A program made the translations under genes and the position numbers. Below are positions 1-64,000 of a DNA stretch of 64,000 bases, piece after piece. Source of the stretch: Schumannella luteola (GTDB taxonomy: Bacteria; Actinomycetota; Actinomycetes; Actinomycetales; Microbacteriaceae); assembly GCF_013408685.1 (NCBI RefSeq), contig NZ_JACBZY010000001.1, positions 434,001 through 498,000 on the forward strand, written 5' to 3'. The notes beneath the pieces were generated by a model. The model was not told the origin of the DNA. It did not search any database and worked only from the letters and a program-made list of their open reading frames with translations. The number at the start of each line of letters is the position of its first letter. The stretch's first letter is position 1.

Positions 1-46
1 CCAGGTGGGCGAGCTCGCGGAGCAGTCGCAGTTGATGGATCTCCAC
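1..46 (-). CDS. LysR-type transcriptional regulator, N-terminal fragment (gene runs off the left edge)
   Basis: Only about 15 codons are visible. Reading leftwards from a GTG at 46-44 they give VEIHQLRLLRELAHL, which resembles the opening of actinobacterial LysR regulators just before the winged-helix DNA-binding domain. The frame stays open upstream of this GTG, so an earlier start cannot be excluded. The gene is divergent from tdh-kbl, the usual position for a LysR protein that controls its neighbour. That role, and even the family, rest on very little sequence. Confidence 0.45.
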   Translation of the reverse strand, partial: MEIHQLRLLRELAHL

Positions 47-128
47 GTCGGACAGTGAAGCATCTGCTTCACGATCGATGAAGAACCGTGCCGTTGTTCT
101 GCGCTATCGACGCGATTAGACAGGGCGC

Positions 129-1172
129 ATGCGCGCTCTGCAGAAGACGGCGCCCGGTGCGGGGTTGGACTGGGTGACGGTGCCGGATCCGGTCGCCGGC
201 CCCGAGGATGTCGTGATCCGCGTGCTGCGCACCGGCATCTGCGGCACCGACCTGCACATCGACCACTGGGACGACTGGGCCGCCTCGACCATCGCGGCTC
301 CGCTCATCCCCGGCCACGAGTTCTACGGCGAGGTCGTCGCGACCGGCGAGCTCGTGCGCGACGTGAACATCGGCGACCGGGTGTCGGGCGAAGGTCACAT
401 CGTCTGCGGCACCTGCCGCAACTGCCGCGCCGGGCGGAGGCAGATGTGCATCCGCACCGTCGGCCTCGGCGTGCAGCGCGACGGCGCCTTCGCCGAGTAT
501 CTCACCATCCCGGCCAGCAACGTCTGGGTGCACCAGGGCGACATCTCGCCCGAGCTCGGCGCGATCTTCGACCCGCTCGGCAACGCCGTGCACACGACCC
601 TCGCCTACCGGCTGGTCGGCGAGGATGTGCTGATCACCGGATGCGGCCCGATCGGCCTGATGGCGATCACGATCGCCCGGCACGTCGGCGCCCGCTTCAT
701 CGTCGGCACCGACATCAGCCCGGCGCGGCTCGCCCTCGCGAAGGGGATCGGCGCGGATGACGTGGTCGACGTGTCGGCCCGGCGCATCCACGAGGCGCAG
801 ACCGCGCTCGGCATGCGCGAGGGCTTCGACGTCGGGCTCGAGATGAGCGGCGCCCCGAGCTCGCTGCCGGAGATGATCGACAACATGAACCACGGCGGCC
901 GCATCGCGATGCTCGGCCTGCCCAGCGCGCCGTTCGCGATCGACTGGGCCAAGGTCGTCACCCACATGCTGGTCGTGAAGGGCATCTACGGCCGCGAGAT
1001 GTTCGAGACCTGGAACGCCATGTCGGCGATGCTGCAGACCTCGAGCGCGCTGCGGGCGGCGATCGGCTCGGTCATCACCGAGGTCATCCCCGCCCGCGAC
1101 TGGAAGGCCGGATTCGCGGCCGCCTCCGCCGGGTCCGGCGGCAAGGTCGTTCTCGATTGGACGGAGCTCTGA
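129..1172 (+). CDS. tdh: L-threonine 3-dehydrogenase (zinc-dependent medium-chain dehydrogenase)
   Basis: Oxidises L-threonine to 2-amino-3-ketobutyrate with NAD+, in the cytoplasm; the product is passed to the next gene's enzyme. The 347-aa length is normal for the family. The GroES-like domain carries the catalytic zinc cysteine in GICGTDLHI, the GHEFYGEV motif, and a structural zinc loop with [15 protein letters not shown] near residues 95-110. The Rossmann domain starts with the [10 protein letters not shown] turn near residue 175. Medium-chain dehydrogenases differ in substrate, so the call leans partly on the directly overlapping kbl. A weak -10-like TAGACA lies 6 nt before the ATG, so the mRNA may be leaderless. 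Confidence 0.9.
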
Positions 1173-2377
1173 TGTACACCGCATTCCGCAGCCACCTCGC
1201 CGGGCAGCTCGACGAGATCGAGGCCGCCGGGCTGACGAAGCACGAGCGCGAGATCTCCGGGCCGCAGAGCGCCCGCATCCACGCCGACGGGCAGGATGTG
1301 CTCAACTTCTGCGCCAACAACTACCTCGGCCTGGCCGACGACGCGACGCTCGTCAGCGCCGCGCACGACGCCCTCGACACCTGGGGCTACGGGCTCGCGA
1401 GCGTGCGCTTCATCTGCGGAACGCAGACCCAGCACCGCGAGCTCGAACGGCGGGTCGCCGGGTTCCTCGGAACCGACGACGCGATCCTCTTCTCGTCGTG
1501 CTTCGACGCGAACGGCGGCGTCTTCGAGACGCTGTTCGGCGCCGACGACGCGATCATCTCCGACGAGCTGAACCATGCCTCGATCATCGACGGCATCCGC
1601 CTCTCGAAGGCGCGCCGGCTGCGCTACCGCAACCGCGACATGGCCGACCTCGAGGCGCAGCTGGTGGCGGCCGCGGATGCGCGCTTCCGGGTGATCGTGA
1701 CCGACGGCGTCTTCTCGATGGACGGCTACATCGCCCCGCTCGAGGCGATCTGCGACCTGGCCGATCGCTACGACGCGCTCGTCTTCGTCGACGACTCGCA
1801 CGCGGTCGGCTTCATCGGCGAGTCGGGCCGCGGAACCCCCGAGCTGTGCGGGGTGCAGGACCGCGTCGACATCCTCACCGGCACCTTCGGCAAGGCGCTC
1901 GGCGGCGCCTCGGGCGGGTACGTCGCCGCGCACCGCGAGATCGTCGACCTGCTGCGCCAGCGCTCGCGCCCGTACCTGTTCTCGAACAGCGTCGCCCCGG
2001 TCATCGTCGCCGGAACCCTCGCCGCCCTCGACGTGATCGAGGGCTCGCAGGATGCGCGCGAGCGGCTGCGCAGGAACGCGGCGGCCTTCCGCGCGGCCAT
2101 GACCGACGCCGGCTTCGAGCTGCAGCCGGGCGAGCATCCGATCGTGCCCGTCATGTTCGGCGACGCCGCCCTCACGGCCCGCATCGCGCACCGCATGCTC
2201 GACCTCGGCGTCTACGTGACGGCGTTCTCGTTCCCGGTCGTGCCGCGCGGCACCGCGCGCATCCGCGTGCAGCTCTCGGCCTCGCACTCGCAGGGCGACA
2301 TCGACCGCGCGGTGGCGGCGTTCGTGGCGGCGCGGGATGCGGAGGCGGGAGTCGCGGAGGGCGCGGCACAGGTCTGA
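1172..2377 (+). CDS. kbl: glycine C-acetyltransferase (2-amino-3-ketobutyrate CoA ligase)
   Basis: PLP enzyme that cleaves 2-amino-3-ketobutyrate with CoA to glycine and acetyl-CoA, completing threonine breakdown begun by Tdh. The N-terminus has the family signature [11 protein letters not shown]. Later come [16 protein letters not shown] and the PLP lysine motif [14 protein letters not shown] near residue 240. The start ATG at 1172 overlaps the tdh stop (TGATG), so the two are translationally coupled; an upstream in-frame TTG at 1157 is possible but adds only five residues. About 401 aa, the normal size for alpha-oxoamine synthases. Gene order tdh-kbl supports this over serine palmitoyltransferase-like relatives. 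Confidence 0.93.
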
Positions 2378-2468
2378 CGAGCGGTCGCCGCGTCCTGCGC
2401 GTGATGCGAGAGGGCGCGGGCGCGGCGCGAGCGCACGTCGCGTCGGGGCGAGGTCGAGCCGGGACCGT

Positions 2469-3044
2469 TCAGCTGGATGCGATCCGGGCCTGCAGCGCCC
2501 GGATCGTGTCGCCGAGATCGCCGCGAGCGAGCAGCCCGGATCCGAGCGGCCCCGCCGGGTCGGCGCCGAGCGCGGGAAGCCGACGCAGCGCATCCCGCGC
2601 CTCGGCAGTGAGGTGGGCGATCTGCCACGCGATCTCGGCGTCGGCGGCGCGCTGCGGATCGTCCGTCGCGGAGTCCGCGCCGAGGCGCACCGCGCGCACC
2701 GCATAGGCGGCGGCGCCGAGGGCGTGCGCGCCCATATGCGCGATGCCGGTCGCCTGCCCGACGGCGCGCGCGGCGGCGACCGCGGCCGGAGCGCTGACGA
2801 CGCCGGCCGCCCGCCCCGCCTCGAAACGACGCCGGATCTCGCCCGCCGTATCCAGCTCGCCCCGCCCGTAGGCGCGCACCCGAGCCAGCCCGTCGCGCGG
2901 TCGCGGCTCGTGCGGCGCCTCCGCCTCGAACAGCCGCAGCACCCGCTCGACGCAGTCGGCCGTCCAGAGCGCGAGGCGCCGCCGGTCGGATTCGGGAAGG
3001 GTCTGCGCCGAGAGCGGCCGACTCGGTGGAGCGTCCGCCGGCAT
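2469..3044 (-). CDS. Imm-5-like putative immunity protein
   Basis: A 191-aa cytoplasmic, mostly alpha-helical protein. Its layout (DRRRLALWTADCVERVL near the start, GQATGIAHMGAHALGAAAYA in the middle, EIAWQIAHL and ALRRLPALG near the end) matches the Imm-5-like family, which databases name putative immunity protein or mislabel as exonuclease SbcC. No toxin gene is adjacent. The function is unproven; the family occurs widely as a lone gene in soil actinobacteria. Its ATG overlaps the stop of the upstream DHFR-like gene (ATGA), so the two are made from one mRNA. Confidence 0.65.
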   Translation of the reverse strand: MPADAPPSRPLSAQTLPESDRRRLALWTADCVERVLRLFEAEAPHEPRPRDGLARVRAYGRGELDTAGEIRRRFEAGRAAGVVSAPAAVAAARAVGQATGIAHMGAHALGAAAYAVRAVRLGADSATDDPQRAADAEIAWQIAHLTAEARDALRRLPALGADPAGPLGSGLLARGDLGDTIRALQARIASS

Positions 3045-3649
3045 CAGCGGTAGGTGTTCAGCACGACGCCGCCCGGCAGCGTCTCGCTGCCGACGAGCGC
3101 GAGGTCGCGGGTGATCTGGGCGGCTGTGGCACGGACTCCGCCCGCCCCGGCCCGGCGCCCGAACAGCGGGATGCCGCCGCCGAGCACGATCGGATTCACT
3201 TTCACCTGCAGTTCGTCGATCTGGTCGATCAGTTGCGCGGCGAGGTCGCCGCCGCCGGCGAGCCAGATGTCAGTGCCGGGCTCGGCCTTGAGCTCGGCGA
3301 CCTGCGCGGCGAGCGATGCGCCGTCACCCGCGATCGTCTCGACTCCGTCGGCCGGATCGAACTCGCGATGCGTGACGACGATCTGCCGCAGGTGCGGATA
3401 GGCGCCGCCGGTGAGCCCCGCATCCAGCCCCGGAGCGAAGGTGCCGCTGCCCATGATCACCGTGTCGAAGCGGCGCGGCTCCCCCGTGACGCCGAGCGCG
3501 GCGCGCACGTGCGTCGGGCAGGTCTCGGGGTAGCGCTCGAACAGCGCCGCGAGGGTGTCGGGCTGCGTCGGGAAGCGCGAGAAGTCGCCGTCGGGCGCGG
3601 CGATGAAGCCGTCGATGGATGCGGCGATGAAGTAGACGAGATCACGCAC
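3044..3649 (-). CDS. dihydrofolate reductase family protein (RibD C-terminal domain)
   Basis: A 201-aa protein of the RibD_C/DHFR-like fold. Visible marks are the YFIAASIDGFIAAPDGD opening, the VIMGSGTF substrate-side motif, and a C-terminal IWLAGGGDLAAQL stretch that forms the NADPH-binding glycine turn. These proteins are predicted NAD(P)H-dependent reductases, but this lone-domain subfamily generally has no proven substrate, and true folate reduction is unlikely. The start is a GTG preceded by a strong GGAGG Shine-Dalgarno 5 nt away. It is coupled by an ATGA overlap to the Imm-5-like gene. Confidence 0.8.
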   Translation of the reverse strand: MRDLVYFIAASIDGFIAAPDGDFSRFPTQPDTLAALFERYPETCPTHVRAALGVTGEPRRFDTVIMGSGTFAPGLDAGLTGGAYPHLRQIVVTHREFDPADGVETIAGDGASLAAQVAELKAEPGTDIWLAGGGDLAAQLIDQIDELQVKVNPIVLGGGIPLFGRRAGAGGVRATAAQITRDLALVGSETLPGGVVLNTYR

Positions 3650-3713
3650 GAGGTCCTCCGGTCGTCGTCATCCCAGGGTGCCAGCCGCCCGAATCCGGGT
3701 CTAGGGTGACCGC

Positions 3714-4349
3714 ATGCCCGCATCCGATCACCTCGCCGCCTTCGCCCTGGCGGCGCTCGTGCTGATCGTGATCCCCGGCCCGAGCGTGCTGTTCGTGATC
3801 GGGCGCTCGCTCGTGCACGGGCGGACGGGCGGGGCCCTCAGCGTGCTCGGCAACGGGATCGGCGTGCTCCCGCTCGTGTTCGCCGTCGCCTTCGGGCTGG
3901 GCGCGGTGATCACCGCATCCGAGATCGCGTTCACGGTCATCAAGATCATCGGCGCCGGCTACCTCATGTACCTCGGCGTGCAGGCGATCCGCCACCGCAA
4001 GGCCCCGATCGACGGCGCCGCCGAAGCGACGCGGGTCTCGCGCCGGCGCCTCATCGGCCACGGCATCGTGGTCGGCGCGACGAACCCCAAGACGATCGTC
4101 TTCCTCGCGGCCGCGCTGCCGCAGTTCGTGGATGTCGGCCGCGGCGACGTGCCGATCCAGATGCTCGTCTTCGGCGCGATCTTCGTGTCGATCGGACTCG
4201 CCTCCGACCTCGTGTGGGCGCTGCTCGCCGGCACCGCCCGTAACTGGTTCGCCCGCTCGCCGCGCCGCCTCGCGACCATCCGCGGAACCGGCGGCGTCAT
4301 GACGATCGGCCTCGGCGGCGTGCTGCTCGGCACCGGCGCGAAGCACTGA
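3714..4349 (+). CDS. LysE/RhtB family amino-acid exporter
   Basis: A 211-aa inner-membrane protein with five to six hydrophobic segments. It has the family's early signature (VLIVIPGPSVLFVIGRSL, the conserved PGP motif) and the GAGYLMYLGVQAIR segment of the second conserved region. LysE/RhtB proteins export amino acids such as lysine, homoserine or threonine by proton exchange; the substrate cannot be read here. The -10-like box TAGGGT (3702-3707) is exactly 6 nt before the ATG, which suggests a leaderless transcript. It converges on the MFS gene with a shared hairpin between them. Confidence 0.88.
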   Translation: MPASDHLAAFALAALVLIVIPGPSVLFVIGRSLVHGRTGGALSVLGNGIGVLPLVFAVAFGLGAVITASEIAFTVIKIIGAGYLMYLGVQAIRHRKAPIDGAAEATRVSRRRLIGHGIVVGATNPKTIVFLAAALPQFVDVGRGDVPIQMLVFGAIFVSIGLASDLVWALLAGTARNWFARSPRRLATIRGTGGVMTIGLGGVLLGTGAKH

Positions 4350-4363
4350 GATCGGGGCGGGCA

Positions 4364-4395
4364 GGGTCGTCGCCGTCGTAGGTCGGCGCTGACCC
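4364..4395. terminator. candidate bidirectional terminator hairpin
   Basis: Arms GGGTC-gt-CGCCG and CGGCG-ct-GACCC flank an 8-nt loop. It fills the 47-bp gap between the convergent LysE and MFS genes, so it could end both transcripts. There is no U-tract, as is common in high-GC actinobacteria. Confidence 0.5.
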
Positions 4396-4396
4396 G

Positions 4397-5746
4397 TCAG
4401 TCGCGCGCGGACGTGGATGCCGCCGCGCGCGGCGCGACCGCACCCCATCCGGCCTGCAGTCCGCCCGCGATCGCGAGGGCCGAGGCGACGAGCACGGTAG
4501 TGAGGATGCCGGCCGACGCGCCCAGCGCATCCACCGTGATCCCGCCGAGCACCGTGCCGGCGGCGATACCGACCGCGAAGACGCTCACGATCCAGGCGTT
4601 GGCCTCGTTCGCGTGACGCGACTGCACGAGTTCGGGCGTGAGGGCGAAGATCTGCGTCAGCAGGGGCGGCAGCGAGAGTCCGGCGATGAACGCCAGCGCG
4701 ATCCAGAGCGCGGGCGGCGCACCCGCGGCGGCGGTCGGGAGGTAGAGCGCGCCGAGGATCACGGCGAACGGAGCCGCGGCCCGCACCGGCGTACGCCGCA
4801 GCGGGAAGCGCGCGATCAGCAGCGCCCCGACGAGCGCGCCCGCCGCGTTGGCGGCGAGCGCGACCGGTCCGAAGTCGGCGTTGCGCGCGTGCGACCCGTA
4901 CGCGGTCGCGGTGAGCGTCAGTGCTCCGACGGGGATCGCGGCCGTGAGCGTGAGGATGAGCAGGCGCACGAAGGGGCGGGACGCGAGCGGGGTGCCGTGG
5001 TGGGCCGGGGCTGAGCCCAAGGTGGCCGAGGTGTCGAGGGCGGCTCCTGCTCCGGGCTCGGCGCCCGCGTCCACTCCCGCACTCACGCCGAAGTGCAGGT
5101 CGGCGCCCGCGTCGGCCCTCGCGCCGTCGTTCGAATCCGCAACCGCGCCGGCCCGCGCATCCACCTCGCCCGGATGCCGCACGACCGACCGCGCCGCGTA
5201 CGCGATCCCGCCGACCAGTCCGACGCCGGCCATCGCGAGCACATTGACCTGCGCGCCGAACACGGCGATGCCGGTCGCGGTGAGCAGCGGTCCGATGATG
5301 AACAGCATCTCGACGGCGGCGGCGTCGAGCGCGTAGGCGGATGCGCGCTGCGTCGCGTCGGGGAACAGCGCGGGCCACAGACTGCGCAGCGTCGACTCGA
5401 TCGGCGGCGTCGAGAACCCCGCGACCGCCACGGCGACGAACGCGGCGGCCGGCGCGCTCTGCACGGTCAGCACCGCAATCACGAACCCGACCGTGGTCAC
5501 GACCACCGAGAGCAGCAGCACGAGCGCGCGGTGCCCGGCACGGTCGATGATGCGCCCGAGGAACGGCTGCCCGATCGTGCCCGCGATCACGAACGTCGCG
5601 GTGAGCGCCGAGGCCGAGGTGTAGTCCCCGCCCGTGTCGACGACGAGCCGCACGAGCGCGAGAGCGCTCATCGCCGTCGGCAGCCGTCCGATCAGCGAGG
5701 TGACAACGAGAGCGGGCACGCCGCGCCGCCGAAGGATGCCGAGCAT
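4397..5746 (-). CDS. MFS transporter
   Basis: A 449-aa protein with about 12 predicted membrane spans split by a long Ala/Gly/Asp-rich hydrophilic loop around residues 195-245 (DSNDGARADAGADLHFGVSAG). The N-terminal half has the MFS loop 2-3 region reading GRIIDRAGHRALVLL. Members of this actinobacterial MFS group are drug or metabolite exporters; the substrate is unknown. The long acidic/alanine loop is larger than usual. It has its own start, with no coupled neighbour, and converges on the LysE gene. Confidence 0.82.
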   Translation of the reverse strand: MLGILRRRGVPALVVTSLIGRLPTAMSALALVRLVVDTGGDYTSASALTATFVIAGTIGQPFLGRIIDRAGHRALVLLLSVVVTTVGFVIAVLTVQSAPAAAFVAVAVAGFSTPPIESTLRSLWPALFPDATQRASAYALDAAAVEMLFIIGPLLTATGIAVFGAQVNVLAMAGVGLVGGIAYAARSVVRHPGEVDARAGAVADSNDGARADAGADLHFGVSAGVDAGAEPGAGAALDTSATLGSAPAHHGTPLASRPFVRLLILTLTAAIPVGALTLTATAYGSHARNADFGPVALAANAAGALVGALLIARFPLRRTPVRAAAPFAVILGALYLPTAAAGAPPALWIALAFIAGLSLPPLLTQIFALTPELVQSRHANEANAWIVSVFAVGIAAGTVLGGITVDALGASAGILTTVLVASALAIAGGLQAGWGAVAPRAAASTSARD

Positions 5747-5810
5747 AGAAGGCCGATCCTGCCAGCTTCCGCTTCCATCGATCGAGCGCGCGGCGAGCCA
5801 TACTCAGACC

Positions 5811-5981
5811 ATGAGCCTGCGACGCCGACTTCTGACCAGCGGAATGCTGTTCGTCGCCGCGGGACTGATGATGCTCGGTGGCGGGGCCCTTCTGGAATGG
5901 AAACCGGCGCTGGTGATCGGGCTGGCGGCGATCGGCGTCGGCGCTGTCGCGATCGTCGTCGGGGCAACCCGGCCCCGCTAG
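5811..5981 (+). CDS. small two-span membrane protein
   Basis: A 56-aa product starting MSLRRRLLTSGMLFV with two hydrophobic helices (about residues 9-30 and 33-52) and a basic end, TRPR. The family is not recognised; small RRR-headed two-TM proteins of this kind are common in actinobacteria. The start is supported by a -10-like CATACT at 5799-5804 lying exactly 6 nt before the ATG, as for several other genes here. It is divergent from the MFS gene. Confidence 0.55.
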   Translation: MSLRRRLLTSGMLFVAAGLMMLGGGALLEWKPALVIGLAAIGVGAVAIVVGATRPR

Positions 5982-6060
5982 CGTCGCTGCCCCCGGACGT
6001 CTCGCGCCGAGAGCGCGCGATCCTTCCGATCGGATGGGGGCGTCGGAGGGGCGCGATCAA

Positions 6061-6148
6061 TGGCGGAGGGCGGGGGATTCGAACCCCCGAGACATTTCTG
6101 TCTGCCGGTTTTCAAGACCGGATCCTTCGGCCGCTCGGACAGCCCTCC
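6061..6148 (-). tRNA. tRNA-Ser(UGA)
   Basis: Full cloverleaf on the minus strand. The acceptor pairs GGAGGGC with GCCCTCC, followed by G73 and an encoded CCA (6063-6061). The anticodon stem CCGGT/ACCGG holds loop CTTGAAA (anticodon UGA). A long variable arm (GAC/GTC) is typical of class II serine tRNAs, and the T arm is GGGGG-TTCGAAT-CCCCC. Reads UCA and probably other UCN codons. Confidence 0.97.
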
Positions 6149-6248
6149 AGGTGCGATGAGGCTACCGGATGCCGCCCGGCGTGAGCCGCGCATCCACCGC
6201 TCGCGGCACGCCGCGAACCGCATGCGTCGACGCCGACCACGACCCCGC

Positions 6249-7013
6249 TCAGGCGGGCTTGCGCCACACCGACACGTGCGAAGCGCTCTCGGCGGTGAAC
6301 TCCGCGCCCGTCCAGTCGGCCCAGCGCGACTCGGACGTCAGGCCGGCGAGCTGCGCCATGAGGTCGAGCTCGCTCGGCCAGGCGTAGCGGTGCGGCGAGC
6401 GGAAAACGCCCTCGTGTCCCGGGCGCACGTCCACGTGGTGCGAGACCAGCAGCTGGCTGACGGTGTCGTACTCGTCGAAGCCGAGGTGCTCGTCGGAGAC
6501 GTCGAAGGCGAGGAAGCGCTCGCCGACGCCGAGGCGCCGCAGCTCGGGCACGAAGGTCTCGATCGCGAAGGCCCCACCCGGCGCGAGGTGCGCGGCGGCG
6601 TTGCGGAAGCAGGCGACCTGCTGCTCCTGCGTCAGCAGATTCGAGATCGTGTTGAACACCAGGTAGACCAGCGCGAATCCGCCCGGCGCGCGGGCAGTCG
6701 TCGTCGCCGAGGCCATGTCGCCGACGACGACGGGGATGCGGTCACCGTCTGGCTGGCGCCGCAGCTCGTCGACCATCGGCTGCGAGAACTCGATGCCGTG
6801 CACCTCGACTCCGCGCTGCTGCAGGGCGAGCCCGACGCGTCCGGTGCCGATCGCGAACTCGAGTGCCGGACCGTCGCCGGCCAACGTCGCCAGGGCGTCG
6901 ACGGCGGGATCGAGCACCTCGGGTTCGTACATCCATGCCACGCCGCGGCGGTAGTCGCGGGCGGCGTCATCGTTCCAGATCGCCGGGTCGAGGTCGTCGG
7001 CCGAGAGTGCCAT
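6249..7013 (-). CDS. class I SAM-dependent methyltransferase
   Basis: A 254-aa cytoplasmic protein. The SAM-binding motif I is ALEFAIGTGRVGLALQQRG near residue 55. Motif II/III follow (GIEFSQPMVDELRR, VVVGDMA), and a later LAPGGAFAIETF motif is typical of the Methyltransf_25 fold. The substrate is unknown. The ATG at 7013 is chosen over in-frame ATGs further upstream because GAGGAGAAG, a good Shine-Dalgarno, lies just before it. It has no operon partner apart from the downstream tRNA. Confidence 0.85.
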   Translation of the reverse strand: MALSADDLDPAIWNDDAARDYRRGVAWMYEPEVLDPAVDALATLAGDGPALEFAIGTGRVGLALQQRGVEVHGIEFSQPMVDELRRQPDGDRIPVVVGDMASATTTARAPGGFALVYLVFNTISNLLTQEQQVACFRNAAAHLAPGGAFAIETFVPELRRLGVGERFLAFDVSDEHLGFDEYDTVSQLLVSHHVDVRPGHEGVFRSPHRYAWPSELDLMAQLAGLTSESRWADWTGAEFTAESASHVSVWRKPA

Positions 7014-7119
7014 GCGCTTCTCCTCGCTCGTCGTCGAGCAGGTCATCACGGTCATCGATGTCGTCGCGGGCCGGTCGTCCGGACGCCTCGACGCTACCGA
7101 AGACCGCCGCCGATCGCCC

Positions 7120-8469
7120 CTACCCCTCCGGCAGGTGCCGTCGCGACGACAGGCGCACGACGACGATCGCGAGCGCCGCCAGCGCGACGACGGCGACGAG
7201 CAGGTCGATCGCCGGGATGACGAGGGCGAGTGCCGAGATCGCCGTCGGCAGCAGGAAGCCGGCGTAGGCGAGGGCGTAGAAGACGCCGGTGAGTCCGGCG
7301 AGGTCGCGGGCGCCGGCGATGCGCTGCACCTCGAGCAGTCCGCTGACGAGCGAGATGCCGAAGCCGCATCCCAGCACCGCGTTCGCGACGAGGCCGAGCA
7401 CCGGCGAGCCGATCACGATCGCGATCGTCACGAGCACGAGTCCGACGGCGATGCCGAGGGTGCCCACGCCGAGGCCGCGTGCCGACTCGAGCGAGTGCAC
7501 GCGGCGGGCCACCGGCTGGATGAGGCTCGACGCCCCCAGCGCGATCACGGTCGCGGCAGTCGCGTAGGCGATGCCGAACGGCGCCGTCTGGTCGGCGAGC
7601 CGCGTCGGAAGGTAGCCGTAGCCCATCGCCGCGGCCGCGAAGATCCACGGCGCCGCGACAGCGACGACCCGCACGAAGCGCTTATGCGACGCGGCCGGGA
7701 TGCGCAGCTGAGCCCACCACGGGCCGCCGACACCGCGCACATCCGACCCGACGCCCGCACTACCGGAGCCGAGAGCGCCGCCGACGCCGATCGCGCCGAC
7801 CGCCGTTTCCGGCAGGCGCGTCACGAGCACGAGGAACGGCACGGCCACCACGAGGTGGATGACGAAGGGCAGCACCGTCGGGATCGGACCCCACTGAGCC
7901 AGCACTCCGGCGACGAGAGCGCCCGCGGCCGAGCCGAGCGTGAAGGCGAGCGACCCGCGGCGGGCACCGGACGCCGCATCCGCGCCCGGATCGTGGGGCG
8001 CCTGCGACAGCTCCTTCATCCAGCTGATGCCCGCCGACATCGCCACGCCGACCGTGACGCCGCTGAGCAGCCGCCCGGCCATGAGCCAGCCGAAGCCGAG
8101 CCCGCCGAGTGCGAGCAGTCCGCTGCCGATCAGCGCCGCGATCACGCCGACGATCACCACCGGACGCCGCCCGTGCCGGTCGCTCAGCGACCCGGCCAGC
8201 AGCAGCGCCGGGATCAGCCCGAGCACGTAGACGCCGAGCAGCACCGTCACGGCGACCTCGCTGAAGTGCTGCTCGTGCACGTAGAGCAGCAGCAGCGGGC
8301 TGAACTGGTTGCCGCCCCACGAGCAGGCGAACATCGCTCCCCAGAGCAGCGGCCAGGGGCGGCGGGTCGGGCGGGACGAGGGGACGGGATGAGCTGCGCC
8401 CGACGCGCCGTCGGCGCCCTCACCCGCCGCCAGGTCGTTCCCGTCGACCGGCGTCAGCATCCCGCTCAC
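7120..8469 (-). CDS. MFS transporter, coupled to a GntR regulator
   Basis: A 449-aa, about 12-span transporter with the classic loop 2-3 motif GSLSDRHGRRPVVIVG near residue 100. A long poorly conserved N-terminal tail (about 40 residues) precedes the first helix, and a Gly-rich cytoplasmic loop divides the halves. Its GTG start overlaps the stop of the upstream GntR gene (GTGA); an ATG nine bases later is an alternative start. Co-expression implies that the regulator's ligand is the transporter's substrate or a relative, but neither is identifiable from sequence. Confidence 0.85.
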   Translation of the reverse strand: MSGMLTPVDGNDLAAGEGADGASGAAHPVPSSRPTRRPWPLLWGAMFACSWGGNQFSPLLLLYVHEQHFSEVAVTVLLGVYVLGLIPALLLAGSLSDRHGRRPVVIVGVIAALIGSGLLALGGLGFGWLMAGRLLSGVTVGVAMSAGISWMKELSQAPHDPGADAASGARRGSLAFTLGSAAGALVAGVLAQWGPIPTVLPFVIHLVVAVPFLVLVTRLPETAVGAIGVGGALGSGSAGVGSDVRGVGGPWWAQLRIPAASHKRFVRVVAVAAPWIFAAAAMGYGYLPTRLADQTAPFGIAYATAATVIALGASSLIQPVARRVHSLESARGLGVGTLGIAVGLVLVTIAIVIGSPVLGLVANAVLGCGFGISLVSGLLEVQRIAGARDLAGLTGVFYALAYAGFLLPTAISALALVIPAIDLLVAVVALAALAIVVVRLSSRRHLPEG

Positions 8470-9131
8470 AGCACGCCCCGGTTGCGGTCGACGTGCGTGC
8501 GCAGCGTCGCGGCGTATGCGGCCGCGTCGCGCTTCTCGATCGCGCGTACGAGCTTCGTGTGGTCCTTGAGCGCCGCCGCCATCTGACCCGACTTCACCCG
8601 GATCAGCAGGTTGCGCATCCGATGCTGCCGATCGCGCAGCAGACCGGCGAACTGGGATGCGACGGGGTTGCGCGCCGCCGCGATCACCGCGGCGTGCAGG
8701 CGGTCATCGGCGTCGATGAAGCGGTCGAGGTCGTCGGCATCGACGGCCGCCTGCTGCTCGGCGAGCAGCGCCTTCAGCTCGGGCAGCACCTCGGCGACGC
8801 GGTCGCCCGCGATCACCCGTGCCGCGCAACTGGCCTCGATGGCCTCGCGCATCTCGAGCACGTCATCCGCCTCGCTCGGCGACAGCGGGCGCACGACCGC
8901 TCCGCGACGGGAGGCGAGGATGAGCAGCCCCTCCGCCGCGAGCCGCAGGAACGCCTCGTGCACCGGGGTGCGCGAGATGCCGAGCTCGCCGGCGATCACG
9001 GCCTCGCTGAGCAGGGCGCCCGACTCGAGCTCGCCGCGGATGATCGCGTCTTTCGTCGCGGCGTAGGCGCGGTCGGCGGCGCTGCCCTCCGTCTCCGACG
9101 GGGGCGGGGATGCGGTCTTCGACTCGGCCAT
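8466..9131 (-). CDS. GntR family regulator, FadR (FCD) subfamily
   Basis: A 221-aa regulator. The winged helix occupies roughly residues 15-85 (LSEAVIAGELGISRTPVHEAFLRL is the recognition-helix region, of which ISRTPVHEAFLRL is diagnostic). It is followed by an all-helical FCD domain whose metal/ligand residues lie in DADDRLHAAVIAAARNP. FCD-type regulators respond to small organic acids and usually control neighbouring catabolic or transport genes; here the GTGA-overlapping MFS gene is the obvious target. A perfect palindrome just upstream of its own -10 box suggests autoregulation. Confidence 0.9.
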   Translation of the reverse strand: MAESKTASPPPSETEGSAADRAYAATKDAIIRGELESGALLSEAVIAGELGISRTPVHEAFLRLAAEGLLILASRRGAVVRPLSPSEADDVLEMREAIEASCAARVIAGDRVAEVLPELKALLAEQQAAVDADDLDRFIDADDRLHAAVIAAARNPVASQFAGLLRDRQHRMRNLLIRVKSGQMAAALKDHTKLVRAIEKRDAAAYAATLRTHVDRNRGVL

Positions 9132-9138
9132 GCGCCCG

Positions 9139-9159
9139 ACTCTACGCCTTGCATGCAAG
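9139..9159 (-). promoter_or_regulatory. GntR-MFS promoter with palindromic operator
   Basis: On the minus strand, TAGAGT (9144-9139) is 7 nt before the ATG at 9131, a leaderless-type -10. Immediately upstream lies the perfect 12-bp palindrome CTTGCATGCAAG (9148-9159), positioned in the -10/-35 spacer. Binding there would block RNA polymerase. The GntR protein encoded just downstream is the likely ligand. Confidence 0.55.
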
Positions 9160-9224
9160 CTTGCGCGCATCCATCCACTGAGGCGGCGTCAGCACCGGAA
9201 GTCGCGCGACGCGCCGCGCAGGGG

Positions 9225-9254
9225 TTGTGCCCGCCTCCCGACCCTGGCTACGGT
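9225..9254 (+). promoter_or_regulatory. sigma-70-like promoter for the 27-codon ORF
   Basis: TTGTGC (9225-9230) and TACGGT (9249-9254) are separated by 18 bp, a plausible -35/-10 pair. The transcript would start about 30 nt before the ATG at 9290 and carry the strong AAAGGAG ribosome-binding site. Confidence 0.45.
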
Positions 9255-9289
9255 GGGCAACCGATACCGACTCACGAAAGGAGCCAGCC

Positions 9290-9373
9290 ATGTTCGTTCT
9301 CATGCCGAACCGCACTGCAATCGCAGCACAGCGCGCTGGCTTCGTCGGCGTCCTCACCGCCGGACAGCACTAA
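9290..9373 (+). CDS. 27-residue peptide, possible leader ORF
   Basis: An ATG at 9290 preceded by AAAGGAG with a 6-nt spacing opens a frame of 27 codons ending in TAA, with product start MFVLMPNRTAIAAQRAGF. The ribosome-binding site is one of the strongest in the window and a recognisable promoter lies upstream. The family is not recognised. It precedes, by 317 bp on the same strand, the 118-aa gene at 9691. It may be a regulatory leader peptide or an independent micro-protein. Confidence 0.4.
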   Translation: MFVLMPNRTAIAAQRAGFVGVLTAGQH

Positions 9374-9690
9374 GGGGCACAGACCGCCCCGCTCTCCGCG
9401 GTGGCGATGCCCACGAAGCCGACGCCCCGTCGATCCTGACGATCGACGCCGACCGTCCGTCCGCACTCCCACGCGACGCCCGGCCGGCGACGACCCTCGC
9501 GATCACGGCGCACCTCGCCCCGCCTCCCGACCCGGGATCGAGCATCCGCTCGCCCGTGGACGGTCCCCCGCCGCCGCTCGGCCATCGCCGACGCGCGGCT
9601 TCCCGCGGCATCACGCCGCGACATCCGACTCGACGACCGTCGCAGCCCACGAGGATGCACGCCGCCGGGCCGATCTGTGAGGACACACTC
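9374..9690 (+). other. 317-bp gap between the 27-codon ORF and the 118-aa gene
   Basis: No supported gene. The GC-rich frames open here lack a ribosome-binding site. Two 8-bp complementary segments, GACCGTCC (9451-9458) and GGACGGTC (9558-9565), could pair over 100 nt. The region could be an untranslated leader of the downstream gene. Confidence 0.35.
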
Positions 9691-10047
9691 GTGCACACCA
9701 CCCTGTCCGCGTCGACCACCGACCGCGACACCACCACCGAGCAGCTCAGCGCCGAGGCGCACGCCGCTCAGACCACCGCCCACCCGCCGCAACCGCTCGC
9801 CTCGCCCGTCTCGGCCGAGCAGCACACGGCCCAGCGCCCGACGCTCACCGCGCCGGAGCTGCGCCGCCATCGCGGCCTGATCGACCGCCTCGCCCTGCGC
9901 CTCGGTCTCGCGCTGATCACCTGGAGCCGTCGGCCCCTCGTGCTGCGCGACCGCACGCCGTGGCGGGCGAACCCCATCGAGCTGCGTCAGTCACAGCTCG
10001 AGCGTGCTGAGGCCGACCGCCTGCGGTACGCGCTCTACACCCGCTGA
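9691..10047 (+). CDS. hypothetical protein, 118 aa
   Basis: The N-terminal half is rich in Thr, Gln and Ala and probably disordered. The C-terminal half has an amphipathic or weakly hydrophobic helix, DRLALRLGLALITWSRR, then a basic ending. Proteins with this RLGLALITW-type helix occur as small hypothetical proteins in Microbacteriaceae, as far as I can recall; the function is unknown. The GTG at 9691 is chosen because GAGGA lies 7 nt upstream; an ATG at 9655 in the same frame lacks a site. Two hairpins follow the stop. Confidence 0.5.
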   Translation: MHTTLSASTTDRDTTTEQLSAEAHAAQTTAHPPQPLASPVSAEQHTAQRPTLTAPELRRHRGLIDRLALRLGLALITWSRRPLVLRDRTPWRANPIELRQSQLERAEADRLRYALYTR

Positions 10048-10079
10048 TCGGTCGCATCCCATGACCGTCCAGCCGAACC

Positions 10080-10133
10080 CCGGGCACGAGCTGCCCGGAA
10101 CCGCGGCGGCGCGAGCGCTCCTCGCGCCGCCGC
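10080..10133 (+). terminator. two consecutive hairpins after the 118-aa gene
   Basis: CCGGGCA-cgagc-TGCCCGG (10080-10098) is followed by a perfect 13-bp stem GCGGCGGCGCGAG/CTCGCGCCGCCGC with a 5-nt loop (10103-10133). They sit 32-86 bp after the stop at 10047 and could also end the opposing HAD transcript. There is no U-tract. Confidence 0.55.
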
Positions 10134-10220
10134 CCCGGCATCCGCGCTGACACGGCCGCCGCGAGCGCCCGCTCAGCGCGACGTCGGATGCGCGGGTCGC
10201 GAGACCGCGCTACGAGGAGC

Positions 10221-11117
10221 TCAGCCCGGGAAGTGCGCCGCGAGGGCGCGCGCGAGGCCGTGCTGCTCGACCGGGTAGGTGATCTCGGTCGCCGCGTCCT
10301 TGACCTCGTCGGGCGCCTGGCCCATCGCGATCGCGACGGCGCCGCGGGCGCCCGCCCACTCGAGCATGTCGATGTCGTTGCGTCCGTCGCCGGCGACGAG
10401 CAGGTTCGTCGTCACCGGGAACGGCGTCGCCGCGATCACGTGCTCGAGCCCGGTCGCCTTGTTGACGCCCTCTGGCGCGATGTCGAGCCAGGCCGTCCAG
10501 CCGATGTTGTAGCTGACCTGGTGCAGGCCCATGCTGTCGACGACGCGCAGGAAGTCCTCGGTGTCGTGGCCCGGCGAGAGCACGACGACGCGCGTCGACT
10601 CGAGGTCGAGCAGCCCCTCGAACGGCGTCTCGATGCTCGACGGCAGCAGCACCCCCTCGGGGAACGCGCCCGTGTAGTGGAACACCCCGTCGGAGTCCTC
10701 GACCGCGTAGCTCGCGTTCTCGAGGTTGTCGCCGATCGTCGTCAGCACCTGACGCGGCGCGAAGGTCTCGACGTGCATGCGGCTGTAGCCGACGGGCGCG
10801 GAGGGATCACGGCGCAGCACGAGCGCGCCGTTCGCGCACACCAGGAACTCGGGCGCGATGCCGAGCCGTTCGACGATCGGCAGGGTCATGGATGCGCTGC
10901 GTCCGGTCGCGAGCATGACCTCGTGTCCGGCGGCGACGACGCGGGCGATCTCGGCCACGACCTCGGGCGCGAGCGAGCCGTCTTCGCCGAGGATCGTGCC
11001 GTCGACATCGAGCGCGACGAGCCAGCGCTCCGCGCCGTCAGCGGGTGCCGGCGCACCCGGCGAACCGGCCGCATCCAGCTCGATGTCGGCGTCAGCCGAG
11101 CTCGCCGCCGAGCTCAT
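10221..11117 (-). CDS. HAD superfamily phosphatase, Cof-type
   Basis: A 298-aa cytoplasmic phosphohydrolase. Motif I is [15 protein letters not shown] (nucleophile and acid/base aspartates), motif [11 protein letters not shown], motif III lysine in [12 protein letters not shown], and motif [18 protein letters not shown]. The large C2-type cap between motifs II and III places it in the Cof/YbiV group, which acts on sugar phosphates or vitamin-B6/flavin phosphates. The exact substrate is unknown. Its ATG overlaps the serS stop (ATGA), so it is translated from the serS mRNA. Confidence 0.9.
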
Positions 11118-12379
11118 CGGACGGGCTCGAGGATCTCGAGTCCGCCGAGCCAGGGCCGCAGCGGCTCGGGCACCCACACCGAGCCGTCTTCGCGCTGGTG
11201 CGTCTCGAGCAGCGCGACGAGCCAGCGGGTCGTCGCGAGGGTTCCGTTGAGCGTCGCGACGGGCGCCGTCTTGCCGTCCTCGCCGCGCTGACGGATGTCG
11301 AGGCGGCGCGCCTGGAACGTCGTGCAGTTCGAGGTGGAGGTGAGCTCGCGGAACTTGTCCTGCGTGGGCACCCACGCCTCGACGTCGTACTTGCGAGCGG
11401 CGCTCGAGCCGAGGTCGCCGGCGGCGGTGTCGATCACGCGGTAGCTGAGCCCCAGCGACTGCAGCATGCGCTCCTGCGCGGCGACGAGACGAGCGTGCTC
11501 GGCCTCGGCGTCCTCGGGCCTGATGTAGACGAACATCTCCAGCTTCTGGAACTGGTGCACGCGGATGATGCCGCGGTTGTCCTTGCCGTGCGATCCGGCC
11601 TCACGGCGGTAGCAGGTCGACCAGCCGGCGTAGCGCAGCGGCCCGTTCGTCAGGTCGAGGATCTCGTCTTTGTGGTACCCGGCGAGGGCGACCTCGCTGG
11701 TGCCGGTGAGGTAGAGGTCGTCGGCCTCGAGACGGTAGATCTCGTCGGCGTGGGCGCCGAGGAAGCCGGTGCCCTGCATGATCTCGGGCCGCACGAGCGT
11801 CGGCGGGATCATCGGGATGAAGCCCTCGTCGAGCGCGGTCTGCAGGCCGTAGCTGAGCAGTGCGTACTCGAGGCGCGCGCCGACGCCCTTGAGGAAGTAG
11901 AAGCGGGCGCCCGACACCTTGACGCCGCGGTCCATGTCGATCGCGTCGAGCTTCTCGCCGATCTCGAGGTGGTCGCGCACCGGGAAGTCGAAGGTCGGGA
12001 TCTCGCCGACCTCGCGCAGCACCGTGTAGTCGTCCTCGCCGCCGGCGGGAACGCCCGCGATGGGGATGTTGCCGAGCGAGCCGACGATGCGGGTGAAGTC
12101 GGCCTCGGCCTCGGTCACCTGCGCCTGCGCGGCCTTGACCTGCGCGGCCAGCTCCTGGGCCTGCGCGACGAGCGCGACCTTCTCGTCTTTGGGGGCCTTC
12201 GCGACGGTCTTGCCGAAGGCGTTCTGCTCGGCGCGCAGCGACTCGAAGGAGGTGATCGCGGCCCGACGGGCGGCATCCGCGGCGACGGCCTCGTCGACGA
12301 GTTCGACGCTGGCTCCGCGAGAGCGCTGCGACTCCTTCACCAGCTCGGGGTCATCACGCAGCAGCTGGGGATCGATCAC
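11114..12379 (-). CDS. serS: seryl-tRNA synthetase
   Basis: Charges tRNA-Ser with serine in the cytoplasm. The N-terminal coiled-coil arm (about residues 30-105, rich in Ala/Glu/Gln/Lys) binds the long variable arm of tRNA-Ser. The class II core shows motif 2 at [18 protein letters not shown] followed by [11 protein letters not shown]. Motif 3 lies near [19 protein letters not shown]. At 421 aa it is standard length. The GTG start at 12379 has the -10 box TAGACT (12391-12386 on the minus strand) only 6 nt upstream, so translation is probably leaderless and no T-box leader is possible. Confidence 0.97.
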
Positions 12380-12385
12380 GCGCTC

Positions 12386-12457
12386 AGTCTATTCACGCCG
12401 CCTTAGCTGAGCCTCCGCCTCGTGCGCATGCCCGGCGCGGCATGGGTGCCCTACTTT
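12386..12457. promoter_or_regulatory. divergent leaderless promoters of serS and dagK
   Basis: The minus-strand -10 TAGACT (12386-12391) serves serS and the plus-strand -10 TACTTT (12452-12457) serves the kinase gene. Each is exactly 6 nt from its start codon. Confidence 0.55.
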
Positions 12458-12463
12458 TGAGCC

Positions 12464-13492
12464 ATGACGGCCCCCTCCGACGCCCCGAAGTCCCGCCGCG
12501 CCGCCATCGTCTTCAACCCGATCAAGGTGGACGAGCAGCGCCTGCGCACCGCGATCGCCGCCGCCGAAGCCGAGCACGGCTGGGGCGAGACGCTCTGGCT
12601 CGAGACCAGCGTCGAGGATCCCGGTCAGGGTCCGACCCGTCAGGCCGTCGCCGAGGGCGTCGAGGTCGTGATCGCCGCGGGTGGCGATGGCACCGTGCGC
12701 GCGGTCGCCGAAGCGCTGCGCGGCACCGACACTGCTCTCGCGCTGCTGCCCAGCGGCACCGGCAACCTGCTCGCCCGCAACCTCGACCTGAACCTGGCGC
12801 ACGTCGAGGGCTCGATCGAGACCGCGTTCACCGGGGAGGACCGCAAGATCGACCTCGGAGTCGCACGCCTCGAGCGCGAGGACGGCTCGCGCGAAGAGCA
12901 CGCCTTCCTCGTCATGGCCGGCATCGGCATCGACGCGCAGATGGTCGTGAACACGAACGCCGAGCTGAAGAAGAAGGTCGGCTGGATCGCCTACGTGGAT
13001 GCGATCGTGCGCTCGCTGCGCGACCGCGACCGGCTGCGCATCCGCTACGAGCTGGATGACGGACCGGCCGGCTCGATGAGCGTGCACACCCTGCTCGTCG
13101 GCAACTGCGGTTCACTGCCCGGCAACATCCTGCTGCTGCCCGAGGCGGCGGTCGACGACGGCGACTTCGACATCGTCGCACTGCGGCCCGAGGGCTTCTT
13201 CGGCTGGCTGCAGATCTGGACGAAGATCGTGTGGGAGAACGGCGTGCTGCGCCGCAGCCAGGCCGGCCGCAAGCTCATGTCGCTCACCAAGGAGGTGCGC
13301 ACGCTGCGCTACCTCAAGGGCAAGCAGTTCACGGTGCGCATCGAGAAGCCCGACGAGTTCGAGCTCGACGGCGACCTGTTCGGCGAGGTGGTCGCGTTCC
13401 GCACGACGGTCGATCCGCTCGCCCTCGAGGTGCGGCTGCCCGCGGGGCACCGGCTCAGCACCGACCAGCCGGAGTCGGCGGTCCGCGCCTAG
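12464..13492 (+). CDS. diacylglycerol/lipid kinase (DagK family)
   Basis: A 342-aa kinase with the DAGK catalytic domain: NPIKV near residue 18, the nucleotide-binding VIAAGGDGTVRAVAEAL around residues 65-80, and LLPSGTGNLLARNL around 95-108. The C-terminal YegS/DAGK beta-sandwich contains LEVRLPAG at its end. It probably phosphorylates diacylglycerol to phosphatidic acid, or a related lipid, at the membrane. Linkage to serS and pheA is seen in many actinobacteria. It converges on the membrane protein at 13489 and their stops overlap by 4 bp. Confidence 0.88.
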   Translation: MTAPSDAPKSRRAAIVFNPIKVDEQRLRTAIAAAEAEHGWGETLWLETSVEDPGQGPTRQAVAEGVEVVIAAGGDGTVRAVAEALRGTDTALALLPSGTGNLLARNLDLNLAHVEGSIETAFTGEDRKIDLGVARLEREDGSREEHAFLVMAGIGIDAQMVVNTNAELKKKVGWIAYVDAIVRSLRDRDRLRIRYELDDGPAGSMSVHTLLVGNCGSLPGNILLLPEAAVDDGDFDIVALRPEGFFGWLQIWTKIVWENGVLRRSQAGRKLMSLTKEVRTLRYLKGKQFTVRIEKPDEFELDGDLFGEVVAFRTTVDPLALEVRLPAGHRLSTDQPESAVRA

Positions 13493-13818
13493 CCGACGTC
13501 CTCGTCGCCGGCCGCACGCCGACGTGTCGGAGGCTGCACGCGCAACAGGCGCCATTGCACCGCGTGCGCGGCGAGCAACGTGACCAGCAGGATCGGCGCG
13601 AGAGCGGCGACCGCCTGACGCGCCGGGCTGACCGCCGAGTAGAGAGCCCAGAAGCGCATCCCGTCGGCGAAGGAGTTCGGGTCGACCGCCGACTGCGCCG
13701 ACCAGTACAGGCTCTGCCAGTCGAACCAGAGCGCGCCGAGCATCGCGACCGTGGTGACGGCGAAGGCGACCCAGCCGACGGCGAATGCCGCGCGCTGTCG
13801 GAATCGTGACGTCGTCAT
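13489..13818 (-). CDS. small membrane protein of the pheA operon
   Basis: A 109-aa protein with two hydrophobic helices (about residues 9-30 and 60-85) enclosing an extracytoplasmic loop with WFDWQSLYWSAQSAVDPNSF. The C-terminus is basic and Pro-rich. The family is not recognised. The ATG shares a base with the stop of the upstream membrane protein (TGATG), so the two are coupled and may act together. Their loops have a parallel pattern: polar loop, aromatic residues, then a second helix. Confidence 0.7.
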   Translation of the reverse strand: MTTSRFRQRAAFAVGWVAFAVTTVAMLGALWFDWQSLYWSAQSAVDPNSFADGMRFWALYSAVSPARQAVAALAPILLVTLLAAHAVQWRLLRVQPPTRRRAAGDEDVG

Positions 13819-14753
13819 CAGCGCCGCTGCCGCAGGATCAGCAGGAGCACGGTCGTGACGACCGTGCCGAGGATGCCGAGGAAGTAGAGCGGCGCGGCGA
13901 GCATCTGCCCCGCCTGCTGCAGGAAGAAGAACCACGCCTGGTCGGCGGCACCGCGATCGGAGTCGAACCCGGTTCCGTATCCGTCGGCCTGCATCTCGTA
14001 GGTGCTCATCGAGAGCGCGACCGCGGCGACGAGCGCGACGAGCGAGACCACGGCGAGCAGGATGATCCAGGGGTTGGGGCGACGACGCTGCACCAGTCCG
14101 AGCTCGCGCAGCTCGTCGTCGGTCAGCTCGTCGGCGATCTCGGCGTAGCGCGCGGCCGGGTCGTCATCCGGCGCGACCGACGGCGCGAGGCGCTCGCCGT
14201 TCGGCCCCAGGCGCACGGGCTGGGATGCGCGCGGGCCGGCCGACGTCGTCGTCGTCGTCGACGACGACGACGACGCAGCGTCGAAGGTCGCTGCGGCACG
14301 CGGCTGAGGGTCGTCGACCGACGCCTGGCGCGACCACGACTCAGGCGGATATGCCGCCGGAGCAGCGGTCTCCGACGAGGCCGGAGCCGGAGCCGGAGCT
14401 ACGGCGCCTCCGGCCGCTGATCCGGTGCGCGAGTAGGGCGAAGCGGATGCCGGCGCCGCGGGCGGCGGGCCCGCCGCATCGCGCGAGAACGGCGAGGCGG
14501 AGGACGGCTGCGCAGCGCGCGGCGTCGCGGCGTCGCGCGAGAACGGGGAGGCCGACTGCGGCGATGCACCGGGCGTCACCGACCCGCGCGCGAAGGGTGA
14601 GGCCGCCGGCGGCGACCCGATGGCGTGGGTCGCACCCGACGTCGCGGGCGTCGCGGGCGCCGCGCTCGGCGCACCCGCCGCATCCCCCGCCCCGTGCTCG
14701 CTCGGGTCGAATCCGCGCTGGAAGCGCGCGGCGTAGCGGGGGTCGACGCTCAT
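13818..14753 (-). CDS. two-span membrane protein with long disordered repeat-bearing N-terminus
   Basis: A 311-aa protein. Residues 1-200 are low-complexity Ala/Pro/Ser/Thr. They contain four short repeats (SPFARGSVT, two of SPFSRDAA, SPYSRTGSA) and a Ser/Thr run (SSSSSTTTTTS). A short conserved-looking segment, YAEIADELTDDELRELGLVQRRR, precedes two transmembrane helices at about 225-248 and 282-305. This gives a cytoplasmic, phosphorylatable-looking tail on a membrane hairpin. The family is not recognised. It starts 4 bp after the pheA stop and is coupled to the next gene. Confidence 0.7.
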   Translation of the reverse strand: MSVDPRYAARFQRGFDPSEHGAGDAAGAPSAAPATPATSGATHAIGSPPAASPFARGSVTPGASPQSASPFSRDAATPRAAQPSSASPFSRDAAGPPPAAPASASPYSRTGSAAGGAVAPAPAPASSETAAPAAYPPESWSRQASVDDPQPRAAATFDAASSSSSTTTTTSAGPRASQPVRLGPNGERLAPSVAPDDDPAARYAEIADELTDDELRELGLVQRRRPNPWIILLAVVSLVALVAAVALSMSTYEMQADGYGTGFDSDRGAADQAWFFFLQQAGQMLAAPLYFLGILGTVVTTVLLLILRQRR

Positions 14754-14757
14754 CGGG

Positions 14758-15774
14758 TCAGCCTGCCTGAGGCCCCTGATCGGCGGCTCCGTGCTGGCCC
14801 GGGGCGACTCCCGCGTCCACGTCGCCCGCGTCCGGCTCGCCCGAGAGGATGCCGCGCAGCCAGTCCCGCGCTTCGATGAACACCTCGTCGCGGTAGCGGT
14901 TCTCGGGCACGACCGGCTTGCGGTCGGCGCGCGGGTAGGAGCCGAGGAAGGTCACGCGCGGGCTGAAGCGCTTGAGGCCGAGCAGCGCATCCGCGACCCG
15001 CTCGTCGTGCACGTGACCGTCGAGGTCGATGACGAAGCGGTAGCGGCCGAGCTCGTCGCCGATGGGGCGCGACTCGAGCAGGCTCATGTTCACGCCGCGG
15101 GTGGCGAACTGCTCGAGCATGTCGAGCAGGCTTCCGGCGGCGTCGCTCGGCAGCTCGACGATGATGCTCGTCTTGTCGGCTCCGGTGCGCTCGGGGATGC
15201 GGCCCGAGCGACTGACCATCACGAAGCGCGTCACGGCGTTCGTGTTGTCGCCGATGTGCTCGGCGAGGGTCTCGAGCGCGAGGTGCTGGGTGATGCCGTG
15301 CGGCGCGACGGCCGCATCGGCGGGCGAGTCGCCGAGCAGCGCGGTGGGCGCGGCGACGTTCGAGGTCGCGGGCAGGTGCGCGTGCGTCGGAACGGTCTTG
15401 TCGAGCCACAGGTGCGTCTGCGCGTAGGCGACCGGATGCGCGGCGACCGTCGTCACGTCGGCGAGCGCCGTTCCGGGCCGGGCGACGAGGTCGAAGTCGA
15501 CCCGCACCAGGTACTCGCCGGTGATGCGCAGCCCCGGGATCGACGCCAGCGCATCCTGCGTCGCGCTCACCCCGCCCTCGACGCTGTTCTCGATCGCGAT
15601 CATCGCGCCGACGCTGCGGCCGCTGATCACGTCATCCAGCGCCTCGCCGACGTTGTTGACGCTGCGCCACTCGTGGCCTGCGGCGTCGGGCGCCTGATTC
15701 AGGGCCGTCCAGGTGAAGGTGCCGACGGGGCCCAGGTAGCTGTAGATCGCAGACGCGTCGGGCTGGGCGGGCAT
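14758..15774 (-). CDS. pheA: prephenate dehydratase
   Basis: Converts prephenate to phenylpyruvate in phenylalanine synthesis. Residues 10-200 form the catalytic domain, with YLGPVGTFT at the start, IAIENSVEGGV, and the family's TRF triplet in NAVTRFVMV. An ACT regulatory domain follows (SLLDMLEQFATRGVNMSLLESRP, then GRYRFVIDLDGH), giving feedback inhibition by phenylalanine. At 338 aa it has a short Gly/Asp-rich tail beyond usual length. No chorismate mutase domain is present, as in other actinobacteria. The -10 TAGGCT is 7 nt before the ATG. Confidence 0.96.
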   Translation of the reverse strand: MPAQPDASAIYSYLGPVGTFTWTALNQAPDAAGHEWRSVNNVGEALDDVISGRSVGAMIAIENSVEGGVSATQDALASIPGLRITGEYLVRVDFDLVARPGTALADVTTVAAHPVAYAQTHLWLDKTVPTHAHLPATSNVAAPTALLGDSPADAAVAPHGITQHLALETLAEHIGDNTNAVTRFVMVSRSGRIPERTGADKTSIIVELPSDAAGSLLDMLEQFATRGVNMSLLESRPIGDELGRYRFVIDLDGHVHDERVADALLGLKRFSPRVTFLGSYPRADRKPVVPENRYRDEVFIEARDWLRGILSGEPDAGDVDAGVAPGQHGAADQGPQAG

Positions 15775-15834
15775 GCCCCGAAGCCTAGCGACGCGAGGAG
15801 CTCAGCGGCTCAGCGGCTCCGCGGCTTCGTGACC

Positions 15835-16464
15835 TCAGCGACGGCGGGCGGGGTCGAGCAGCTGCGCGATCTCCTCGTCGAGGGTCAGCGCACCCGCGGC
15901 CGACGCGGAGCCGAAGCTCGCGTCGAAGACGTCGTCGAGGTTCGCGCCGGAGAGAGCGGATGCGGTGGCGTCGCCGATCTGTGCGGCCTGCGCCTCGGCG
16001 GGCGCGACGGGCGCCTCGGCCGAGAAGTCGGCCGCGAGCTGCGCCTCGAAGTCGGCGAGCGCGGCGGTGTCGAGCGAGTCGTGGAGTCCGCCGCCGAAGC
16101 GCTCGGATGCCGACGGTGCGGGCAGGTCGAGTCCGAGCGGCAGGGGCGTGGGCTCGAGCGGCACCTCGGGCGCGCGGAAGGTCGCGGCCGGCTCGGCGAC
16201 CGGAGCCGGGGTGGCGGCCGGAGCGGGGGCGGTGAGCGGCGCGGGAGCCGCGACCGGCGCGACGTCGGCTGGCTCAGCGGCCACCGACGCGGCGATCACC
16301 GGCTCGATCGGCGCGGGGATGAGCAGCGCGTCGGCGACCTCGTTCTGCTCCTCGTCTTCGGCATCCGAGACCAGGTCGGTGAAGGCCTTGCCGTTCCACC
16401 AGCGCAGCTGGCGCGCTCCGCTCGGATCCGGGTACCAGCCGGCCTGCTGACGCTCGTCGCTCAT
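15835..16464 (-). CDS. DUF2510 domain protein with acidic Ala/Pro-rich tail
   Basis: A 209-aa protein whose first 30 residues ([21 protein letters not shown]) are a clear DUF2510 domain, a short tryptophan-rich module common at the ends of actinobacterial membrane-associated proteins. The rest is Ala/Pro/Glu-rich and probably disordered, with no transmembrane helix. The function is unknown. The ATG at 16464 is supported by a GGGAG ribosome-binding site. A -10-like TAGCCT (16510-16505) about 40 bp upstream gives a leadered mRNA, unlike many neighbours. Confidence 0.8.
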
Positions 16465-16765
16465 CGAAGACTCCCTCGAGAGTCCCCCCGGACTCCTGCG
16501 TTCGAGGCTAAGGGGACGCACTGAGCGCCCGCGCGTCCGCGTTCGGGGGACGAATCCCTCACTTTCGGTCGGTTTTCTGCCCCCGCGCGGGGTACATCCG
16601 GCCGCGGACGGCCGTCGGCTCGACTCCCGGCTCGAACCCCGGTCAGAACCTCGGGCCGAACCGCCGGCTCCACTCCGCGCGGCCCCCGGCCCGCCTCCGC
16701 GGGCGCCGCATCTACGCCGCCTGATCACCCGCGACATCTGCCGCCCGCGATGCCAGACTGACCCC
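16465..16765. other. 301-bp divergent intergenic region
   Basis: Lies between the DUF2510 gene and pgm and contains no credible gene. It holds the DUF2510 promoter described above and, at its right end, CAGACT (16754-16759) exactly 6 nt before the pgm ATG. A run with lower GC (TCACTTTCGGTCGGTTTTCT, 16559-16578) may be an upstream promoter element. Confidence 0.4.
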
Positions 16766-18406
16766 ATGACGGACCGCGCCGGCTCCCCCGCCCAGGAATC
16801 CGACCTCATCGACGTGCGCGAGCTCGTCGAGGCCTACTACACGGGGGTGCCCGACGTCGCCGACCCGGCCCAGAAGGTCGCCTTCGGCACGAGCGGCCAT
16901 CGCGGGTCGAGCCTCGACACCGCCTTCAACGAGACGCACATCGCCGCGATCACGCAGGCGATCGTCGACTACCGCACCGAGCAGGGCATCGACGGTCCGC
17001 TCTTCATCGGCAGCGACACCCACGGCCTCTCGCGGCCGGCCGAGAAGACCGCGCTCGAGGTGCTCGCCGCGAACGGCGTGCACGCCCTCGCCGACGCGAA
17101 CGACGACTGGGTGCCGACCCCCGCGCTGAGCCGGGCGATCATCCGATACAACCGGGCTCTCGGCTCGAACGGCACCACCATCACCCCGGGCCTCGCCGAC
17201 GGCATCGTCATCACCCCGAGCCACAACCCGCCCCGCGACGGCGGCTTCAAGTACAACCCGCCGCACGGCGGACCGGCCGACTCGGATGCGACCGGCTGGA
17301 TCGCGGGCCGCGCCAACGAGCACATCGCGAACGGCCTGCGCGACGTGAAGCGCGTCGAGCCGAGCAGCGTCGACGGCTACGACTTCCGCGGCGAGTACGT
17401 CGCCGACCTGGCGAACATCATCGACGTCGCCGCGATCCGGGGCTCGGGTCTGCACATCGGCGCCGACCCGCTCGGCGGCGCGAGCGTGAACTATTGGGCG
17501 CTCATCGCCGAGAAGCACGGCCTCGACCTCACCGTCGTCAACCCGGTCGTCGACCCGACCTGGCGATTCATGACGCTCGACTGGGACGGCAAGATCCGCA
17601 TGGATCCGTCATCCCCCTCGGCCATGGCATCCGTGCTGCAGCACCGCGCCGACTACGCCGTGCTCACCGGCAACGACGCCGACGCCGATCGCCACGGCAT
17701 CGTCACCCCCGACGCCGGCCTGATGAACCCGAACCACTACCTCGCCGTCGCGATCCAGTACCTCTACGCGCACCGTCCCGACTGGCGTGCGGATGCCGCG
17801 ATCGGCAAGACGCTCGTCTCCAGCTCGATGATCGACCGCGTCGCCGCGTCGCTCGGCCGCCGCCTGTGGGAGGTGCCGGTCGGCTTCAAGTGGTTCGTGC
17901 CCGGCCTCGTCGACGGCAGCGTCGGCTTCGGCGGCGAGGAGAGCGCCGGCGCCAGCTTCCTCGAGTTCGACGGCTCGGCCTGGACGACCGACAAAGACGG
18001 CATCCTGCTCGCCCTGCTCGCCAGCGAGATCACGGCCGTCACGGGCAAGTCGCCCTCGCAGCTGTACGCCGAGCTGACCGATCAGTTCGGCGCTCCCGCC
18101 TACGCCCGCGTAGATGCCGCGGCATCCAAGGAGCAGAAGGCGCGCCTCGGCAAGCTCAGCGGCGCCGACATCACCGCCGACACCCTCGCCGGCGACCCGA
18201 TCACCGCCCGCCTCTCGGAGGCGCCCGGCAACGGCGCCGCGATCGGCGGCGTCAAAGTGCAGACCGAGCACGCCTGGTTCGCCGCACGCCCCTCGGGCAC
18301 CGAAGACGTCTACAAGATCTACGCCGAGTCGTTCCGCGGGCCGGAGCACCTCGCCGAGGTGCAGGCCGAGGCGAAGACGATCGTCGATCGGGCGCTCGGG
18401 GCGTGA
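16766..18406 (+). CDS. pgm: phosphoglucomutase (alpha-D-glucose phosphate-specific)
   Basis: Interconverts glucose 1-phosphate and glucose 6-phosphate, linking glycolysis to glycogen and cell-wall sugar synthesis. The 546-aa length fits the PGM1-like bacterial family. The catalytic phosphoserine is in [17 protein letters not shown] (about residue 150), the Mg-binding loop in [11 protein letters not shown], and the sugar-binding loop in [11 protein letters not shown]. The phosphate-binding loop is [10 protein letters not shown] near the C-terminus. Its stop overlaps the GTG of the next gene (GTGA). A -10-like CAGACT lies 6 nt before the start. Confidence 0.96.
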
Positions 18407-19146
18407 GCTCGGGCGGCGGAGCTGCTGGCGACGGTGCCGCCGTTGGCGGTGCTGCTGACGACGGCGGGTTCGTGAGTCACGACGGCGTGATCCACGAGCG
18501 GCTGCCGGACGCCGGCGGGTCCGGCGGTGCCGGTGGTGCCGGTGGTGCCGGCGCCGTAGCCGTGCCGTTGCGCTGGGTGATCCGCTGGGAGACGCAGCTC
18601 GACGACGCCGAGCTCGACCGCATCCACGAGTTCCTGAAGCGGGTCTTCCCGAATCATCCGGGCGGGGTTCAGGCGGCGTGGGCCGGGTCCCGACCCGAGC
18701 TGCGGCTGCTCGGCTTCGCCGACGGCGGCAGCCCTGACGGCGGCGGCCCTCAGGGCGAGACCGCCGGCGAGCTGCTCGCCCACATCGGGATCGCGCGCCG
18801 CTTCATCCGTGCCCGCGAGAGCGGCGCATCCGTTCTCGTCGGCGACGTCGGCCTGGTCGGCGTCTCCCCCGACCGTCAGGGCGCGGGCCTCGGCCGGCGG
18901 CTGATGCGCCAGACGGATGCGGTGCTCACCGACCTCGGCGTCGACTTCGGCACGCTGACCACCGGCGACAGCAAGATCCCGTTCTACGAGGCCGTCGGCT
19001 GGCACGTCGCGCCGAACCGCCTGCACGCGATCGACCTGTGGAACCGGCGCGAGACCTTCGACGGCCCGTTCTTCATCCGCCCGATCCGCGCCCCGCTCAC
19101 CGCCTGGCCGACCGGCGACCTCGAGCGCAACGCCCGCGAGATCTGA
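18403..19146 (+). CDS. NodA/AAC(2')-like GNAT N-acyltransferase
   Basis: A GNAT-fold protein. The conserved part begins near residue 55 with [38 protein letters not shown] and [16 protein letters not shown] follow, then [19 protein letters not shown], the acyl-CoA pyrophosphate loop. These segments track rhizobial NodA, which acylates a chitooligosaccharide. The ending [20 protein letters not shown] recalls aminoglycoside 2'-N-acetyltransferases. The activity is therefore N-acyl transfer to an amino sugar at best guess. The GTG at 18403 overlaps the pgm stop; the Gly/Ala-rich first 50 residues make a later GTG start possible. Confidence 0.65.
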
Positions 19147-19191
19147 CCTCCGCGACCGGGACTCGACTCGGCAGTGACGAGGCATGCTGCC

Positions 19192-20112
19192 TCAGTCCAG
19201 CAGCGACGGATTCTGCAGGAACAGCCGGGGCGCCATGAACACCCCGAGAAGTGACATCGCCCCTGCGGTCATCGGCAGTTCGAGAAGCTGCGACTCGACT
19301 CCGGTGTCGAGATCGAAGGATGCGATCTTGATGCGTCGGATGCTCGGAATGGCTCGATAGAACAGGACCGTTCGCGCGGTGAGCCAGCCGATCACCGACG
19401 GGAAATGTCCGCGACCGTCGTAATGGATGCGGGAGCGGACCGGAGCCCGCTCGCCGGTGACGAGGTCGAGCGCGAAACTGTCCGCGCTACTCACTTCGGC
19501 CACCAGGAGGCGCCCGGTGTCGGGGTTCCAGGCGCCAGAGCTCGCGAGCATGACGCCCGGGTACCGCCGGACCTCGTCGGTATCGAGGTCGAGCACGACG
19601 ACGCACTGCTCTCCGGGGCCCGCCTGCGCCGAAACAGCGATGCGCCGCCGATCCGGCGAGAACTGCAGCGGTGACCCGGTCCAGTTCGAATGACATAGAT
19701 CTTCGATCGGCAATGTGCGGGCGCAGCTGCCATCACGCAACTCGTAGATGGTCCTCGTCGGGTGCGTTCCCGTGTCGACGACGTGGCGCATGCGCACCGA
19801 AGAGGCACCGTCTTCGAAATGCGGCCACCGTTCACCGACTTCGGCCGCCCCGGCCGCCACGTCGTAACGCACCTGGTCAACCCTCTCGAAGAACCCGTTC
19901 CTGTGGTGCTCCTCGTACGACAGGAACCGGCCATCCGGAGAGAGCGAGTTCTCGCCGAAGATGAGTTCGTACCCCGCGCCGCGGCTCAGACCCCGGGGCG
20001 ACAGCAGACCGTACTCAGGCGAATAGACCCAGGCGCGGTTCCCGGCGACGACGGCGAGCACAGCCGCCGAGTCGGGCCGGCCCACCCGTGCGCGCTCGAT
20101 CCAGATCGTCAT
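19192..20112 (-). CDS. hypothetical beta-propeller-like protein
   Basis: A 306-aa protein with repeated beta-strand blocks such as LQFSPDRRRIAVSAQ, NSLSPDGRFLSYEE, AWNPDTGRLLVAEV and VVVLDLDTDEVRRYP. This is the SPDG-type pattern of TolB/WD40-like propellers. No signal peptide is visible, so it may be cytoplasmic. Codon use is less GC-extreme than its neighbours, which may hint at recent acquisition. It lies 18 bp beyond the stop of the VanY-type gene on the same strand and could be co-transcribed. The family and function are not recognised. Confidence 0.65.
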   Translation of the reverse strand: MTIWIERARVGRPDSAAVLAVVAGNRAWVYSPEYGLLSPRGLSRGAGYELIFGENSLSPDGRFLSYEEHHRNGFFERVDQVRYDVAAGAAEVGERWPHFEDGASSVRMRHVVDTGTHPTRTIYELRDGSCARTLPIEDLCHSNWTGSPLQFSPDRRRIAVSAQAGPGEQCVVVLDLDTDEVRRYPGVMLASSGAWNPDTGRLLVAEVSSADSFALDLVTGERAPVRSRIHYDGRGHFPSVIGWLTARTVLFYRAIPSIRRIKIASFDLDTGVESQLLELPMTAGAMSLLGVFMAPRLFLQNPSLLD

Positions 20113-20130
20113 CGCGAGGAGACGGTGCAG

Positions 20131-21069
20131 CTACGGCGCGTAGTCGGGGGCGGCGGGCAGGCCGAAGAACTGCTCGAGGGTCTGCACTCCGGTGTCGTGC
20201 ATCTCGGTCGCGAGCTCGACGCCGACGTAGCGGAAGTGCCACGGCTCGTACTCGAAGCCGGTCACCGGGGTGAGGTCTTTCGGGTAGCGCAGGATGAAGC
20301 CCCACTTGTAGGCGTTCGTCGCCAGCCAGATGCCCTGCGGGGTGTCGCCGAAGCAGGCGTTGAGCCCGCACTTCGCCGGAACGCCGACGAGGTCGACGGC
20401 GAGCCCGGTCTGGTGCTCGCTGAAGCCGGGGCGCGCGCTCGTCAGGTCGGCGGCCGCCTGACCCTTCGAGGCGACCCAGCCGTTGTAGACCTTCACCTGC
20501 GACTGGTAGCTGCGGTAGTCGCTCTGGATCTGGATGCTCAGCCCGGTCTCGGCCGTGTACTGCTGCGTCATCGCCGTCAGCGCATCCGCCGCGGGCTTGC
20601 GCAGGTACGGCACCGCACCCCAGGTGGTCGGGATCTGCATCGCCGTCAGGTCGGCGGGCGCGTAGTCGACCGGGTTCAGCGGGCGCAGCTTGTCGCTGAC
20701 GACCCAGATGCTCGCCGGGTCATCGATCGAGAACTGCGTCTTGTCGAAGCCGGGCGGGCTCGGCGGCGTGGATGCGCTGGGCGAGCTGCTCGGGGTCGCA
20801 CTCGCGCTCGACGAGGTGCTGGGCTTCGGCGACGCCGATCCGTTCGCGGCGTTCCGGTCGTCGTGCGGGGTGAGCGCGATCACGAGACCGGCGACGAGCG
20901 CCACGACGACGACGACCGCTCCCGCGATCACGAGGATGCGGCGCCGGCGGATCACCTTCGCCGAGGGGCGCGGAGCCCGGTCGCGCGGACGGCGCGGCGG
21001 CTCCTCGGGCTGCGACAGCACGTTGCTCACCGGGTCATCGTAGTGACGGGGCGCGCCCGCATCCTCCAC
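20131..21069 (-). CDS. membrane-anchored D-alanyl-D-alanine carboxypeptidase (VanY/M15B)
   Basis: Trims the terminal D-Ala of peptidoglycan stem peptides outside the membrane. A cytoplasmic Pro/Arg-rich head is followed by one transmembrane helix (IRRRRILVIAGAVVVVVALV) and a Ser/Pro/Thr linker. The zinc peptidase then shows the SARPGFSEHQTGLAVDL and EPWHFRYVG motifs, holding the SxHxxGxAxD and WH zinc ligands. Two GTG starts fit: 21069, preceded by AGGGG at 5 nt (chosen), and 21030, which lacks a site. It is intact, with no vancomycin-resistance genes nearby, so a housekeeping role is likely. Confidence 0.88.
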   Translation of the reverse strand: MEDAGAPRHYDDPVSNVLSQPEEPPRRPRDRAPRPSAKVIRRRRILVIAGAVVVVVALVAGLVIALTPHDDRNAANGSASPKPSTSSSASATPSSSPSASTPPSPPGFDKTQFSIDDPASIWVVSDKLRPLNPVDYAPADLTAMQIPTTWGAVPYLRKPAADALTAMTQQYTAETGLSIQIQSDYRSYQSQVKVYNGWVASKGQAAADLTSARPGFSEHQTGLAVDLVGVPAKCGLNACFGDTPQGIWLATNAYKWGFILRYPKDLTPVTGFEYEPWHFRYVGVELATEMHDTGVQTLEQFFGLPAAPDYAP

Positions 21070-21119
21070 GTTGACCCCTCACCCTCACCCCCAGCTCGGG
21101 GCGGGCGTAGCGTCGCAGC

Positions 21120-21407
21120 GTGACCGACTACCAGGTGATCCGCCGCCCCGACGACGACCGCTTCGCGCTCACGCAGGACGGCGACGACATCGGCTTCGTC
21201 GCCTACCGGCAGACCGGCGACGTGATCACGCTGACGCACACCGAGATCGACCCCGACATCCAGGAGCACGGGCTCGGGTCGATGCTCGTGCGCGGAACGC
21301 TCGACGCGATCCGCGACGGATCCACCGACCGCGTCGTCGCGCAGTGCCCCTTCGTGGCGGCGTGGATCGAGAAGCATCCCGACTATGCGGAACTGCTCGA
21401 GCGGTAG
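21120..21407 (+). CDS. GNAT-like N-acetyltransferase (Acetyltransf_CG family)
   Basis: A 95-aa single-domain protein. DIGFVAYRQTGDVITLTHTE and DIQEHGLGSMLVRGTLDAIR form the compact GCN5-related fold typical of the YidJ/Acetyltransf_CG family, ending in CPFVAAWIEKHPDY. The conserved cysteine in CPFV is characteristic of that group. The substrate is unknown. It starts with GTG exactly 6 nt after the -10 box TAGCGT (21108-21113), indicating a leaderless mRNA. Confidence 0.85.
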   Translation: MTDYQVIRRPDDDRFALTQDGDDIGFVAYRQTGDVITLTHTEIDPDIQEHGLGSMLVRGTLDAIRDGSTDRVVAQCPFVAAWIEKHPDYAELLER

Positions 21408-21443
21408 CCGATCAGCCCGACGCGTCAGCGCCGGGAGCGAGGG

Positions 21444-21701
21444 TCAGACGGCGGCGAGCTCGTCGAGCTTCGCCTGCAGGTCCTTGTCGCTCGGCTCGAC
21501 CTGGTGGGTGCCGTCGGGGAACACCACGACGGGGATGTTCATGCGCCCGCTGATCTCCTGCGCGCGCTCGGGCCCGCCATCCACCTTCTCGATGTCGATG
21601 TACTCGTAGTCGGCGCCGACCCGGTCGAGCAGCGCCTTCGAACGGCGGCAGTCGCTGCACCAGTCGGCACCGAACATCTGGATCTTCGTGGTCTCGGCCA
21701 T
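21444..21701 (-). CDS. mycoredoxin/glutaredoxin-like thiol oxidoreductase
   Basis: An 85-aa thioredoxin-fold protein with the redox motif WCSDCRRSKALL near residue 14 and the cis-proline segment in NIPVVVFPDG. In actinobacteria such proteins reduce mycothiol mixed disulfides. The CxxC loop reads CSDC rather than the common CGYC/CPYC, a variant also found in the family. The -10 box TACTCT (21713-21708) lies 6 nt before the ATG. A long palindrome lies upstream on its side of the gap to the next gene. Confidence 0.88.
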   Translation of the reverse strand: MAETTKIQMFGADWCSDCRRSKALLDRVGADYEYIDIEKVDGGPERAQEISGRMNIPVVVFPDGTHQVEPSDKDLQAKLDELAAV

Positions 21702-21752
21702 GCGGCAAGAGTAGATCGCGGCGCGCGCGAGCGCTGGCTCGGGGCGGAGGTG

Positions 21753-21805
21753 TTCGGGAGCGCATCGCCGCGAAATCTGGGGGGATTCGGCGACGCGCTC
21801 CCGAA
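21753..21805. repeat. intergenic palindrome A
   Basis: Left arm from 21753 (TTCGGGAGCGCATCGCCG) pairs with the right arm ending 21805 with one mismatch over 18 bp, then GATT/AATC pairs close a short loop. It lies 3' of the DUF6191-like gene and about 50 bp upstream of the mycoredoxin start. Possible terminator or REP-like element. Confidence 0.7.
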
Positions 21806-21829
21806 GCGGGAACCGGCGGGACGGCCGGG

Positions 21830-22375
21830 TCAGGCCGCGTGCCGCCCGACGGGACGAGTCGGAGGCGACGGCAGGTCGAGCTGGATGCGCACCGCGCCGG
21901 TGAGCAGAGGCTCGGGGCGCCGGCGCGGTGCGACTGCGGGGACAGCGGAGGGGATCGCGCCGACAGTCGGCGCGGGCAGGTCTTCGGGGGCGAGCACCGT
22001 CGCCGAGGCGGGGAGCTCGGCGGAGGCGGGCGAGATGCGCAGCGCCGGCGCAGGGGCCGGGAGCGGGAAGGGGGCGACAGGGATGTGCACGGGGATATGC
22101 ACCGGGCTGTGCGCGGGAGCAGCTCCGGCGAGCGCCGAGCCGGGCCGCAGCGGGTCGCCGGCGACCGGGGCGGGGGCGCCGATGCGGGTCTGCGCCTCGA
22201 GCTCGGCGGCCGACTCGGTGCGGGTCGGGGCGAAGAGCTCGTCGGCGACGGCGAAGACGCCGACCGAGCCGCTCGGGCGCTCGACGCCCCGCAGCTCGAT
22301 CCAGCCGCGACGCTGCGCGATGACGAGCACGGGCACCGCGACGGCGACGATGCCGAAGAAGATCACCCAGTCCAT
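21830..22375 (-). CDS. single-span membrane protein, DUF6191-like
   Basis: A 181-aa protein. A transmembrane helix at residues 2-20 (WVIFFGIVAVAVPVLVIAQ) is followed by GSVGVFAVADELFAPTRTES, which resembles the short DUF6191 module of actinobacterial membrane proteins. The remainder is a Pro/Ala-rich cytoplasmic tail, with a repeated SPVHIPVHIPV stretch. The function is unknown. The ATG at 22375 is favoured over an upstream one because the -10 box TACTGT (22387-22382) sits 6 nt before it. Confidence 0.65.
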   Translation of the reverse strand: MDWVIFFGIVAVAVPVLVIAQRRGWIELRGVERPSGSVGVFAVADELFAPTRTESAAELEAQTRIGAPAPVAGDPLRPGSALAGAAPAHSPVHIPVHIPVAPFPLPAPAPALRISPASAELPASATVLAPEDLPAPTVGAIPSAVPAVAPRRRPEPLLTGAVRIQLDLPSPPTRPVGRHAA

Positions 22376-22469
22376 GCAGTGACAGTAGGTCGGGCGTTCC
22401 ACCCCGGGCATCCTCCTTCCGGAGGATAGGTCTCAGTGCTCGCCCTGAACGCGCGCCCGCCTTGATCCG

Positions 22470-22536
22470 TGAGGGGTCGCAAAGACCCCGGGATCCGCCC
22501 GGATCGGCCCGATTGCGGGGCCTTTGCGACCCCTCA
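22470..22536. repeat. intergenic palindrome B (GAGGGGTCGC type)
   Basis: Two 21-nt arms (22470-22490 and 22516-22536), tip TGAGGGGTCGCAAAG, match at 20 of 21 positions around a 25-nt loop. It lies 41 bp after the lplA-like stop. It shares its outer 11 bp with palindrome C at 52892. Confidence 0.8.
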
Positions 22537-22576
22537 GCGGAGGAGGCGGCGGGGATGCGCGAATGCGCGGGTCCGG

Positions 22577-23626
22577 TCACGGCACGCGGTTCAGCCACTC
22601 CTCGGTGGAGAACTTCTCGTCGACGAGCTTCGCCGCGGCGGCGTACTCCTCGGGCGTGATCTCGCCCTCGGTGAGGCCGTGCTGCGTGCGGAAGGTGTCG
22701 ATCATCCGCTCGATGACCTGCTCGCGCGGAAGCCCGGTCTGACTGCGCAGCGGGTCGACGCGCTTCGCCGCGCTCGCGATGCCCTTGTCGCTGAGCTTCT
22801 CGCGGCCGATGCGCAGCACGCGCGCCATCTTCTCGCCGTCCATGTCGTAGCTCATGGTGACGTGGTGCAGCACGCCGCCGGCGCCGAGGCGCTTCTGCGC
22901 GGCGCCGCCGATCTTGCCCGAGGGCGAGGTGATGTCGTTGAGGGGCTGGTAGCTCGCATCCACCCCCAGGCTCTGCAGTGCCTGGATGACCCACTCGTCG
23001 AGGAAGGCGTAGCTGTCGGCGAAGGTCATGCCCGACACGAGCTCGGCGGGCGCGTAGATCGAGTAGGTGATCGCGTTGCCCGGTTCGACGAACATCGCGC
23101 CGCCGCCCGAGATGCGGCGCACCACGTGGAAGCCCTCGGCCTCGGCCTGCTCGGGGTCGACCTCGTTGCGCACCGACTGGAAGCTGCCGATGATGACCGC
23201 GTTCTCCGCCCACTCCCAGAAGCGCAGCGTCGGCTTGCGACGACCGGCGGCGACCTCCTCGGTGAGCACCTGGTCGAGCGCGAGGTGGGTGTTCGCGTCC
23301 AGCGGGCCGGGGTAGACGAGCTCCCACTCGTAGTCGTCCCAGCCGGTGGCGGTCTGCAGGGCGCGGCGCACGGCGGTGGCGACCGACTCGGGCTGGAAGC
23401 CGAGCAGGATCGCGCCCTCCGGCAGCGCCGCGCGCACGGCCGCGGCGATCGTCTTCTGGTCGCTCGTCGCCGGCAGCCCGTTCACCGCGGCGTCGATCGC
23501 GTGGATCGCGTCATCCGGTTCGAGGAAGAAGTCGCCCGCGAGGCGGAAGTCGGCGATCTTGTCGTCGACCGCCTCGAGGTCGACCACCACGAGCTTGCCG
23601 CCAGGGACCTTGAACTCACCGTGCAC
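22577..23626 (-). CDS. lipoate-protein ligase A family protein with accessory domain at the N-terminus
   Basis: Attaches lipoate (or octanoate) to E2/GcvH lysines through lipoyl-AMP. Residues 1-90 (FKVPGGKLVVVDLEAVDDK, DFFLEPDDAIHAIDAAV) resemble the LplB/accessory domain that sits at the C-terminus in E. coli LplA. The catalytic domain follows with RRISGGGAMFVEPGN and the lysine motif SGKIGGAAQKR near residue 235. The domain order is thus swapped, as in other actinobacterial members. The GTG start has the -10 box TAAGCT 6 nt upstream. No lipA/lipB lies nearby. Confidence 0.88.
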   Translation of the reverse strand: MHGEFKVPGGKLVVVDLEAVDDKIADFRLAGDFFLEPDDAIHAIDAAVNGLPATSDQKTIAAAVRAALPEGAILLGFQPESVATAVRRALQTATGWDDYEWELVYPGPLDANTHLALDQVLTEEVAAGRRKPTLRFWEWAENAVIIGSFQSVRNEVDPEQAEAEGFHVVRRISGGGAMFVEPGNAITYSIYAPAELVSGMTFADSYAFLDEWVIQALQSLGVDASYQPLNDITSPSGKIGGAAQKRLGAGGVLHHVTMSYDMDGEKMARVLRIGREKLSDKGIASAAKRVDPLRSQTGLPREQVIERMIDTFRTQHGLTEGEITPEEYAAAAKLVDEKFSTEEWLNRVP

Positions 23627-23698
23627 GCGACGAGCTTATTTCGCGGGCGGGTGCATGCGCCGGTCCGGGTGCGCGGATGCGCCGGTCTGGGCGATCGG

Positions 23699-24586
23699 TC
23701 AGCGGCGGCGGCGCGCGGGCGGCTGGTAGCGCAGGCGGGCGTTCATCCACGCGGCCATGCCCGCGATGACCTCGAGTCGGTTGGTCTCGTTGAGCACCTC
23801 GTGGCGCGCGCCGTCCCAGATCGTGACGGTGACATCCGTCAGCCCGCCGCGCTCGCGGTACGCGGTCGCGAGCTTCTCGACGCTCGCCGGGCCGCCGAGG
23901 GTGTCGTCGGATCCGATCACGATGAGCAGCGGCACATCCTTCGGCAGCTTCGCCTTCGGGGTGCCGAGCAGGCGCATCGCGTCGCGGAAGCCGAAGAGCT
24001 TCAGCACACTGGCGTTCGTGGTGAGCGGGTCGTCGGCGAAGGCCTGCTGGATCGCGGGGTCGCGGCTGAGCCAGCCGTTCGGGCCCTCGCTCGCGAAGCG
24101 CTTCGCCAGGTCGCCGCCGTTCATGTCGCGCAAGGTGCGGAACGCGGTGCCGCTGAGGATGACCGCGTCGTAGTCGCCGGCCGTGTCGGCGATGATCATC
24201 TGCGCCATCAGAGAGCCCCAGCTGTGGCCGAGCAGCACGAGCGGGATGCCGGGGTTCTGCTCGCGGATGATGCCGGTGAACTGGCGCAGCGCATCCACCG
24301 TCGCCCTCAGTCCGCCGACGCCGAGACGCCCGAGTCGGCCGTGATCGCCGGCGTGCTGGCCGAGTCCGGTGCGGCCGTGGCCGCGATGGTCGTCGGCGTA
24401 GACGGTGAAGCCGGCGTTCACCAGGTCTTGCGCGGTCTGCTCGTAGCGCAGTCCGTGCTCGCCGACGCCGTGGGCGAGCTGCACGATCGCGGTGGGCGAG
24501 ATCGCCTTCCAGACGGAGAAGTGGATGGTGACGCCGCGCTCGTCGACGTAGCTGTCGTCGATCCGGTCGACCGTGAATCGCGGCAT
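23699..24586 (-). CDS. alpha/beta hydrolase (monoacylglycerol lipase-like)
   Basis: A 295-aa serine hydrolase. The oxyanion-side motif is QLAHGVGEHGLRYE, the nucleophile elbow VLLGHSWGSLMAQ (about residue 115), the acid near VIGSDDTLGGP, and the histidine in GARHEVLNET. HG-x-GEH and lid composition are those of bacterial monoacylglycerol lipase/lysophospholipase relatives. No signal peptide. The ATG is preceded by GGGGAGG, giving a leadered mRNA, and a TAGGAT box lies further upstream. It is divergent from the MarR gene. Confidence 0.87.
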   Translation of the reverse strand: MPRFTVDRIDDSYVDERGVTIHFSVWKAISPTAIVQLAHGVGEHGLRYEQTAQDLVNAGFTVYADDHRGHGRTGLGQHAGDHGRLGRLGVGGLRATVDALRQFTGIIREQNPGIPLVLLGHSWGSLMAQMIIADTAGDYDAVILSGTAFRTLRDMNGGDLAKRFASEGPNGWLSRDPAIQQAFADDPLTTNASVLKLFGFRDAMRLLGTPKAKLPKDVPLLIVIGSDDTLGGPASVEKLATAYRERGGLTDVTVTIWDGARHEVLNETNRLEVIAGMAAWMNARLRYQPPARRRR

Positions 24587-24661
24587 GAGGCCTCCCCGTC
24601 TCGCTCATCCTAGGAGCGGGCCGCGGGACGGAGAAGGAGGAATGGCGGGCGCGCCCGATAT

Positions 24662-24687
24662 TTAGCAAAGCTAATGAGCTAGGCTAA
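24662..24687 (+). promoter_or_regulatory. tandem MarR operators over the marR-MFS promoter
   Basis: TTAGCAAAGCTAA (24662-24674) is a perfect palindrome. The adjoining 24675-24687 reads, on the other strand, TTAGCCTAGCTCA, the same pattern with one mismatch. Together they fit a TTAGCnnnGCTAA consensus. The second site contains the -10-like TAGGCT (24680-24685), 8 nt before the ATG, so the MarR protein would repress its own operon. Confidence 0.7.
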
Positions 24688-24693
24688 CGATCG

Positions 24694-25131
24694 ATGGTAG
24701 AACTCACTGATCCGGGCGCCGAGACCGACCCCGACGAGCTGCGGATGATCATCCAGCGGCTCTCCCGCCGCATCCGCGTTCACCGCGCCGCCGACGGAAT
24801 CAGCGATGCGCAGCTGGGCGTGCTGTTCCAGCTCGAGAAGCACGGCGACCGCACCCCCGGTCAGCTCGCCGAGCACGAGGGCGTCACCCCCCCGTCGATC
24901 AACCGCACGATCAACGGACTCGAGGAAGCCGGGTGGATCACCCGCAATCCCGACCCCGACGACGCGCGCCGGGTGCGCATCCGCCTCACCGACGCCGGCG
25001 TCGCCATCATCACCGAGACCCGCCGCCTGCGAGCCGCCTGGTTCACGCAGCGACTGGCCCTGCTCGACCCTCAGGAACGACGGCTCCTGCAGGAGGTGAC
25101 CCCCCTCCTGCGCCGCCTCAGCGACTCATGA
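24694..25131 (+). CDS. MarR family transcriptional regulator
   Basis: A 145-aa winged-helix repressor. The HTH/wing region is QLAEHEGVTPPSINRTINGLEEAGWITR then NPDPDDARRVRIRLTDAG, with dimerisation helices at both ends. The tandem palindromes directly upstream predict autorepression. The stop overlaps the ATG of the MFS transporter (ATGA). The pair is a typical inducible efflux module in which the exported compound is expected to release MarR from DNA. Confidence 0.93.
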   Translation: MVELTDPGAETDPDELRMIIQRLSRRIRVHRAADGISDAQLGVLFQLEKHGDRTPGQLAEHEGVTPPSINRTINGLEEAGWITRNPDPDDARRVRIRLTDAGVAIITETRRLRAAWFTQRLALLDPQERRLLQEVTPLLRRLSDS

Positions 25132-26456
25132 GCTCGATGTTCCGGTCGCTCGGCGTCGCGAACTACCGCCTGTGGTTCGGCGGCGCGATGGTGTCGAACG
25201 TCGGAACGTGGATGCAGCGCACGGCCCAGGACTGGATCGTGCTCACCAAGCTCACCGACCATGACGCGGCCGCCGTCGGCGTGACGATGGCGCTGCAGTT
25301 CGGCCCGCAGCTGCTGCTCGTGCCGGTGTCGGGACTCATCGCCGACCGCTTCGACCGGCGCCGACTGCTGTTCGTGACGCAGGCGCTCATGGGTCTGCTC
25401 GCGCTGGGCCTCGGCCTCATCACCGTCTTCGGCGTCGCGCAGCTCTGGATGGTCTACTCCTTCGCCTTCGGCCTCGGCGTGGTCGCCGCGATCGACGCGC
25501 CCGCCCGCCAGACCTTCGTGAGCGAGCTCGTCGGCGACGACCAGCTGCCGAACGCGGTGGCCCTCAACTCGGCGTCGTTCAACGGCGCGCGGATGATCGG
25601 CCCGGCCGTCGCGGGCGTGCTCATCGCCCTCATCGGCTCGGGCTGGGTGTTCCTGCTCAATGCCGGCACCTTCGCCGCGACCCTGCTGGCGATCGCCCTG
25701 CTGCGCACCGACCAGCTGCGGCCGGCCAAGCGCGCCGCCGCCCGACGCGGGCAGATCCGCGACGGCTTCCGCTACGTGCGAGGGCGCCCTGACATCCTCG
25801 TGGTGTTCGCCATGATCTTCCTCGTCGGCACCTTCGGCCTGAACTTCCCGATCTTCACCTCGACCATGGCGAGCGTCGAGTTCGGGGCGGGAGCTGATGC
25901 CTTCGGCCTGCTCTCGTCGATCCTCGCGATCGGCTCGGTGACCGGCGCCCTGCTCTCGGCCCGCCGCGACCGACCGCGGCTGCGCTACGCCGTGATCGCC
26001 TCGCTCGGCTTCGGCGTGACCTGCACGGTCGCCGCGCTCATGCCCAACTACTGGGCCTTCGCCGCGGTGCTCATCACGGTCGGACTCAGCTCGATCACGC
26101 TCATGACGAGCGCGAACGCCTACGTGCAGACGACCACCTCGCCGATCATGCGCGGCCGCGTCATGGCGCTCTACATGGCGATCTTCGCCGGCGGCACCCC
26201 GATCGGCGCGCCGCTCGTCGGCTGGGTCGCGAACGCCTTCGGGCCGCGCTGGGCGCTCGGCGTGGCCGCCGCATCCGGGTTCGCCGCCGTGATCGTCGCG
26301 CTGTGGTGGATGCGCCGGGCCAAGGATCTGCGGGTGAACTGGGATCGCGCCTCCCGCTTCAACATCGCCGTGCGCTGGCGCGGCGACGGGCGCGACGTCG
26401 AGACGGCGACGACGGAGATCGCGGTCGTCGAGGCGGAGTCGCAGCGGTCGAGCTAG
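25128..26456 (+). CDS. MFS exporter coupled to MarR
   Basis: A 442-aa, 12-span major facilitator of the MFS_3 (enterobactin-exporter-like) group: FRSLGVANYRLWFGGAMVSN opening, GTWMQRTAQDWIVL, and the loop 2-3 motif GLIADRFDRRRLLF. It probably exports drugs or secondary metabolites; the substrate is unknown. The C-terminus (about residues 405-442) is a charged cytoplasmic tail. The start at 25128 overlaps the marR stop, so both are translated from the MarR-controlled mRNA. Confidence 0.9.
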   Translation: MSSMFRSLGVANYRLWFGGAMVSNVGTWMQRTAQDWIVLTKLTDHDAAAVGVTMALQFGPQLLLVPVSGLIADRFDRRRLLFVTQALMGLLALGLGLITVFGVAQLWMVYSFAFGLGVVAAIDAPARQTFVSELVGDDQLPNAVALNSASFNGARMIGPAVAGVLIALIGSGWVFLLNAGTFAATLLAIALLRTDQLRPAKRAAARRGQIRDGFRYVRGRPDILVVFAMIFLVGTFGLNFPIFTSTMASVEFGAGADAFGLLSSILAIGSVTGALLSARRDRPRLRYAVIASLGFGVTCTVAALMPNYWAFAAVLITVGLSSITLMTSANAYVQTTTSPIMRGRVMALYMAIFAGGTPIGAPLVGWVANAFGPRWALGVAAASGFAAVIVALWWMRRAKDLRVNWDRASRFNIAVRWRGDGRDVETATTEIAVVEAESQRSS

Positions 26457-26477
26457 CGGGGCCCGCCGGGTGCGGCT

Positions 26478-26882
26478 TCAGAGCGCGGGGACGCCGAGCT
26501 CGCCGGTGACGTACTGCGCGCGGCCGAAGCCGAACGACCAGTCCTGCGGGCCGTTCTCGACGTAGCCGATGAAGACGTCCTCGCCGACGACGCCGACGGC
26601 CGCGAGCCGGTCGTTGATCGTCGCGTAGAGGCGCTGCTTCGTCTCATCGCTGCGGCCGCGCTGGGTGAAGATCTGGATGATCACGACGCCGGAGGTGCGC
26701 TCGAAGCCGAGCCCCGCATCCTCGGCGATGATCTGCCCCGCGCTGTGCTCGCTGATCACATGGAAGCGGTCGCGCTCGGGGATGCCGTAGACCTCGACGA
26801 TCGCGGTGTGGATGGCGTCGGAGATTGCGCGGACCTCGGCGGCCGGGCGGATGGCGTTGACGTCGATGCGCACGAGAGGCAT
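26478..26882 (-). CDS. tautomerase family protein (4-oxalocrotonate tautomerase fold)
   Basis: A 134-aa protein beginning MPLVRIDVN. After Met removal, Pro-1 is the expected catalytic base of the tautomerase superfamily. It has two beta-alpha-beta halves (AISDAIHTAIVEVYGIPE, then SDETKQRLYATINDRLAAV), the layout of a double-length monomer. The substrate is not predictable. The ATG at 26882 has a GGAAAGGA site upstream. It converges on the MFS gene and is divergent from the aldo/keto reductase. Confidence 0.85.
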   Translation of the reverse strand: MPLVRIDVNAIRPAAEVRAISDAIHTAIVEVYGIPERDRFHVISEHSAGQIIAEDAGLGFERTSGVVIIQIFTQRGRSDETKQRLYATINDRLAAVGVVGEDVFIGYVENGPQDWSFGFGRAQYVTGELGVPAL

Positions 26883-27112
26883 GGCGGGAGTCCTTTCCAA
26901 CTTTGTTCGGACATGCTAACAAGCAAGCGGCGCTGATCATTCCGCGTCACCTGATCCGGCAGCGTCGCCTGAGCGCTCCCTGTCATCTGACGCAATCCGC
27001 CGGCTCCGGCCAGCGCGAGCCCGGACGACGCGAGCAAGCTCGAGGTGACGGGATGCGGCCGACTCGACTTCGGCGCATCCGCCTGACCGCAGCCCTCGAA
27101 AGGACCTCATCC

Positions 27113-28066
27113 ATGCCCCGTCTCGGCAGCAGCGACCTCGACGTCTTCCCCCTCGCCCTCGGCGGCAACGTGTTCGGCTGGACGGCCGACGAGAGCACCT
27201 CGCACGACGTGCTCGACGCCTACGTGGCCGGGGGAGGGAACTTCATCGACACGGCCGACGGCTACTCGGCCTGGGTGCCCGGCAACACGGGCGGCGACTC
27301 CGAGCGGGTGATCGGCTCGTGGCTCGCGAAGTCGGGTCGTCGTGACGATGTCGTGATCGCGACCAAGGTGTCGCAGCATCCCGAGTTCAAGGGACTCGCC
27401 GGCGCGAACGTCGCCGCGGCCGCCCGCGCCTCGCTCGAGCGCCTCGGCACCGACCGCATCGACCTCTACTGGGCCCACTTCGACGACGCCTCGGTGCCGC
27501 TCGAGGAGACCGTCGCCGCCTTCGACCAGCTCGTGAAGGACGGCCTCGTGCGCTACACGGCCGTGTCGAACTACAGCCCCGAGCGCATCCGCGAGTGGGT
27601 CCGCATCGCCGCGGAGAACGGATTCGCGGCGCCTGTCGCGCTGCAGCCGCACTACAACCTCGTCGCGCGCGAGCCCTACGAGTCGACGCTCGCGCCGGTC
27701 GCCCGCGAGGCCGGGCTCGGCGTGGTGCCCTACTTCGCCCTCGCCGCCGGGTTCCTCACCGGCAAGTACCGCACGAAGGAGGACTTCGCCGGAGCTCAGC
27801 GCGAAGGCCAGGTCTCGGGCTACTTCTCGGATGCCGGCCTCGCCGTCGTCGACGAGGTCGCCGCGATCGCGGGCGACCACGGCGCCGAGCTCGCTAGCGT
27901 CGCGCTCGCCTGGCTGCGCGCCAAGCCCGAGGTCGTGGCGCCGATCGCCTCGGCCCGCTCGGTCGAGCAGCTGCCGGCGCTCCTCGCCTCGGCATCCCTC
28001 GACCTCAGCGCCGACGAGGTCGCTCGTCTCGACGCCGTCTCGGCGAAGGTGCCCGCCGCGGCCTGA
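27113..28066 (+). CDS. aldo/keto reductase
   Basis: A 317-aa NADPH-dependent oxidoreductase of the TIM-barrel AKR superfamily. The catalytic tetrad is visible as Asp and Tyr in FIDTADGYSAW, Lys in VVIATKVS, and His in IDLYWAHFDD. The C-terminal cofactor motif is VVAPIASARSVEQL. It resembles YajO/YhdN-type reductases of unknown physiological substrate. The ATG at 27113 is supported by AAAGGA; reading-frame extension upstream lacks a start signal. Within the 230-bp gap to the tautomerase, TTGTT and AACAA (26902-26921) form a weak inverted repeat. Confidence 0.9.
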   Translation: MPRLGSSDLDVFPLALGGNVFGWTADESTSHDVLDAYVAGGGNFIDTADGYSAWVPGNTGGDSERVIGSWLAKSGRRDDVVIATKVSQHPEFKGLAGANVAAAARASLERLGTDRIDLYWAHFDDASVPLEETVAAFDQLVKDGLVRYTAVSNYSPERIREWVRIAAENGFAAPVALQPHYNLVAREPYESTLAPVAREAGLGVVPYFALAAGFLTGKYRTKEDFAGAQREGQVSGYFSDAGLAVVDEVAAIAGDHGAELASVALAWLRAKPEVVAPIASARSVEQLPALLASASLDLSADEVARLDAVSAKVPAAA

Positions 28067-28109
28067 GCGCGCCTCCCGCCCCGCGCCTCTCGTCCATCCG
28101 AGAGCCGTC

Positions 28110-28164
28110 GATCGGTCGCGAACTGTCGCCAACCGCGAGGTTGGGCGACAGTTGGCGACCGATC
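28110..28164. repeat. intergenic palindrome D (GATCGGTCGC type)
   Basis: Arms 28110-28133 and 28140-28164 pair over about 24 bp with one mismatch and one bulge; tip GATCGGTCGCGAACTGTCGCC, loop only 6 nt. It sits between the convergent aldo/keto reductase and VOC genes. Its outer sequence recurs in palindrome E at 35068. Confidence 0.8.
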
Positions 28165-28218
28165 ACGTCGTGGATGCGACCCTGCGGCGAAGCGAGGGCG
28201 CCTGCGGCGGCCTGAGCG

Positions 28219-28626
28219 TCAGGACTGGGCGAGGGCGGCCGGGTCCATCCAGACGACCTCCCAGTGGTGGCCGTCGAGGTCGTTGAAGCTGCGGCCGTAC
28301 ATGAAGCCGTGGTCCTGGGCCTCCTTCGGCTCGGCGACGCCCTGCGCGAGCGCGGCGTCGGCGATGCGGTCGACCTCCTCGCGGCTGTCGGCCGACAGGG
28401 CGAGGGTCGCGGCGGTCTCGGCGCGGGCATCGGCGATCGGCTTGGCCGAGAAGGTCGCGAAGTAGTCGTGCGTCAGCAGCATCGCGAAGACGTTCTCGCC
28501 GAACACGATGCTGCTCGCGTTCTCGTCGCTGAACTGCGGGTTCTTCTCGAAGCCGAGCTTCTCGAAGAACGCCGTCGAGGCGGGCAGGTCGCGCACGGGC
28601 AGGTTGACGAAGATGCTGCGGCTCAT
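28219..28626 (-). CDS. VOC family protein (glyoxalase/bleomycin-resistance fold)
   Basis: A 135-aa protein: IFVNLPVRDLPASTAFFEKLGF opening (of which VRDLPASTAFFEKLGF is typical), FAMLLTHDYFATF mid-domain and DLDGHHWEVVWMDP ending, the paired beta-alpha-beta modules of the vicinal oxygen chelate fold. This VOC subgroup is often annotated as lactoylglutathione lyase, but its substrate is unproven. The ATG at 28626 lies 6 nt from a CAGGAT -10-like box. It converges on the aldo/keto reductase with palindrome D between. Confidence 0.87.
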   Translation of the reverse strand: MSRSIFVNLPVRDLPASTAFFEKLGFEKNPQFSDENASSIVFGENVFAMLLTHDYFATFSAKPIADARAETAATLALSADSREEVDRIADAALAQGVAEPKEAQDHGFMYGRSFNDLDGHHWEVVWMDPAALAQS

Positions 28627-28726
28627 GCGCTCATCCTGGCGGGCGGATGCGCGGCTGTCAGCCCCGACGGCGTGAACAGTCGGCAGGCGGGTGACTTCGT
28701 GCCCGCCGAGGAGTACCGTCCCGGAC

Positions 28727-29209
28727 ATGAGGACTCCCCGGTTTGTCGCCGTCGCCGCCCTCGCCTGCGCGGCCGGCGTGACGCTGGCGCTCAGCGGATG
28801 CGCGACCGCCGCCGACGCGCATCCCGCTCTCGGCGCGAAGCGCACCGCCGCCGACTCGCTGCCGGTCTCGGCCGATGCGGACCCCGATGCCGAGCTCTCC
28901 TACGAACCCGACTCGAGCCGGCTGCTCGGCAGCCGCGACGGCCACCGCTTCTTCGTCGTCGCGGGGGCAGCGGATGAGCCGCCCGGGTTCTGCCTGGCGA
29001 TCACCGGGGCCGGTGCGGCGGCCGGTGACGATGACGCATCCGGCGACGACGACGCTGCCGACGTGATCGTCGGATGCGCCGGCAACGACACCGTGACGGT
29101 CACCATCGCCGATGGCACGATCGCGACGCTCTACCGCGACGCCGACCACGCGCCTCTCACCGCCGGGCAGCATCGCGTGGGCAGGTACCTCGTCGTCGAG
29201 AGGCCCTGA
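28727..29209 (+). CDS. secreted lipoprotein, function unknown
   Basis: A 160-aa protein with a short basic start, hydrophobic core and lipobox LALSGC (Cys at about residue 24), so it is lipid-anchored on the outer face of the membrane. The mature part has an acidic Asp-rich loop (GDDDASGDDDAAD) between beta-like segments, and two cysteines (GFCLAITG, VGCAGND) that may form a disulfide. The family is not recognised. A TACCGT -10 box sits 7 nt before the ATG. It is divergent from the VOC gene. Confidence 0.75.
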   Translation: MRTPRFVAVAALACAAGVTLALSGCATAADAHPALGAKRTAADSLPVSADADPDAELSYEPDSSRLLGSRDGHRFFVVAGAADEPPGFCLAITGAGAAAGDDDASGDDDAADVIVGCAGNDTVTVTIADGTIATLYRDADHAPLTAGQHRVGRYLVVERP

Positions 29210-29244
29210 GTCCCGACGCGCGACGGCGCTCCTAGGCTGGCCGG

Positions 29245-29907
29245 GTGACCTCGGCCGCCCCGCTCAGCGTCATCGCGCGCGACGGCGAGCACGAGATCGA
29301 GATCCAGCGCTCGCGGTTCCGAACCACGCTCGTGCGGGTGTCGGATGCCGACGCGGCCGCCGCCGTGATCGCCGAGGTGCGGCGCGCATCCCCCGAGGCG
29401 AACCACCACTGCACGGCGTTCCGCATCGGCGACGTGCAGCGCTCCTCGGATGACGGCGAGCCCGGCGGCACGGCCGGCGTCCCGATGCTCGAGGTGCTGC
29501 TGCGGCGCGAGCTGACCGAGGTGGCCGCGGTCGTGACGCGCTGGTTCGGGGGCGTGAAGCTCGGCGCGGGCGGGCTCGTGCGCGCCTACTCGCAGGCCGT
29601 GTCGGAGGCGGTGGATGCCGTGGGCGTGCTCGCGCGCATCCGCCAGACCGAGCTGCGATTCGCGGTGCCGCATGCGGACGCAGGGCGGCTGGAGCACGCG
29701 CTGCGGTCGGGCGCGGCGAGCGGAGCCGGCGGCGCGGGCGGCGGGACGGGCGCCGGCGTCACCGTGCTCGGGGTCGACTACGGGCGGCTCGCCGCGATCA
29801 CCGTGCGGGTCGGCGACACCGCGGCGTTCACCGCGTGGCTCGCTGCGCAGACCGCCGGCGCGATCGTGCCCGAGGTTCTCGGAACGGTCGAGGTCGACGG
29901 GCGCTGA
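29245..29907 (+). CDS. IMPACT/YigZ family protein (UPF0029)
   Basis: A 220-aa protein. The UPF0029 core is clear: EIEIQRSRFRTTLVRV, NHHCTAFRIGD, then SSDDGEPGGTAGVPMLEVL and VVTRWFGGVKLGAGGLVRAYS. A C-terminal DUF1949-like domain follows after residue 130 with a Gly/Ala insertion. YigZ/IMPACT proteins are linked to translation control in eukaryotes; the bacterial role is unclear. The GTG start is 6 nt from the -10 box TAGGCT (29233-29238). It converges on the GNAT of the ATP-grasp operon. Confidence 0.92.
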   Translation: MTSAAPLSVIARDGEHEIEIQRSRFRTTLVRVSDADAAAAVIAEVRRASPEANHHCTAFRIGDVQRSSDDGEPGGTAGVPMLEVLLRRELTEVAAVVTRWFGGVKLGAGGLVRAYSQAVSEAVDAVGVLARIRQTELRFAVPHADAGRLEHALRSGAASGAGGAGGGTGAGVTVLGVDYGRLAAITVRVGDTAAFTAWLAAQTAGAIVPEVLGTVEVDGR

Positions 29908-29974
29908 GCCGCTCGCGGTCGTGGCGGCCCCCGATCGGCGGCCGCGGTGCGCCGCACGATCCGTCACGACCGGG

Positions 29975-30364
29975 TCAGGCGAGAGCGATGAGGCCGGCGT
30001 GCGTCGGGCCGAATCCGGCCTGGCGGTAGAAGCCCTCGAGGCGCGACTCGAAGTCGACGTGCAGCCAGGCGGCACCGGTCGCGCGGGTCTCGGCGACGGC
30101 GAGTGCGACGAGCTGCCGGCCGATGCCGCCGCCCTGCAAGGCCGGCGCGACGACCGTGTCGATGAGGAAGGCGTGGGCTCCGCCATCGCCGACGACGTTC
30201 ACGAAGCCGACGAGCGCCCCGTTCTGCCGCGCCGTGGCCCAGCCGATCGAGTGCCGCTCGAGGCGCTGCGCCCACGGTTCCACCGACGCGGCGTGCGCGA
30301 ACGCCTCCGCGTGCAGCCGCGACAGCTCCGCATCGTCCACCGGCGCGCGCCACGAGAGCAGCAT
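29975..30364 (-). CDS. GNAT acetyltransferase, last gene of the ATP-grasp operon
   Basis: A 129-aa GCN5-related N-acetyltransferase. Acetyl-CoA binding motif A is visible in VAPALQGGGIGRQLVALAV, with FYRQAGF in motif B. Its ATG shares one base with the stop of the transglutaminase gene (TGATG), making it the fourth coupled gene of the cluster. Acetyltransferases recur in predicted peptide-ligase gene clusters of this type, so it may modify the same substrate, but a chance passenger cannot be excluded. Confidence 0.85.
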   Translation of the reverse strand: MLLSWRAPVDDAELSRLHAEAFAHAASVEPWAQRLERHSIGWATARQNGALVGFVNVVGDGGAHAFLIDTVVAPALQGGGIGRQLVALAVAETRATGAAWLHVDFESRLEGFYRQAGFGPTHAGLIALA

Positions 30365-31209
30365 CACGCCTCCCGGGTGATCTCGACCGTGACGAACATC
30401 GCGCTCGACGAGGGGCCGGCGAAGACGCCGCGCAGCGGCGGCACATCCCCGTAATCGCGCCCGCGAGCGACCGTGACGTGCCGGTCGCCGATGTCGATGA
30501 GGTTCGTCGGGTCGAAGCCGCGCCATCCGCCGCACCACCATTCGACCCAGGCGTGCGACTCGCCCGTGACGGTCTCGCCGATCTGCGCATCCGACACAGG
30601 ATGCAGGTAGCCGCTGACGTAGCGGGCCGGGATGCCGACCGCGCGCAGGGCGCCGATCGCGAGCTGCGCGATGTCCTGGCAGACGCCCTTCTGCTCGCTC
30701 CAGGCCTCCTCGGCCGTGGTCGTCACGGCCGTCACTCCGGGCATGTACTCGATGCGCTCGCCGATCGCGCGGCCGATCGCCAGCGCGGCCTCGCCGGGCG
30801 CCGACGCGGCATCCGCCAGACCCCGCGCCAGGTCGACGACCTCCGCCGGCGGACGCGTGCGGTCGGTCTGGCCCAGCTGATCGACGTACTCGGTGCGCGT
30901 CTCGACCGCGGCGGCCAGCGCAGGCCAGTCGAGGTCGCGGTGCGGATGCTCGCGCGGCCGCACCTCGACCAGGCTCGTCGCCGTCAGGGTCAGCTCGCGA
31001 TGCGCCGCGAGCACCTCGAACGAGGTCACCCGCGAACCCCAGTAGTCGGTGTAGGTGCTCGACGATGAGAGCGGCGTGATCTCGAGGTGCGAGGAGAGCA
31101 CGAGCTGGTCGCCGCCCGCGGCGGGCAGCATGCGCGCCTCGTTGTACGACGCCGACGCCTCGCCCGCGTAGCGGAAGCCGGTCTGGTGACGGATGCGGTG
31201 TCGCTTCAC
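30364..31209 (-). CDS. transglutaminase-like cysteine peptidase
   Basis: A 281-aa protein. Residues 1-80 form the bacterial transglutaminase N-terminal domain (HQTGFRYAGEASASYNEARM). The catalytic core carries the full triad: Cys in EQKGVCQDIAQLAIGALR, His in GESHAWVEWW and Asp in FDPTNLIDIGDRHV. Such enzymes are predicted amidohydrolases or transamidases. No signal peptide is seen, so it acts in the cytoplasm. The GTG start overlaps the alpha-E stop (GTGA). It is the probable peptide-bond cleaving partner of the upstream ATP-grasp ligase. Confidence 0.92.
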   Translation of the reverse strand: MKRHRIRHQTGFRYAGEASASYNEARMLPAAGGDQLVLSSHLEITPLSSSSTYTDYWGSRVTSFEVLAAHRELTLTATSLVEVRPREHPHRDLDWPALAAAVETRTEYVDQLGQTDRTRPPAEVVDLARGLADAASAPGEAALAIGRAIGERIEYMPGVTAVTTTAEEAWSEQKGVCQDIAQLAIGALRAVGIPARYVSGYLHPVSDAQIGETVTGESHAWVEWWCGGWRGFDPTNLIDIGDRHVTVARGRDYGDVPPLRGVFAGPSSSAMFVTVEITREA

Positions 31210-32138
31210 GTGTTGTCTCCCACCCACACCGGCGCCGCGTTCGTCGGGAAGTAGCGCTGCCGCACCGCCTCGCTCGCCGCGCTCGTCGCCGACTGCACGT
31301 CATCCATGTGCCGCGGCAGGTCGGCGATGATGTCGCTGATCGGCCGGAACTCGAGTTCGCTGCGGATCTGCCCCAGCAGCCGCTGCGCCGAATCGGGCAC
31401 GCCGACGCGGCGTACCTCGGGCTCGAGCTCGCGCAGGCACTGCTCGGCACGGCTGACCGAGAACAGGATGCTGCGCGGGAACAGCCGGTCGAGCAGCAGG
31501 AACTCGGCCGCATTGCGCGCGCTCGGCACCCCGCGGTAGGTGCGCAGGTAGGCCTCGTAGGCGCCGACGGAACGCAGGATGGTCGTCCACGACGGCCCCG
31601 ACGCCTCGGTCAGGCTGCGGGTCGCCAGCAGCCGCGCGGTCATGTCGGCGCGCTCGATCGACCGGCCCAGCGTGAACACGCTCCACGCCTCGTCGCGGCT
31701 CGTGCCGGTCTCGACGATGCCGACCGCGAGGGCGCTGCGCTCGCGCACCCAGGCGAAGAACTCGTGCACCTTGTCGCCGGGGATGCGCCGCGGCATCCGC
31801 GCCCGGGTCGTGTTCAGCACCTCCCACAGCTCGGTCGAGACGACCTCGCGGGCACGCCGGGCGTTCTCGCGCGCGGCCTGCAGCGAGTAGGCGATCGCGG
31901 CCGGCTGGGTGCGGTCGACGGCCAGGATCGAGAGCACGTCGCCGCGGGTGACCGGCACGGCCGGGTCGACGGCGACGCCCATGACGCTGAGCAGCGACCG
32001 GCAGGCGGTGTCCTCTTCGATCCACGGGTCCTCGAGCAGCAGCTGCAGGTGCACGTCGAGGATGCGCGCGGTGCCGTCGGCGCGCTCGATGTAGCGGCCG
32101 ATCCAGAACAGGCTCTCGGCGATGCGGGAGAGCATCAT
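31206..32138 (-). CDS. alpha-E domain protein (DUF403)
   Basis: A 310-aa all-helical protein beginning MMLSRIAESLFWIGRYIERAD, the hallmark of the alpha-E family, with a second GRSIERADMTARLL repeat in the middle. Family members almost always accompany circularly permuted ATP-grasp and transglutaminase genes. The biochemical role is unknown; it is proposed to bind or help synthesise the ligase product. The start codon overlaps the ATP-grasp stop and its own stop overlaps the transglutaminase start, so stoichiometric production is likely. Confidence 0.93.
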   Translation of the reverse strand: MMLSRIAESLFWIGRYIERADGTARILDVHLQLLLEDPWIEEDTACRSLLSVMGVAVDPAVPVTRGDVLSILAVDRTQPAAIAYSLQAARENARRAREVVSTELWEVLNTTRARMPRRIPGDKVHEFFAWVRERSALAVGIVETGTSRDEAWSVFTLGRSIERADMTARLLATRSLTEASGPSWTTILRSVGAYEAYLRTYRGVPSARNAAEFLLLDRLFPRSILFSVSRAEQCLRELEPEVRRVGVPDSAQRLLGQIRSELEFRPISDIIADLPRHMDDVQSATSAASEAVRQRYFPTNAAPVWVGDNT

Positions 32139-33901
32139 GGCGCACTCACCTCCCCGGCGCTCGACCACGCCTGCTGCTGGTGCCGCGCCTGCTGCTGTTG
32201 CTGCTGCTGGTCGTGGCGGGGCGCGTCGTCGGGGTTCTGATCGTGCGGATGCTCGGCCACGTGATCGGGCAGGGCCTGCGCGCCATGCGACGCGGCCAGC
32301 TCCGCGGTGATCACCGGGATCGCCTGCGTGATCGACGCCTGCTCGGCCACGAGCGTCTGCACGTCGCGCTCCCGCGGCGTCGCCGAGCTCTGCCACGCCG
32401 TGTCGGGACCGACCACCCAGGTGTCCTTCGAGCCGCCGCCCTGCGAGCTGTTGACCACCAGCTGCCCCTCCGGCAGAGCGACACGGGTGAGGCCGCCCGG
32501 CAGCACCCAGACATCCGAGCCGTCGTTGACCGCGAAGGGCCGCAGGTCGGCGTGACGGGGGCGCATCCCGTCGTCGACGAGGGTCGGGATGGTCGAGAGC
32601 TGCACGACCGGCTGCGCGATCCAGCCGCGCGGATCGGCGCGCAGGCGGGTCGCGAGGTCGTCGAGCTCGGCGCGACTCGCGTCGGGCCCCACGACGAGGC
32701 CCTTGCCGCCCGAGCCGTCGACCGGCTTCACGACCAGCTCGTCGAGGCGGTCGAGCACCTCCTCGAGCGCGCCCGGCGCCTCCAGCCGCCAGGTGCGCAC
32801 GTTCTCGAGCTTCGGATCCTCGCCCAGGTAGTAGCGGATGAGGTCGGGCATGTAGGTGTAGACGAGCTTGTCATCGGCGACGCCGTTGCCGACCGCGTTC
32901 GCGATCGTCACGTTGCCGAGGCGCGCCGCGAGCATGAGCCCGGGTGAGCCGAGCATCGAGTCGGCGCGGAACTGCAGCGGGTCGAGGAACTCGTCATCCA
33001 CCCGCCGGTAGATCACGTCGACGCGGGTCGGCCCGGCCGTCGTGCGCATGAACACCCGCCCGCCCGAGCAGAACAGGTCGCGCCCCTCGACCAGCTCGAC
33101 GCCCATCAGGCGGGCGAGCAGAGTGTGCTCGAAGTACGCCGAGTTGAACACCCCCGGGGTCAGCACCACGATCGTGGGATCGTCAACGCCCTCCGGCGCC
33201 GCCGCGCGCAGCGCGTGCAGCAGCTTCTGCGGGTAGCCGCCGACCGGCCGCACCCGCATCGACACGAACAGCTCGGGCAGGGTCTGCGCCATCACCCGGC
33301 GGTTCGAGATCACGTAGCTGACCCCCGACGGCACCCGCACGTTGTCCTCGAGCACCCGCCAGTTGCCCTGCTCGTCGCGGATGAGGTCGACGCCCGAGAC
33401 CTGGATGCGCACGCCGTTCGCCGCCACCACGCCCGCCGCCTCGCGATGGAAGTGACTCGACGAGCTGATCAGCCGCGCCGGGATGACGCCGTCGCGCACC
33501 GCATCCTGCGCCCCGTAGACGTCGGCGAGGAAGGCCTCGAGCGCCCGCACCCGCTGCTTCACGCCGGCCTCGACGCCCGCCCACTCGGACTGGTCGATCA
33601 CCCGCGGCACCGCGTCGAGCGGGAACGGCCGCTCCTCGCCGGCGAAGTCGAAGGTCACGCCCTGCGCGAGGTAGGAGGAGGCGAGGGCGCTCGTGCGTCC
33701 GCGCAGCTCCTCCTGCGTCATGCGCGCGAGCGCGTCGTGGATGTCGCGGTAGGCCTCGCGCGCACCGCCCTCCGGCGCGAACATCTCGTCGAAGGCGACG
33801 GCCCCGCCGCTGCCGCCGCTGCCGCTGCCGCCGCTGCCGCGGCGTCGCGTGCCGGGGGCGCCGGCCGTGCTGGCTGCGTAGCCGTCGAACAGGTCTCCCA
33901 T
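32135..33901 (-). CDS. circularly permuted ATP-grasp ligase
   Basis: A 588-aa predicted peptide/amide ligase of the circularly permuted ATP-grasp type 2 family (DUF404/DUF407). Diagnostic segments are VLEDNVRVPSGVSYVISNR, VVLTPGVFNSAYFEH, VDVIYRRVDDEFLDP and the nucleotide loop VVKPVDGSGGKGLVVGP. The N-terminus has a Gly/Ser-rich spacer. The C-terminus is a His/Gln-rich tail with seven consecutive glutamines that is not part of the enzyme fold. First gene of a four-gene coupled operon; -10 TAGTGT is 6 nt before the ATG. Confidence 0.92.
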   Translation of the reverse strand: MGDLFDGYAASTAGAPGTRRRGSGGSGSGGSGGAVAFDEMFAPEGGAREAYRDIHDALARMTQEELRGRTSALASSYLAQGVTFDFAGEERPFPLDAVPRVIDQSEWAGVEAGVKQRVRALEAFLADVYGAQDAVRDGVIPARLISSSSHFHREAAGVVAANGVRIQVSGVDLIRDEQGNWRVLEDNVRVPSGVSYVISNRRVMAQTLPELFVSMRVRPVGGYPQKLLHALRAAAPEGVDDPTIVVLTPGVFNSAYFEHTLLARLMGVELVEGRDLFCSGGRVFMRTTAGPTRVDVIYRRVDDEFLDPLQFRADSMLGSPGLMLAARLGNVTIANAVGNGVADDKLVYTYMPDLIRYYLGEDPKLENVRTWRLEAPGALEEVLDRLDELVVKPVDGSGGKGLVVGPDASRAELDDLATRLRADPRGWIAQPVVQLSTIPTLVDDGMRPRHADLRPFAVNDGSDVWVLPGGLTRVALPEGQLVVNSSQGGGSKDTWVVGPDTAWQSSATPRERDVQTLVAEQASITQAIPVITAELAASHGAQALPDHVAEHPHDQNPDDAPRHDQQQQQQQARHQQQAWSSAGEVSAP

Positions 33902-33994
33902 GACCCGACACTACGCAGGGGCGTATTGCGAGGGTGTTTCGGATCGGGGTCGGGGCGGGTTCTTCGTGCGCCCGGCGCTGTCGGCCGCGCCCGG

Positions 33995-34384
33995 TCAGAC
34001 GTCGACGCGGTAGCCGAGCTCGAGATCGCTGGCGACCTGCCCGCGGATCCCCCAGTTCGCCTTGGGCGTCTCGGTCAGCGTGATCTCGACGCTGTGCGGG
34101 TCGATGCCGACCTCGGCGTGGATGCGCGCGAACAGCTCGCGGATCAGCTGGCGCTTCGCCGCATCCGACCGCCCCTCGAACAGCGAGATCTCGATGATCG
34201 TGTAGTCGAGACCGCGATCGTGCGGGTGGATGAAGTCGTCGGGCTCGAGCCCGACGAAGCGGTGGAACCGCTTCTCGGCCGGGTAGTCGAGGGCCGCCAT
34301 GACGGCGCCGTGGATCGCATCGGAGAGCGCCGCTCGACGGGTGGCGAGCTGCTCACGATGACCGGAGATCACGACCTGCGCCAT
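33995..34384 (-). CDS. tautomerase family protein lacking Pro-1 (Tautomerase_2 type)
   Basis: A 129-aa protein with AISDAIHGAVMAALDYPAEKR, RFVGLEPDDFIHP, TIIEISLFEGRSDAAKR and ETPKANWGIRG, all typical of the Tautomerase_2 family. It begins MAQVVISG, so the residue after Met is Ala, not the catalytic Pro-1 of classical tautomerases. Relatives I recall share this, so the chemistry may differ or be absent. Start supported by a TACCCT -10 box 6 nt upstream. It lies 92 bp downstream of the ATP-grasp promoter region and is divergent from the next gene. Confidence 0.82.
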   Translation of the reverse strand: MAQVVISGHREQLATRRAALSDAIHGAVMAALDYPAEKRFHRFVGLEPDDFIHPHDRGLDYTIIEISLFEGRSDAAKRQLIRELFARIHAEVGIDPHSVEITLTETPKANWGIRGQVASDLELGYRVDV

Positions 34385-34544
34385 GCGGCCAGGGTAGCGA
34401 CGACCGTCGGCGCCGCACCCCGGAATCACAGTCGAGAGACCCTCGCGGACACCCGGCCTGTCTAGACCCCCACGACCACCCGCGTCAGGGTGAACCCCGA
34501 GCTGGGGACTGGGCGCGGCGGTCTGCCCTCCGTAGCTTGTGAGC

Positions 34545-34976
34545 GTGACCATGACCGCCCCCGTCTCCGTGCTCGAGCTCTCCGAGTTCGCACTCGAGCA
34601 GGGGCTCGGCGAGGCGCTGGCCGCCTCCGGCTCTGCGGTCGCCGCGAAGGCCGGCATCGCGCCGTTCGTCATCACCGAGCGCGCCGGCGAACGCACCGTG
34701 CACCGCTTCGACAGCCCCACCGTCGGCCAGAGCGCCTCGGCCGCCCGCTACTTCCTGCGCGCCACGGCCGGCGGCTTCGACCGCGCGGTGCTCGTCTGGG
34801 ACGGCTACGTCAGCATCCTCGGCAAGCGGGTGGATGCGGTGGTCGCCGAGTACTCGGAAGCCGGCGCCTGCGCCTCCACCGTCACCGCCCGCCGCTACCG
34901 GCCGAAGTCGCTGCTGCGCGCCGCCGCGGCACTCGGCCCCACCATCCAGGTCGGCGAGGGTCACCCGCTGTTCTGA
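34545..34976 (+). CDS. hypothetical protein, 143 aa
   Basis: A soluble alpha/beta-looking protein: VLELSEFALEQGLGEALAAS, ITERAGERTVHRF, DRAVLVWDGYVSILGKRVDAV, then a basic end with RRYRPKSLLRAAAALG. The family is not recognised. Three in-frame starts compete; the GTG at 34545 is favoured because the -10 box TAGCTT (34533-34538) lies exactly 6 nt before it. GTG 34539 would be inside the spacer. No neighbour is coupled to it. Confidence 0.55.
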   Translation: MTMTAPVSVLELSEFALEQGLGEALAASGSAVAAKAGIAPFVITERAGERTVHRFDSPTVGQSASAARYFLRATAGGFDRAVLVWDGYVSILGKRVDAVVAEYSEAGACASTVTARRYRPKSLLRAAAALGPTIQVGEGHPLF

Positions 34977-35067
34977 GCTGGGCCGAGCTGAGCGGGGCCG
35001 GGCTGCCGGCTCGGCCGGCTCCCGAGCTTCGCCGACTGCTCCCCTCTTTCTCCCGACTCACAGCGAT

Positions 35068-35125
35068 CGATCGGTCGCAAACTGTCGTCTGAGGTCCACT
35101 CCAGGCGACGATTTGCGACCGATCG
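35068..35125. repeat. intergenic palindrome E (GATCGGTCGC type)
   Basis: Arms 35068-35091 and 35102-35125 match at 21 of 24 positions around a 10-nt loop; tip CGATCGGTCGCAAACTGTCG. It lies between convergent genes (34976 stop and 35187 stop). Same family as palindrome D. Confidence 0.8.
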
Positions 35126-35186
35126 AAGTTGGGGCGGGGCGGGGCTGACCGATCGGCCGGCTCCCGGACAAACCAGCCGGGGGCTC

Positions 35187-35741
35187 TCAGCGTGCGGGGA
35201 TCGAGATCGTGAAACCGGCGTGCGAGCGCTCGAAGCCGAGGCGCTCGTAGAAGCGGTGCGCATCCACGCGGTCGACGTGCGAGGTGAGCTGCACGAGCAC
35301 GACGCCGAGGTCGGGTGCCGCCTGCTCGACGACCCAGCGCATCAGCGCTCCGCCGATGCCAGACGAGCGGCGATCGCCGCGCACCCGCACCGCCTCGACC
35401 GTCAGGCGGGTCGCGCCGCGGCGGGCCATTCCCGGGATGCGGGTGAGCTGCAGCGTGCCGACAACGGTGTGCTGCGGTTCGTCGGCAGTGTCGCTCGAGT
35501 GGCCGCGGGCGCCGTGGTCGATCGTCACGACCAGGTCGTTGGCCGGGTCGGCGAGAATCTGCTCGAGCGCGGCGAGGTAGGCGGGCGCATCCTCATCGGC
35601 GGCGATGTCACCACGCGAGGCGCTGATCGCGTCGTCGGCGAGCAGCGCGATGATCGCGGGCGCGTCGGCGGATGTCGCGCGGCGCACCTCCACCTCGGTG
35701 TCGCGGGCGGACAGGGTCATGGGCAGGGTGAGCTGGAGCAT
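35187..35741 (-). CDS. GNAT acetyltransferase
   Basis: A 184-aa GCN5-related acetyltransferase: VEVRRATSADAPAIIALLAD opening, VVGTLQLTRIPGMARRG, and the acetyl-CoA motif VRVRGDRRSSGIGGALMRWV, ending in RFYERLGFERSHAGF. This arrangement matches generic GNATs such as phosphinothricin-acetyltransferase-like proteins, but the substrate is unknown. The ATG at 35741 is chosen since a CAGACT -10-like box sits 7 nt upstream; an ATG at 35720 is also possible. Palindrome F1 lies just upstream. Confidence 0.85.
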   Translation of the reverse strand: MLQLTLPMTLSARDTEVEVRRATSADAPAIIALLADDAISASRGDIAADEDAPAYLAALEQILADPANDLVVTIDHGARGHSSDTADEPQHTVVGTLQLTRIPGMARRGATRLTVEAVRVRGDRRSSGIGGALMRWVVEQAAPDLGVVLVQLTSHVDRVDAHRFYERLGFERSHAGFTISIPAR

Positions 35742-35780
35742 CCGTCCCAGTCTGCTCCTCGGGCGGATCCCGACAGGCGC

Positions 35781-35838
35781 TGAGTTGCCCGGTTCGGCCG
35801 GGATACGGAGCCCGAACCCGACCGAAGCGGGCAACTCA
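35781..35838. repeat. intergenic palindrome F1 (GAGTTGCCC type)
   Basis: Arms 35781-35800 and 35819-35838 match at 18 of 20 positions, tip TGAGTTGCCCGGTTCGG. It lies 33 bp after the gabT stop and before the GNAT start. Three further copies lie in tandem at 39790-40025. Confidence 0.78.
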
Positions 35839-35870
35839 CGACCTCGCCCGAGCCCGCACATCCCGGCGGG

Positions 35871-37253
35871 TCAGCTCAGTGCGGCGAGCGCCTCGTCGAT
35901 GACCTCGAGGGCGTAGGCGAGCTGGCCGTCGGTGACGGCGAGCGGGGGCAGGAAGCGGATGACGTTGCCGTCGCTGCCGGCGGTCAGCAGCAGCACGCCG
36001 CGCTGCCCGGCGAACTCGGAGATCGCGGCGGCGAGTCCGGTGACGGGCGCGGTGGTTCCGGGCGACGTCAGCTCGAAGGCGATCATCGCGCCGTGCCCGC
36101 GCACATCGCCGATGACGTCGTGCTTCGCGGCCAGCGCCCGAAGCCCGTTCGTCAGCACCTCGCCGATGCGGTTCGCGGCCGCGAGCGGCTCGCCGGTCGC
36201 GAGCTGCTCGAACACCGACAGCGCGGCCGCGATCGAGACCGGGTTGCCGCCGAAGGTGCCGCCGAGTCCGCCCGGGTCGGCGGCATCCATGATCTCGGCG
36301 CGTCCGGTGACGCCGGCCAGCGGCAGCCCGCCGGCGATGCCCTTCGCGGTCGTGACGAGGTCGGGCTCGAGGCCGAACAGCTCGCTCGCGAACCAGGTTC
36401 CGGTGCGGCCCATGCCCGACTGCACCTCGTCGGCGACGAAGACGACGCCGTTCTCGGTCGCCCAGCGCTGCAGCGCGGTGAGGTAGCCCTCGGCCGGCAC
36501 GATGAAGCCGCCCTCGCCCTGGATCGGCTCGGCCACGAGCGCGGCGAGGTCGCGCACGCCGATGCGCTGCTCGAGGTAGGCGATCGTGCGGGCGGCCGCC
36601 TCGGCGCCGGTGAGCCCGTCGCGGAAGGGGTAGCTGTTCGGAACCCGGTGGATGTCGGGCGCGAGCGGCCCGAACCCGCTCGCGTAGGGCGCGGCCTTGT
36701 GGTTCATGGCGCTCGTCAGATTCGTGCGCCCGTGGAAGGCGTGGTCGAGCGCGGCGACGGCGCGGCGCCCGGTGTAGCGACGGGCGATCTTCACCGCGTT
36801 CTCGACCGCCTCGGCGCCCGAGTTCACCAGCAGGGTCTTCTTCGCGAAATCGCCGGGGGTGCGCTCGGCGAGCAGCTCGGCCAGGCGCACGTAGCCCTCG
36901 TAGGGCGTGATCGTGAAGAGCGTGTGGGTGACCTTGCGCAGCTGCTCGCTCGCCGCATCCGCGACCCCGGCGTTCGCGTGGCCGATCGTGGTGACGCCGA
37001 TGCCGGCGCCGAGGTCGAGCAGGCGGTTGCCGTCGACATCCACGATCCAGGCGCCGTCGGCGTGGTCGATGTAGACGGGCAGGGTCCACGCGGCGCCACG
37101 CGGCACGACGGCCAGGCGGCGCTCGTGCAGCGCGCGGCTGCGCGGGCCGGGGATCTCGGTGCGCAGGATGGGGCGGTCGACGGCGGGGATGCTGCCGGGT
37201 GCGGTGCTGCCGGCGGTGCTCATGGTGGAGCTGGCGGGGTCGGTGATCGTCAT
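35871..37253 (-). CDS. gabT: 4-aminobutyrate-2-oxoglutarate transaminase
   Basis: A 460-aa class III PLP aminotransferase that moves the amino group of GABA to 2-oxoglutarate. Motifs: LLVNSGAEAVENAVKIAR (phosphate loop), ALDHAFHGRT, VFVADEVQSGMGRTG and the PLP lysine in LVTTAKGIAGGLPLAGV. Sequence alone could also fit related ornithine or beta-alanine transaminases; the coupled MocR/GabR-like regulator favours GABA or a similar omega-amine. AGGAG lies 7 nt before the ATG, which overlaps the mocR stop (ATGA). No gabD is visible nearby. Confidence 0.88.
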   Translation of the reverse strand: MTITDPASSTMSTAGSTAPGSIPAVDRPILRTEIPGPRSRALHERRLAVVPRGAAWTLPVYIDHADGAWIVDVDGNRLLDLGAGIGVTTIGHANAGVADAASEQLRKVTHTLFTITPYEGYVRLAELLAERTPGDFAKKTLLVNSGAEAVENAVKIARRYTGRRAVAALDHAFHGRTNLTSAMNHKAAPYASGFGPLAPDIHRVPNSYPFRDGLTGAEAAARTIAYLEQRIGVRDLAALVAEPIQGEGGFIVPAEGYLTALQRWATENGVVFVADEVQSGMGRTGTWFASELFGLEPDLVTTAKGIAGGLPLAGVTGRAEIMDAADPGGLGGTFGGNPVSIAAALSVFEQLATGEPLAAANRIGEVLTNGLRALAAKHDVIGDVRGHGAMIAFELTSPGTTAPVTGLAAAISEFAGQRGVLLLTAGSDGNVIRFLPPLAVTDGQLAYALEVIDEALAALS

Positions 37254-38908
37254 GCGACGTCTCCTCTCGAAGGGGTGGTCGAGCCGCGGGGTGCGGTGGT
37301 CGTGGGAGTGCTGGGTGCGGTGATCGCGGATGGCGGGGTCGCGCCGCTCGCGGAGCGCACGGCGTCCGCCAGGTCGGCGGCGAGCGCCGCCAGCTGCGCG
37401 TCGTCGAGCTCGTGGGCGGTGAGGCGGATCGCGTGGATGCCGGTGGTCGCATCCAGGGCGAAATCGGCGCCGAGGCGGGCGCGCCACCCGCGCTCGCGCA
37501 GGGCCGCGGTGACGGCGGCGCCGGTCGGCGGGGTGCGCGCGCCACCAGTTCCCGTGACGATCTCACGGAGTTGCTGTGACTCGTGGGACGGACGAGCCTC
37601 ATCCGCCTCATCCGTTACAGCAACTCCTTGAGATGGTTTCTCGCCCGGGGCCAGGGCCAGATCGACCCACACGTTGAGGCCGTCGCCGGCGCGCACGCGG
37701 GCATCCGGCACGATGGCGCGCAGGGGCGCCGCCGCGAGTGCGTCCATCAGCACCTCGGCTGCCCGCAGGTTGCGGGCGCGGTAGTGGTCGCGGGCCGTCG
37801 AGACCTGCCAGCGCACCCCGGCATCCGTCGCGAGGGATGCCGCGAGCCGCTGCAGCAGGTGGCTCACCCAGGTGGTGCCGCCGCTGAGCCGGGCGCCGAG
37901 GCGCTCGCCCGTGGCGGGGTCGGCGGCGACGACCGCGAGGCGCAGGTCGGGCCCGAGGAACTTCGACACCGAGCGCACGAGCGCCCACCGGGGGTGCCCA
38001 CGAGGCACGACCGTGCGGTACGGCGTCGTCGCGAGCTCGGAGAAGTGGTCGTCTTCGATCACGAGCACGCGCGGATACCCGGTGAGGATCGAGCGCAGCG
38101 CGTCAGCGCGAGCCGCGCTGAGGCTCGCGCCGGTCGGGTTGTGCGCCCGCGGCGTGAGCACGACCGCCCGCACCCCCTCGGCGAGCGCGCGCTCGAGACC
38201 GTCGGGCGTCATCCCCTCGGCGTCGACCGGCACCGGCACGATCCGGTGGCCGAGCTGCCGCGAGGTGGCGATGCTCGCCAGGAAGCACGGGTCTTCAAGG
38301 GCGACCGCGTCGCCCTGCGTGAGGTGCTGGGCGAGCAGCCGCTCGACCGCATCCACGGCGCCGCTCGCGACGGTCAGGCAGAAGTCGGGATGCTCGGGAC
38401 GGTCGTCGGCGAGGCCGGGGCGGGCCCAGGACTCGAGCGCGGGATCGAGGGCCGGGGCGCCGTAGACGACGGGAGCGGATGCGGCGGTCGGCCCGGCGGC
38501 GAGACGCGCCGCGGCGGCCAGCAGGTCGGGCAGCAGACGGGGGTCGGGGTTGCCGTGCCCGATGTCGCACACGTCGCGCGAGCCGCGCGGGTGAGGCACC
38601 TCGGCCGAGGCGGCGGGACCTCGCTGCGCGCCCTCCTCGGGCAGCGCGATCGGATGCGCGACCGAAGTGCCGCCGCGCCCGGCGGTGACGACGACGCCGG
38701 CGAGCGCGAGTCGCCGGTAGGCGGCGACGACGGTGTTGCGGTTCACGCCGAGCGTCTCGGCCAGGGCCCGGACCGGCGGGAGCGCCGCCCCGGGAAGCAG
38801 ATCGCCCGCGTCGACGAGGTCGCGGATGCTGTCGGAGATCTCCTCGGCGGTCGTGCCGCGGATCGCGGCGCTCGAGGGGGCCGCATCCGGGATGCCGGAT
38901 CTCGCCAT
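37250..38908 (-). CDS. MocR/GabR-type regulator: GntR winged helix fused to an aminotransferase-like domain
   Basis: A 552-aa regulator. Residues 15-85 are the GntR winged helix (VRALAETLGVNRNTVVAAYRRL). From residue 120 on is a fold-type I aminotransferase domain with VLTPRAHNPTGASLS, VIEDDHFSEL and the PLP lysine in VRSVSKFLGPDLRL. It likely senses PLP plus an amine and controls gabT and itself. Unusually, a roughly 40-residue insert (about residues 425-465, including SHESQQLREIVTGTGG), encoded by a 75-bp palindrome, interrupts the C-terminal subdomain without breaking the frame. The ATG has GAGGAGG upstream. Confidence 0.92.
   Translation of the reverse strand: MARSGIPDAAPSSAAIRGTTAEEISDSIRDLVDAGDLLPGAALPPVRALAETLGVNRNTVVAAYRRLALAGVVVTAGRGGTSVAHPIALPEEGAQRGPAASAEVPHPRGSRDVCDIGHGNPDPRLLPDLLAAAARLAAGPTAASAPVVYGAPALDPALESWARPGLADDRPEHPDFCLTVASGAVDAVERLLAQHLTQGDAVALEDPCFLASIATSRQLGHRIVPVPVDAEGMTPDGLERALAEGVRAVVLTPRAHNPTGASLSAARADALRSILTGYPRVLVIEDDHFSELATTPYRTVVPRGHPRWALVRSVSKFLGPDLRLAVVAADPATGERLGARLSGGTTWVSHLLQRLAASLATDAGVRWQVSTARDHYRARNLRAAEVLMDALAAAPLRAIVPDARVRAGDGLNVWVDLALAPGEKPSQGVAVTDEADEARPSHESQQLREIVTGTGGARTPPTGAAVTAALRERGWRARLGADFALDATTGIHAIRLTAHELDDAQLAALAADLADAVRSASGATPPSAITAPSTPTTTAPRGSTTPSRGDVA
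37560..37634. repeat. palindrome embedded in frame in the MocR gene
   Basis: Arms 37560-37580 and 37614-37634 (ATCTCACGGAGTTGCTGTGAC and its near complement) match at 19 of 21 positions around a 33-nt loop holding a CCTCATCCG doublet. It lies wholly inside coding sequence yet looks like the long intergenic palindromes, and it falls between the conserved WVDLAL and ALRERGW segments. Confidence 0.75.
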
Positions 38909-39011
38909 CACCGCGCCTCCTCTCGTCGCCTCATGCCCCGCCGATTCGCGGTCCACAGGCTCGCAGTCCAGCGCCTCGCGACCGGCCCGCGCGGCGCGGA
39001 CTCCGGCATCG

Positions 39012-39031
39012 TAACATTGGCCTATGCCAAT
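39012..39031 (+). promoter_or_regulatory. leaderless promoter and palindromic operator of the amidotransferase gene
   Basis: TAACAT (39012-39017) is a -10 box 6 nt before the ATG at 39024. The perfect inverted repeat ATTGGC-ctat-GCCAAT (39016-39031) covers the transcription start and the start codon itself. It lies in the divergent gap to mocR, so MocR is one candidate ligand. Confidence 0.6.
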
Positions 39032-39788
39032 CTCGCCGAGCATCCGACCGCCCGCCCGACGCACCGCCGTCGCGCTGCGTCACGTCGCCTTCGAAGACCT
39101 CGGACTACTCGAGCCGCTGCTCGTCGACCGCGGCTACGACCTGACCGTGCTCGATGCCGGCGTCGACGACCTGGCGGCCGCCGCCGACGTGGATCTGCTG
39201 ATCGTGCTCGGCGGCCCCGTCGGGGTCGGCGACGTCGCGACCTACCCGGTGCTCGGCGAGGAGATCGCGTTGCTGCGCGCCCGGCTGAGCATGGGCGATG
39301 CCGACCCGCTCGCCGCATCCGCCTCCGCCACCCCGCGCCCGACGCTCGGCATCTGCCTCGGCGCGCAGCTGATGGCGGCCGCGCTGGATGCCGAGGTGCG
39401 TCCGACCGGGCGCGTCGAGATCGGCTACGGCCCACTGACGCTGACGACCGAGGGCGCGGCCGGACCGCTCGGTGAGGTCGCCGACGCGCCCGTGCTGCAC
39501 TGGCACGGCGACGCCTTCGCGATCCCGGCCGGCGCCGACCATCTCGCCGCGACCCCGGGCTTCCCCAACCAGGCCTTCGCGCTCGGAGCGACCGTGCTCG
39601 GGCTGCAGTTCCACCTCGAGACCGATCCCGCCCGCCTCGAGCAGTGGCTCATCGGACACAGCGGTGAGCTCGCAGCCCACGGCATCGACCCGCACGAGCT
39701 GCGCGCGCAGGCGCGCGAGCACGGCCCGGCGCTGGCCGAGGCCGCCCGCCGCGCCTTCGCACGCTGGCTCGACGCGCTCCCCGTCTAG
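39024..39788 (+). CDS. class I glutamine amidotransferase-like protein (GMP synthase-type GATase domain)
   Basis: A 254-aa GATase1 protein. The nucleophile elbow is LGICLGAQLMAAAL, and the catalytic His-Glu pair is in LGLQFHLETDPARL. LHWHGDAFAIPAGA completes the substrate side. Free-standing members of this type hydrolyse gamma-glutamyl compounds or serve as GMP-synthase-like glutaminases; the acceptor is unknown. It is divergent from mocR-gabT, and gamma-glutamyl-GABA or polyamine catabolism would fit, but that is inference. No Shine-Dalgarno precedes the ATG. Confidence 0.87.
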   Translation: MPISPSIRPPARRTAVALRHVAFEDLGLLEPLLVDRGYDLTVLDAGVDDLAAAADVDLLIVLGGPVGVGDVATYPVLGEEIALLRARLSMGDADPLAASASATPRPTLGICLGAQLMAAALDAEVRPTGRVEIGYGPLTLTTEGAAGPLGEVADAPVLHWHGDAFAIPAGADHLAATPGFPNQAFALGATVLGLQFHLETDPARLEQWLIGHSGELAAHGIDPHELRAQAREHGPALAEAARRAFARWLDALPV

Positions 39789-39789
39789 C

Positions 39790-40025
39790 GCGAGTTGCCC
39801 AGTTCGGCTGGGTTGCGGGCCCCGAACCCGGCAGAAACGGGCAACTCGCGATCCCCAGCCCGCAGGGAACTCGCGCGGCGACACCGACTTGCCCGCTTCC
39901 GCCGCATCCGTGAGGCGACAAGCCGCGGAAGCGGGCAACTCGGGTGCCACGAGATGTCGGCCTACGCCGAGTTGCCCACTTCCGCCGGGATAGGGCCCGC
40001 GAACCCGGTAGGAGTGGGGAACTCG
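39790..40025. repeat. three tandem intergenic palindromes F2, F3, F4 (GAGTTGCCC type)
   Basis: F2 at 39790-39849, F3 at 39885-39942 and F4 at 39968-40025 each open with (G)CGA(G/C)TTGCCC and close with the near complement GGGCAACTCG; F4 closes with GGGGAACTCG. Inner parts share CCGGGATA..GGGCCCGCGAACCC-like blocks. They fill the whole gap between the convergent amidotransferase and DUF6716 genes. Confidence 0.82.
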
Positions 40026-40052
40026 ATGACGTGCGCGAGGAGCGGAGCGCGC

Positions 40053-41618
40053 TCAGGCCGTGCGGCGCTCCGCGTCGTCGGCGGGATGCGCGGCCGCGAT
40101 CGGAGCCACGTCGGCGACGGGCGCCGAGGTGAGGGCGATGCGCGGCTCCCGCGACGGCGGCAGGTCGACCGCGACGAGCAGCGGCTGCGCCGGCGCTCCC
40201 GGCGCTCCCGACGCCGAAGCCGCCGCACCAGCACCGCCGGGCAGCACGGTCGCATCCACCGGAACCGCGGCGCCGACGCCGTTCGGGCGCAGCATCCGCC
40301 GCACCTTCTTCAGCACCCGCTTCGCCCGGCGCTTGCCCCAGCCGAGGCAACGCAGTGCGAACGCGAAGGGCGAGCCGACGAGCAGCGCGACGTAGCCCGA
40401 GAGGGTGCGGTCGTAGCTGCCGAGGGCGCGCTTGCGGTCCCAGGCCTCGCGAAGCGTTCCTCCGGTGGTGCCGGCGTGCTGCGTGTGCACCTTGAGCTTC
40501 TCGTTGTCGCGCTTGCGGATCAGCTTGAGCAGCCGCTTCTCCCAGTCGTCGCTCGACGCCGGGTGGAAGTAGTTGTCGTCGAGCCATTCCGGGTGCGGAC
40601 GACGGAAGCGCCCCGCGATCATCTCGCTGGCCGGCGCGAGCACGCCCGAGCCGACGAACACCTTGTTGATCAGCTTCTTGCTGACGCCGAAGTCGTCGAG
40701 CAGCAGCACCGGCACGCCGAGTCCGATGGCCTCGATCGCGGCCGTCGAGCTGACGGTGACGAGACCGGATGCGGTGGCGAGGTGCTTCGACATGGCGCCG
40801 CCCTCGACGACCAGGTTCGACGGCGCCCCGCCGGGCAGCTCGCGCATCAGGTCGCTGTAGTCCCACTGCTCGGCGTGGGTCTGCGCCTCGCCGGCGGCGG
40901 CGCGCACCTTGATGACGACCTTCTGGCCGGGGTTGCGGCGCGCGGTCTCGGCGAGCCATCCGAGCAGCTGCACCCGGTCTTCGCGGTCGGCGGGCACCTT
41001 GGCCTGCGAGGCGAAGACGATCGGGCCGCCGGGCACGCCCGCCTCGGCGATGTCGTCGGCCGGCGGAAAGAACGGCAGGCTCGCGAGGCCGAAGCGCTGC
41101 GGCACCGTCATCTTGTCGGCGAGCTTGCCGAAGTCGCGGATCTCGCGCTCGCTGTGCAGCACCATCAGGTCGCTCTGCGAGCGGTAGGCGATGGCCTTGC
41201 GGGTCGCGGGGATCGAGATGCCGGGCAGCCCGGTGACGAAGATCGGGCGACGGCGGGCGACCGCGAGGGCCGCGCGCAGCATGACCTTGACGACGGGGCC
41301 GCGCGTCGCGAGCAGCACCGCATCCGGGTCGAGGTCGGCGACGCGCTGCGCGAAGTCGGCGAAGTCGATGACCTCGGGCGGGGTCGCCGCCCAGCGGGTG
41401 TCGGCGACCGCCGCGACGAGCTGGGTCGCGCTCGGCTGCAGCGGCGAGCGCAGCACGAGGAAGTCGATGTCCCAGGTCTCATCCGACAGGCGGTCGACGA
41501 GCGACGCACCCCACTTCACGTAGGAGTCGGAGTCGGCGATCGCGAGCAGGCGGCGGCGCGCCGGCGCAACCTTCCCGGTGGGGGTGGATGCGCCGGCGAC
41601 GCCGACAGCGTCGCTCAC
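40053..41618 (-). CDS. DUF6716-like putative glycosyltransferase
   Basis: A 521-aa protein with two Rossmann-like halves: RRLLAIADSDSYVKWGASLV at the N-terminus and VVIKVRAAAGEAQTHAEQWDYS, LVTVSSTAAIEAIGLGVPVLLL in the second half, a GT-B-like pattern. It resembles the DUF6716 putative glycosyltransferases found beside neuA/neuB in Microbacteriaceae (from memory). The last 90 residues are Ala/Pro-rich. The GTG start overlaps the neuB stop (GTGA). It probably transfers or polymerises the sugar made from the upstream genes' product. Confidence 0.75.
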   Translation of the reverse strand: MSDAVGVAGASTPTGKVAPARRRLLAIADSDSYVKWGASLVDRLSDETWDIDFLVLRSPLQPSATQLVAAVADTRWAATPPEVIDFADFAQRVADLDPDAVLLATRGPVVKVMLRAALAVARRRPIFVTGLPGISIPATRKAIAYRSQSDLMVLHSEREIRDFGKLADKMTVPQRFGLASLPFFPPADDIAEAGVPGGPIVFASQAKVPADREDRVQLLGWLAETARRNPGQKVVIKVRAAAGEAQTHAEQWDYSDLMRELPGGAPSNLVVEGGAMSKHLATASGLVTVSSTAAIEAIGLGVPVLLLDDFGVSKKLINKVFVGSGVLAPASEMIAGRFRRPHPEWLDDNYFHPASSDDWEKRLLKLIRKRDNEKLKVHTQHAGTTGGTLREAWDRKRALGSYDRTLSGYVALLVGSPFAFALRCLGWGKRRAKRVLKKVRRMLRPNGVGAAVPVDATVLPGGAGAAASASGAPGAPAQPLLVAVDLPPSREPRIALTSAPVADVAPIAAAHPADDAERRTA

Positions 41619-42487
41619 GCGCCGACGCGACGCAGCTTCGCCTGCGGCGCGAACTCGCCGGGCATGACGCGCTTGACGCCGTCGCCCAGCGCCTCCTCGA
41701 TCACGCGGATGTCGCGCACGAGACGCTCGAGGCCCTGCGGCTCGAGCGAGGCGGCGTGATCGCTGCCCCACATGGCGCGGTCGAGCGTGATGTGGCGCTC
41801 GACCATGACGGCGCCCATGGCGACCGCGGCGAGCGAGATCTGCAGGCCGGTCTCGTGACCCGAGTAGCCGATCGGCACTCCGGGGTAGCGGTGCTTGAGC
41901 GTGGTGATCATGCGCAGGTTCGCCTCCTCCGCCGGCAGCGGGTAGGTCGAGGTCGCGTGCAGGATGACCAGGTTGTCGATGCCGAGGGTCGCGACCGCGC
42001 GGTCGATCTGCTCGAGCGTCGACATGCCGGTCGAGAGGATGATCGGCTTGCCGGTCTCGCGCAGGCGCTGCAGCATGCCCAGGTCGGTGACCGACGCCGA
42101 GGCGACCTTGTGGGCGACGACGTTGATGTCCTCGAGGAAGTCGACCGAGGGCTCGTCCCACGGCGACGCGAACCAGTCGAGTCCGCGCATCGTGGCGTAG
42201 TCGCCGATCTCGATGTACTGCTCGCGGTCGAACTCGACCTTGTAGCGGTACTCGAGGTAGGTCATGGTGCCCCACGGCGTCTCGCGCGGGGTCGACTTCA
42301 TGTGCTCGGGGGTGCTGATCTCGGGCGTGCGCTTCTGGAACTTCACGGCCTGCGCGCCGGCGTGGGCGGCGACGTCGATGAGCTTCTTGGCGTTCTCGAC
42401 CGAGCCGTTGTGGTTCAGTCCGATCTCGGCGATGACGTAGACGGGCGCTCCGTCACCGATGGGCTGCGATCCGATTTCGACGGTCAT
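41615..42487 (-). CDS. N-acetylneuraminate synthase family protein (NeuB/SpsE)
   Basis: A 290-aa aldolase-type enzyme that condenses phosphoenolpyruvate with an N-acetylmannosamine-like sugar to give a nonulosonic acid. Motifs: YVIAEIGLNHNGSVENAKKL, AQAVKFQKRTPE, KPIILSTGMSTLEQIDRAV, LHATSTYPLP and GYSGHETGLQISL. The usual C-terminal SAF antifreeze-like domain (about 60 aa) is absent, since the family is about 350 aa and this stops just after the barrel. ATG at 42487 has AGGCAGGA upstream and lies inside the 3' end of the neuA gene (35-bp overlap). Confidence 0.88.
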   Translation of the reverse strand: MTVEIGSQPIGDGAPVYVIAEIGLNHNGSVENAKKLIDVAAHAGAQAVKFQKRTPEISTPEHMKSTPRETPWGTMTYLEYRYKVEFDREQYIEIGDYATMRGLDWFASPWDEPSVDFLEDINVVAHKVASASVTDLGMLQRLRETGKPIILSTGMSTLEQIDRAVATLGIDNLVILHATSTYPLPAEEANLRMITTLKHRYPGVPIGYSGHETGLQISLAAVAMGAVMVERHITLDRAMWGSDHAASLEPQGLERLVRDIRVIEEALGDGVKRVMPGEFAPQAKLRRVGA

Positions 42488-43910
42488 GCGATTCCTGCCT
42501 CTCAGGGGGGTTGCGGGACTCATGCGTGTCGAGGTGACGCGGGTCCCGCCCTGCGTCGCCTCGTGAAGGGGTGGATGTGCGCCGCGCCTCGAGCACGCGG
42601 TCGGCGAGTTCGCGCACGGCGCCCTGGCCCTGCGGCGCGTCGAGCACGACGCGCGCGACGGCGAGCACCTCGGGCTCCGCGTCGGAGGTCGCGACGGGCC
42701 AGCCGACGAGGCGCAGGCACTCGAGGTCGGCGAGCGACGTGCCGAGGTAGGCGACCCGGTCGAGCTCGACCCGGTTCTGCTCGGCCCACCAGAGCAGGGC
42801 CGCGGCGGGGTCGTCGCTGCCGTGGATGAGGTCGACGTGCGTGCGCTCGGCGCGCGCCTCGGTGACCCGGCGCACCTGCTCGGAGAGCAGCAGCATCGGA
42901 ACACCGGCGTCGCGCAGCTGCTGCACGCCGCGGCCGTCGGCGCGGTCGGCGGGCACGTAGTCGTCGAGGTCGTCGCAGAGCACGACGCGCGCGTCGACGG
43001 CGACCTCGCCGAAGTCGGCGACGACGGCGTCGACGGGGATGGGCGTGACCGGCGGGGCGAAGCGGCTGGCGGATCGCGCGGGCGCCGCGACATCGGCGGC
43101 GCGCGTGGTCGGGGCGGCGGCGAGCGCGGAGGTGGACGGAGCGCCGGAGTCAACGCCGTCGCTGTCGCCGTCGCCCGCGGCGCCGCGACCGCGCAGCGCT
43201 GCCGACCGCAGTGCGGCTCCGGCCTCACCGGGCGCGTCGGCGTCGAGCACCGAGGCGAGGGCTTCGGCCATCTCGAGCTCGTCTTCGGTGTCGATCTCGA
43301 TCGCGGTGCGCGGGTCGACCAGTGCGAGCCCGACCCGGCCGAAGAAGCGATGACGCGCGGCGCGGAAGCCGGGGGCGCGCATGACGTAGAAGGCGCCGGT
43401 CTCGGCGTAGGCGGCCTCGCGGTCCTGGCGGCGGGGACGCACGGCGGCGTCGTGCCCGAGCCCTTCGGCGCCGGACTCGCCGACCCGCCACAGGAAGGTC
43501 CAGTCCTCGACGGCCGAGAACACCGCATCCTCGTCGCCGTCGGCCACACGGCGCACGGCCTCGGCGAGCGCGACCGTGTCGATGAACGGCGAGGTGGCCT
43601 GGATGAAGACGAGGATGTGCGCGCGCTCGCGCGGGTCGACCTCGCCGAGCGCGTGCAGCAGGGCCGACTCGCTGCCGGCCGTGTCGCCGGAGATCTCGGC
43701 GGGGCGGTCGACGATCGACGCACCCGCCTCGCGGGCGACGGCGGCGATCTCGGCGGAGTCGGTGGAGACGACGACCTGGTCGATCGCCTCGACGCCGAGC
43801 GCGGCGATCACGCTGCGCGCCACGAGCGGCACGCCGCCGACCGGGCGCAGGTTCTTGCCGGGCACGCCCTTGGAGCCGCCGCGCGCAGGAATGACTGCGA
43901 TGACCGTCAT
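42453..43910 (-). CDS. acylneuraminate cytidylyltransferase fused to a degenerate HAD domain
   Basis: A 485-aa two-domain protein. Residues 1-225 are a NeuA-type CMP-sugar transferase (VIPARGGSKGVPGKNLRPVGG, VFIQATSPFI, AYAETGAFYVMR). After an Ala/Ser linker, residues 290-440 resemble the KDO-8-phosphate-phosphatase-like HAD domain. Its catalytic DxDG reads ADFGEV and the late GDxxND reads GTSLADLECL, so phosphatase activity is probably lost. The ATG at 43910 is preceded by GGAGGT; a GTG nine bases earlier lies between site and ATG. First gene of the neuA-neuB-DUF6716 set. Confidence 0.88.
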   Translation of the reverse strand: MTVIAVIPARGGSKGVPGKNLRPVGGVPLVARSVIAALGVEAIDQVVVSTDSAEIAAVAREAGASIVDRPAEISGDTAGSESALLHALGEVDPRERAHILVFIQATSPFIDTVALAEAVRRVADGDEDAVFSAVEDWTFLWRVGESGAEGLGHDAAVRPRRQDREAAYAETGAFYVMRAPGFRAARHRFFGRVGLALVDPRTAIEIDTEDELEMAEALASVLDADAPGEAGAALRSAALRGRGAAGDGDSDGVDSGAPSTSALAAAPTTRAADVAAPARSASRFAPPVTPIPVDAVVADFGEVAVDARVVLCDDLDDYVPADRADGRGVQQLRDAGVPMLLLSEQVRRVTEARAERTHVDLIHGSDDPAAALLWWAEQNRVELDRVAYLGTSLADLECLRLVGWPVATSDAEPEVLAVARVVLDAPQGQGAVRELADRVLEARRTSTPSRGDAGRDPRHLDTHESRNPPERQESHDRRNRIAAHR

Positions 43911-44048
43911 CGTGCGCACCTCCCCCGGGGCCTGTTCGGGCCAAGGTAGGAAGCCGACGAGACGCCGCGGCGGGCGACGGGTGAACGCGCGGTTGCGGTC
44001 GGATGACGGAGTGGTGGGGCCGCCCGGGGTTCACGGGGCAGGACGACG

Positions 44049-44085
44049 GAGGGGGTGCGACCGGGTCATCCGGCCGCACCCCCTC
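44049..44085 (-). terminator. strong hairpin terminator candidate after the giant surface-protein gene
   Basis: GAGGGGGTGCG-a-CCGG, loop gtcat-like, CCGG-c-CGCACCCCCTC: 15 paired bases with one internal mismatch, 25 bp beyond the stop of the giant gene. It lies in the gap before neuA's promoter region. No clear U-tract. Confidence 0.65.
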
Positions 44086-44110
44086 ACGTCATCTCGACGT
44101 CACCTGTCGC

Positions 44111-47100
44111 TCAGGCGGTGAGCTTCCGGCGTCGCGCGACGAGCATCGCGCAGGCTCCGCTGAGCAGCAGGAGCAGGGCGAGCAGCCCGCCCACGACACC
44201 CTCGACACCGGTCGCGGCGAGCGCCGGGGGCACCGGGGCGTACTGCACGCTCAGGGTCGCCCGGGTCGTGTTCCCCTCGAGGTCGGTCACCTGGTAGGTG
44301 ATCGGCGCGGGGGTCCCGGTGAAGCCGGCGGCGGGCGTGAAGGTGATCGCACCGGTGACCGGGTCGACCGACCAGATGCCCTCGCCGAGCACGCCGTAGC
44401 TGCGCACCAGCTCGCCGGTCTTCGGGTCGACGATGCGCACCGAGGTCGGGTCGAAGGCGCCGCCGTCGTTGCCGAGCACGTTGACAGTGACCGGCTGGCC
44501 CGGCTTGTTGCTCTTCGACACGTCGGCCGAGGCGACCGGCAGGTAGGTGACCGAGACGGATGCCGTGGCGGTGTCGCCGTCGACATCGGTGACCGTGTAC
44601 TTCACCGCGGTCGGGTTGCCGGTGTAGCCGGCGAGCGGGGTGAAGGTCACGGCGCCCGTGACGGCGTCGACGGTCCAGGTGCCCTGGCCGGCGACCACGA
44701 GGGTCTTGCCGTCACCGGGGGCGCCGACCAGCACGACCGAGGCGGCGACGAACGCGCCCTTGTCGTTGGCGAGCACATCCACGGTGGAGGGCTGACCGAG
44801 CTTGCCGCCGTTCTTCACGTCGTCGACCGCGACCGGGGCGTAGTTCACGCTGACCGATCCGCTGATCACCGTGCTGTGGTTGCCCACGGCCTCGTAGGTG
44901 ATCGACGTCGGGTCGGAGGCGAAGCCCTCGATCGGCTCGAAGGTGATCACGCCATCGGCGTCGACCGTCCAGGTGCCCTGGTCGGCGACCACGAGGGTCT
45001 TGCCGTCGCCGGGAGCGCCGACGATCGCGACCGAGGCCGGGTCGATCTGACCCTTGTCGTTGGCGAGCACATCCACCTTGGTCTTGAGACCCAGGCCGGG
45101 GGCGTCGACCGTGTCGGCGACCGCGACCGGCTTGTAGCTGACGGTGACCGTGGCGTCGGAGGTGAGGCCGCTCGTGTCGGTGACGCGGTAGGTCACGCTG
45201 CTCGGGTCGCCCTCGAAGCCGTCGACCGGGGTGAAGACGACCTGGCCGGCCGAGTTCACCGTCCACGTGCCCTGGTTCGGCACCTGCAGCGAGGTGACGA
45301 GCGCGTCCTCGGCGCCGATCAGCTTCACGTCGGGGGTCGAGCCGAAGCTGCCCGCGTCGTTCGCGACGACGTCGACCGTGACCGGCTTGCCGATCTCCTG
45401 GTCGGCCTTCGCGTCGTTCGCGGCCTGCGCCTGGAACGTCACCGTGACCGTGGTCGCCGGGATGCTCTGACCGGTGCCGTCGCCGGCGACGTAGCTGATC
45501 GGGGTCGGGTTGCCGACGTAGCCGTCGACCGGAGCGAAGGTGATCTTGCCGTCGGACAGGGAGACCGTCCAGGTGCCCTGGCCGTCGACCACGAGGGTCG
45601 TGACCGGGCTGCCCGGGTGGGCGGGGTCGACGATCTTGACCGTCGCCGGCTTCAGGTTCTTCGAGTCGTTGGCGAGCACATCCACCGTCACCGGCTTGCG
45701 CAGCTCGTTGGCGGGGCTGCTGTCGGCGACGGCCTTGACCTCGTAGGTCACCAGCACGGCCGCCGAGGCGGTCGAGCCGAAGCCGTCACCGGCCGTGTAC
45801 GAGATCGCGGCCGGGTTGCCGGTGAAGCCGTCCTCGGGCTTGAACGAGATGACGCCGGTCGACTCCGCCACCGTCCAGGTGCCCTGGCCGGCGACCACGA
45901 GGGTACGGCCGTCGCCGGGAGCGGTGTCGATCTTCACCGTGCTCGGCAGCAGGTTCGCCGAGTCGTTGGCGAGCACGTCGAGCGACACGGTCTCGCCGGC
46001 GGTCTGGCCGCGCTTGTCGTCGGCCTTCGCCGCGACCGTGTAGCGCACCGCGACGGTCGCCGTCACGGTCTCGCCGCTCGCGGTCTTCGCCTGGTAGGTG
46101 ATCGACGCCGGGTTGCCGGTGAAGCCGTCGACCGGCGTGAAGGTGATCTCGCCGGTCGCGGTGTTCACGGTCCACTCGCCGCCCGCGACGGTCAGCGCGT
46201 CGACCGCGTTCGTCGTGTTCGACGGGTCGGGCAGGATGCGCACCGAGCCGGGCAGCAGGTTCTGCGTGTCGTTGCCGAGCACGTCGACCGTGACCGCGTC
46301 GCCGGGCTTCTTGCCGGCGGCGACGTCGTTCTGCGCGGCCGGCTGATAGGTCACGGTGACCTTCGTCGCCGAGATGCTCTGGCCGGTGCCGTCGTCCGCC
46401 GTGTACTCGATCGGAGTCGGGTCGCCGGTGTAGTCGGTCTCGGGGAAGAAGACGATCCCGCCGTTGGTCGGATCGACCTGCCAGACGCCCTGGCCCGTGA
46501 CCACGAGTCGCTCGGTCGGCGTCGACGCGTTCGCCGGGTCGATGATGCGCACGGAGTCGGGCTTGAGGTTCTTCGAGTCGTTGCCGAGCACCATGACGAC
46601 AACGTCGCTGCCGCGCGGCTGGTCGAGCTTCTCGTCAGCGGCCGAGCTGACCACGTAGGTCACGGTGACCTTCGCGGTGTCGGTCGCGCCGTGGCCGTCG
46701 CCGACCACGTAGCTGATCGGGGTCGGGTTGCCGGTGTAGCCGTCCTCGGGCTTGAAGCTGATCGCACCGGTCCCGGATGCGACCGTCCAGACACCCTGGC
46801 CGGTCACGGCGAGACTCGTCGTGGTCGTGGCGCCGGTCGGATCGGCCGGGTCGATGATCTTCACCGAGGAGGGCACGACGTTCGCCGAGTCGTTGGCGAC
46901 CACGTCGACCACGACGGTCGAGTTCTGCGCCTGGGCCGGCTTGCTGTCGTCAGCGGCGGTCACCGAGAAGCGCACCGTGACGGTGGCCGACTTGGTGTTC
47001 CCGTGGTCGTCGTTCGCCTGATAGGTGATCGTCGCCGGGTTCGCCGTGTTGCCGGGCTTCGGGCTGTAGACGATGTGACCGGTCGCGGTGTCGACCTTCC

Positions 47101-50100
47101 ACTCGCCGTCCGCGACGGGCAGCGTCGTCACCAGGGCTCCGGAGTTCGCCGAGTCGACGATCTTGACCGAGCCGGGCGTCAGGTTCGCGGAGTCGTTCGA
47201 CAGCACCGCGACATCCACCGGCTGCTTCGGCTCCGCGCCCTCGACGAGGTCGTTCGTCGCGTTCGGCACGTAGCCGACCGTCACCGAGGTGGCGGGGATG
47301 GACTGACCGGTGCCGTCGTTCGCCGTGTACTTGATCGCGGCGGGGTTGCCGGTGAAGCCGGTCTCCGGCTTGAACGAGATCTCGCCGGTGGTCGGGTCGA
47401 CCGTCCAGACGCCGCCCGCGACGCTCAGCGACTTGCCGGCGCCCGTGGCCCCGACGATCGTCACGCTGGTCGGCACGAGGTTCTTCGAGTCGTTCGCGAG
47501 CACATCCACCTTCACGGTGCTGTTCTGCTCGTTGTTCAGGCTCTCATCGGCGGCCGACTTCACCTCGTAGGTGACGGTGGCCTTCGCGGTGGCGGTGGCG
47601 CCGTGGCCGTCGGTCACCGCGTAGGTGATCGGGCTCGGGTTGCCGGTGTAGCCGCTGTTCGGCGCGAAGGTGATCTCGCCGGTCGTCGCGCTGACGGTCC
47701 AGGTGCCCTGGTTCGCCACGGTCAGCGTGGTGACCGGGGTGCCGGGGTTCGCCGGATCGACGATCGTGACCTTGGTCTTGTCGATGTTCTGCGAGTCGTT
47801 CGCGAGCACATCCACGACCGCGTTCGTGTTCTGGGCGACGCCCGTCTTCGTGTCGTCCTTCGCGGCGACGACGTAGCGCACCGTGACGGTCGCGCTGACC
47901 TTGTTGCCGAGCGTGTCGAGCACCGAGTAGGTGATCGGGGCCGGGTCACCGGTGTAGCCGGCGGTCGGGGTGAAGGTGATCGCACCCGAGTCCGGGTTCA
48001 CGGTCCACTGGCCGCCGGTCACATCGAGGGTGCGTCCGTCGCCGAGGGCGGTGTCGATCGTGACCTTCGTCTTGTCGACGTTCTGCGAGTCGTTCGCGAC
48101 GACATCCACCGTGACGGCGGTCGTGAGCGCCTTGCCGTCGACGAGGTCGTTCTTGGCGGATGCGGTGTAGCCGATGGTCACGGTGGCGGGCTGGGTCGTC
48201 GTGCCAGCCGCGTTCGCGGCGGTGTACTTCACGGGCGTCGGGTTGCCGGTGTAGTCAGCCGTGATCGGCGTGAAGACGACCTTGCCGGCCGAGACCGACC
48301 AGGTGCCCTGGTTCGCCACGACGATCGTGCCGTTCGCGTCGGCGCCGACCAGCTTGACGCTGGCGGCGGTGAGGTTGGTGGAGTCGTTCGCGAGCACGTC
48401 CACGCTCACGGCCTGGCCGGGGGTCTTGCCGGTGACGGTGTCATCGGCCGCGGCGACGTCGTAGCCGACCGTCACCGTCGCGGGCGACGACTTCTGGCCG
48501 CTCTTGTCGGTGACCGTGTAGCTCACCGGCGCCGGGTCGCCCGAGTAGTCGGGGCTCTCCGGGGTGAAGGTGATCTGGTTGTCCGCGACCGTCCACGTGC
48601 CGCCGGCGACGGTGAGGGTGGTGACCTCGGTGCCGTTCGGGCCGACGAGCTTGACCGCATCCGGGCCGAAGTCGCCCTTGTCGTTCGTCAGCGGGCTGAC
48701 CGTCGCGGGCTTCCCCTTCTGCGCCGGGGTGACGAGGTTGTCAGCGGTGGCGACCGGGGTCACGGTGATGCGCACCGTCGCGGTGGCGGAGGCGCCCGTC
48801 GCGTCCTTCACCGTGTAGGTGAACGAGGTCGAGCCCGAGAAGCCGGTCGGCGGGGTGTAGACGTACGAGCCGTCGGAGGCGACGGTCACGCTGCCCTGGC
48901 CCGGGGCCGGCTGCGAGTACTCGGTCACGCGCACGCCCGGGGCGTCGTTCTTGAGCAGACCATCCGCGGCTGCGACCGTGAGCTTCGTCTCGGCGGGGGT
49001 GGTGCCGGTGTCGTCCTTCGCGGCGGCCTTCGGCGCGACCGTGTACTTGACGGTCATGTCGGTGCCGTCGCCGTTCGCGGCGCCCGCGGGGTAGGTGTAG
49101 GTCGCGGTCGGTCCGGAACCGGAGGAGATGACGGTGCCGTCGGCCTTCGTGGCGCTCCAGATGACGTTGTAGTCGTTGAGGTTCGTGGTGCCGTTGCCGG
49201 CGCTGAGGGTCGAGGTGTAGACCCCGTCCTTCACGGCGAGAGCCGGCCCGGCGGTGACGGAGGTCGCGCCGGTGGTCGGGCTCGCCGGCGACGTCGCGGT
49301 GCTCTGGGAGACCGGCGCGTTCGACACGTCGGGGGTGGTCAGCGTCAGCGTGAACTGGTCGCCGTCCTTGGCGCGAGTGCCGATGGTGGCGGTCGCCTGC
49401 GTCGTGTTGGCGTAGTTGCACGAGGCGAAGTCGAGAGGCGAGTAGTCGGTCGTGCCGTTCTTCATCGTGATCGTCGAGCCGACCTGCTGGCCCGTCGAGG
49501 GGTTGATCTTGTAGATGGCCGCGCCGCTCGACACGAACAGGTAGCCGTCGGCTGAGAACGCGATGCCGGGGCTGTTGACGGTCGTCGGCAGCGTCGCCAC
49601 CAGCGCGCTGGAGATCGAGGCCGTTCCCGCCGTGGTCGGAACGGTGTCGATGCGGCGGACGAAGTTCTTGTCGGCGATGAAGAGCACACCCGTCGAGCTG
49701 AACGCGAAGTCGCCGTTTCCGGCGGCGAGACCGGTCATGGTCCCGACCTGCCCGATGAGCGCGGCGGTTCCGGTCTTGCTCGGGTCGTAGGCGGAGATCT
49801 TGGCGTCGGCCGTCGAGCCCTGGGCGTAGTAGTAGAGCCCGTTGACCGGGTTGATGGCGCCGCGCGCCGGGCCGTAGTTATCGGAGGCCGCGCGGGCGAT
49901 CGTCACCGACGAGTCGGAGCTGCGCGTGTAGCGGATGATGCTGCCCGAACCTGACGACCCGAATGCCTCAGCGCCGCCCTTGGTGATGCCGAGGGCGTTC
50001 CCTGCGTTGCTCATCGTGTTCACAGCGGTCGCCGCGCCCGACGTGACGTCGATCGCGTAGAGACCGGCGGGCGAGCCGCCGTTGGCGTAGATGGTGTTCT

Positions 50101-50239
50101 GATCGCACTTGAGCGGGTCCGCCGCGGCAGCGGGCGAGGCCGCGCCGACGACGACGAGCGCGCTCGCGGCGAGAGCGGTGGTCACCAGAGCGACGGTCGC
50201 GGTGCGCAGGGGGCGGAAGAGCTTCCGGGCAGACGGCAT
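44111..50239 (-). CDS. giant cell-wall-anchored surface protein with CshA-type repeats and LAATG sorting signal
   Basis: A 2,042-aa secreted protein. A signal peptide (about residues 1-40, ending ASPAAAADP) leads to a propeller-like head (to about residue 250; GLYAIDVTSG, GLYYYAQGS, GIAFSADGYLFVSSG). A VCBS/Ig-like domain follows (GSYVYTPPTGFSGSTSFTYT), then 15 CshA-type fibril repeats of about 97-100 aa. The C-terminus is a sorting signal: LAATG, a hydrophobic helix and RRRKLTA. LAxTG is the class E sortase motif of high-GC actinobacteria. Probable adhesin or surface fibril. GAGGA lies upstream of the ATG; all repeats differ enough to avoid perfect recombination. Confidence 0.92.
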   Translation of the reverse strand: MPSARKLFRPLRTATVALVTTALAASALVVVGAASPAAAADPLKCDQNTIYANGGSPAGLYAIDVTSGAATAVNTMSNAGNALGITKGGAEAFGSSGSGSIIRYTRSSDSSVTIARAASDNYGPARGAINPVNGLYYYAQGSTADAKISAYDPSKTGTAALIGQVGTMTGLAAGNGDFAFSSTGVLFIADKNFVRRIDTVPTTAGTASISSALVATLPTTVNSPGIAFSADGYLFVSSGAAIYKINPSTGQQVGSTITMKNGTTDYSPLDFASCNYANTTQATATIGTRAKDGDQFTLTLTTPDVSNAPVSQSTATSPASPTTGATSVTAGPALAVKDGVYTSTLSAGNGTTNLNDYNVIWSATKADGTVISSGSGPTATYTYPAGAANGDGTDMTVKYTVAPKAAAKDDTGTTPAETKLTVAAADGLLKNDAPGVRVTEYSQPAPGQGSVTVASDGSYVYTPPTGFSGSTSFTYTVKDATGASATATVRITVTPVATADNLVTPAQKGKPATVSPLTNDKGDFGPDAVKLVGPNGTEVTTLTVAGGTWTVADNQITFTPESPDYSGDPAPVSYTVTDKSGQKSSPATVTVGYDVAAADDTVTGKTPGQAVSVDVLANDSTNLTAASVKLVGADANGTIVVANQGTWSVSAGKVVFTPITADYTGNPTPVKYTAANAAGTTTQPATVTIGYTASAKNDLVDGKALTTAVTVDVVANDSQNVDKTKVTIDTALGDGRTLDVTGGQWTVNPDSGAITFTPTAGYTGDPAPITYSVLDTLGNKVSATVTVRYVVAAKDDTKTGVAQNTNAVVDVLANDSQNIDKTKVTIVDPANPGTPVTTLTVANQGTWTVSATTGEITFAPNSGYTGNPSPITYAVTDGHGATATAKATVTYEVKSAADESLNNEQNSTVKVDVLANDSKNLVPTSVTIVGATGAGKSLSVAGGVWTVDPTTGEISFKPETGFTGNPAAIKYTANDGTGQSIPATSVTVGYVPNATNDLVEGAEPKQPVDVAVLSNDSANLTPGSVKIVDSANSGALVTTLPVADGEWKVDTATGHIVYSPKPGNTANPATITYQANDDHGNTKSATVTVRFSVTAADDSKPAQAQNSTVVVDVVANDSANVVPSSVKIIDPADPTGATTTTSLAVTGQGVWTVASGTGAISFKPEDGYTGNPTPISYVVGDGHGATDTAKVTVTYVVSSAADEKLDQPRGSDVVVMVLGNDSKNLKPDSVRIIDPANASTPTERLVVTGQGVWQVDPTNGGIVFFPETDYTGDPTPIEYTADDGTGQSISATKVTVTYQPAAQNDVAAGKKPGDAVTVDVLGNDTQNLLPGSVRILPDPSNTTNAVDALTVAGGEWTVNTATGEITFTPVDGFTGNPASITYQAKTASGETVTATVAVRYTVAAKADDKRGQTAGETVSLDVLANDSANLLPSTVKIDTAPGDGRTLVVAGQGTWTVAESTGVISFKPEDGFTGNPAAISYTAGDGFGSTASAAVLVTYEVKAVADSSPANELRKPVTVDVLANDSKNLKPATVKIVDPAHPGSPVTTLVVDGQGTWTVSLSDGKITFAPVDGYVGNPTPISYVAGDGTGQSIPATTVTVTFQAQAANDAKADQEIGKPVTVDVVANDAGSFGSTPDVKLIGAEDALVTSLQVPNQGTWTVNSAGQVVFTPVDGFEGDPSSVTYRVTDTSGLTSDATVTVSYKPVAVADTVDAPGLGLKTKVDVLANDKGQIDPASVAIVGAPGDGKTLVVADQGTWTVDADGVITFEPIEGFASDPTSITYEAVGNHSTVISGSVSVNYAPVAVDDVKNGGKLGQPSTVDVLANDKGAFVAASVVLVGAPGDGKTLVVAGQGTWTVDAVTGAVTFTPLAGYTGNPTAVKYTVTDVDGDTATASVSVTYLPVASADVSKSNKPGQPVTVNVLGNDGGAFDPTSVRIVDPKTGELVRSYGVLGEGIWSVDPVTGAITFTPAAGFTGTPAPITYQVTDLEGNTTRATLSVQYAPVPPALAATGVEGVVGGLLALLLLLSGACAMLVARRRKLTA
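44225..48715 (-). repeat. 15 tandem CshA-type protein repeats within the giant gene (approximate limits)
   Basis: Each unit reads like xVTVDVLANDSxN...SVKIVD...LTVxGQGTWTVxxxTG then xITFTPxxGFTGNPTPITY, ending in SATVTVxYxVxAxxD, counted by eye as 15 copies. Units 4-11 are most alike; the three nearest the wall (ANDKG type) form a second subgroup. On DNA level the repeats recur about every 290-300 bp. Confidence 0.85.
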
Positions 50240-50590
50240 GGCAGCAGAGTCCTCAGACGTGTTCGGGTCAGTCAGACGCGGACCCGCTGTCGAGGCAGGT
50301 TCCCGAACGCTGGCGGCTCTCGATTCGAGACGAGACCCGGCGGCACAGGGCGTCGGGGAGCCGTTCGGAGTGCGGTCCCCCACCGCGCGTCTCGAGCCTA
50401 TGGGCGCACGACATCGGTTTCGAGCACCTTTCACCCCGTGACGTGTCCCCAGTTCTCGGGGGTACGGGTACTGTCCTCCGTTCGGCGGACCCGACAATCG
50501 AGGTACGGTCGCCCGTTCGCCGGTGTGAGTCTCCGCCCGCCGGATGTCGGCGGTCGCGCGTAGCGTGCGCAGCACGACGAGGAGGTCGCC
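50240..50590. other. 351-bp divergent intergenic region
   Basis: Upstream of the giant surface gene (minus) and the VOC gene (plus). No gene and no recognisable riboswitch. GAGGAGG just before 50591 is the VOC ribosome-binding site. A long untranslated leader for the surface protein is likely, since no -10 box lies within 10 nt of its ATG. Confidence 0.35.
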
Positions 50591-50965
50591 ATGGTGGAGT
50601 ACCGCATCGAACTGATCCAGGTCCCGGTCGCCGATCTGAACCGCTCCCGCGAGTTCTACGGCACGACACTCGGCTGGAGCGTCGACTGGGATGTCGAAGT
50701 GGATGAGAAGACCCACTTCATCCAGGTCACTCCGCCCGGCTCGGCGGCGTCGATCGCCTTCGGCCGCGGCGTGAGCGAGATGCAGCCCGGCTCCCTGCAC
50801 GCGCTGCAGGTCGTCGTCGACTCGGCCGACCAGGCGCTCGCCGATCTGACCGCGCGCGGCGTCGAAGCTCGCGGTGTGGAGGATCTCGGCTGGGGCCGCT
50901 TCGTCTTCTTCAGCGACCCCGACGGCAACTCGTGGGCCGTGCAGGAGCTGCCGAAGCACGACTGA
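50591..50965 (+). CDS. VOC family protein (glyoxalase-like)
   Basis: A 124-aa vicinal-oxygen-chelate protein: ELIQVPVADLNRSREFYGTTLGW opening (VADLNRSREFYGTTLGW is typical), THFIQVTPPGSAASIAFG, and the close FFSDPDGNSWAVQEL. These single-domain VOC proteins dimerise; the substrate is unknown though many are linked to antibiotic or aldehyde resistance. The ATG has GAGGAGGT upstream. A hairpin follows the stop and separates it from the ABC exporter genes. Confidence 0.9.
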   Translation: MVEYRIELIQVPVADLNRSREFYGTTLGWSVDWDVEVDEKTHFIQVTPPGSAASIAFGRGVSEMQPGSLHALQVVVDSADQALADLTARGVEARGVEDLGWGRFVFFSDPDGNSWAVQELPKHD

Positions 50966-50984
50966 CGGCCGCCGGCGCAGCGCC

Positions 50985-51010
50985 GTCAGGTCTCGGGAGC
51001 GGGACCTGAC
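50985..51010 (+). terminator. hairpin after the VOC gene
   Basis: Perfect 8-bp stem GTCAGGTC/GACCTGAC with a 10-nt loop, 20 bp after the stop. The right arm shares bases with the first TGACAG repeat of the next promoter. Confidence 0.5.
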
Positions 51011-51060
51011 AGGCGCTGACAGCGCGTGACAGCGGGGTGACAGCGCCCCCGGAGCACGCT
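51007..51060 (+). promoter_or_regulatory. ABC-exporter promoter with four phased TGACAG direct repeats
   Basis: TGACAG starts at 51007, 51017, 51027 and 51038, that is, spaced 10, 10 and 11 bp, one helical turn each. The last copies overlap the expected -35 position of the -10-like CACGCT (51055-51060), which lies 6 nt before the ATG at 51067. The pattern suits an activator binding cooperatively on one DNA face. Confidence 0.55.
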
Positions 51061-51066
51061 GTCGCC

Positions 51067-52112
<1,046 letters not shown>

Positions 52113-52113
<1 letters not shown>

Positions 52114-52880
52114 TGCGCGACTCGCTCATCCTGGCGCAGCGCTCGGTCACGAAGATGTTCCGCAAGCCGGAGCAGTTCCTCGACGTGACGCTGCAGCCGA
52201 TCATCATGACGGTGCTGTTCGTGTTCGTCTTCGGCGGCGCGATCGCCGGCAACACCAGCAACTACCTGCCGTTCGTGCTGCCCGGCATCATCGTGCAGAC
52301 GGTCATGTTCACCTCGCTCACGATCGGCGTGAACCTCAACACCGACATCGAGAAGGGCGTCTTCGACCGCTTCCGCTCGCTGCCGATCGCCCGCTCCGCT
52401 CCCCTGTTCGGGGCCGTGCTCGGCGACATCGTGCGGCACGCGATCGCCGTCGGCGTGACGCTGCTGTTCGGCGTGCTGATCGGCTTCCGCTTCCACACCG
52501 ATCCGCTGTCGGCGGCGGGCGGCATCCTGCTGATGGTGCTCTTCGCGGTCTGCCTGTGCTGGGTGTCGGTGTTCATCGGCATGCTCGCCCGGTCGTCGGG
52601 CGCGGTGCAGGGCCTCTCATTCCTCATCACCTTCCCGCTGACCTTCGGCTCGTCGACCTTCGTGCCGGCCTCCACCCTGCCGAGCTGGCTGCAGGGGTGG
52701 GTCGCGGTCAACCCCGTCACCCACGTGATCGAGGCGATGCGCGGGCTGCTCTCGGGCACGCAGTACATGGCCCCTGGCTCGTCGCTCGGAACCGAGCTGC
52801 TCTGGGTGCTCGGCTGGTGCGTCGCCCTGGTCGCGGTGTTCTTCCCGCTCGCGATGTGGGCCTACCGCCGGAAGGTGTGA
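52113..52880 (+). CDS. ABC-2 type permease, DrrB type
   Basis: A 255-aa membrane protein with six helices: FLDVTLQPIIMTVLFVFVFGG, then NYLPFVLPGIIVQTV, and the DrrB-like loop GVFDRFRSLPIARSAPLFG. Late motif NPVTHVIEAMRGLLSG is the conserved ABC-2 signature. It is translated coupled to the ATPase. Together they form a DrrAB-like efflux pair for an unknown substrate. Palindrome C follows the stop. Confidence 0.93.
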
Positions 52881-52891
52881 CGCCGGATCTC

Positions 52892-52960
52892 GTGAGGGGT
52901 CGCGAATCGCGTCAGGAGTCGCCGTTTCGGCTGCCCCTGACGCGTCTTGCGACCCCTCAC
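52892..52960. repeat. intergenic palindrome C (GAGGGGTCGC type)
   Basis: Arms 52892-52916 and 52936-52960 match at 22 of 25 positions around a 19-nt loop. The outer GTGAGGGGTCGC matches palindrome B at 22470. It separates the convergent ABC permease and the 52957 gene, overlapping the latter's stop by 4 bp. Confidence 0.8.
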
Positions 52961-53679
52961 CGTCGAGTCGACGTCGTCCACTCCCGAGCTCGCCGGCGAA
53001 TCGTCAGAAGCACTTCGATCAGGCCCCAGACCGTGAGTATCGCCACAGCCCCGCCGCCCAGCGTCCACCAGATGCCCTCGGGCACTTCGGCTCCGACCGA
53101 CCCTCGCTCCGGCCCACCGTCGGACCAGACCCGGATGAAGACGTAGGCGATCACGGCGATCCAGATCAGCGCCAAGACGACCAGCAGCTTCGCATTGAAG
53201 ACCACCCGAGTTCTGAGCGGGAGTTCCGCCGGTCCCGACGTACTATCTGCCGAGGCCGCCCAGAGGTCATCGGCGTCGACCGGGATGGACGCTTCGTCCA
53301 CGAAGAAGAGGTAGTGCCGATCCTTGACGCGCACTGCCGACTGTCCTGCGGATCCATCCCACGGCTGCACCGCGAGGGCCCGGGCCAGTTCGAGGATCAG
53401 TTCGACGGATGCGTCGGCGACGCTCTCCGAGAGCTCGATGCCCTGACCGTTCCGCCCCGCGCCGCGCGCCTCGAGGTAGATCTCATCACCGCCGAGCCAG
53501 AGCCTGATCGACCGGATCCTCGACACCTCGATCTGCACCAGTGGCACCTCGGTCAGTCCCCAGCCGTCAGCGACATCCTCACTGTGGCTCCACCCGAGTT
53601 CACTCGCCAGCGCGCGCATTCCTTCCCGCAGCTGGCGCAGATCGCTGTCGGAACGGTGGCGCGGTACGCGGCCGGTCAC
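52957..53679 (-). CDS. hypothetical two-span membrane protein
   Basis: A 240-aa protein. Residues 1-155 are soluble, with IEVSRIRSIRLWLGGDEIYLEA and VKDRHYLFFVDEASIPVDADDLW. Two transmembrane helices follow at about 163-185 and 207-228, and the end is basic. The domain is thus cytoplasmic, or exposed if the N-terminus is outside. The family is not recognised. The GTG start overlaps the stop of the HEAT-like gene (GTGA), and co-translation suggests a joint function. Confidence 0.65.
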   Translation of the reverse strand: MTGRVPRHRSDSDLRQLREGMRALASELGWSHSEDVADGWGLTEVPLVQIEVSRIRSIRLWLGGDEIYLEARGAGRNGQGIELSESVADASVELILELARALAVQPWDGSAGQSAVRVKDRHYLFFVDEASIPVDADDLWAASADSTSGPAELPLRTRVVFNAKLLVVLALIWIAVIAYVFIRVWSDGGPERGSVGAEVPEGIWWTLGGGAVAILTVWGLIEVLLTIRRRAREWTTSTRR

Positions 53680-54389
53680 GCGCCGCGCGCCGCAACCTTG
53701 TCGATGCGCGCGAGGGCGCGCTTCGCTCGGCGGCGCTCCTCCCAGTCCCCCTCGCGGACGTCACGCTCGAACTCGGGCCGCGCCTCCTCGGCGCGCAGCT
53801 TTGCGAGCGCATCGAGCGCGATCCAGCGGAACTCCGCGGTCGCGCAGGCGGCGACGAGGACGTCGATCGCCTCCGCTCGGTGGCTCTTCATACGGCCCAG
53901 GGCCCCGTAGAGGAAGTAGGCGTCGATGCCGGTGTCGGGAGCCTGGATGAGCTCGAGAAGGCGGGCGAAGCGCGAGTCGGGCGCGAGGCGATAGAGCGAA
54001 GATCCGACGCTCTCACGGGTCAGCGCGGCCCCGCTTCGCTTCACGGTCGGGCCCAACCGATCCCACGCTTCGACGAGCAGGTCGAAGATCTCCGGGGCGC
54101 GCCGCGGTGGTGCCCATTGAAGAAGCAACACGATCGCACCAGCGACCTCGTCCTGCTCGTCGACGGCGCGGAGAAGCCACGGTGCCACCACATCGATCGA
54201 GCGGATCGCGAGCAGGCGAGTGTTGCCGATGTTCTGGAGGAGCGGGTCCCGGTCACCGCGGATCGGGTCGACGATGCCGACCGCTGCGAGCTCGGCGAGG
54301 ATCTGCTTCTCCATCTCGGATCGCGCGTCGGCGGTCAACGCCTGCACCCATTTCAGGTGGGCGATCGTCTCGTCGTTCAGCTCGTCCAT
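53676..54389 (-). CDS. hypothetical HEAT-repeat-like protein
   Basis: A 237-aa all-helical protein with recurring helix pairs, such as LLAIRSIDVVAPWLLRAV, AEAIDVLVAACATAEFRWIALDALAKL and EERRRAKRALARIDKVAA. The ...R-x-A-x-x-A-L-x-K... spacing recalls HEAT/Armadillo repeats. The precise family is not recognised; scaffold or partner binding is likely. The ATG has GAGAGGA upstream. It is coupled to the membrane protein downstream (GTGA), so the two may form a complex. Confidence 0.6.
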   Translation of the reverse strand: MDELNDETIAHLKWVQALTADARSEMEKQILAELAAVGIVDPIRGDRDPLLQNIGNTRLLAIRSIDVVAPWLLRAVDEQDEVAGAIVLLLQWAPPRRAPEIFDLLVEAWDRLGPTVKRSGAALTRESVGSSLYRLAPDSRFARLLELIQAPDTGIDAYFLYGALGRMKSHRAEAIDVLVAACATAEFRWIALDALAKLRAEEARPEFERDVREGDWEERRRAKRALARIDKVAARGA

Positions 54390-54489
54390 CGGGTCCTCTC
54401 GCAACCCGCCACGCGAGTCGGTCGAGCGACGCTACCCCGCGCATCCGCCCGAGGCGAGTCCCCGGAACGGGCCACGACGCAGCCAGGCC

Positions 54490-54550
54490 ATCGAGTGGCC
54501 AGAAATGCGGGTCGGATGCGGCGGGTCGTGTGCATCTCTGGCCACTCGAT
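54490..54550. repeat. intergenic palindrome G
   Basis: Arms 54490-54508 and 54532-54550 (ATCGAGTGGCCAGAAATGC and near complement) match at 18 of 19 positions around a 23-nt loop. It lies 72 bp after the SARP-type regulator stop and 101 bp before the HEAT gene start. Confidence 0.8.
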
Positions 54551-54621
54551 CGCGAGCGGGACCTCGAGCGGTGCGAGGGCGACCGGCGAGGTGGGTACGG
54601 GCACGGCCGGGCCGGGTCGGG

Positions 54622-57600
54622 TCAGGGGGCGAGCAATTCGGGGAGGCACGTGAGCTCGCGGGCGGCAGCAGCGCGCAGCGCGGCCGGATCGACGGCGGCG
54701 GCCGACGCCGCGGCGGGGTCGGCGGGATCCGCGAGCGCACCGGCGGGCGGCTCGAGGCCACGCTCGCGGAGGGCCGCGCGCACCTCGCGCACCCAGGGGT
54801 CGAGCTCGTCGGGGATGCCGCGCGCCGCATCCGCCGCCAGCAGCAGGCGGGACGCGAGCTCCGCGTCGCCGCGGGCCAGACAGACCCGGGCGACCGCGAC
54901 GGCGGTCTGGGCGATCACGGGCAGGTCGCGGCTGTCGAGCGCCGAGCGCAGCGCAGCGCGTGCGTGGTCATCGGCCGCGGCGACATCGCCCTGCAGCAGC
55001 GTGAGGTGCGTGCGGGCGACCGACTTCGCCGCGGCCAGCTGCGCGAACGGGGCCAGGGTCTCGTCGCTCTCGTCGTCGAGGTGGGCGGCGAAGGCGGCGG
55101 CCGCGACCGCATCCCCCTGCTGCGCCGCGGCGATCGTCGCCGACGCCGCAGCCTGCGTGATCGCGCGCCGCACCCCGCCGGCGAGCGTCTCGTCGAGCAC
55201 CTGCTCGGCGCGGACCCGGGCCTCATCGAGTCGGCCCTGACGAGCGAGGATGCGCACGGCCAGATCCTGCTGCTGCGCCAGGTCGGCCTCCGAGGTGATG
55301 CGGCGCAGGTTCTCGGTCGACGCATCCGTCACCTCGAGCGCCTCGTCGAGACGCCCGACCAGCGCGAGCCACTCGGCGCGCATCTGCTGCGCCACCGCGA
55401 TCGACCACAGGTCGCCGATCTCGCTGAGCATGCCGAGCGCCCGCTCGGTCACGCGGCCGAGCTGGTCGACGTCGCCGCGGTTGTGCGCGAGCGAGGCGTC
55501 GACGACGAGCAGCAGCGCGGTCGGCCAGGGGTCGAGTCCGAGCTCGTCGCCGTCGATGCCGCGCAGCTCGGTGCGCCACTCCGACCCGGGCTCGATGCGA
55601 CTGAGCATGAGGATGAACGACGCGACCACCTGCACGACCGGCGACTGACCGGCGTGCGGGCGCAGCTCGGCCGCCGGGCCCAGCGCACCGAGCAGCGCGG
55701 CGATCACATCCGGCTCCTCCGTCGGGCCGAGCTTCAGGAACACCTCGATCACCCGCCCGGCCGCGGCGACGATCGTCGCGAGCTCGCCCTCGACCCGGGC
55801 GGCGAGCGGGGCGACGGAGGTCATCCACTCGGCCGCCTCGGCGTTGCGGTCGCGCATCATCCAGTACCAGCTGCAGGCGCCGAGCAGCTCGACCGCCGCC
55901 TCGGCCTGCTCGGTCGCGACGAGATGCCGCAGCGCGCCGATCAGGTTGTCGTGCTCGGCGTCGAACCACGCGATGGTCTCGAGGATGCGCGGACCCCGCA
56001 GCAGGGAATCGTGGGCCGCCGCCGCATCGAGCGCGAACGCGGCCTGAGCGTCCCGCGCCGCACGCTCGCGGCCCTCGTCGACGAGATGCGCGAGACCGTA
56101 TTCGCGGATCGTCTCGAGCGTGCGGAACCGCCCGCGGGCCCGCTGCACGAGCGACTTGTCGACGAGGGCGTCGAAGACGGCGGGGGCGGGGAGGGCGAGG
56201 GCGTCGGATGCCGCGGACGCGGAGTCGGTCGCCGACCCGCTCACCGCGGCCCGCGCATCCACCACCGCGAGTCCCGCCGGGAACACCGCGAGCAGCGTCA
56301 GCGCGCGACGCTCGTCGTCGTCGAGCAGGCTCCAGCTCCAGTCGATCGCGGCGCGGAGCGTCTGGTGGCGCGGCAGGGCGCCGCGTCCGGGGCCGGAGAG
56401 CAGCGCGAACCGGTCTTCGAGACCGGCGAGCACCTCGTCGACGGTCATCGTGCGCAGCTTCGCGGCCGCGAGCTCGAGGGCGAGCGGCAGCCCGTCGAGG
56501 TGCAGGCAGACGCGCGCGGCGACGGCGAGTTCGGCCGGGTCGAGCTCGGCCCCGCGCGCGGCCCGGGCGCGCTGCCGGAAGAGGTCGATCGCCGGGAACT
56601 CACGCAGCCGACCCGGGTCGCTCGCGAGCTCGCCGGCGAGGCGGGCCGCATCGGGATGCGCGAGCGGCCCCAGCGTCACGAACGCCTCCCCCGGAGCGCC
56701 GAGCGGCTCACGGCTGGTGACGAGGATGCGCAGCTCGGGCAGCGCCGACAGCAGCGTGATCGCGGCCTCGGCCGCCACATCCAGCAGGTGCTCGGTGTTG
56801 TCGAGCACGAGTAGCGTCGGACGCCCGGTGAGCGCCTGGCGCACGCGGTCGCGGGTCGGCGTCGTGTCGGGCTGGTTCTCGGCGCTGCGCAGATCGCGGC
56901 CGGTCGCGGCGAGGATCGCGGGCCAGATGTCGGGGGCCGACACCGGGGCGAGCTCGACGACCAGCGCGGTCGGACCGGGGCCGGATGCGGATGCCGCGGC
57001 CGATGCCGATGCCGATCCCGCGGTGTGCGCCCGTGCCGCCTCGATCGCGAGCCGGGTCTTGCCCGCGCCGCCCGGACCGACGATCGTCACCAGCCGATTC
57101 GCCGCGAGCTGCGCGGCGACGGAGACGAGCTCGGCGTCGCGCCCGATCAGCGGGGTGAGCGGGGTCGGGATGAGCGGGAGGGGTGCGGCAGCCGGGGTCG
57201 CGGCGGCCCGGGGCGCGGCGGCCCGGGGCGCGGCAGGCGCGGCAGAGGCGGGCGCGGCGTCGGGCACGGACGCGTCGGAGACCGGGGCGCGTCCAGCACT
57301 GCGCGCCGGCACCCGTTCTGGAACGTCTCCGTGCACGCCGGCGCCGGACGAAGCGGGCGGGACCGGCGCGAGCGCCGCATCCACCCCGGCCGGGATCGCT
57401 CCCGGCATCCGCCCGCCGAGCTCGAGCGCGGTGGTGCGATCGGCGAGCAGATCGCGCGCGAACCAGTCGAAGTCGGGCGTCGGCAGCCACGGCTCGCCCC
57501 GCCAGAGCGCGAGAGCCGCGGATGCGAGCCGCACGGTGTCGGCGGGATCGGGCGCAGCGACCGCGGCGGCGACCAGATCCTGGAAGACGAGGGCGTCGAC

Positions 57601-57879
57601 ATCCGCCCGGGCGAGCGCGAGCCGGTACCCGCCGGTCGTCGACTCGATGGATGCGGCGGGCAGCTGCGTGCGCAGCCGCGACACGATCGACTGCAGGGCG
57701 CCGCGCGGATTCTCGGGGGTGTCGATCGGCCAGAGGTCCTCGGCGAGCGCGCGGTAGCTGACGGCCGTGCCGGCATCCGCGGCCAGCCGGAACAGCAGCG
57801 CGAGCTGCATCGACCCCGACACGGTCACCGCGGCGCCGGCGTGCTCGATGCGCAGCCCGCCGAGCACCGCGATCTTCAC
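54622..57879 (-). CDS. SARP/AfsR-type regulator with winged helix, ATPase and TPR-like domains
   Basis: A 1,085-aa regulator. Residues 1-90 are an OmpR-type winged helix (YRALAEDLWP, GALQSIVSRLRTQL). A short BTAD-like segment (to about 150) is cut down compared with the usual 140 aa and runs into an Ala/Pro linker. The AAA/NB-ARC ATPase has Walker A IVGPGGAGKTRLAI, Walker B TLLVLDNTEHLLDV and LVTSREPLG. The C-terminal 450 residues are helical repeats (TPR-like). Such proteins activate secondary metabolism. GTG start with TAGGCT 6 nt upstream; the start lies in a palindrome. Confidence 0.88.
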   Translation of the reverse strand: MKIAVLGGLRIEHAGAAVTVSGSMQLALLFRLAADAGTAVSYRALAEDLWPIDTPENPRGALQSIVSRLRTQLPAASIESTTGGYRLALARADVDALVFQDLVAAAVAAPDPADTVRLASAALALWRGEPWLPTPDFDWFARDLLADRTTALELGGRMPGAIPAGVDAALAPVPPASSGAGVHGDVPERVPARSAGRAPVSDASVPDAAPASAAPAAPRAAAPRAAATPAAAPLPLIPTPLTPLIGRDAELVSVAAQLAANRLVTIVGPGGAGKTRLAIEAARAHTAGSASASAAASASGPGPTALVVELAPVSAPDIWPAILAATGRDLRSAENQPDTTPTRDRVRQALTGRPTLLVLDNTEHLLDVAAEAAITLLSALPELRILVTSREPLGAPGEAFVTLGPLAHPDAARLAGELASDPGRLREFPAIDLFRQRARAARGAELDPAELAVAARVCLHLDGLPLALELAAAKLRTMTVDEVLAGLEDRFALLSGPGRGALPRHQTLRAAIDWSWSLLDDDERRALTLLAVFPAGLAVVDARAAVSGSATDSASAASDALALPAPAVFDALVDKSLVQRARGRFRTLETIREYGLAHLVDEGRERAARDAQAAFALDAAAAHDSLLRGPRILETIAWFDAEHDNLIGALRHLVATEQAEAAVELLGACSWYWMMRDRNAEAAEWMTSVAPLAARVEGELATIVAAAGRVIEVFLKLGPTEEPDVIAALLGALGPAAELRPHAGQSPVVQVVASFILMLSRIEPGSEWRTELRGIDGDELGLDPWPTALLLVVDASLAHNRGDVDQLGRVTERALGMLSEIGDLWSIAVAQQMRAEWLALVGRLDEALEVTDASTENLRRITSEADLAQQQDLAVRILARQGRLDEARVRAEQVLDETLAGGVRRAITQAAASATIAAAQQGDAVAAAAFAAHLDDESDETLAPFAQLAAAKSVARTHLTLLQGDVAAADDHARAALRSALDSRDLPVIAQTAVAVARVCLARGDAELASRLLLAADAARGIPDELDPWVREVRAALRERGLEPPAGALADPADPAAASAAAVDPAALRAAAARELTCLPELLAP

Positions 57880-57897
57880 GCGTGAAGCCTATTCACG
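57874..57897 (-). promoter_or_regulatory. three-half-site palindromic element over the SARP-gene start
   Basis: TTCACG (57875-57880), CGTGAA (57881-57886) and TTCACG (57892-57897) form two overlapping palindromes, including the perfect CTTCACGCGTGAAG (57874-57887) that covers the GTG start codon. The -10 TAGGCT (57891-57886) lies between. Candidate autoregulatory or repressor site. Confidence 0.55.
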
Positions 57898-57962
57898 CTC
57901 GCATGCGCGGAGGCGGTGCGCCGCCGAGCGTGGTGCCGGGTCCGCCGTCGAGTGCCGCCCCG

Positions 57963-58586
57963 TCAGTCGGCGGCGCGCGGCCCCATGCCGACCGCGGCGA
58001 GCCACGCCTCGGCGATCAGCTCGGCGCCGAGGGCGGTCGGGTGCACGCCGTCCGCCGCGATCGCCTCCGGACCGTGCACGCGCGCGGCAACGCCGAGCAC
58101 CGCCTGCAGCGGCACGAAAACCGCGTCGAACTCGCCGGCGAGCCGGTCGACGGCGTCGCGCTTGCCGTCGAGGTCGGGCATCCACTCCTCCTGCTCGGGC
58201 GTGACCGGCACGAGGAACGGCTCGACGAGCACCAGCGCGGGATGCCCGTGGGCGATCGAGTCGCGCAGCAGGCCCGCGTAGACCGACTCGAACTCGCCGG
58301 CGGAGGTCTCGAGCCCGCTGTCGAAGCGCCGCCAGGTGTCGTTGACGCCGACGTAGACCGTGAGCAGCTCGGGGTCGGGCTCGATCGCGTCGGACTGCCA
58401 GCGATGCGCGAGGTCGATCACGCGGTCTCCGCTCACGCCGCGGTTGAGCACCGGCCGGTCGTCTCCGCGCTCGCGCAGCACCTCGTGCACGCGTCGCACC
58501 CATCCGTCGCCGAGCCCTTCAGGCTCGTCTCGGCGGCCCGCGTCGGTGATGCTGTCGCCGATGAACAGGACGGGCCGGGGGCTCAT
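57963..58586 (-). CDS. SGNH/GDSL-type esterase
   Basis: A 207-aa hydrolase. Block I is VLFIGDSITDAGRR (catalytic Ser), block II is NRGVSGDRVID, block III VGVNDTWRRFDS, and block V ADGVHPTALGAELIAEAW holds the catalytic Asp-His. No signal peptide is seen. Such enzymes deacylate esters, often on sugars; the substrate is unknown. It is convergent with nothing and lies 85 bp beyond the SARP gene promoter, on the same strand as the SARP gene but upstream of it. Confidence 0.92.
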   Translation of the reverse strand: MSPRPVLFIGDSITDAGRRDEPEGLGDGWVRRVHEVLRERGDDRPVLNRGVSGDRVIDLAHRWQSDAIEPDPELLTVYVGVNDTWRRFDSGLETSAGEFESVYAGLLRDSIAHGHPALVLVEPFLVPVTPEQEEWMPDLDGKRDAVDRLAGEFDAVFVPLQAVLGVAARVHGPEAIAADGVHPTALGAELIAEAWLAAVGMGPRAAD

Positions 58587-58889
58587 GCGCTCACCTTCCC
58601 ACGCGCGTGGCGCCGCCGGGCAGGTTTCGGAGAGATGTTCACCCCCTGACGCCCCGGCCCGGGCGATCGCGAGCAGCCCAGCCGCGAGCAGGCCGCCGCG
58701 CGTCGGCCTGCGCCTGCCGCCGCGCGCGGTCTCGCCACCCACGTCGACGGCCGGTCTGCGCGATCCACGCGCCGCCCCGCACCCCGCCGCACCGCGCCGC
58801 GCCGGCACCGCGCCGCACGCGCCGCGCCGCGCCGCGCCGGCAGCACGCTGACCCAGCTCGCACCACGACCGCAGCGCCAGACTGGGTCG
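58587..58889. other. 303-bp intergenic region with a CGCGC-rich simple repeat
   Basis: Divergent gap between the SGNH and alpha/beta hydrolase genes. The stretch 58780-58845 is an irregular array of CGCCGCGCCG/CACCGCGCCG units with no supported coding potential. CAGACT at 58878-58883 is 6 nt before the next ATG. Nothing else recognised. Confidence 0.4.
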
Positions 58890-59591
58890 ATGGCCGCGAC
58901 CTCGACTCCCTCGACCCACGTCATCGTGCTGCCCGGCGGCGGCTACGCGCACCACGCCCCGCACGAAGGGCAGCCGGTCGTCGACTGGCTGGCGGGCATC
59001 GGCATGCCGGCGTCGGTGTTCCTGTACCCGGTGTCGACGCGGCATCCGGGCGTGCTGGATGCGGTGCGCGCCGAGATCCGCCGCGTGCGCGAGTCGAAGG
59101 TCGAGCGGGTCGGTGTGCTCGGCTTCTCGGCCGGCGGGCACGCCGCAGGGCACGCGGCCTACGCGCCGCTCGACGGTCCGGGCGCCGGTTCCGACCCGTC
59201 GCCGCTGGGGAGGCCCGACTTCGCGATCCTCAGCTACCCGGTCGTGTCGATGGTCACGAAGACGCACGGCGGCTCGCGCCGCGAGCTGCTCGGGCCGGAT
59301 GCCTCGGACGAGCTGCGCGCATCCACCTCGCTCGAGAAGCTGGTGACGCCGGGCGCCCCACCCGCGTTCGTCTGGCACACGGCCGAGGATGCGGTGGTTC
59401 CGGTCGGGCACTCGTACCGCCTGGGTCGGGCGCTCGCCGCCGCCGGGGTGCCGCACGCGCTGCACGTCTACCCGCACGGACCGCACGGCATCGGACTCGG
59501 CACCGGCGAGCGCTTCGCCGGCGACGCGGTGCACTGGACGGAGGCGTGCGAGCGCTGGCTGCGCGAAGAGGGGTGGATGCCGGGGAGCTGA
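58890..59591 (+). CDS. alpha/beta hydrolase (acetylesterase/BD-FAE-like)
   Basis: A 233-aa serine esterase. VIVLPGGGYAHHAPHEG is the HGGG-like oxyanion turn; GVLGFSAGGHAAGHAAY is the nucleophile elbow; HTAEDAVVPVGHSY holds Asp; HGPHGIGLG holds His. This layout is found in bacterial acetyl xylan esterase-like and BD-FAE proteins, so a carbohydrate ester is a reasonable substrate guess. The ATG has CAGACT 6 nt upstream. The cluster of GGATACTG repeats follows the stop. Confidence 0.88.
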   Translation: MAATSTPSTHVIVLPGGGYAHHAPHEGQPVVDWLAGIGMPASVFLYPVSTRHPGVLDAVRAEIRRVRESKVERVGVLGFSAGGHAAGHAAYAPLDGPGAGSDPSPLGRPDFAILSYPVVSMVTKTHGGSRRELLGPDASDELRASTSLEKLVTPGAPPAFVWHTAEDAVVPVGHSYRLGRALAAAGVPHALHVYPHGPHGIGLGTGERFAGDAVHWTEACERWLREEGWMPGS

Positions 59592-59618
59592 CGCGGGCCC
59601 GTCGGCGCGGGTCCGCCG

Positions 59619-59900
59619 CGGATTCTGGTGAGTGGCCCCGGTCCGCCGCGGATACTGGCGAGCGACCGGCGTCGGTCGCGGATACTGGCGAGCGGCGTCA
59701 GCGACCGCGCCTGCGGCGTCGGACCCCTGCCGGAGCAGTATCCGCGTCCTGTCAGAGCAGTATTCGCGTCCCGTGCGAGCACGGTTGGCGCCCGCCCGCT
59801 AGGCCCCGTCTCGCCAGAGCAGTATCCCCGTCTCGCCAGAGCAGTATCCCCGTCTCGCCAAGGCAGTATCCGCGCCTCCCCGATCAGTATCGGCGCCCCG
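59619..59900. repeat. GGATACTG/CAGTATCC repeat cluster (palindrome H)
   Basis: Left side: three direct units around CCGCGGATACTGGCGAG (first with ATTCTGG). Right side: six inverted units around CTCGCCAGAGCAGTATCC with small changes, two of them identical (59810-59850). The halves can form several alternative hairpins. It lies between two same-strand genes, downstream of the esterase. Confidence 0.75.
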
Positions 59901-60024
59901 CTAGAGCGGCAGCGGCGAGCTCGACCCCGGCGCGCTGCGCCCGGGCTCGAGACCGCACCGTCGGCCGTCGCGCGCAGGATTCCGCGCCCAGCGGCCCGCG
60001 CGGCCGGAGTGCCAGAGTGGGCCC

Positions 60025-60486
60025 GTGAGCTTCAACGACGGCATCATCGACGAGTTCCGCGCGAACGGCGGTCACGTCTCCACCTACGGCTTCGGCGACG
60101 GACTCGTGCTGCTGCACACCGTCGGCGCGCGCTCGGGCGAGGCCCGCGTGCATCCGGTCGCGGCGTTCCCGGCCGACTCCTTCGACGCGACCGCGGGCGG
60201 TGTCGACGACTCGGCCGCCGACGCCGGCTGGCTGGTCGTCGCGTCCGCAGCGGGGGCCGACGCGCATCCCGCCTGGTTCCACAACCTCACCGCGAACCCC
60301 GACGTGCGCGTCGAGTTCGGCCGCGACGGCGCGGTGCAGACGGTGGATGCGCGGGCGACGGTTCTCGACAGCGCGGAGCGGGATGCGGCCTACGCCGAGA
60401 TCGTGCGGCGCTCGCCCGGCTTCGGCGAATACGAGAAGAAGACCGACCGGGCCATCCCGGTCGCGCGCGTCACGCCGGTCGGCTGA
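60025..60486 (+). CDS. nitroreductase-family deazaflavin-dependent oxidoreductase (Ddn type)
   Basis: A 153-aa split-barrel protein: DGIIDEFRANGGHVSTYGFG opening (about 20 aa), VLLHTVGARSGEARVHPVA, PAWFHNLTANPDVRVEFG and PGFGEYEKKTDR. It is the Ddn/DUF385 layout, whose actinobacterial members bind coenzyme F420 and reduce quinones or xenobiotics. Whether this strain makes F420 cannot be read from the window. GTG start with CAGAGT 6 nt upstream, so possibly leaderless. Confidence 0.9.
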   Translation: MSFNDGIIDEFRANGGHVSTYGFGDGLVLLHTVGARSGEARVHPVAAFPADSFDATAGGVDDSAADAGWLVVASAAGADAHPAWFHNLTANPDVRVEFGRDGAVQTVDARATVLDSAERDAAYAEIVRRSPGFGEYEKKTDRAIPVARVTPVG

Positions 60487-60632
60487 GCCCCCGGACCGAT
60501 CACCTCATCGTCACGACGACGGGTGCCGCACCAGGGCAGCAGCGGGAGCGCGGGCGGCGCGGATCCGGTGCCACTGCCGCACCACTGCGCCGCGACTCCG
60601 CGACGCCGCGCGCGCCGCACGCACCGACCCGC

Positions 60633-61811
60633 CTACGGTTCCAGCGGTCCGAGCAGGTTCGCGGCGACCGTCTGGCGCACCGACTCGGGGTCGCTCGGGT
60701 GGTAGATGCCGGCGAGCACGTCGCGCTGCAGTCGCGCGAGCTCGCCACCCGCCGCGTAGCCGGAACCGCCCGCGACGCGTAGCGCGTGATCGACGACGAC
60801 CCGCGCCGTCTCGGTCGCGCGGTGCTTCGCCCCGGTCAGCCGGCGGAACCACTGCGCCCCGTGATCGACGAGCCCGTCGACGTCGGCCGCGAGCGTCTCG
60901 AGGTCAGGGCGCAACGCGTCGAGGGCGAGCGCTGCATCCGCCAGCCGCCAGCGCAGGTCGGGATCCTGCGAGAGCGCGAGCCCGGTGCGGCGGCTCGTGC
61001 GGCGCTGCACCGCCTCGACGCCGAGCTCGAGCGCGCGGTCGGCGATCCCGGCGTAGACCGAGCCGATCGACAGCAGGAAGCTCGCGAACACGGCGAAGAC
61101 GAAGGGGTCGGGATTCGGCCCGACCGGCAGGATGCGCGACACCCGCTCCGGCGGAACGACGGCGCCCTCGAGCACGGTCGTGCGGCTCTGCGTGGCGCGC
61201 ATGCCGAGGGTGTCCCAGTCGTCGAGGTGCCGCCAGCCGGGGGTGTCGCGAGTGAGGAAGCCGTGCACGAGGCGCGGACCCGTTCCGCCGTCGGGCCAGT
61301 CGCCGCCCGGCGCCTCCTCCGCCCGGCCGAAGACGCCGAGCCGGGTCCACGCGGGCGCGAGCGAGGTGAAGACCTTGGTGCCGGTGAACGCCCATCCGCC
61401 CTCGCCCGCCGACGTGACCGAGCCCACCACCGGCTCCGCCCGCGTCGCCGAGTCCCACAGCACGAGGTCGTTGCCGGGCTCGCTGATCGCGAAGGCGAAC
61501 AGCTCGCCGGCCTCGGCCTCCGCCAGCACCCAGTCGAGGCTGCGATCTCCGCGGGCGGCGAGGATGCGGGCGACGCCCGTCCACACCAGGTGCATGTTGA
61601 TCGCGAGGGCGGTCGCCGGGGCGTGCGCGCCGAGCCGACGCTGGTCGCGGATCGTCGCGAGCAGCGAGCGCGGACGCAGGTAGCCCGCCTCGCGCAGCTC
61701 GTCGAGGTCCTCGGCGAAGAAGGCGTTGTCGCGGTCGTAGCCGGCGGCGCGCGAGCGGATGCGCTGCAGCAGCTCGTCGGTCAGAACGGAGGTCTCGGCA
61801 TCCCGCGTCAT
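60633..61811 (-). CDS. acyl-CoA dehydrogenase family flavoprotein
   Basis: A 392-aa enzyme with the three-domain acyl-CoA dehydrogenase layout: helical N-terminus (YDRDNAFFAEDLDELREAGYL), FAFAISEPGNDLVLWDS and GWAFTGTKVFTSLAPAW in the middle beta domain, and the C-terminal helical domain with GGSGYAAGGELARLQRD. The last motif resembles the FAD-contacting arginine-glycine loop. Members also include sulfur and nitroalkane oxidases, so acyl-CoA is not certain. The ATG is 6 nt from the -10 box TAGCGT. Confidence 0.88.
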   Translation of the reverse strand: MTRDAETSVLTDELLQRIRSRAAGYDRDNAFFAEDLDELREAGYLRPRSLLATIRDQRRLGAHAPATALAINMHLVWTGVARILAARGDRSLDWVLAEAEAGELFAFAISEPGNDLVLWDSATRAEPVVGSVTSAGEGGWAFTGTKVFTSLAPAWTRLGVFGRAEEAPGGDWPDGGTGPRLVHGFLTRDTPGWRHLDDWDTLGMRATQSRTTVLEGAVVPPERVSRILPVGPNPDPFVFAVFASFLLSIGSVYAGIADRALELGVEAVQRRTSRRTGLALSQDPDLRWRLADAALALDALRPDLETLAADVDGLVDHGAQWFRRLTGAKHRATETARVVVDHALRVAGGSGYAAGGELARLQRDVLAGIYHPSDPESVRQTVAANLLGPLEP

Positions 61812-61861
61812 ACCCTCACGCTAGTTCGCGCGACGCCCGCCGGGCAGGAGACGGCGCGGCG

Positions 61862-62227
61862 TCAGTACCCGAGAAAGCGCAGCACCGCGATGACCGCGGC
61901 GAGCAGCAGCATGACGACGTTCACCGGCAGGGCCTGGAACTCGCGGCGCTGGATGTGGAAGGTCATGGCGGCGATCTGCACCGCGACGAGCCCGAGGGCG
62001 GCGATCGGGGTGAGGATCTGCGCCATGCCGAGCAGCACCGGCAGGATCAGGCCGAGCGCGCCGAGCAGTTCGAGCGCGCCGATGATGCGGGTGCTGGCCA
62101 TGCCGACCTGCTTCGCCCACGGGAAGGCGGCGTAGATGCGCGCGTCGGGTCCGAAGGTCTTGAAGCCGCCGGCGGCGAGGTAGGCCAGGCACAGGAGTCC
62201 GGAGATCACCCAGACGAAGATCGACAT
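61862..62227 (-). CDS. DoxX family membrane protein
   Basis: A 121-aa four-helix membrane protein: VWVISGLLCLAYLAAGGFKTFG, GALELLGALGLILPVLLGMAQ, LTPIAALGLVAVQIAAMTFH and VNVVMLLLAAVIAVLRFLGY. The GGFKTF and MTFHIQRREF marks match the DoxX-like group in actinobacteria, of unknown function and sometimes linked to oxidative stress. ATG at 62227 preceded by GAGAGGGA. It lies 50 bp after the start of the dehydrogenase-like gene's promoter, on the same strand. Confidence 0.87.
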   Translation of the reverse strand: MSIFVWVISGLLCLAYLAAGGFKTFGPDARIYAAFPWAKQVGMASTRIIGALELLGALGLILPVLLGMAQILTPIAALGLVAVQIAAMTFHIQRREFQALPVNVVMLLLAAVIAVLRFLGY

Positions 62228-62377
62228 GTGTTGCGCATCCCTCTCGGATAGAAGCCCGAGCAACCCTATCGGGCGTGCGCGTCGCCGGAGTTCGGGGGTG
62301 TCGCACGCGGTCGGATGTGCACGTCGAGCGGGCCCGGCGCCGCAGCGCCGAGCCCGTCGAGAGGATGCGGTCGAACG

Positions 62378-63556
62378 TCAGTCGACCGGCAGCGCCTGCG
62401 CCTTCGCGACCTCGCCGAGCCAGGCGAGCGACGGCTTCGGCGTGCGCTCGAACGTCTCCCGGTCCCAGCCGATGAGGCCGAAGGTCGCCTTGTAGGTGCC
62501 CCACTCGTAGTTGTCGAGCGCGCTCCAGTGCAGGTACCCGCGCACCTCGCTGCCGGCATCCATCTGCTCGCGCACGGCGGTCAGCGCACCGCGCGTGTAG
62601 TCGATGCGGCGGCTGTCGTCGGCCGTGGCGATGCCGTTCTCGGTGATGTAGACGGGCACGCCGGGCGCCCAGCGGCGCGAGTTGGCGATGCCGTCGCCGA
62701 TCGCCGGCGGGTAGTACTCCCAGCCGGTCAGCGTCTTCTCGACTTCGGCCGGCCACGGCACGGGTCCGTCGGCGGCGATGCGGGTGCGCGTGTAGGCCTG
62801 GATGCCGATCCAGTCGTCGTTCTTGGCGGCGTCGATGAAGACGTCTTCGCGCGACCAGGCGTACTCGTCGCGCACGGCCTCGGCACCGGGATCGGGCTGG
62901 TAGGCCTGGGTGGCGACGGTCCAGCCGGCCTTCGCGCCGTATCCGCGCACGATCTCGACGGCGCGGTGGTGGCCCTCGATGAGCTTCTCGGTCACGCCGG
63001 GCACGCCCGGCGGCAGGCCGGCCCCGGGGAAGGCGACGGTGGGATCGGCGAGCACCGACACCATGTTCGGCTCGTTGATCGTGCAGACCAGCGACACGTC
63101 GTCGAGCACCGGCAGCACGGCCTCGACGTAGCGGACGAAGCGGTCGACGGCGTCGTCGGCCGCCCATCCGCCGTTGCGTCCGTGCCAGATCGGGTTGGTG
63201 AAGTGGTGCAGCGTGACCATCGGCTCGAGTCCGAGCTCGCGGGCGGTGCCGACCATTCGGCGGTAGTGGTCGATCTCGGCGCGGCTGATGACGCCGGGCT
63301 CGGGCTCGATGCGCGCCCACTCGACGCTGAAGCGGTAGGAGGTGAGCCCGGCATCCGCCAGCAGGCGCATGTCCTCGGGGTAGCGGTGGTAGCTGTCGGC
63401 GGCGTCGAGGCTCGGCTCGGCGACGGGGGCGCCGAAGTGCCCGTGCTCGCGGTACCACCAGTCGGAGTTGAGGTTGTTGCCCTCGACCTGGTGGGCGGCG
63501 GTGGATGCTCCCCACAGGAAGCCGGGAGGGAAGGTGACGGCGCCGTCGGTGCTCAT
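62378..63556 (-). CDS. GH1 family beta-glucosidase
   Basis: A 392-aa TIM-barrel hydrolase that splits terminal beta-glucosides or related sugars in the cytoplasm. The acid/base glutamate is in CTINEPNMV, and the nucleophile in VYITENGIATADD. Start marks are FPPGFLWGASTAAHQVEG and YRFSVEWARIEPEPG, all GH1 hallmarks. It lacks a signal peptide. The -10 box TAGGGT is 7 nt before the ATG at 63556. It is divergent from the TetR gene; sugar-linked regulation is likely. Confidence 0.95.
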   Translation of the reverse strand: MSTDGAVTFPPGFLWGASTAAHQVEGNNLNSDWWYREHGHFGAPVAEPSLDAADSYHRYPEDMRLLADAGLTSYRFSVEWARIEPEPGVISRAEIDHYRRMVGTARELGLEPMVTLHHFTNPIWHGRNGGWAADDAVDRFVRYVEAVLPVLDDVSLVCTINEPNMVSVLADPTVAFPGAGLPPGVPGVTEKLIEGHHRAVEIVRGYGAKAGWTVATQAYQPDPGAEAVRDEYAWSREDVFIDAAKNDDWIGIQAYTRTRIAADGPVPWPAEVEKTLTGWEYYPPAIGDGIANSRRWAPGVPVYITENGIATADDSRRIDYTRGALTAVREQMDAGSEVRGYLHWSALDNYEWGTYKATFGLIGWDRETFERTPKPSLAWLGEVAKAQALPVD

Positions 63557-63653
63557 GCTCTCGACCCTAGCGCGAATACCTGACACCCTGTAGGGATTCA
63601 GCCCGGGCACAGGATGCGCGGGGGTGAGCGACGGGCGAGGGATGCGTCATCAT

Positions 63654-64000
63654 ATGGGCGTGGACGACACGGGAGAGAGCGGAGCGGAGCGCGCGGGCAG
63701 CGCGGCCTCCGAGCCGACCGTCGAGCCGACCGCCGAGTCCGCTCCCGCGCACCCCCGCGGCCCGCGCGGCCCGTACCGCAAGACCGAGGAGCGCCGGCGG
63801 CAGATCCTCGACCAGGCCGTGCACGTGTTCGCCCGCCGCGGCTTCCACTCCGGCTCGCTGAGGGAGATCGCGCGCGGCGTGGGGATGACGGTGCCCGGCA
63901 TCCTGCACCACTTCGGCGACAAGGAGTCGCTGTTCCAGGCGGTGCTCGACGAGCGCGACGAGCGGGTGCGCACGGCCGCCGGCGACGTCAGCGAACGCAA
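63654..64000 (+). CDS. TetR/AcrR family regulator (partial; runs off the right edge)
   Basis: The first 115 residues are visible. A disordered Glu/Ala/Pro head is followed by YRKTEERRRQILDQAVHVF, then the HTH GSLREIARGVGMTVPGILHHFGDKESL and the start of the ligand-binding helices. The ATG at 63654 and a GTG at 63660 are in frame; the GTG has CATCAT 6 nt upstream. Divergence from the GH1 gene makes that gene the likely target. Confidence 0.85.
   Translation, partial: MGVDDTGESGAERAGSAASEPTVEPTAESAPAHPRGPRGPYRKTEERRRQILDQAVHVFARRGFHSGSLREIARGVGMTVPGILHHFGDKESLFQAVLDERDERVRTAAGDVSER

Follow-up and report, generated by a model that had tools for sequence, protein, structure and literature searches.

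Short palindromic repeats are widespread in bacteria. The closest described counterparts of the repeat reported here are REPs and REPINs with their RAYT enzymes (REPtrons), which the available portions of two accounts present as short, extragenic, family-specific palindromes that have their own enzyme gene between copies and occasionally a copy within a gene (PMC3733652, PMC3116915). REP palindromes are given there as 20–40 bp long, and those of the CGTC type serve as an example of palindromic repeats without a known mobilising enzyme (PMC3733652). REPs bear a GTAG or CGTC tag at one end, and the enzyme of REP/RAYT systems is a Y1 HuH (IS200/IS605-like) transposase. RPEs are palindromic repeats that can lie in frame in protein-coding genes, and the available part of one account reports no enzyme partner for them (PMC10969869); a high share of them is genic, and they are about 150 bp long.

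Here we describe a dispersed palindrome of Schumannella luteola that resembles both. With REPtrons it has in common its extragenic, family-specific habit, an enzyme gene between copies and an occasional genic copy, and with RPEs the in-frame position of one copy in a protein-coding gene. It differs from REPs in its length of 83 bp, in being symmetric and without an end tag (CGTC occurs internally in some copies, never as a tag at one end), and in that the flanked gene encodes a DUF559/Vsr-type nuclease. From RPEs it differs in size, in the flanked nuclease gene, and in that 1 of its 11 copies is genic. We consider it probable that repeat and gene form a two-part system, in which a lineage-specific 83-bp palindrome would be bound and cut by the product of a chromosomal nuclease gene lying between two of its copies, with repair driving its spread.

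The element lies within a MocR/PtsJ-like regulator gene in the window, a 64-kb stretch of the S. luteola chromosome, which contains several other palindromes as well (Table 1). The original prediction had seen two 21-nt arms here (37560–37580 and 37614–37634), and these are present, with 19 of 21 positions pairing. It also had a 33-nt loop between them; the arms do stand around this segment, but the palindrome does not end there, since the whole element is 83 bp and nearly all of it is palindromic. Indeed, a repeat search returned 40-nt arms (37557–37596 and 37598–37637) that are 78% complementary and 1 nt apart. Folding of the 83-bp element beat dinucleotide shuffles on either strand (z of −7.3 and −6.0; 0 of 200 shuffles as good). 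Across both strands of the window, the arm-pair pattern occurs at this one element only, against a shuffling expectation of 0. The host protein has a GntR domain and an aminotransferase I/II domain, and its nearest NCBIfam model is the MocR-like regulator PtsJ, at a score below the cut-off (447.6 vs 573 bits).

Table 1. Features of the window, by position (position 1 is the first base of the window; a dot marks features without a strand).
Feature	Position	Strand	Basis or remark
Palindrome, GAGGGGTCGC family	22470..22536	.	Family search, at least 4 places
Palindrome, GATCGGTCGC family	28110..28164	.	Assigned by arm sequence only; not among family search matches
Second copy, GATCGGTCGC family	35067..35126	.	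Family search
Palindrome, GAGTTGCCC family	35781..35838	.	Assigned by arm sequence
Host gene, MocR/PtsJ-like GntR + aminotransferase regulator, 604 aa	37250..39064	-	ORF and domain matches
46-codon MocR stretch (4 codons in homologues); element makes up 28 of the codons	37520..37657	-	Alignment with homologues
83-bp palindromic repeat element (the finding)	37556..37638	.	One of the genome's 11 copies, each exactly 83 bp long
First outer arm, 22 nt, consensus of the family AACCRTCTCAAGGAGTTGCTGT	37556..37577	.	Over the 56 arm ends of 28 copies, 11 of its 22 positions do not vary
Palindromic inner part; variable positions mirror each other (columns 23, 27, 31, 35 vs 61, 57, 53, 49)	37578..37616	.	
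Outer arm 2, 22 nt, inverted	37617..37638	.	
Palindrome, GAGTTGCCC family	39789..39850	.	Assigned by arm sequence
Palindrome, GAGTTGCCC family	39884..39943	.	Family search
Palindrome with GAGGGGTCGC arms	52892..52960	.	Not returned as family member in family search
Palindrome with GAGTGGCCA arms; possible relation to the GGGTGGCCA family, which flanks nuclease gene L161	54487..54553	.	By eye

The MocR protein has 42 residues more than its homologues. Between the segments DGLNVWVDL and AVTAALRERGW there are 46 residues here and 4 in each of 22 homologues from other genera. A protein search over 249 genomes of the family Microbacteriaceae, to which Schumannella belongs, had found the regulator in 24 genomes at E≤1e-60, including this one and that of G001, which is the closest genus-mate at the loci compared; the genus-mates G002–G004 had no match at E≤1e-30. 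The G001 orthologue alone also has the 46 residues. That the palindrome had entered in frame between conserved aminotransferase segments, as first proposed, is therefore borne out by a gap in 22/22 outside homologues. Twenty-eight of the 42 extra residues are encoded by the 83-bp element and the remainder by flanking sequence that is likewise missing from the homologues, whose gaps leave the exact insertion ends unfixed. Because G001 shares the insert, the insertion is older than the split of this species and G001. The G001 element differs by 7 changes in 83 bases, altering 5 residues, and as protein the inserted segment seems to be under weak constraint. No special copy is required for reading in frame, since 62 of the 168 frames over 28 copies of the family are free of stops.

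We conclude that an insertion is the well-supported reading of the palindrome in the MocR alignment. We did consider that the insert might be a low-complexity loop that grew slowly and independently and is similar to the family by chance, as the fact that only 28 of the 42 extra residues belong to the element might suggest. However, the agreement extends over the full 83 bp with each of the ten other copies in the genome (60–69 of 83 positions on the better strand, E down to 2.2e-19), which in practice refutes such an origin and leaves it a negligible probability. Insertion of a family member, then, is the reading we carry forward. No consistent target-site duplication emerged from the 28 element sites, and none of the sites compared was a perfectly clean empty site; the element was presumably mobile nonetheless.

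A search of the complete genome (3.75 Mb, one contig), which the original prediction had proposed as a way to tell a dispersed family from a single occurrence, came out in favour of the former, with 11 distinct copies, every one exactly 83 bp. At up to two mismatches the arm pattern has 30 matches in the genome, of which 22 form 11 pairs with a constant start-to-start distance of 57 nt; the remaining eight are unpaired, have two mismatches and are of the same kind as a control pattern yields (12 in all). At up to one mismatch there are no lone arms in this genome, and the arms occur only as the 11 complete pairs. Schumannella sp. 10F1B-5-1 has at least 17 copies in 15 stretches, again all exactly 83 bp, and the 28 copies from the two genomes align without a gap. 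When 84,980 species were scanned for the degenerate arm pair, allowing a gap of 30–55 nt, 10F1B-5-1 alone was returned (our own genome possibly lying outside that set), and a covariance model at E≤1e-5 found more distant relatives in 10 of 249 genomes of the family, from 6 of 85 genera. No plasmid match to the element was found. An association with tRNA or tmRNA genes was considered and dropped, since the 25 loci contained a single tRNA, which lies 3.3 kb from an element.

Twenty-six of the 28 copies are intergenic, one lies over an uncertain gene start and one, that in MocR, is plainly inside a gene (a genic share of 1/28 over the two genomes), as judged with a simple codon-usage gene caller of our own that missed the flanked nuclease gene. 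The likeness to RPEs that had been suggested at the outset therefore stands in part. There is a dispersed family with an in-frame copy, but a gene-inserting habit is not supported and the size is 83 bp, not about 150 bp. As a separate observation, palindromes of 83–106 bp at loci L112, L115, L120 and L124 in other genera have an inner part like GTGTGACNGGNGTGNCGGATG in common with the 83-bp family (best at L115, L120 and L124), while their outer arms differ. To judge from this inner part, an older palindrome superfamily with variable ends seems likely.

The aligned copies have a regular anatomy. Element ends are mostly AACC or GACC, on both sides, and the inner part consists of conserved short blocks parted by free positions that are mirrored on the other arm. 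On both arms, these free positions fall at every fourth base of the 28 aligned copies (columns 23, 27, 31 and 35). The centre of the MocR copy is GAGCCTC, vs GTTGCTC or its reverse complement in 22 of the 28 copies. Over all 28, 83.6% of cells are paired vs 84.5% in shuffles, and with no excess of compensatory change a selected RNA or single-stranded DNA hairpin is not supported. The element also has no match in Rfam. This anatomy fits a protein reading a two-fold symmetric DNA site better than it fits a selected RNA hairpin.

These data also bear on whether the palindromes might be functional sites of the host, such as bidirectional terminators, stabilisers of mRNA or sites bound by a chromosome-organising protein, with the DUF559 protein a regulator that uses them. 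Such sites would be expected between genes, where all copies but the MocR one and that at the uncertain gene start lie, and the strong hairpin potential and the conservation of the arms between species would suit them too. However, covariation does not exceed that of shuffles, no Rfam match was found, the arm-pair pattern is confined to a single strain among 84,980 species (this genome aside), and the absence of the element from inspected sites in G001 argues against an essential host role. We regard host sites as quite improbable and return to the two-part reading, in which the gene between two copies is central.

Two copies, 1.1 kb apart, bracket a single gene in the S. luteola genome (locus L064), and the same arrangement occurs at the same place in 10F1B-5-1. 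The product is 287 aa long and has a DUF559 nuclease domain above the cut-off (37 bits). Below the cut-off it matches the MTES_1575 REase model and, at its N-terminus, the AbiEi_4 model, with AbiEi also appearing in PADLOC; no NCBIfam match was found. The source protein of the MTES_1575 model is described, in the part of the report available, as having a Vsr-family REase domain (PMC3710099). A profile built from 15 such proteins, compared with solved structures, matched 3hrl (1.4e-12), the mobile-intron protein 3r3p (2.1e-8) and, weakly, Vsr entries (0.05–0.09), and the residues S, E, D, E and D of the nuclease domain are invariant over the 15. A structure predicted for the nuclease from a single sequence was of poor quality (mean pLDDT 46) and is not used as evidence. 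Carriage of the nuclease by plasmids or phages was considered and dropped, the matches being three in Tsukamurella plasmids (29–37% identity) and one in a phage-like contig (33.8%).

The entry 3r3p is I-Bth0305I, a homing endonuclease of the EDxHD type. The flanked nuclease resembles the EDxHD homing endonucleases and Vsr in a domain related by profile and in conserved acidic residues. I-Bth0305I reportedly forms a dimer on a target just short of 60 bp, a length that fits long, fixed-length palindromes (PMC3943268, in the portion available). Unlike the EDxHD homing endonucleases, the protein here is the product of a free-standing chromosomal gene, has an AbiEi-like N-terminus and has intact dispersed copies of the palindrome on both sides. 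Its weak N-terminal similarity is to the AbiEi antitoxins of the type IV toxin-antitoxin system AbiE, for which binding to inverted repeats is a described feature (PMC7319586, in part). Unlike in AbiE, the AbiEi-like part is fused to a nuclease, and there is no room for AbiEii between the L064 palindromes, where the open reading frames of at least 150 aa are the 287-aa sense frame and one overlapping antisense frame; no AbiEii partner was found there, this being the single sense frame of that size.

The same layout recurs elsewhere in the genome. A profile search found seven long paralogues (the match at one of them, L159, spans a stop), along with a relic and a single weak match. Five of these paralogues (L158, L160, L161, L162 and L164) and the relic are each enclosed by two copies of one palindrome, and the palindrome differs from locus to locus, in a tally that partly uses 9-nt words and was read by eye; a word test at k=10 gives 3 of 6 own loci. 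No matched pair was found at L163 (genome 3383741–3384526) or at L159 (1847108–1847914), where a k=9 match (listed as L072) was a chance word and is not counted. These two loci are possibly immobile, decayed or of different function.

We then compared other genomes of the family, taking one DUF559 locus per genome by score alone (29 loci, with one genome, G004, of the same genus). Ten of the 29 have, on each side of the gene, a 10- or 11-nt word together with its reverse complement, as against none of 22 control loci, which come from one gene family only (MocR); words of these lengths were used because shorter ones produced chance hits among the 22 control loci (2 at k=8, 1 at k=9). Stricter 12-nt words leave 8 of 29. 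An earlier pair criterion gave 9/29 and missed clear pairs, and the word-based version is the one reported. Three more pairs (L085, L090 and L093) can be recognised by eye or with the earlier criterion, and 16 of the 29 loci have no matched pair even with these looser cases added, by a test that is strict and undercounts diverged pairs. The palindromes of the loci seen are about 42–126 bp long. When eleven flanking palindromes were searched in their eleven genomes, 8 genomes had at least three places beyond the flanks (at least 23, 15, 9, 8, 8, 6, 6 and 5 places in total among the matches listed), and the remaining three had a flanking copy and at most one weak place among the matches listed. 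Only a single match, of 30 bases, lay outside a palindrome's own genome, among the matches listed for the eleven genomes.

Outside the family but within the phylum the layout is rare. Of 17 uncut longer-type loci one is flanked, and two (L185 and L187) have open frames below 200 aa. This sole clear case (L188), in another actinomycete, is a DUF559 gene with equal-length AACTTCGGGT palindromes on both sides. Loci of the short group outside the family gave 0 of 6; a short-group locus with repeats of unequal spacing, L174, was not counted. Four longer loci and one short locus outside the family were dropped because they are cut by contig ends.

Two further readings must be weighed against this pattern. 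The first is that the 83-bp elements belong to a MITE family that an ordinary DDE transposase mobilises, the DUF559 gene being there as a passenger or by coincidence. The terminal inverted repeats, the dispersal between genes and the one copy in a gene speak for it. Yet at up to one mismatch no lone arm turned up in the genome, and accordingly no insertion sequence bearing such ends, the nuclease gene is the only gene seen closely bounded by these arms, no consistent target duplication was seen at the 28 sites, and the association with DUF559 genes recurs with unrelated palindromes in other genera. We find a MITE origin very improbable.

The second is that solo palindromes are scars. A whole palindrome-nuclease-palindrome cassette would insert in the manner of a homing cassette and subsequently lose its gene when the repeats on its two sides recombine, with a single 83-bp palindrome staying behind, much as solo LTRs remain. 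The spacing of left and right palindromes is equal in 9 of the 10 strictly flanked loci (the tenth differs by one base), as a cassette would predict, and a second pair in G082, 1.06 kb apart and known from its palindromes alone, is spaced as a second cassette would be; a nuclease relic (L165) also lies between two palindromes. But in the S. luteola genome a single cassette stands against nine further copies, nowhere else are two copies of this family about 1 kb apart, 83 bp is short for homologous recombination, and recognition by an enzyme would explain the fixed inner length as well. Cassette scars are thus an unlikely source of the solo copies, though one to be kept in mind, and we prefer the spread of the palindrome itself under its nuclease.

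Comparison with the genus-mates suggests how the two parts are maintained and lost. At four sites common to this genome and 10F1B-5-1, 38–39 of 44 arm positions and 23–29 of 39 centre positions agree, and the flanking 40 nt agree at 55–79%, vs 62% for random pairs. G001 has about 48 bp in place of the 1.23-kb nuclease cassette. The element is also absent from four further G001 sites that we inspected, one of them with a possible short trace, and a model search of that genome (E≤1e-5, strict filters, 18 candidates scored) returned the MocR copy only. This copy agrees with its S. luteola counterpart at 39 of 44 arm positions, 37 of 39 centre positions and 37 of 40 positions of each flank, so that its arms are no better kept than the rest. 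Such a pattern is expected if arms stay constant only while the nuclease is present, on small numbers from one genome. G001 may never have had some of the sites, though several are common to this genome and 10F1B-5-1.

In G003, the same locus holds a nuclease 43% identical to that of L064, between palindromes with other arms, CGATCTCGGCATC, and the dispersed G003 copies found by the model carry CGATCTCGGCATC arms too. In G004, the nuclease at this locus is 40% identical and has yet another palindrome, seen on one side only. From these differences, gene and palindrome appear to change together. At this locus (L007/L064), nucleases that are 40–43% identical among S. luteola, G003 and G004 sit between genes about 83–87% identical in DNA, which suggests very fast change or replacement of the cassette.

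Several other palindromes of the window can be assigned to families with dispersed copies, counted here as lower bounds with 40 of 103 candidates scored. The GATCGGTCGC family occupies at least 9 places in the genome, two of which flank the nuclease gene L162 (genome 3464131–3465012). The GAGTTGCCC family occupies at least 14, and the relic L165, at about 3.527 Mb, lies between two such palindromes. No partner nuclease for the GAGGGGTCGC palindromes was found in this genome. Besides GATCGGTCGC and GAGTTGCCC, three families of the genome have at least 15, 5 and 4 places, the last being the GAGGGGTCGC family. Judged by sequence, then, some intergenic palindromes of the window are members of the same kind of palindrome-nuclease system. 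Copies of the GGGTGGCCA family occur mostly as tandem pairs or triplets about 50–80 bp apart, start to start, like clustered REPs (genome positions 144897/144977, 214115/214189, 885780/885859/885933, 1015536/1015612, 1135568/1135646 and 1658110/1658158).

We infer binding, cutting and repair-driven spread in the following steps. The N-terminal half of the 287-aa protein would bind the palindrome, probably as a dimer seated on both inverted arms. An EDxHD-type enzyme that dimerises over nearly 60 bp, combined with a part resembling the AbiEi antitoxins, which bind inverted repeats, would make such a fusion suited to reading a long palindrome. The nuclease domain (DUF559/Vsr-type, EDxHD-like) would nick or cut at the palindrome or at related sites. 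Nucleases of the DUF559/Vsr-type family are hydrolytic, and because a hydrolytic nuclease cannot join DNA, copying would be left to host repair, which may copy or renew the element and so produce slow spread and arms that stay uniform while the enzyme is present. One copy would have landed in frame in a permissive loop of MocR before the species and G001 split, and nearly all copies would be intergenic because most genic insertions are expected to be lost. A hydrolytic nuclease acting through host repair would bring the mode of action closer to homing. Among the open-access papers searched, we found no report that pairs DUF559 or Vsr-like enzymes with dispersed palindromes, which points to a repeat-nuclease pairing that is undescribed.

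More broadly, we put at about an even chance the existence of selfish or domesticated systems of a common type in Microbacteriaceae, where a fusion nuclease of the AbiEi-Vsr kind keeps up and spreads a long, fixed-length palindrome of its own. Such a class would be a counterpart of REP/RAYT with an independent origin in homing-endonuclease-like enzymes. Each nuclease would read its own palindrome, the two would diverge jointly, the repeats would be lost once the nuclease is gone, and stray copies could turn into new protein segments. A recurrent pairing with Vsr/EDxHD-type enzymes would supply a candidate enzyme for such repeats in Microbacteriaceae and would give a function to part of the DUF559 proteins of unknown function. 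It would also provide natural nuclease-target pairs with long targets. The MocR copy illustrates how a repeat of this kind turns into protein.
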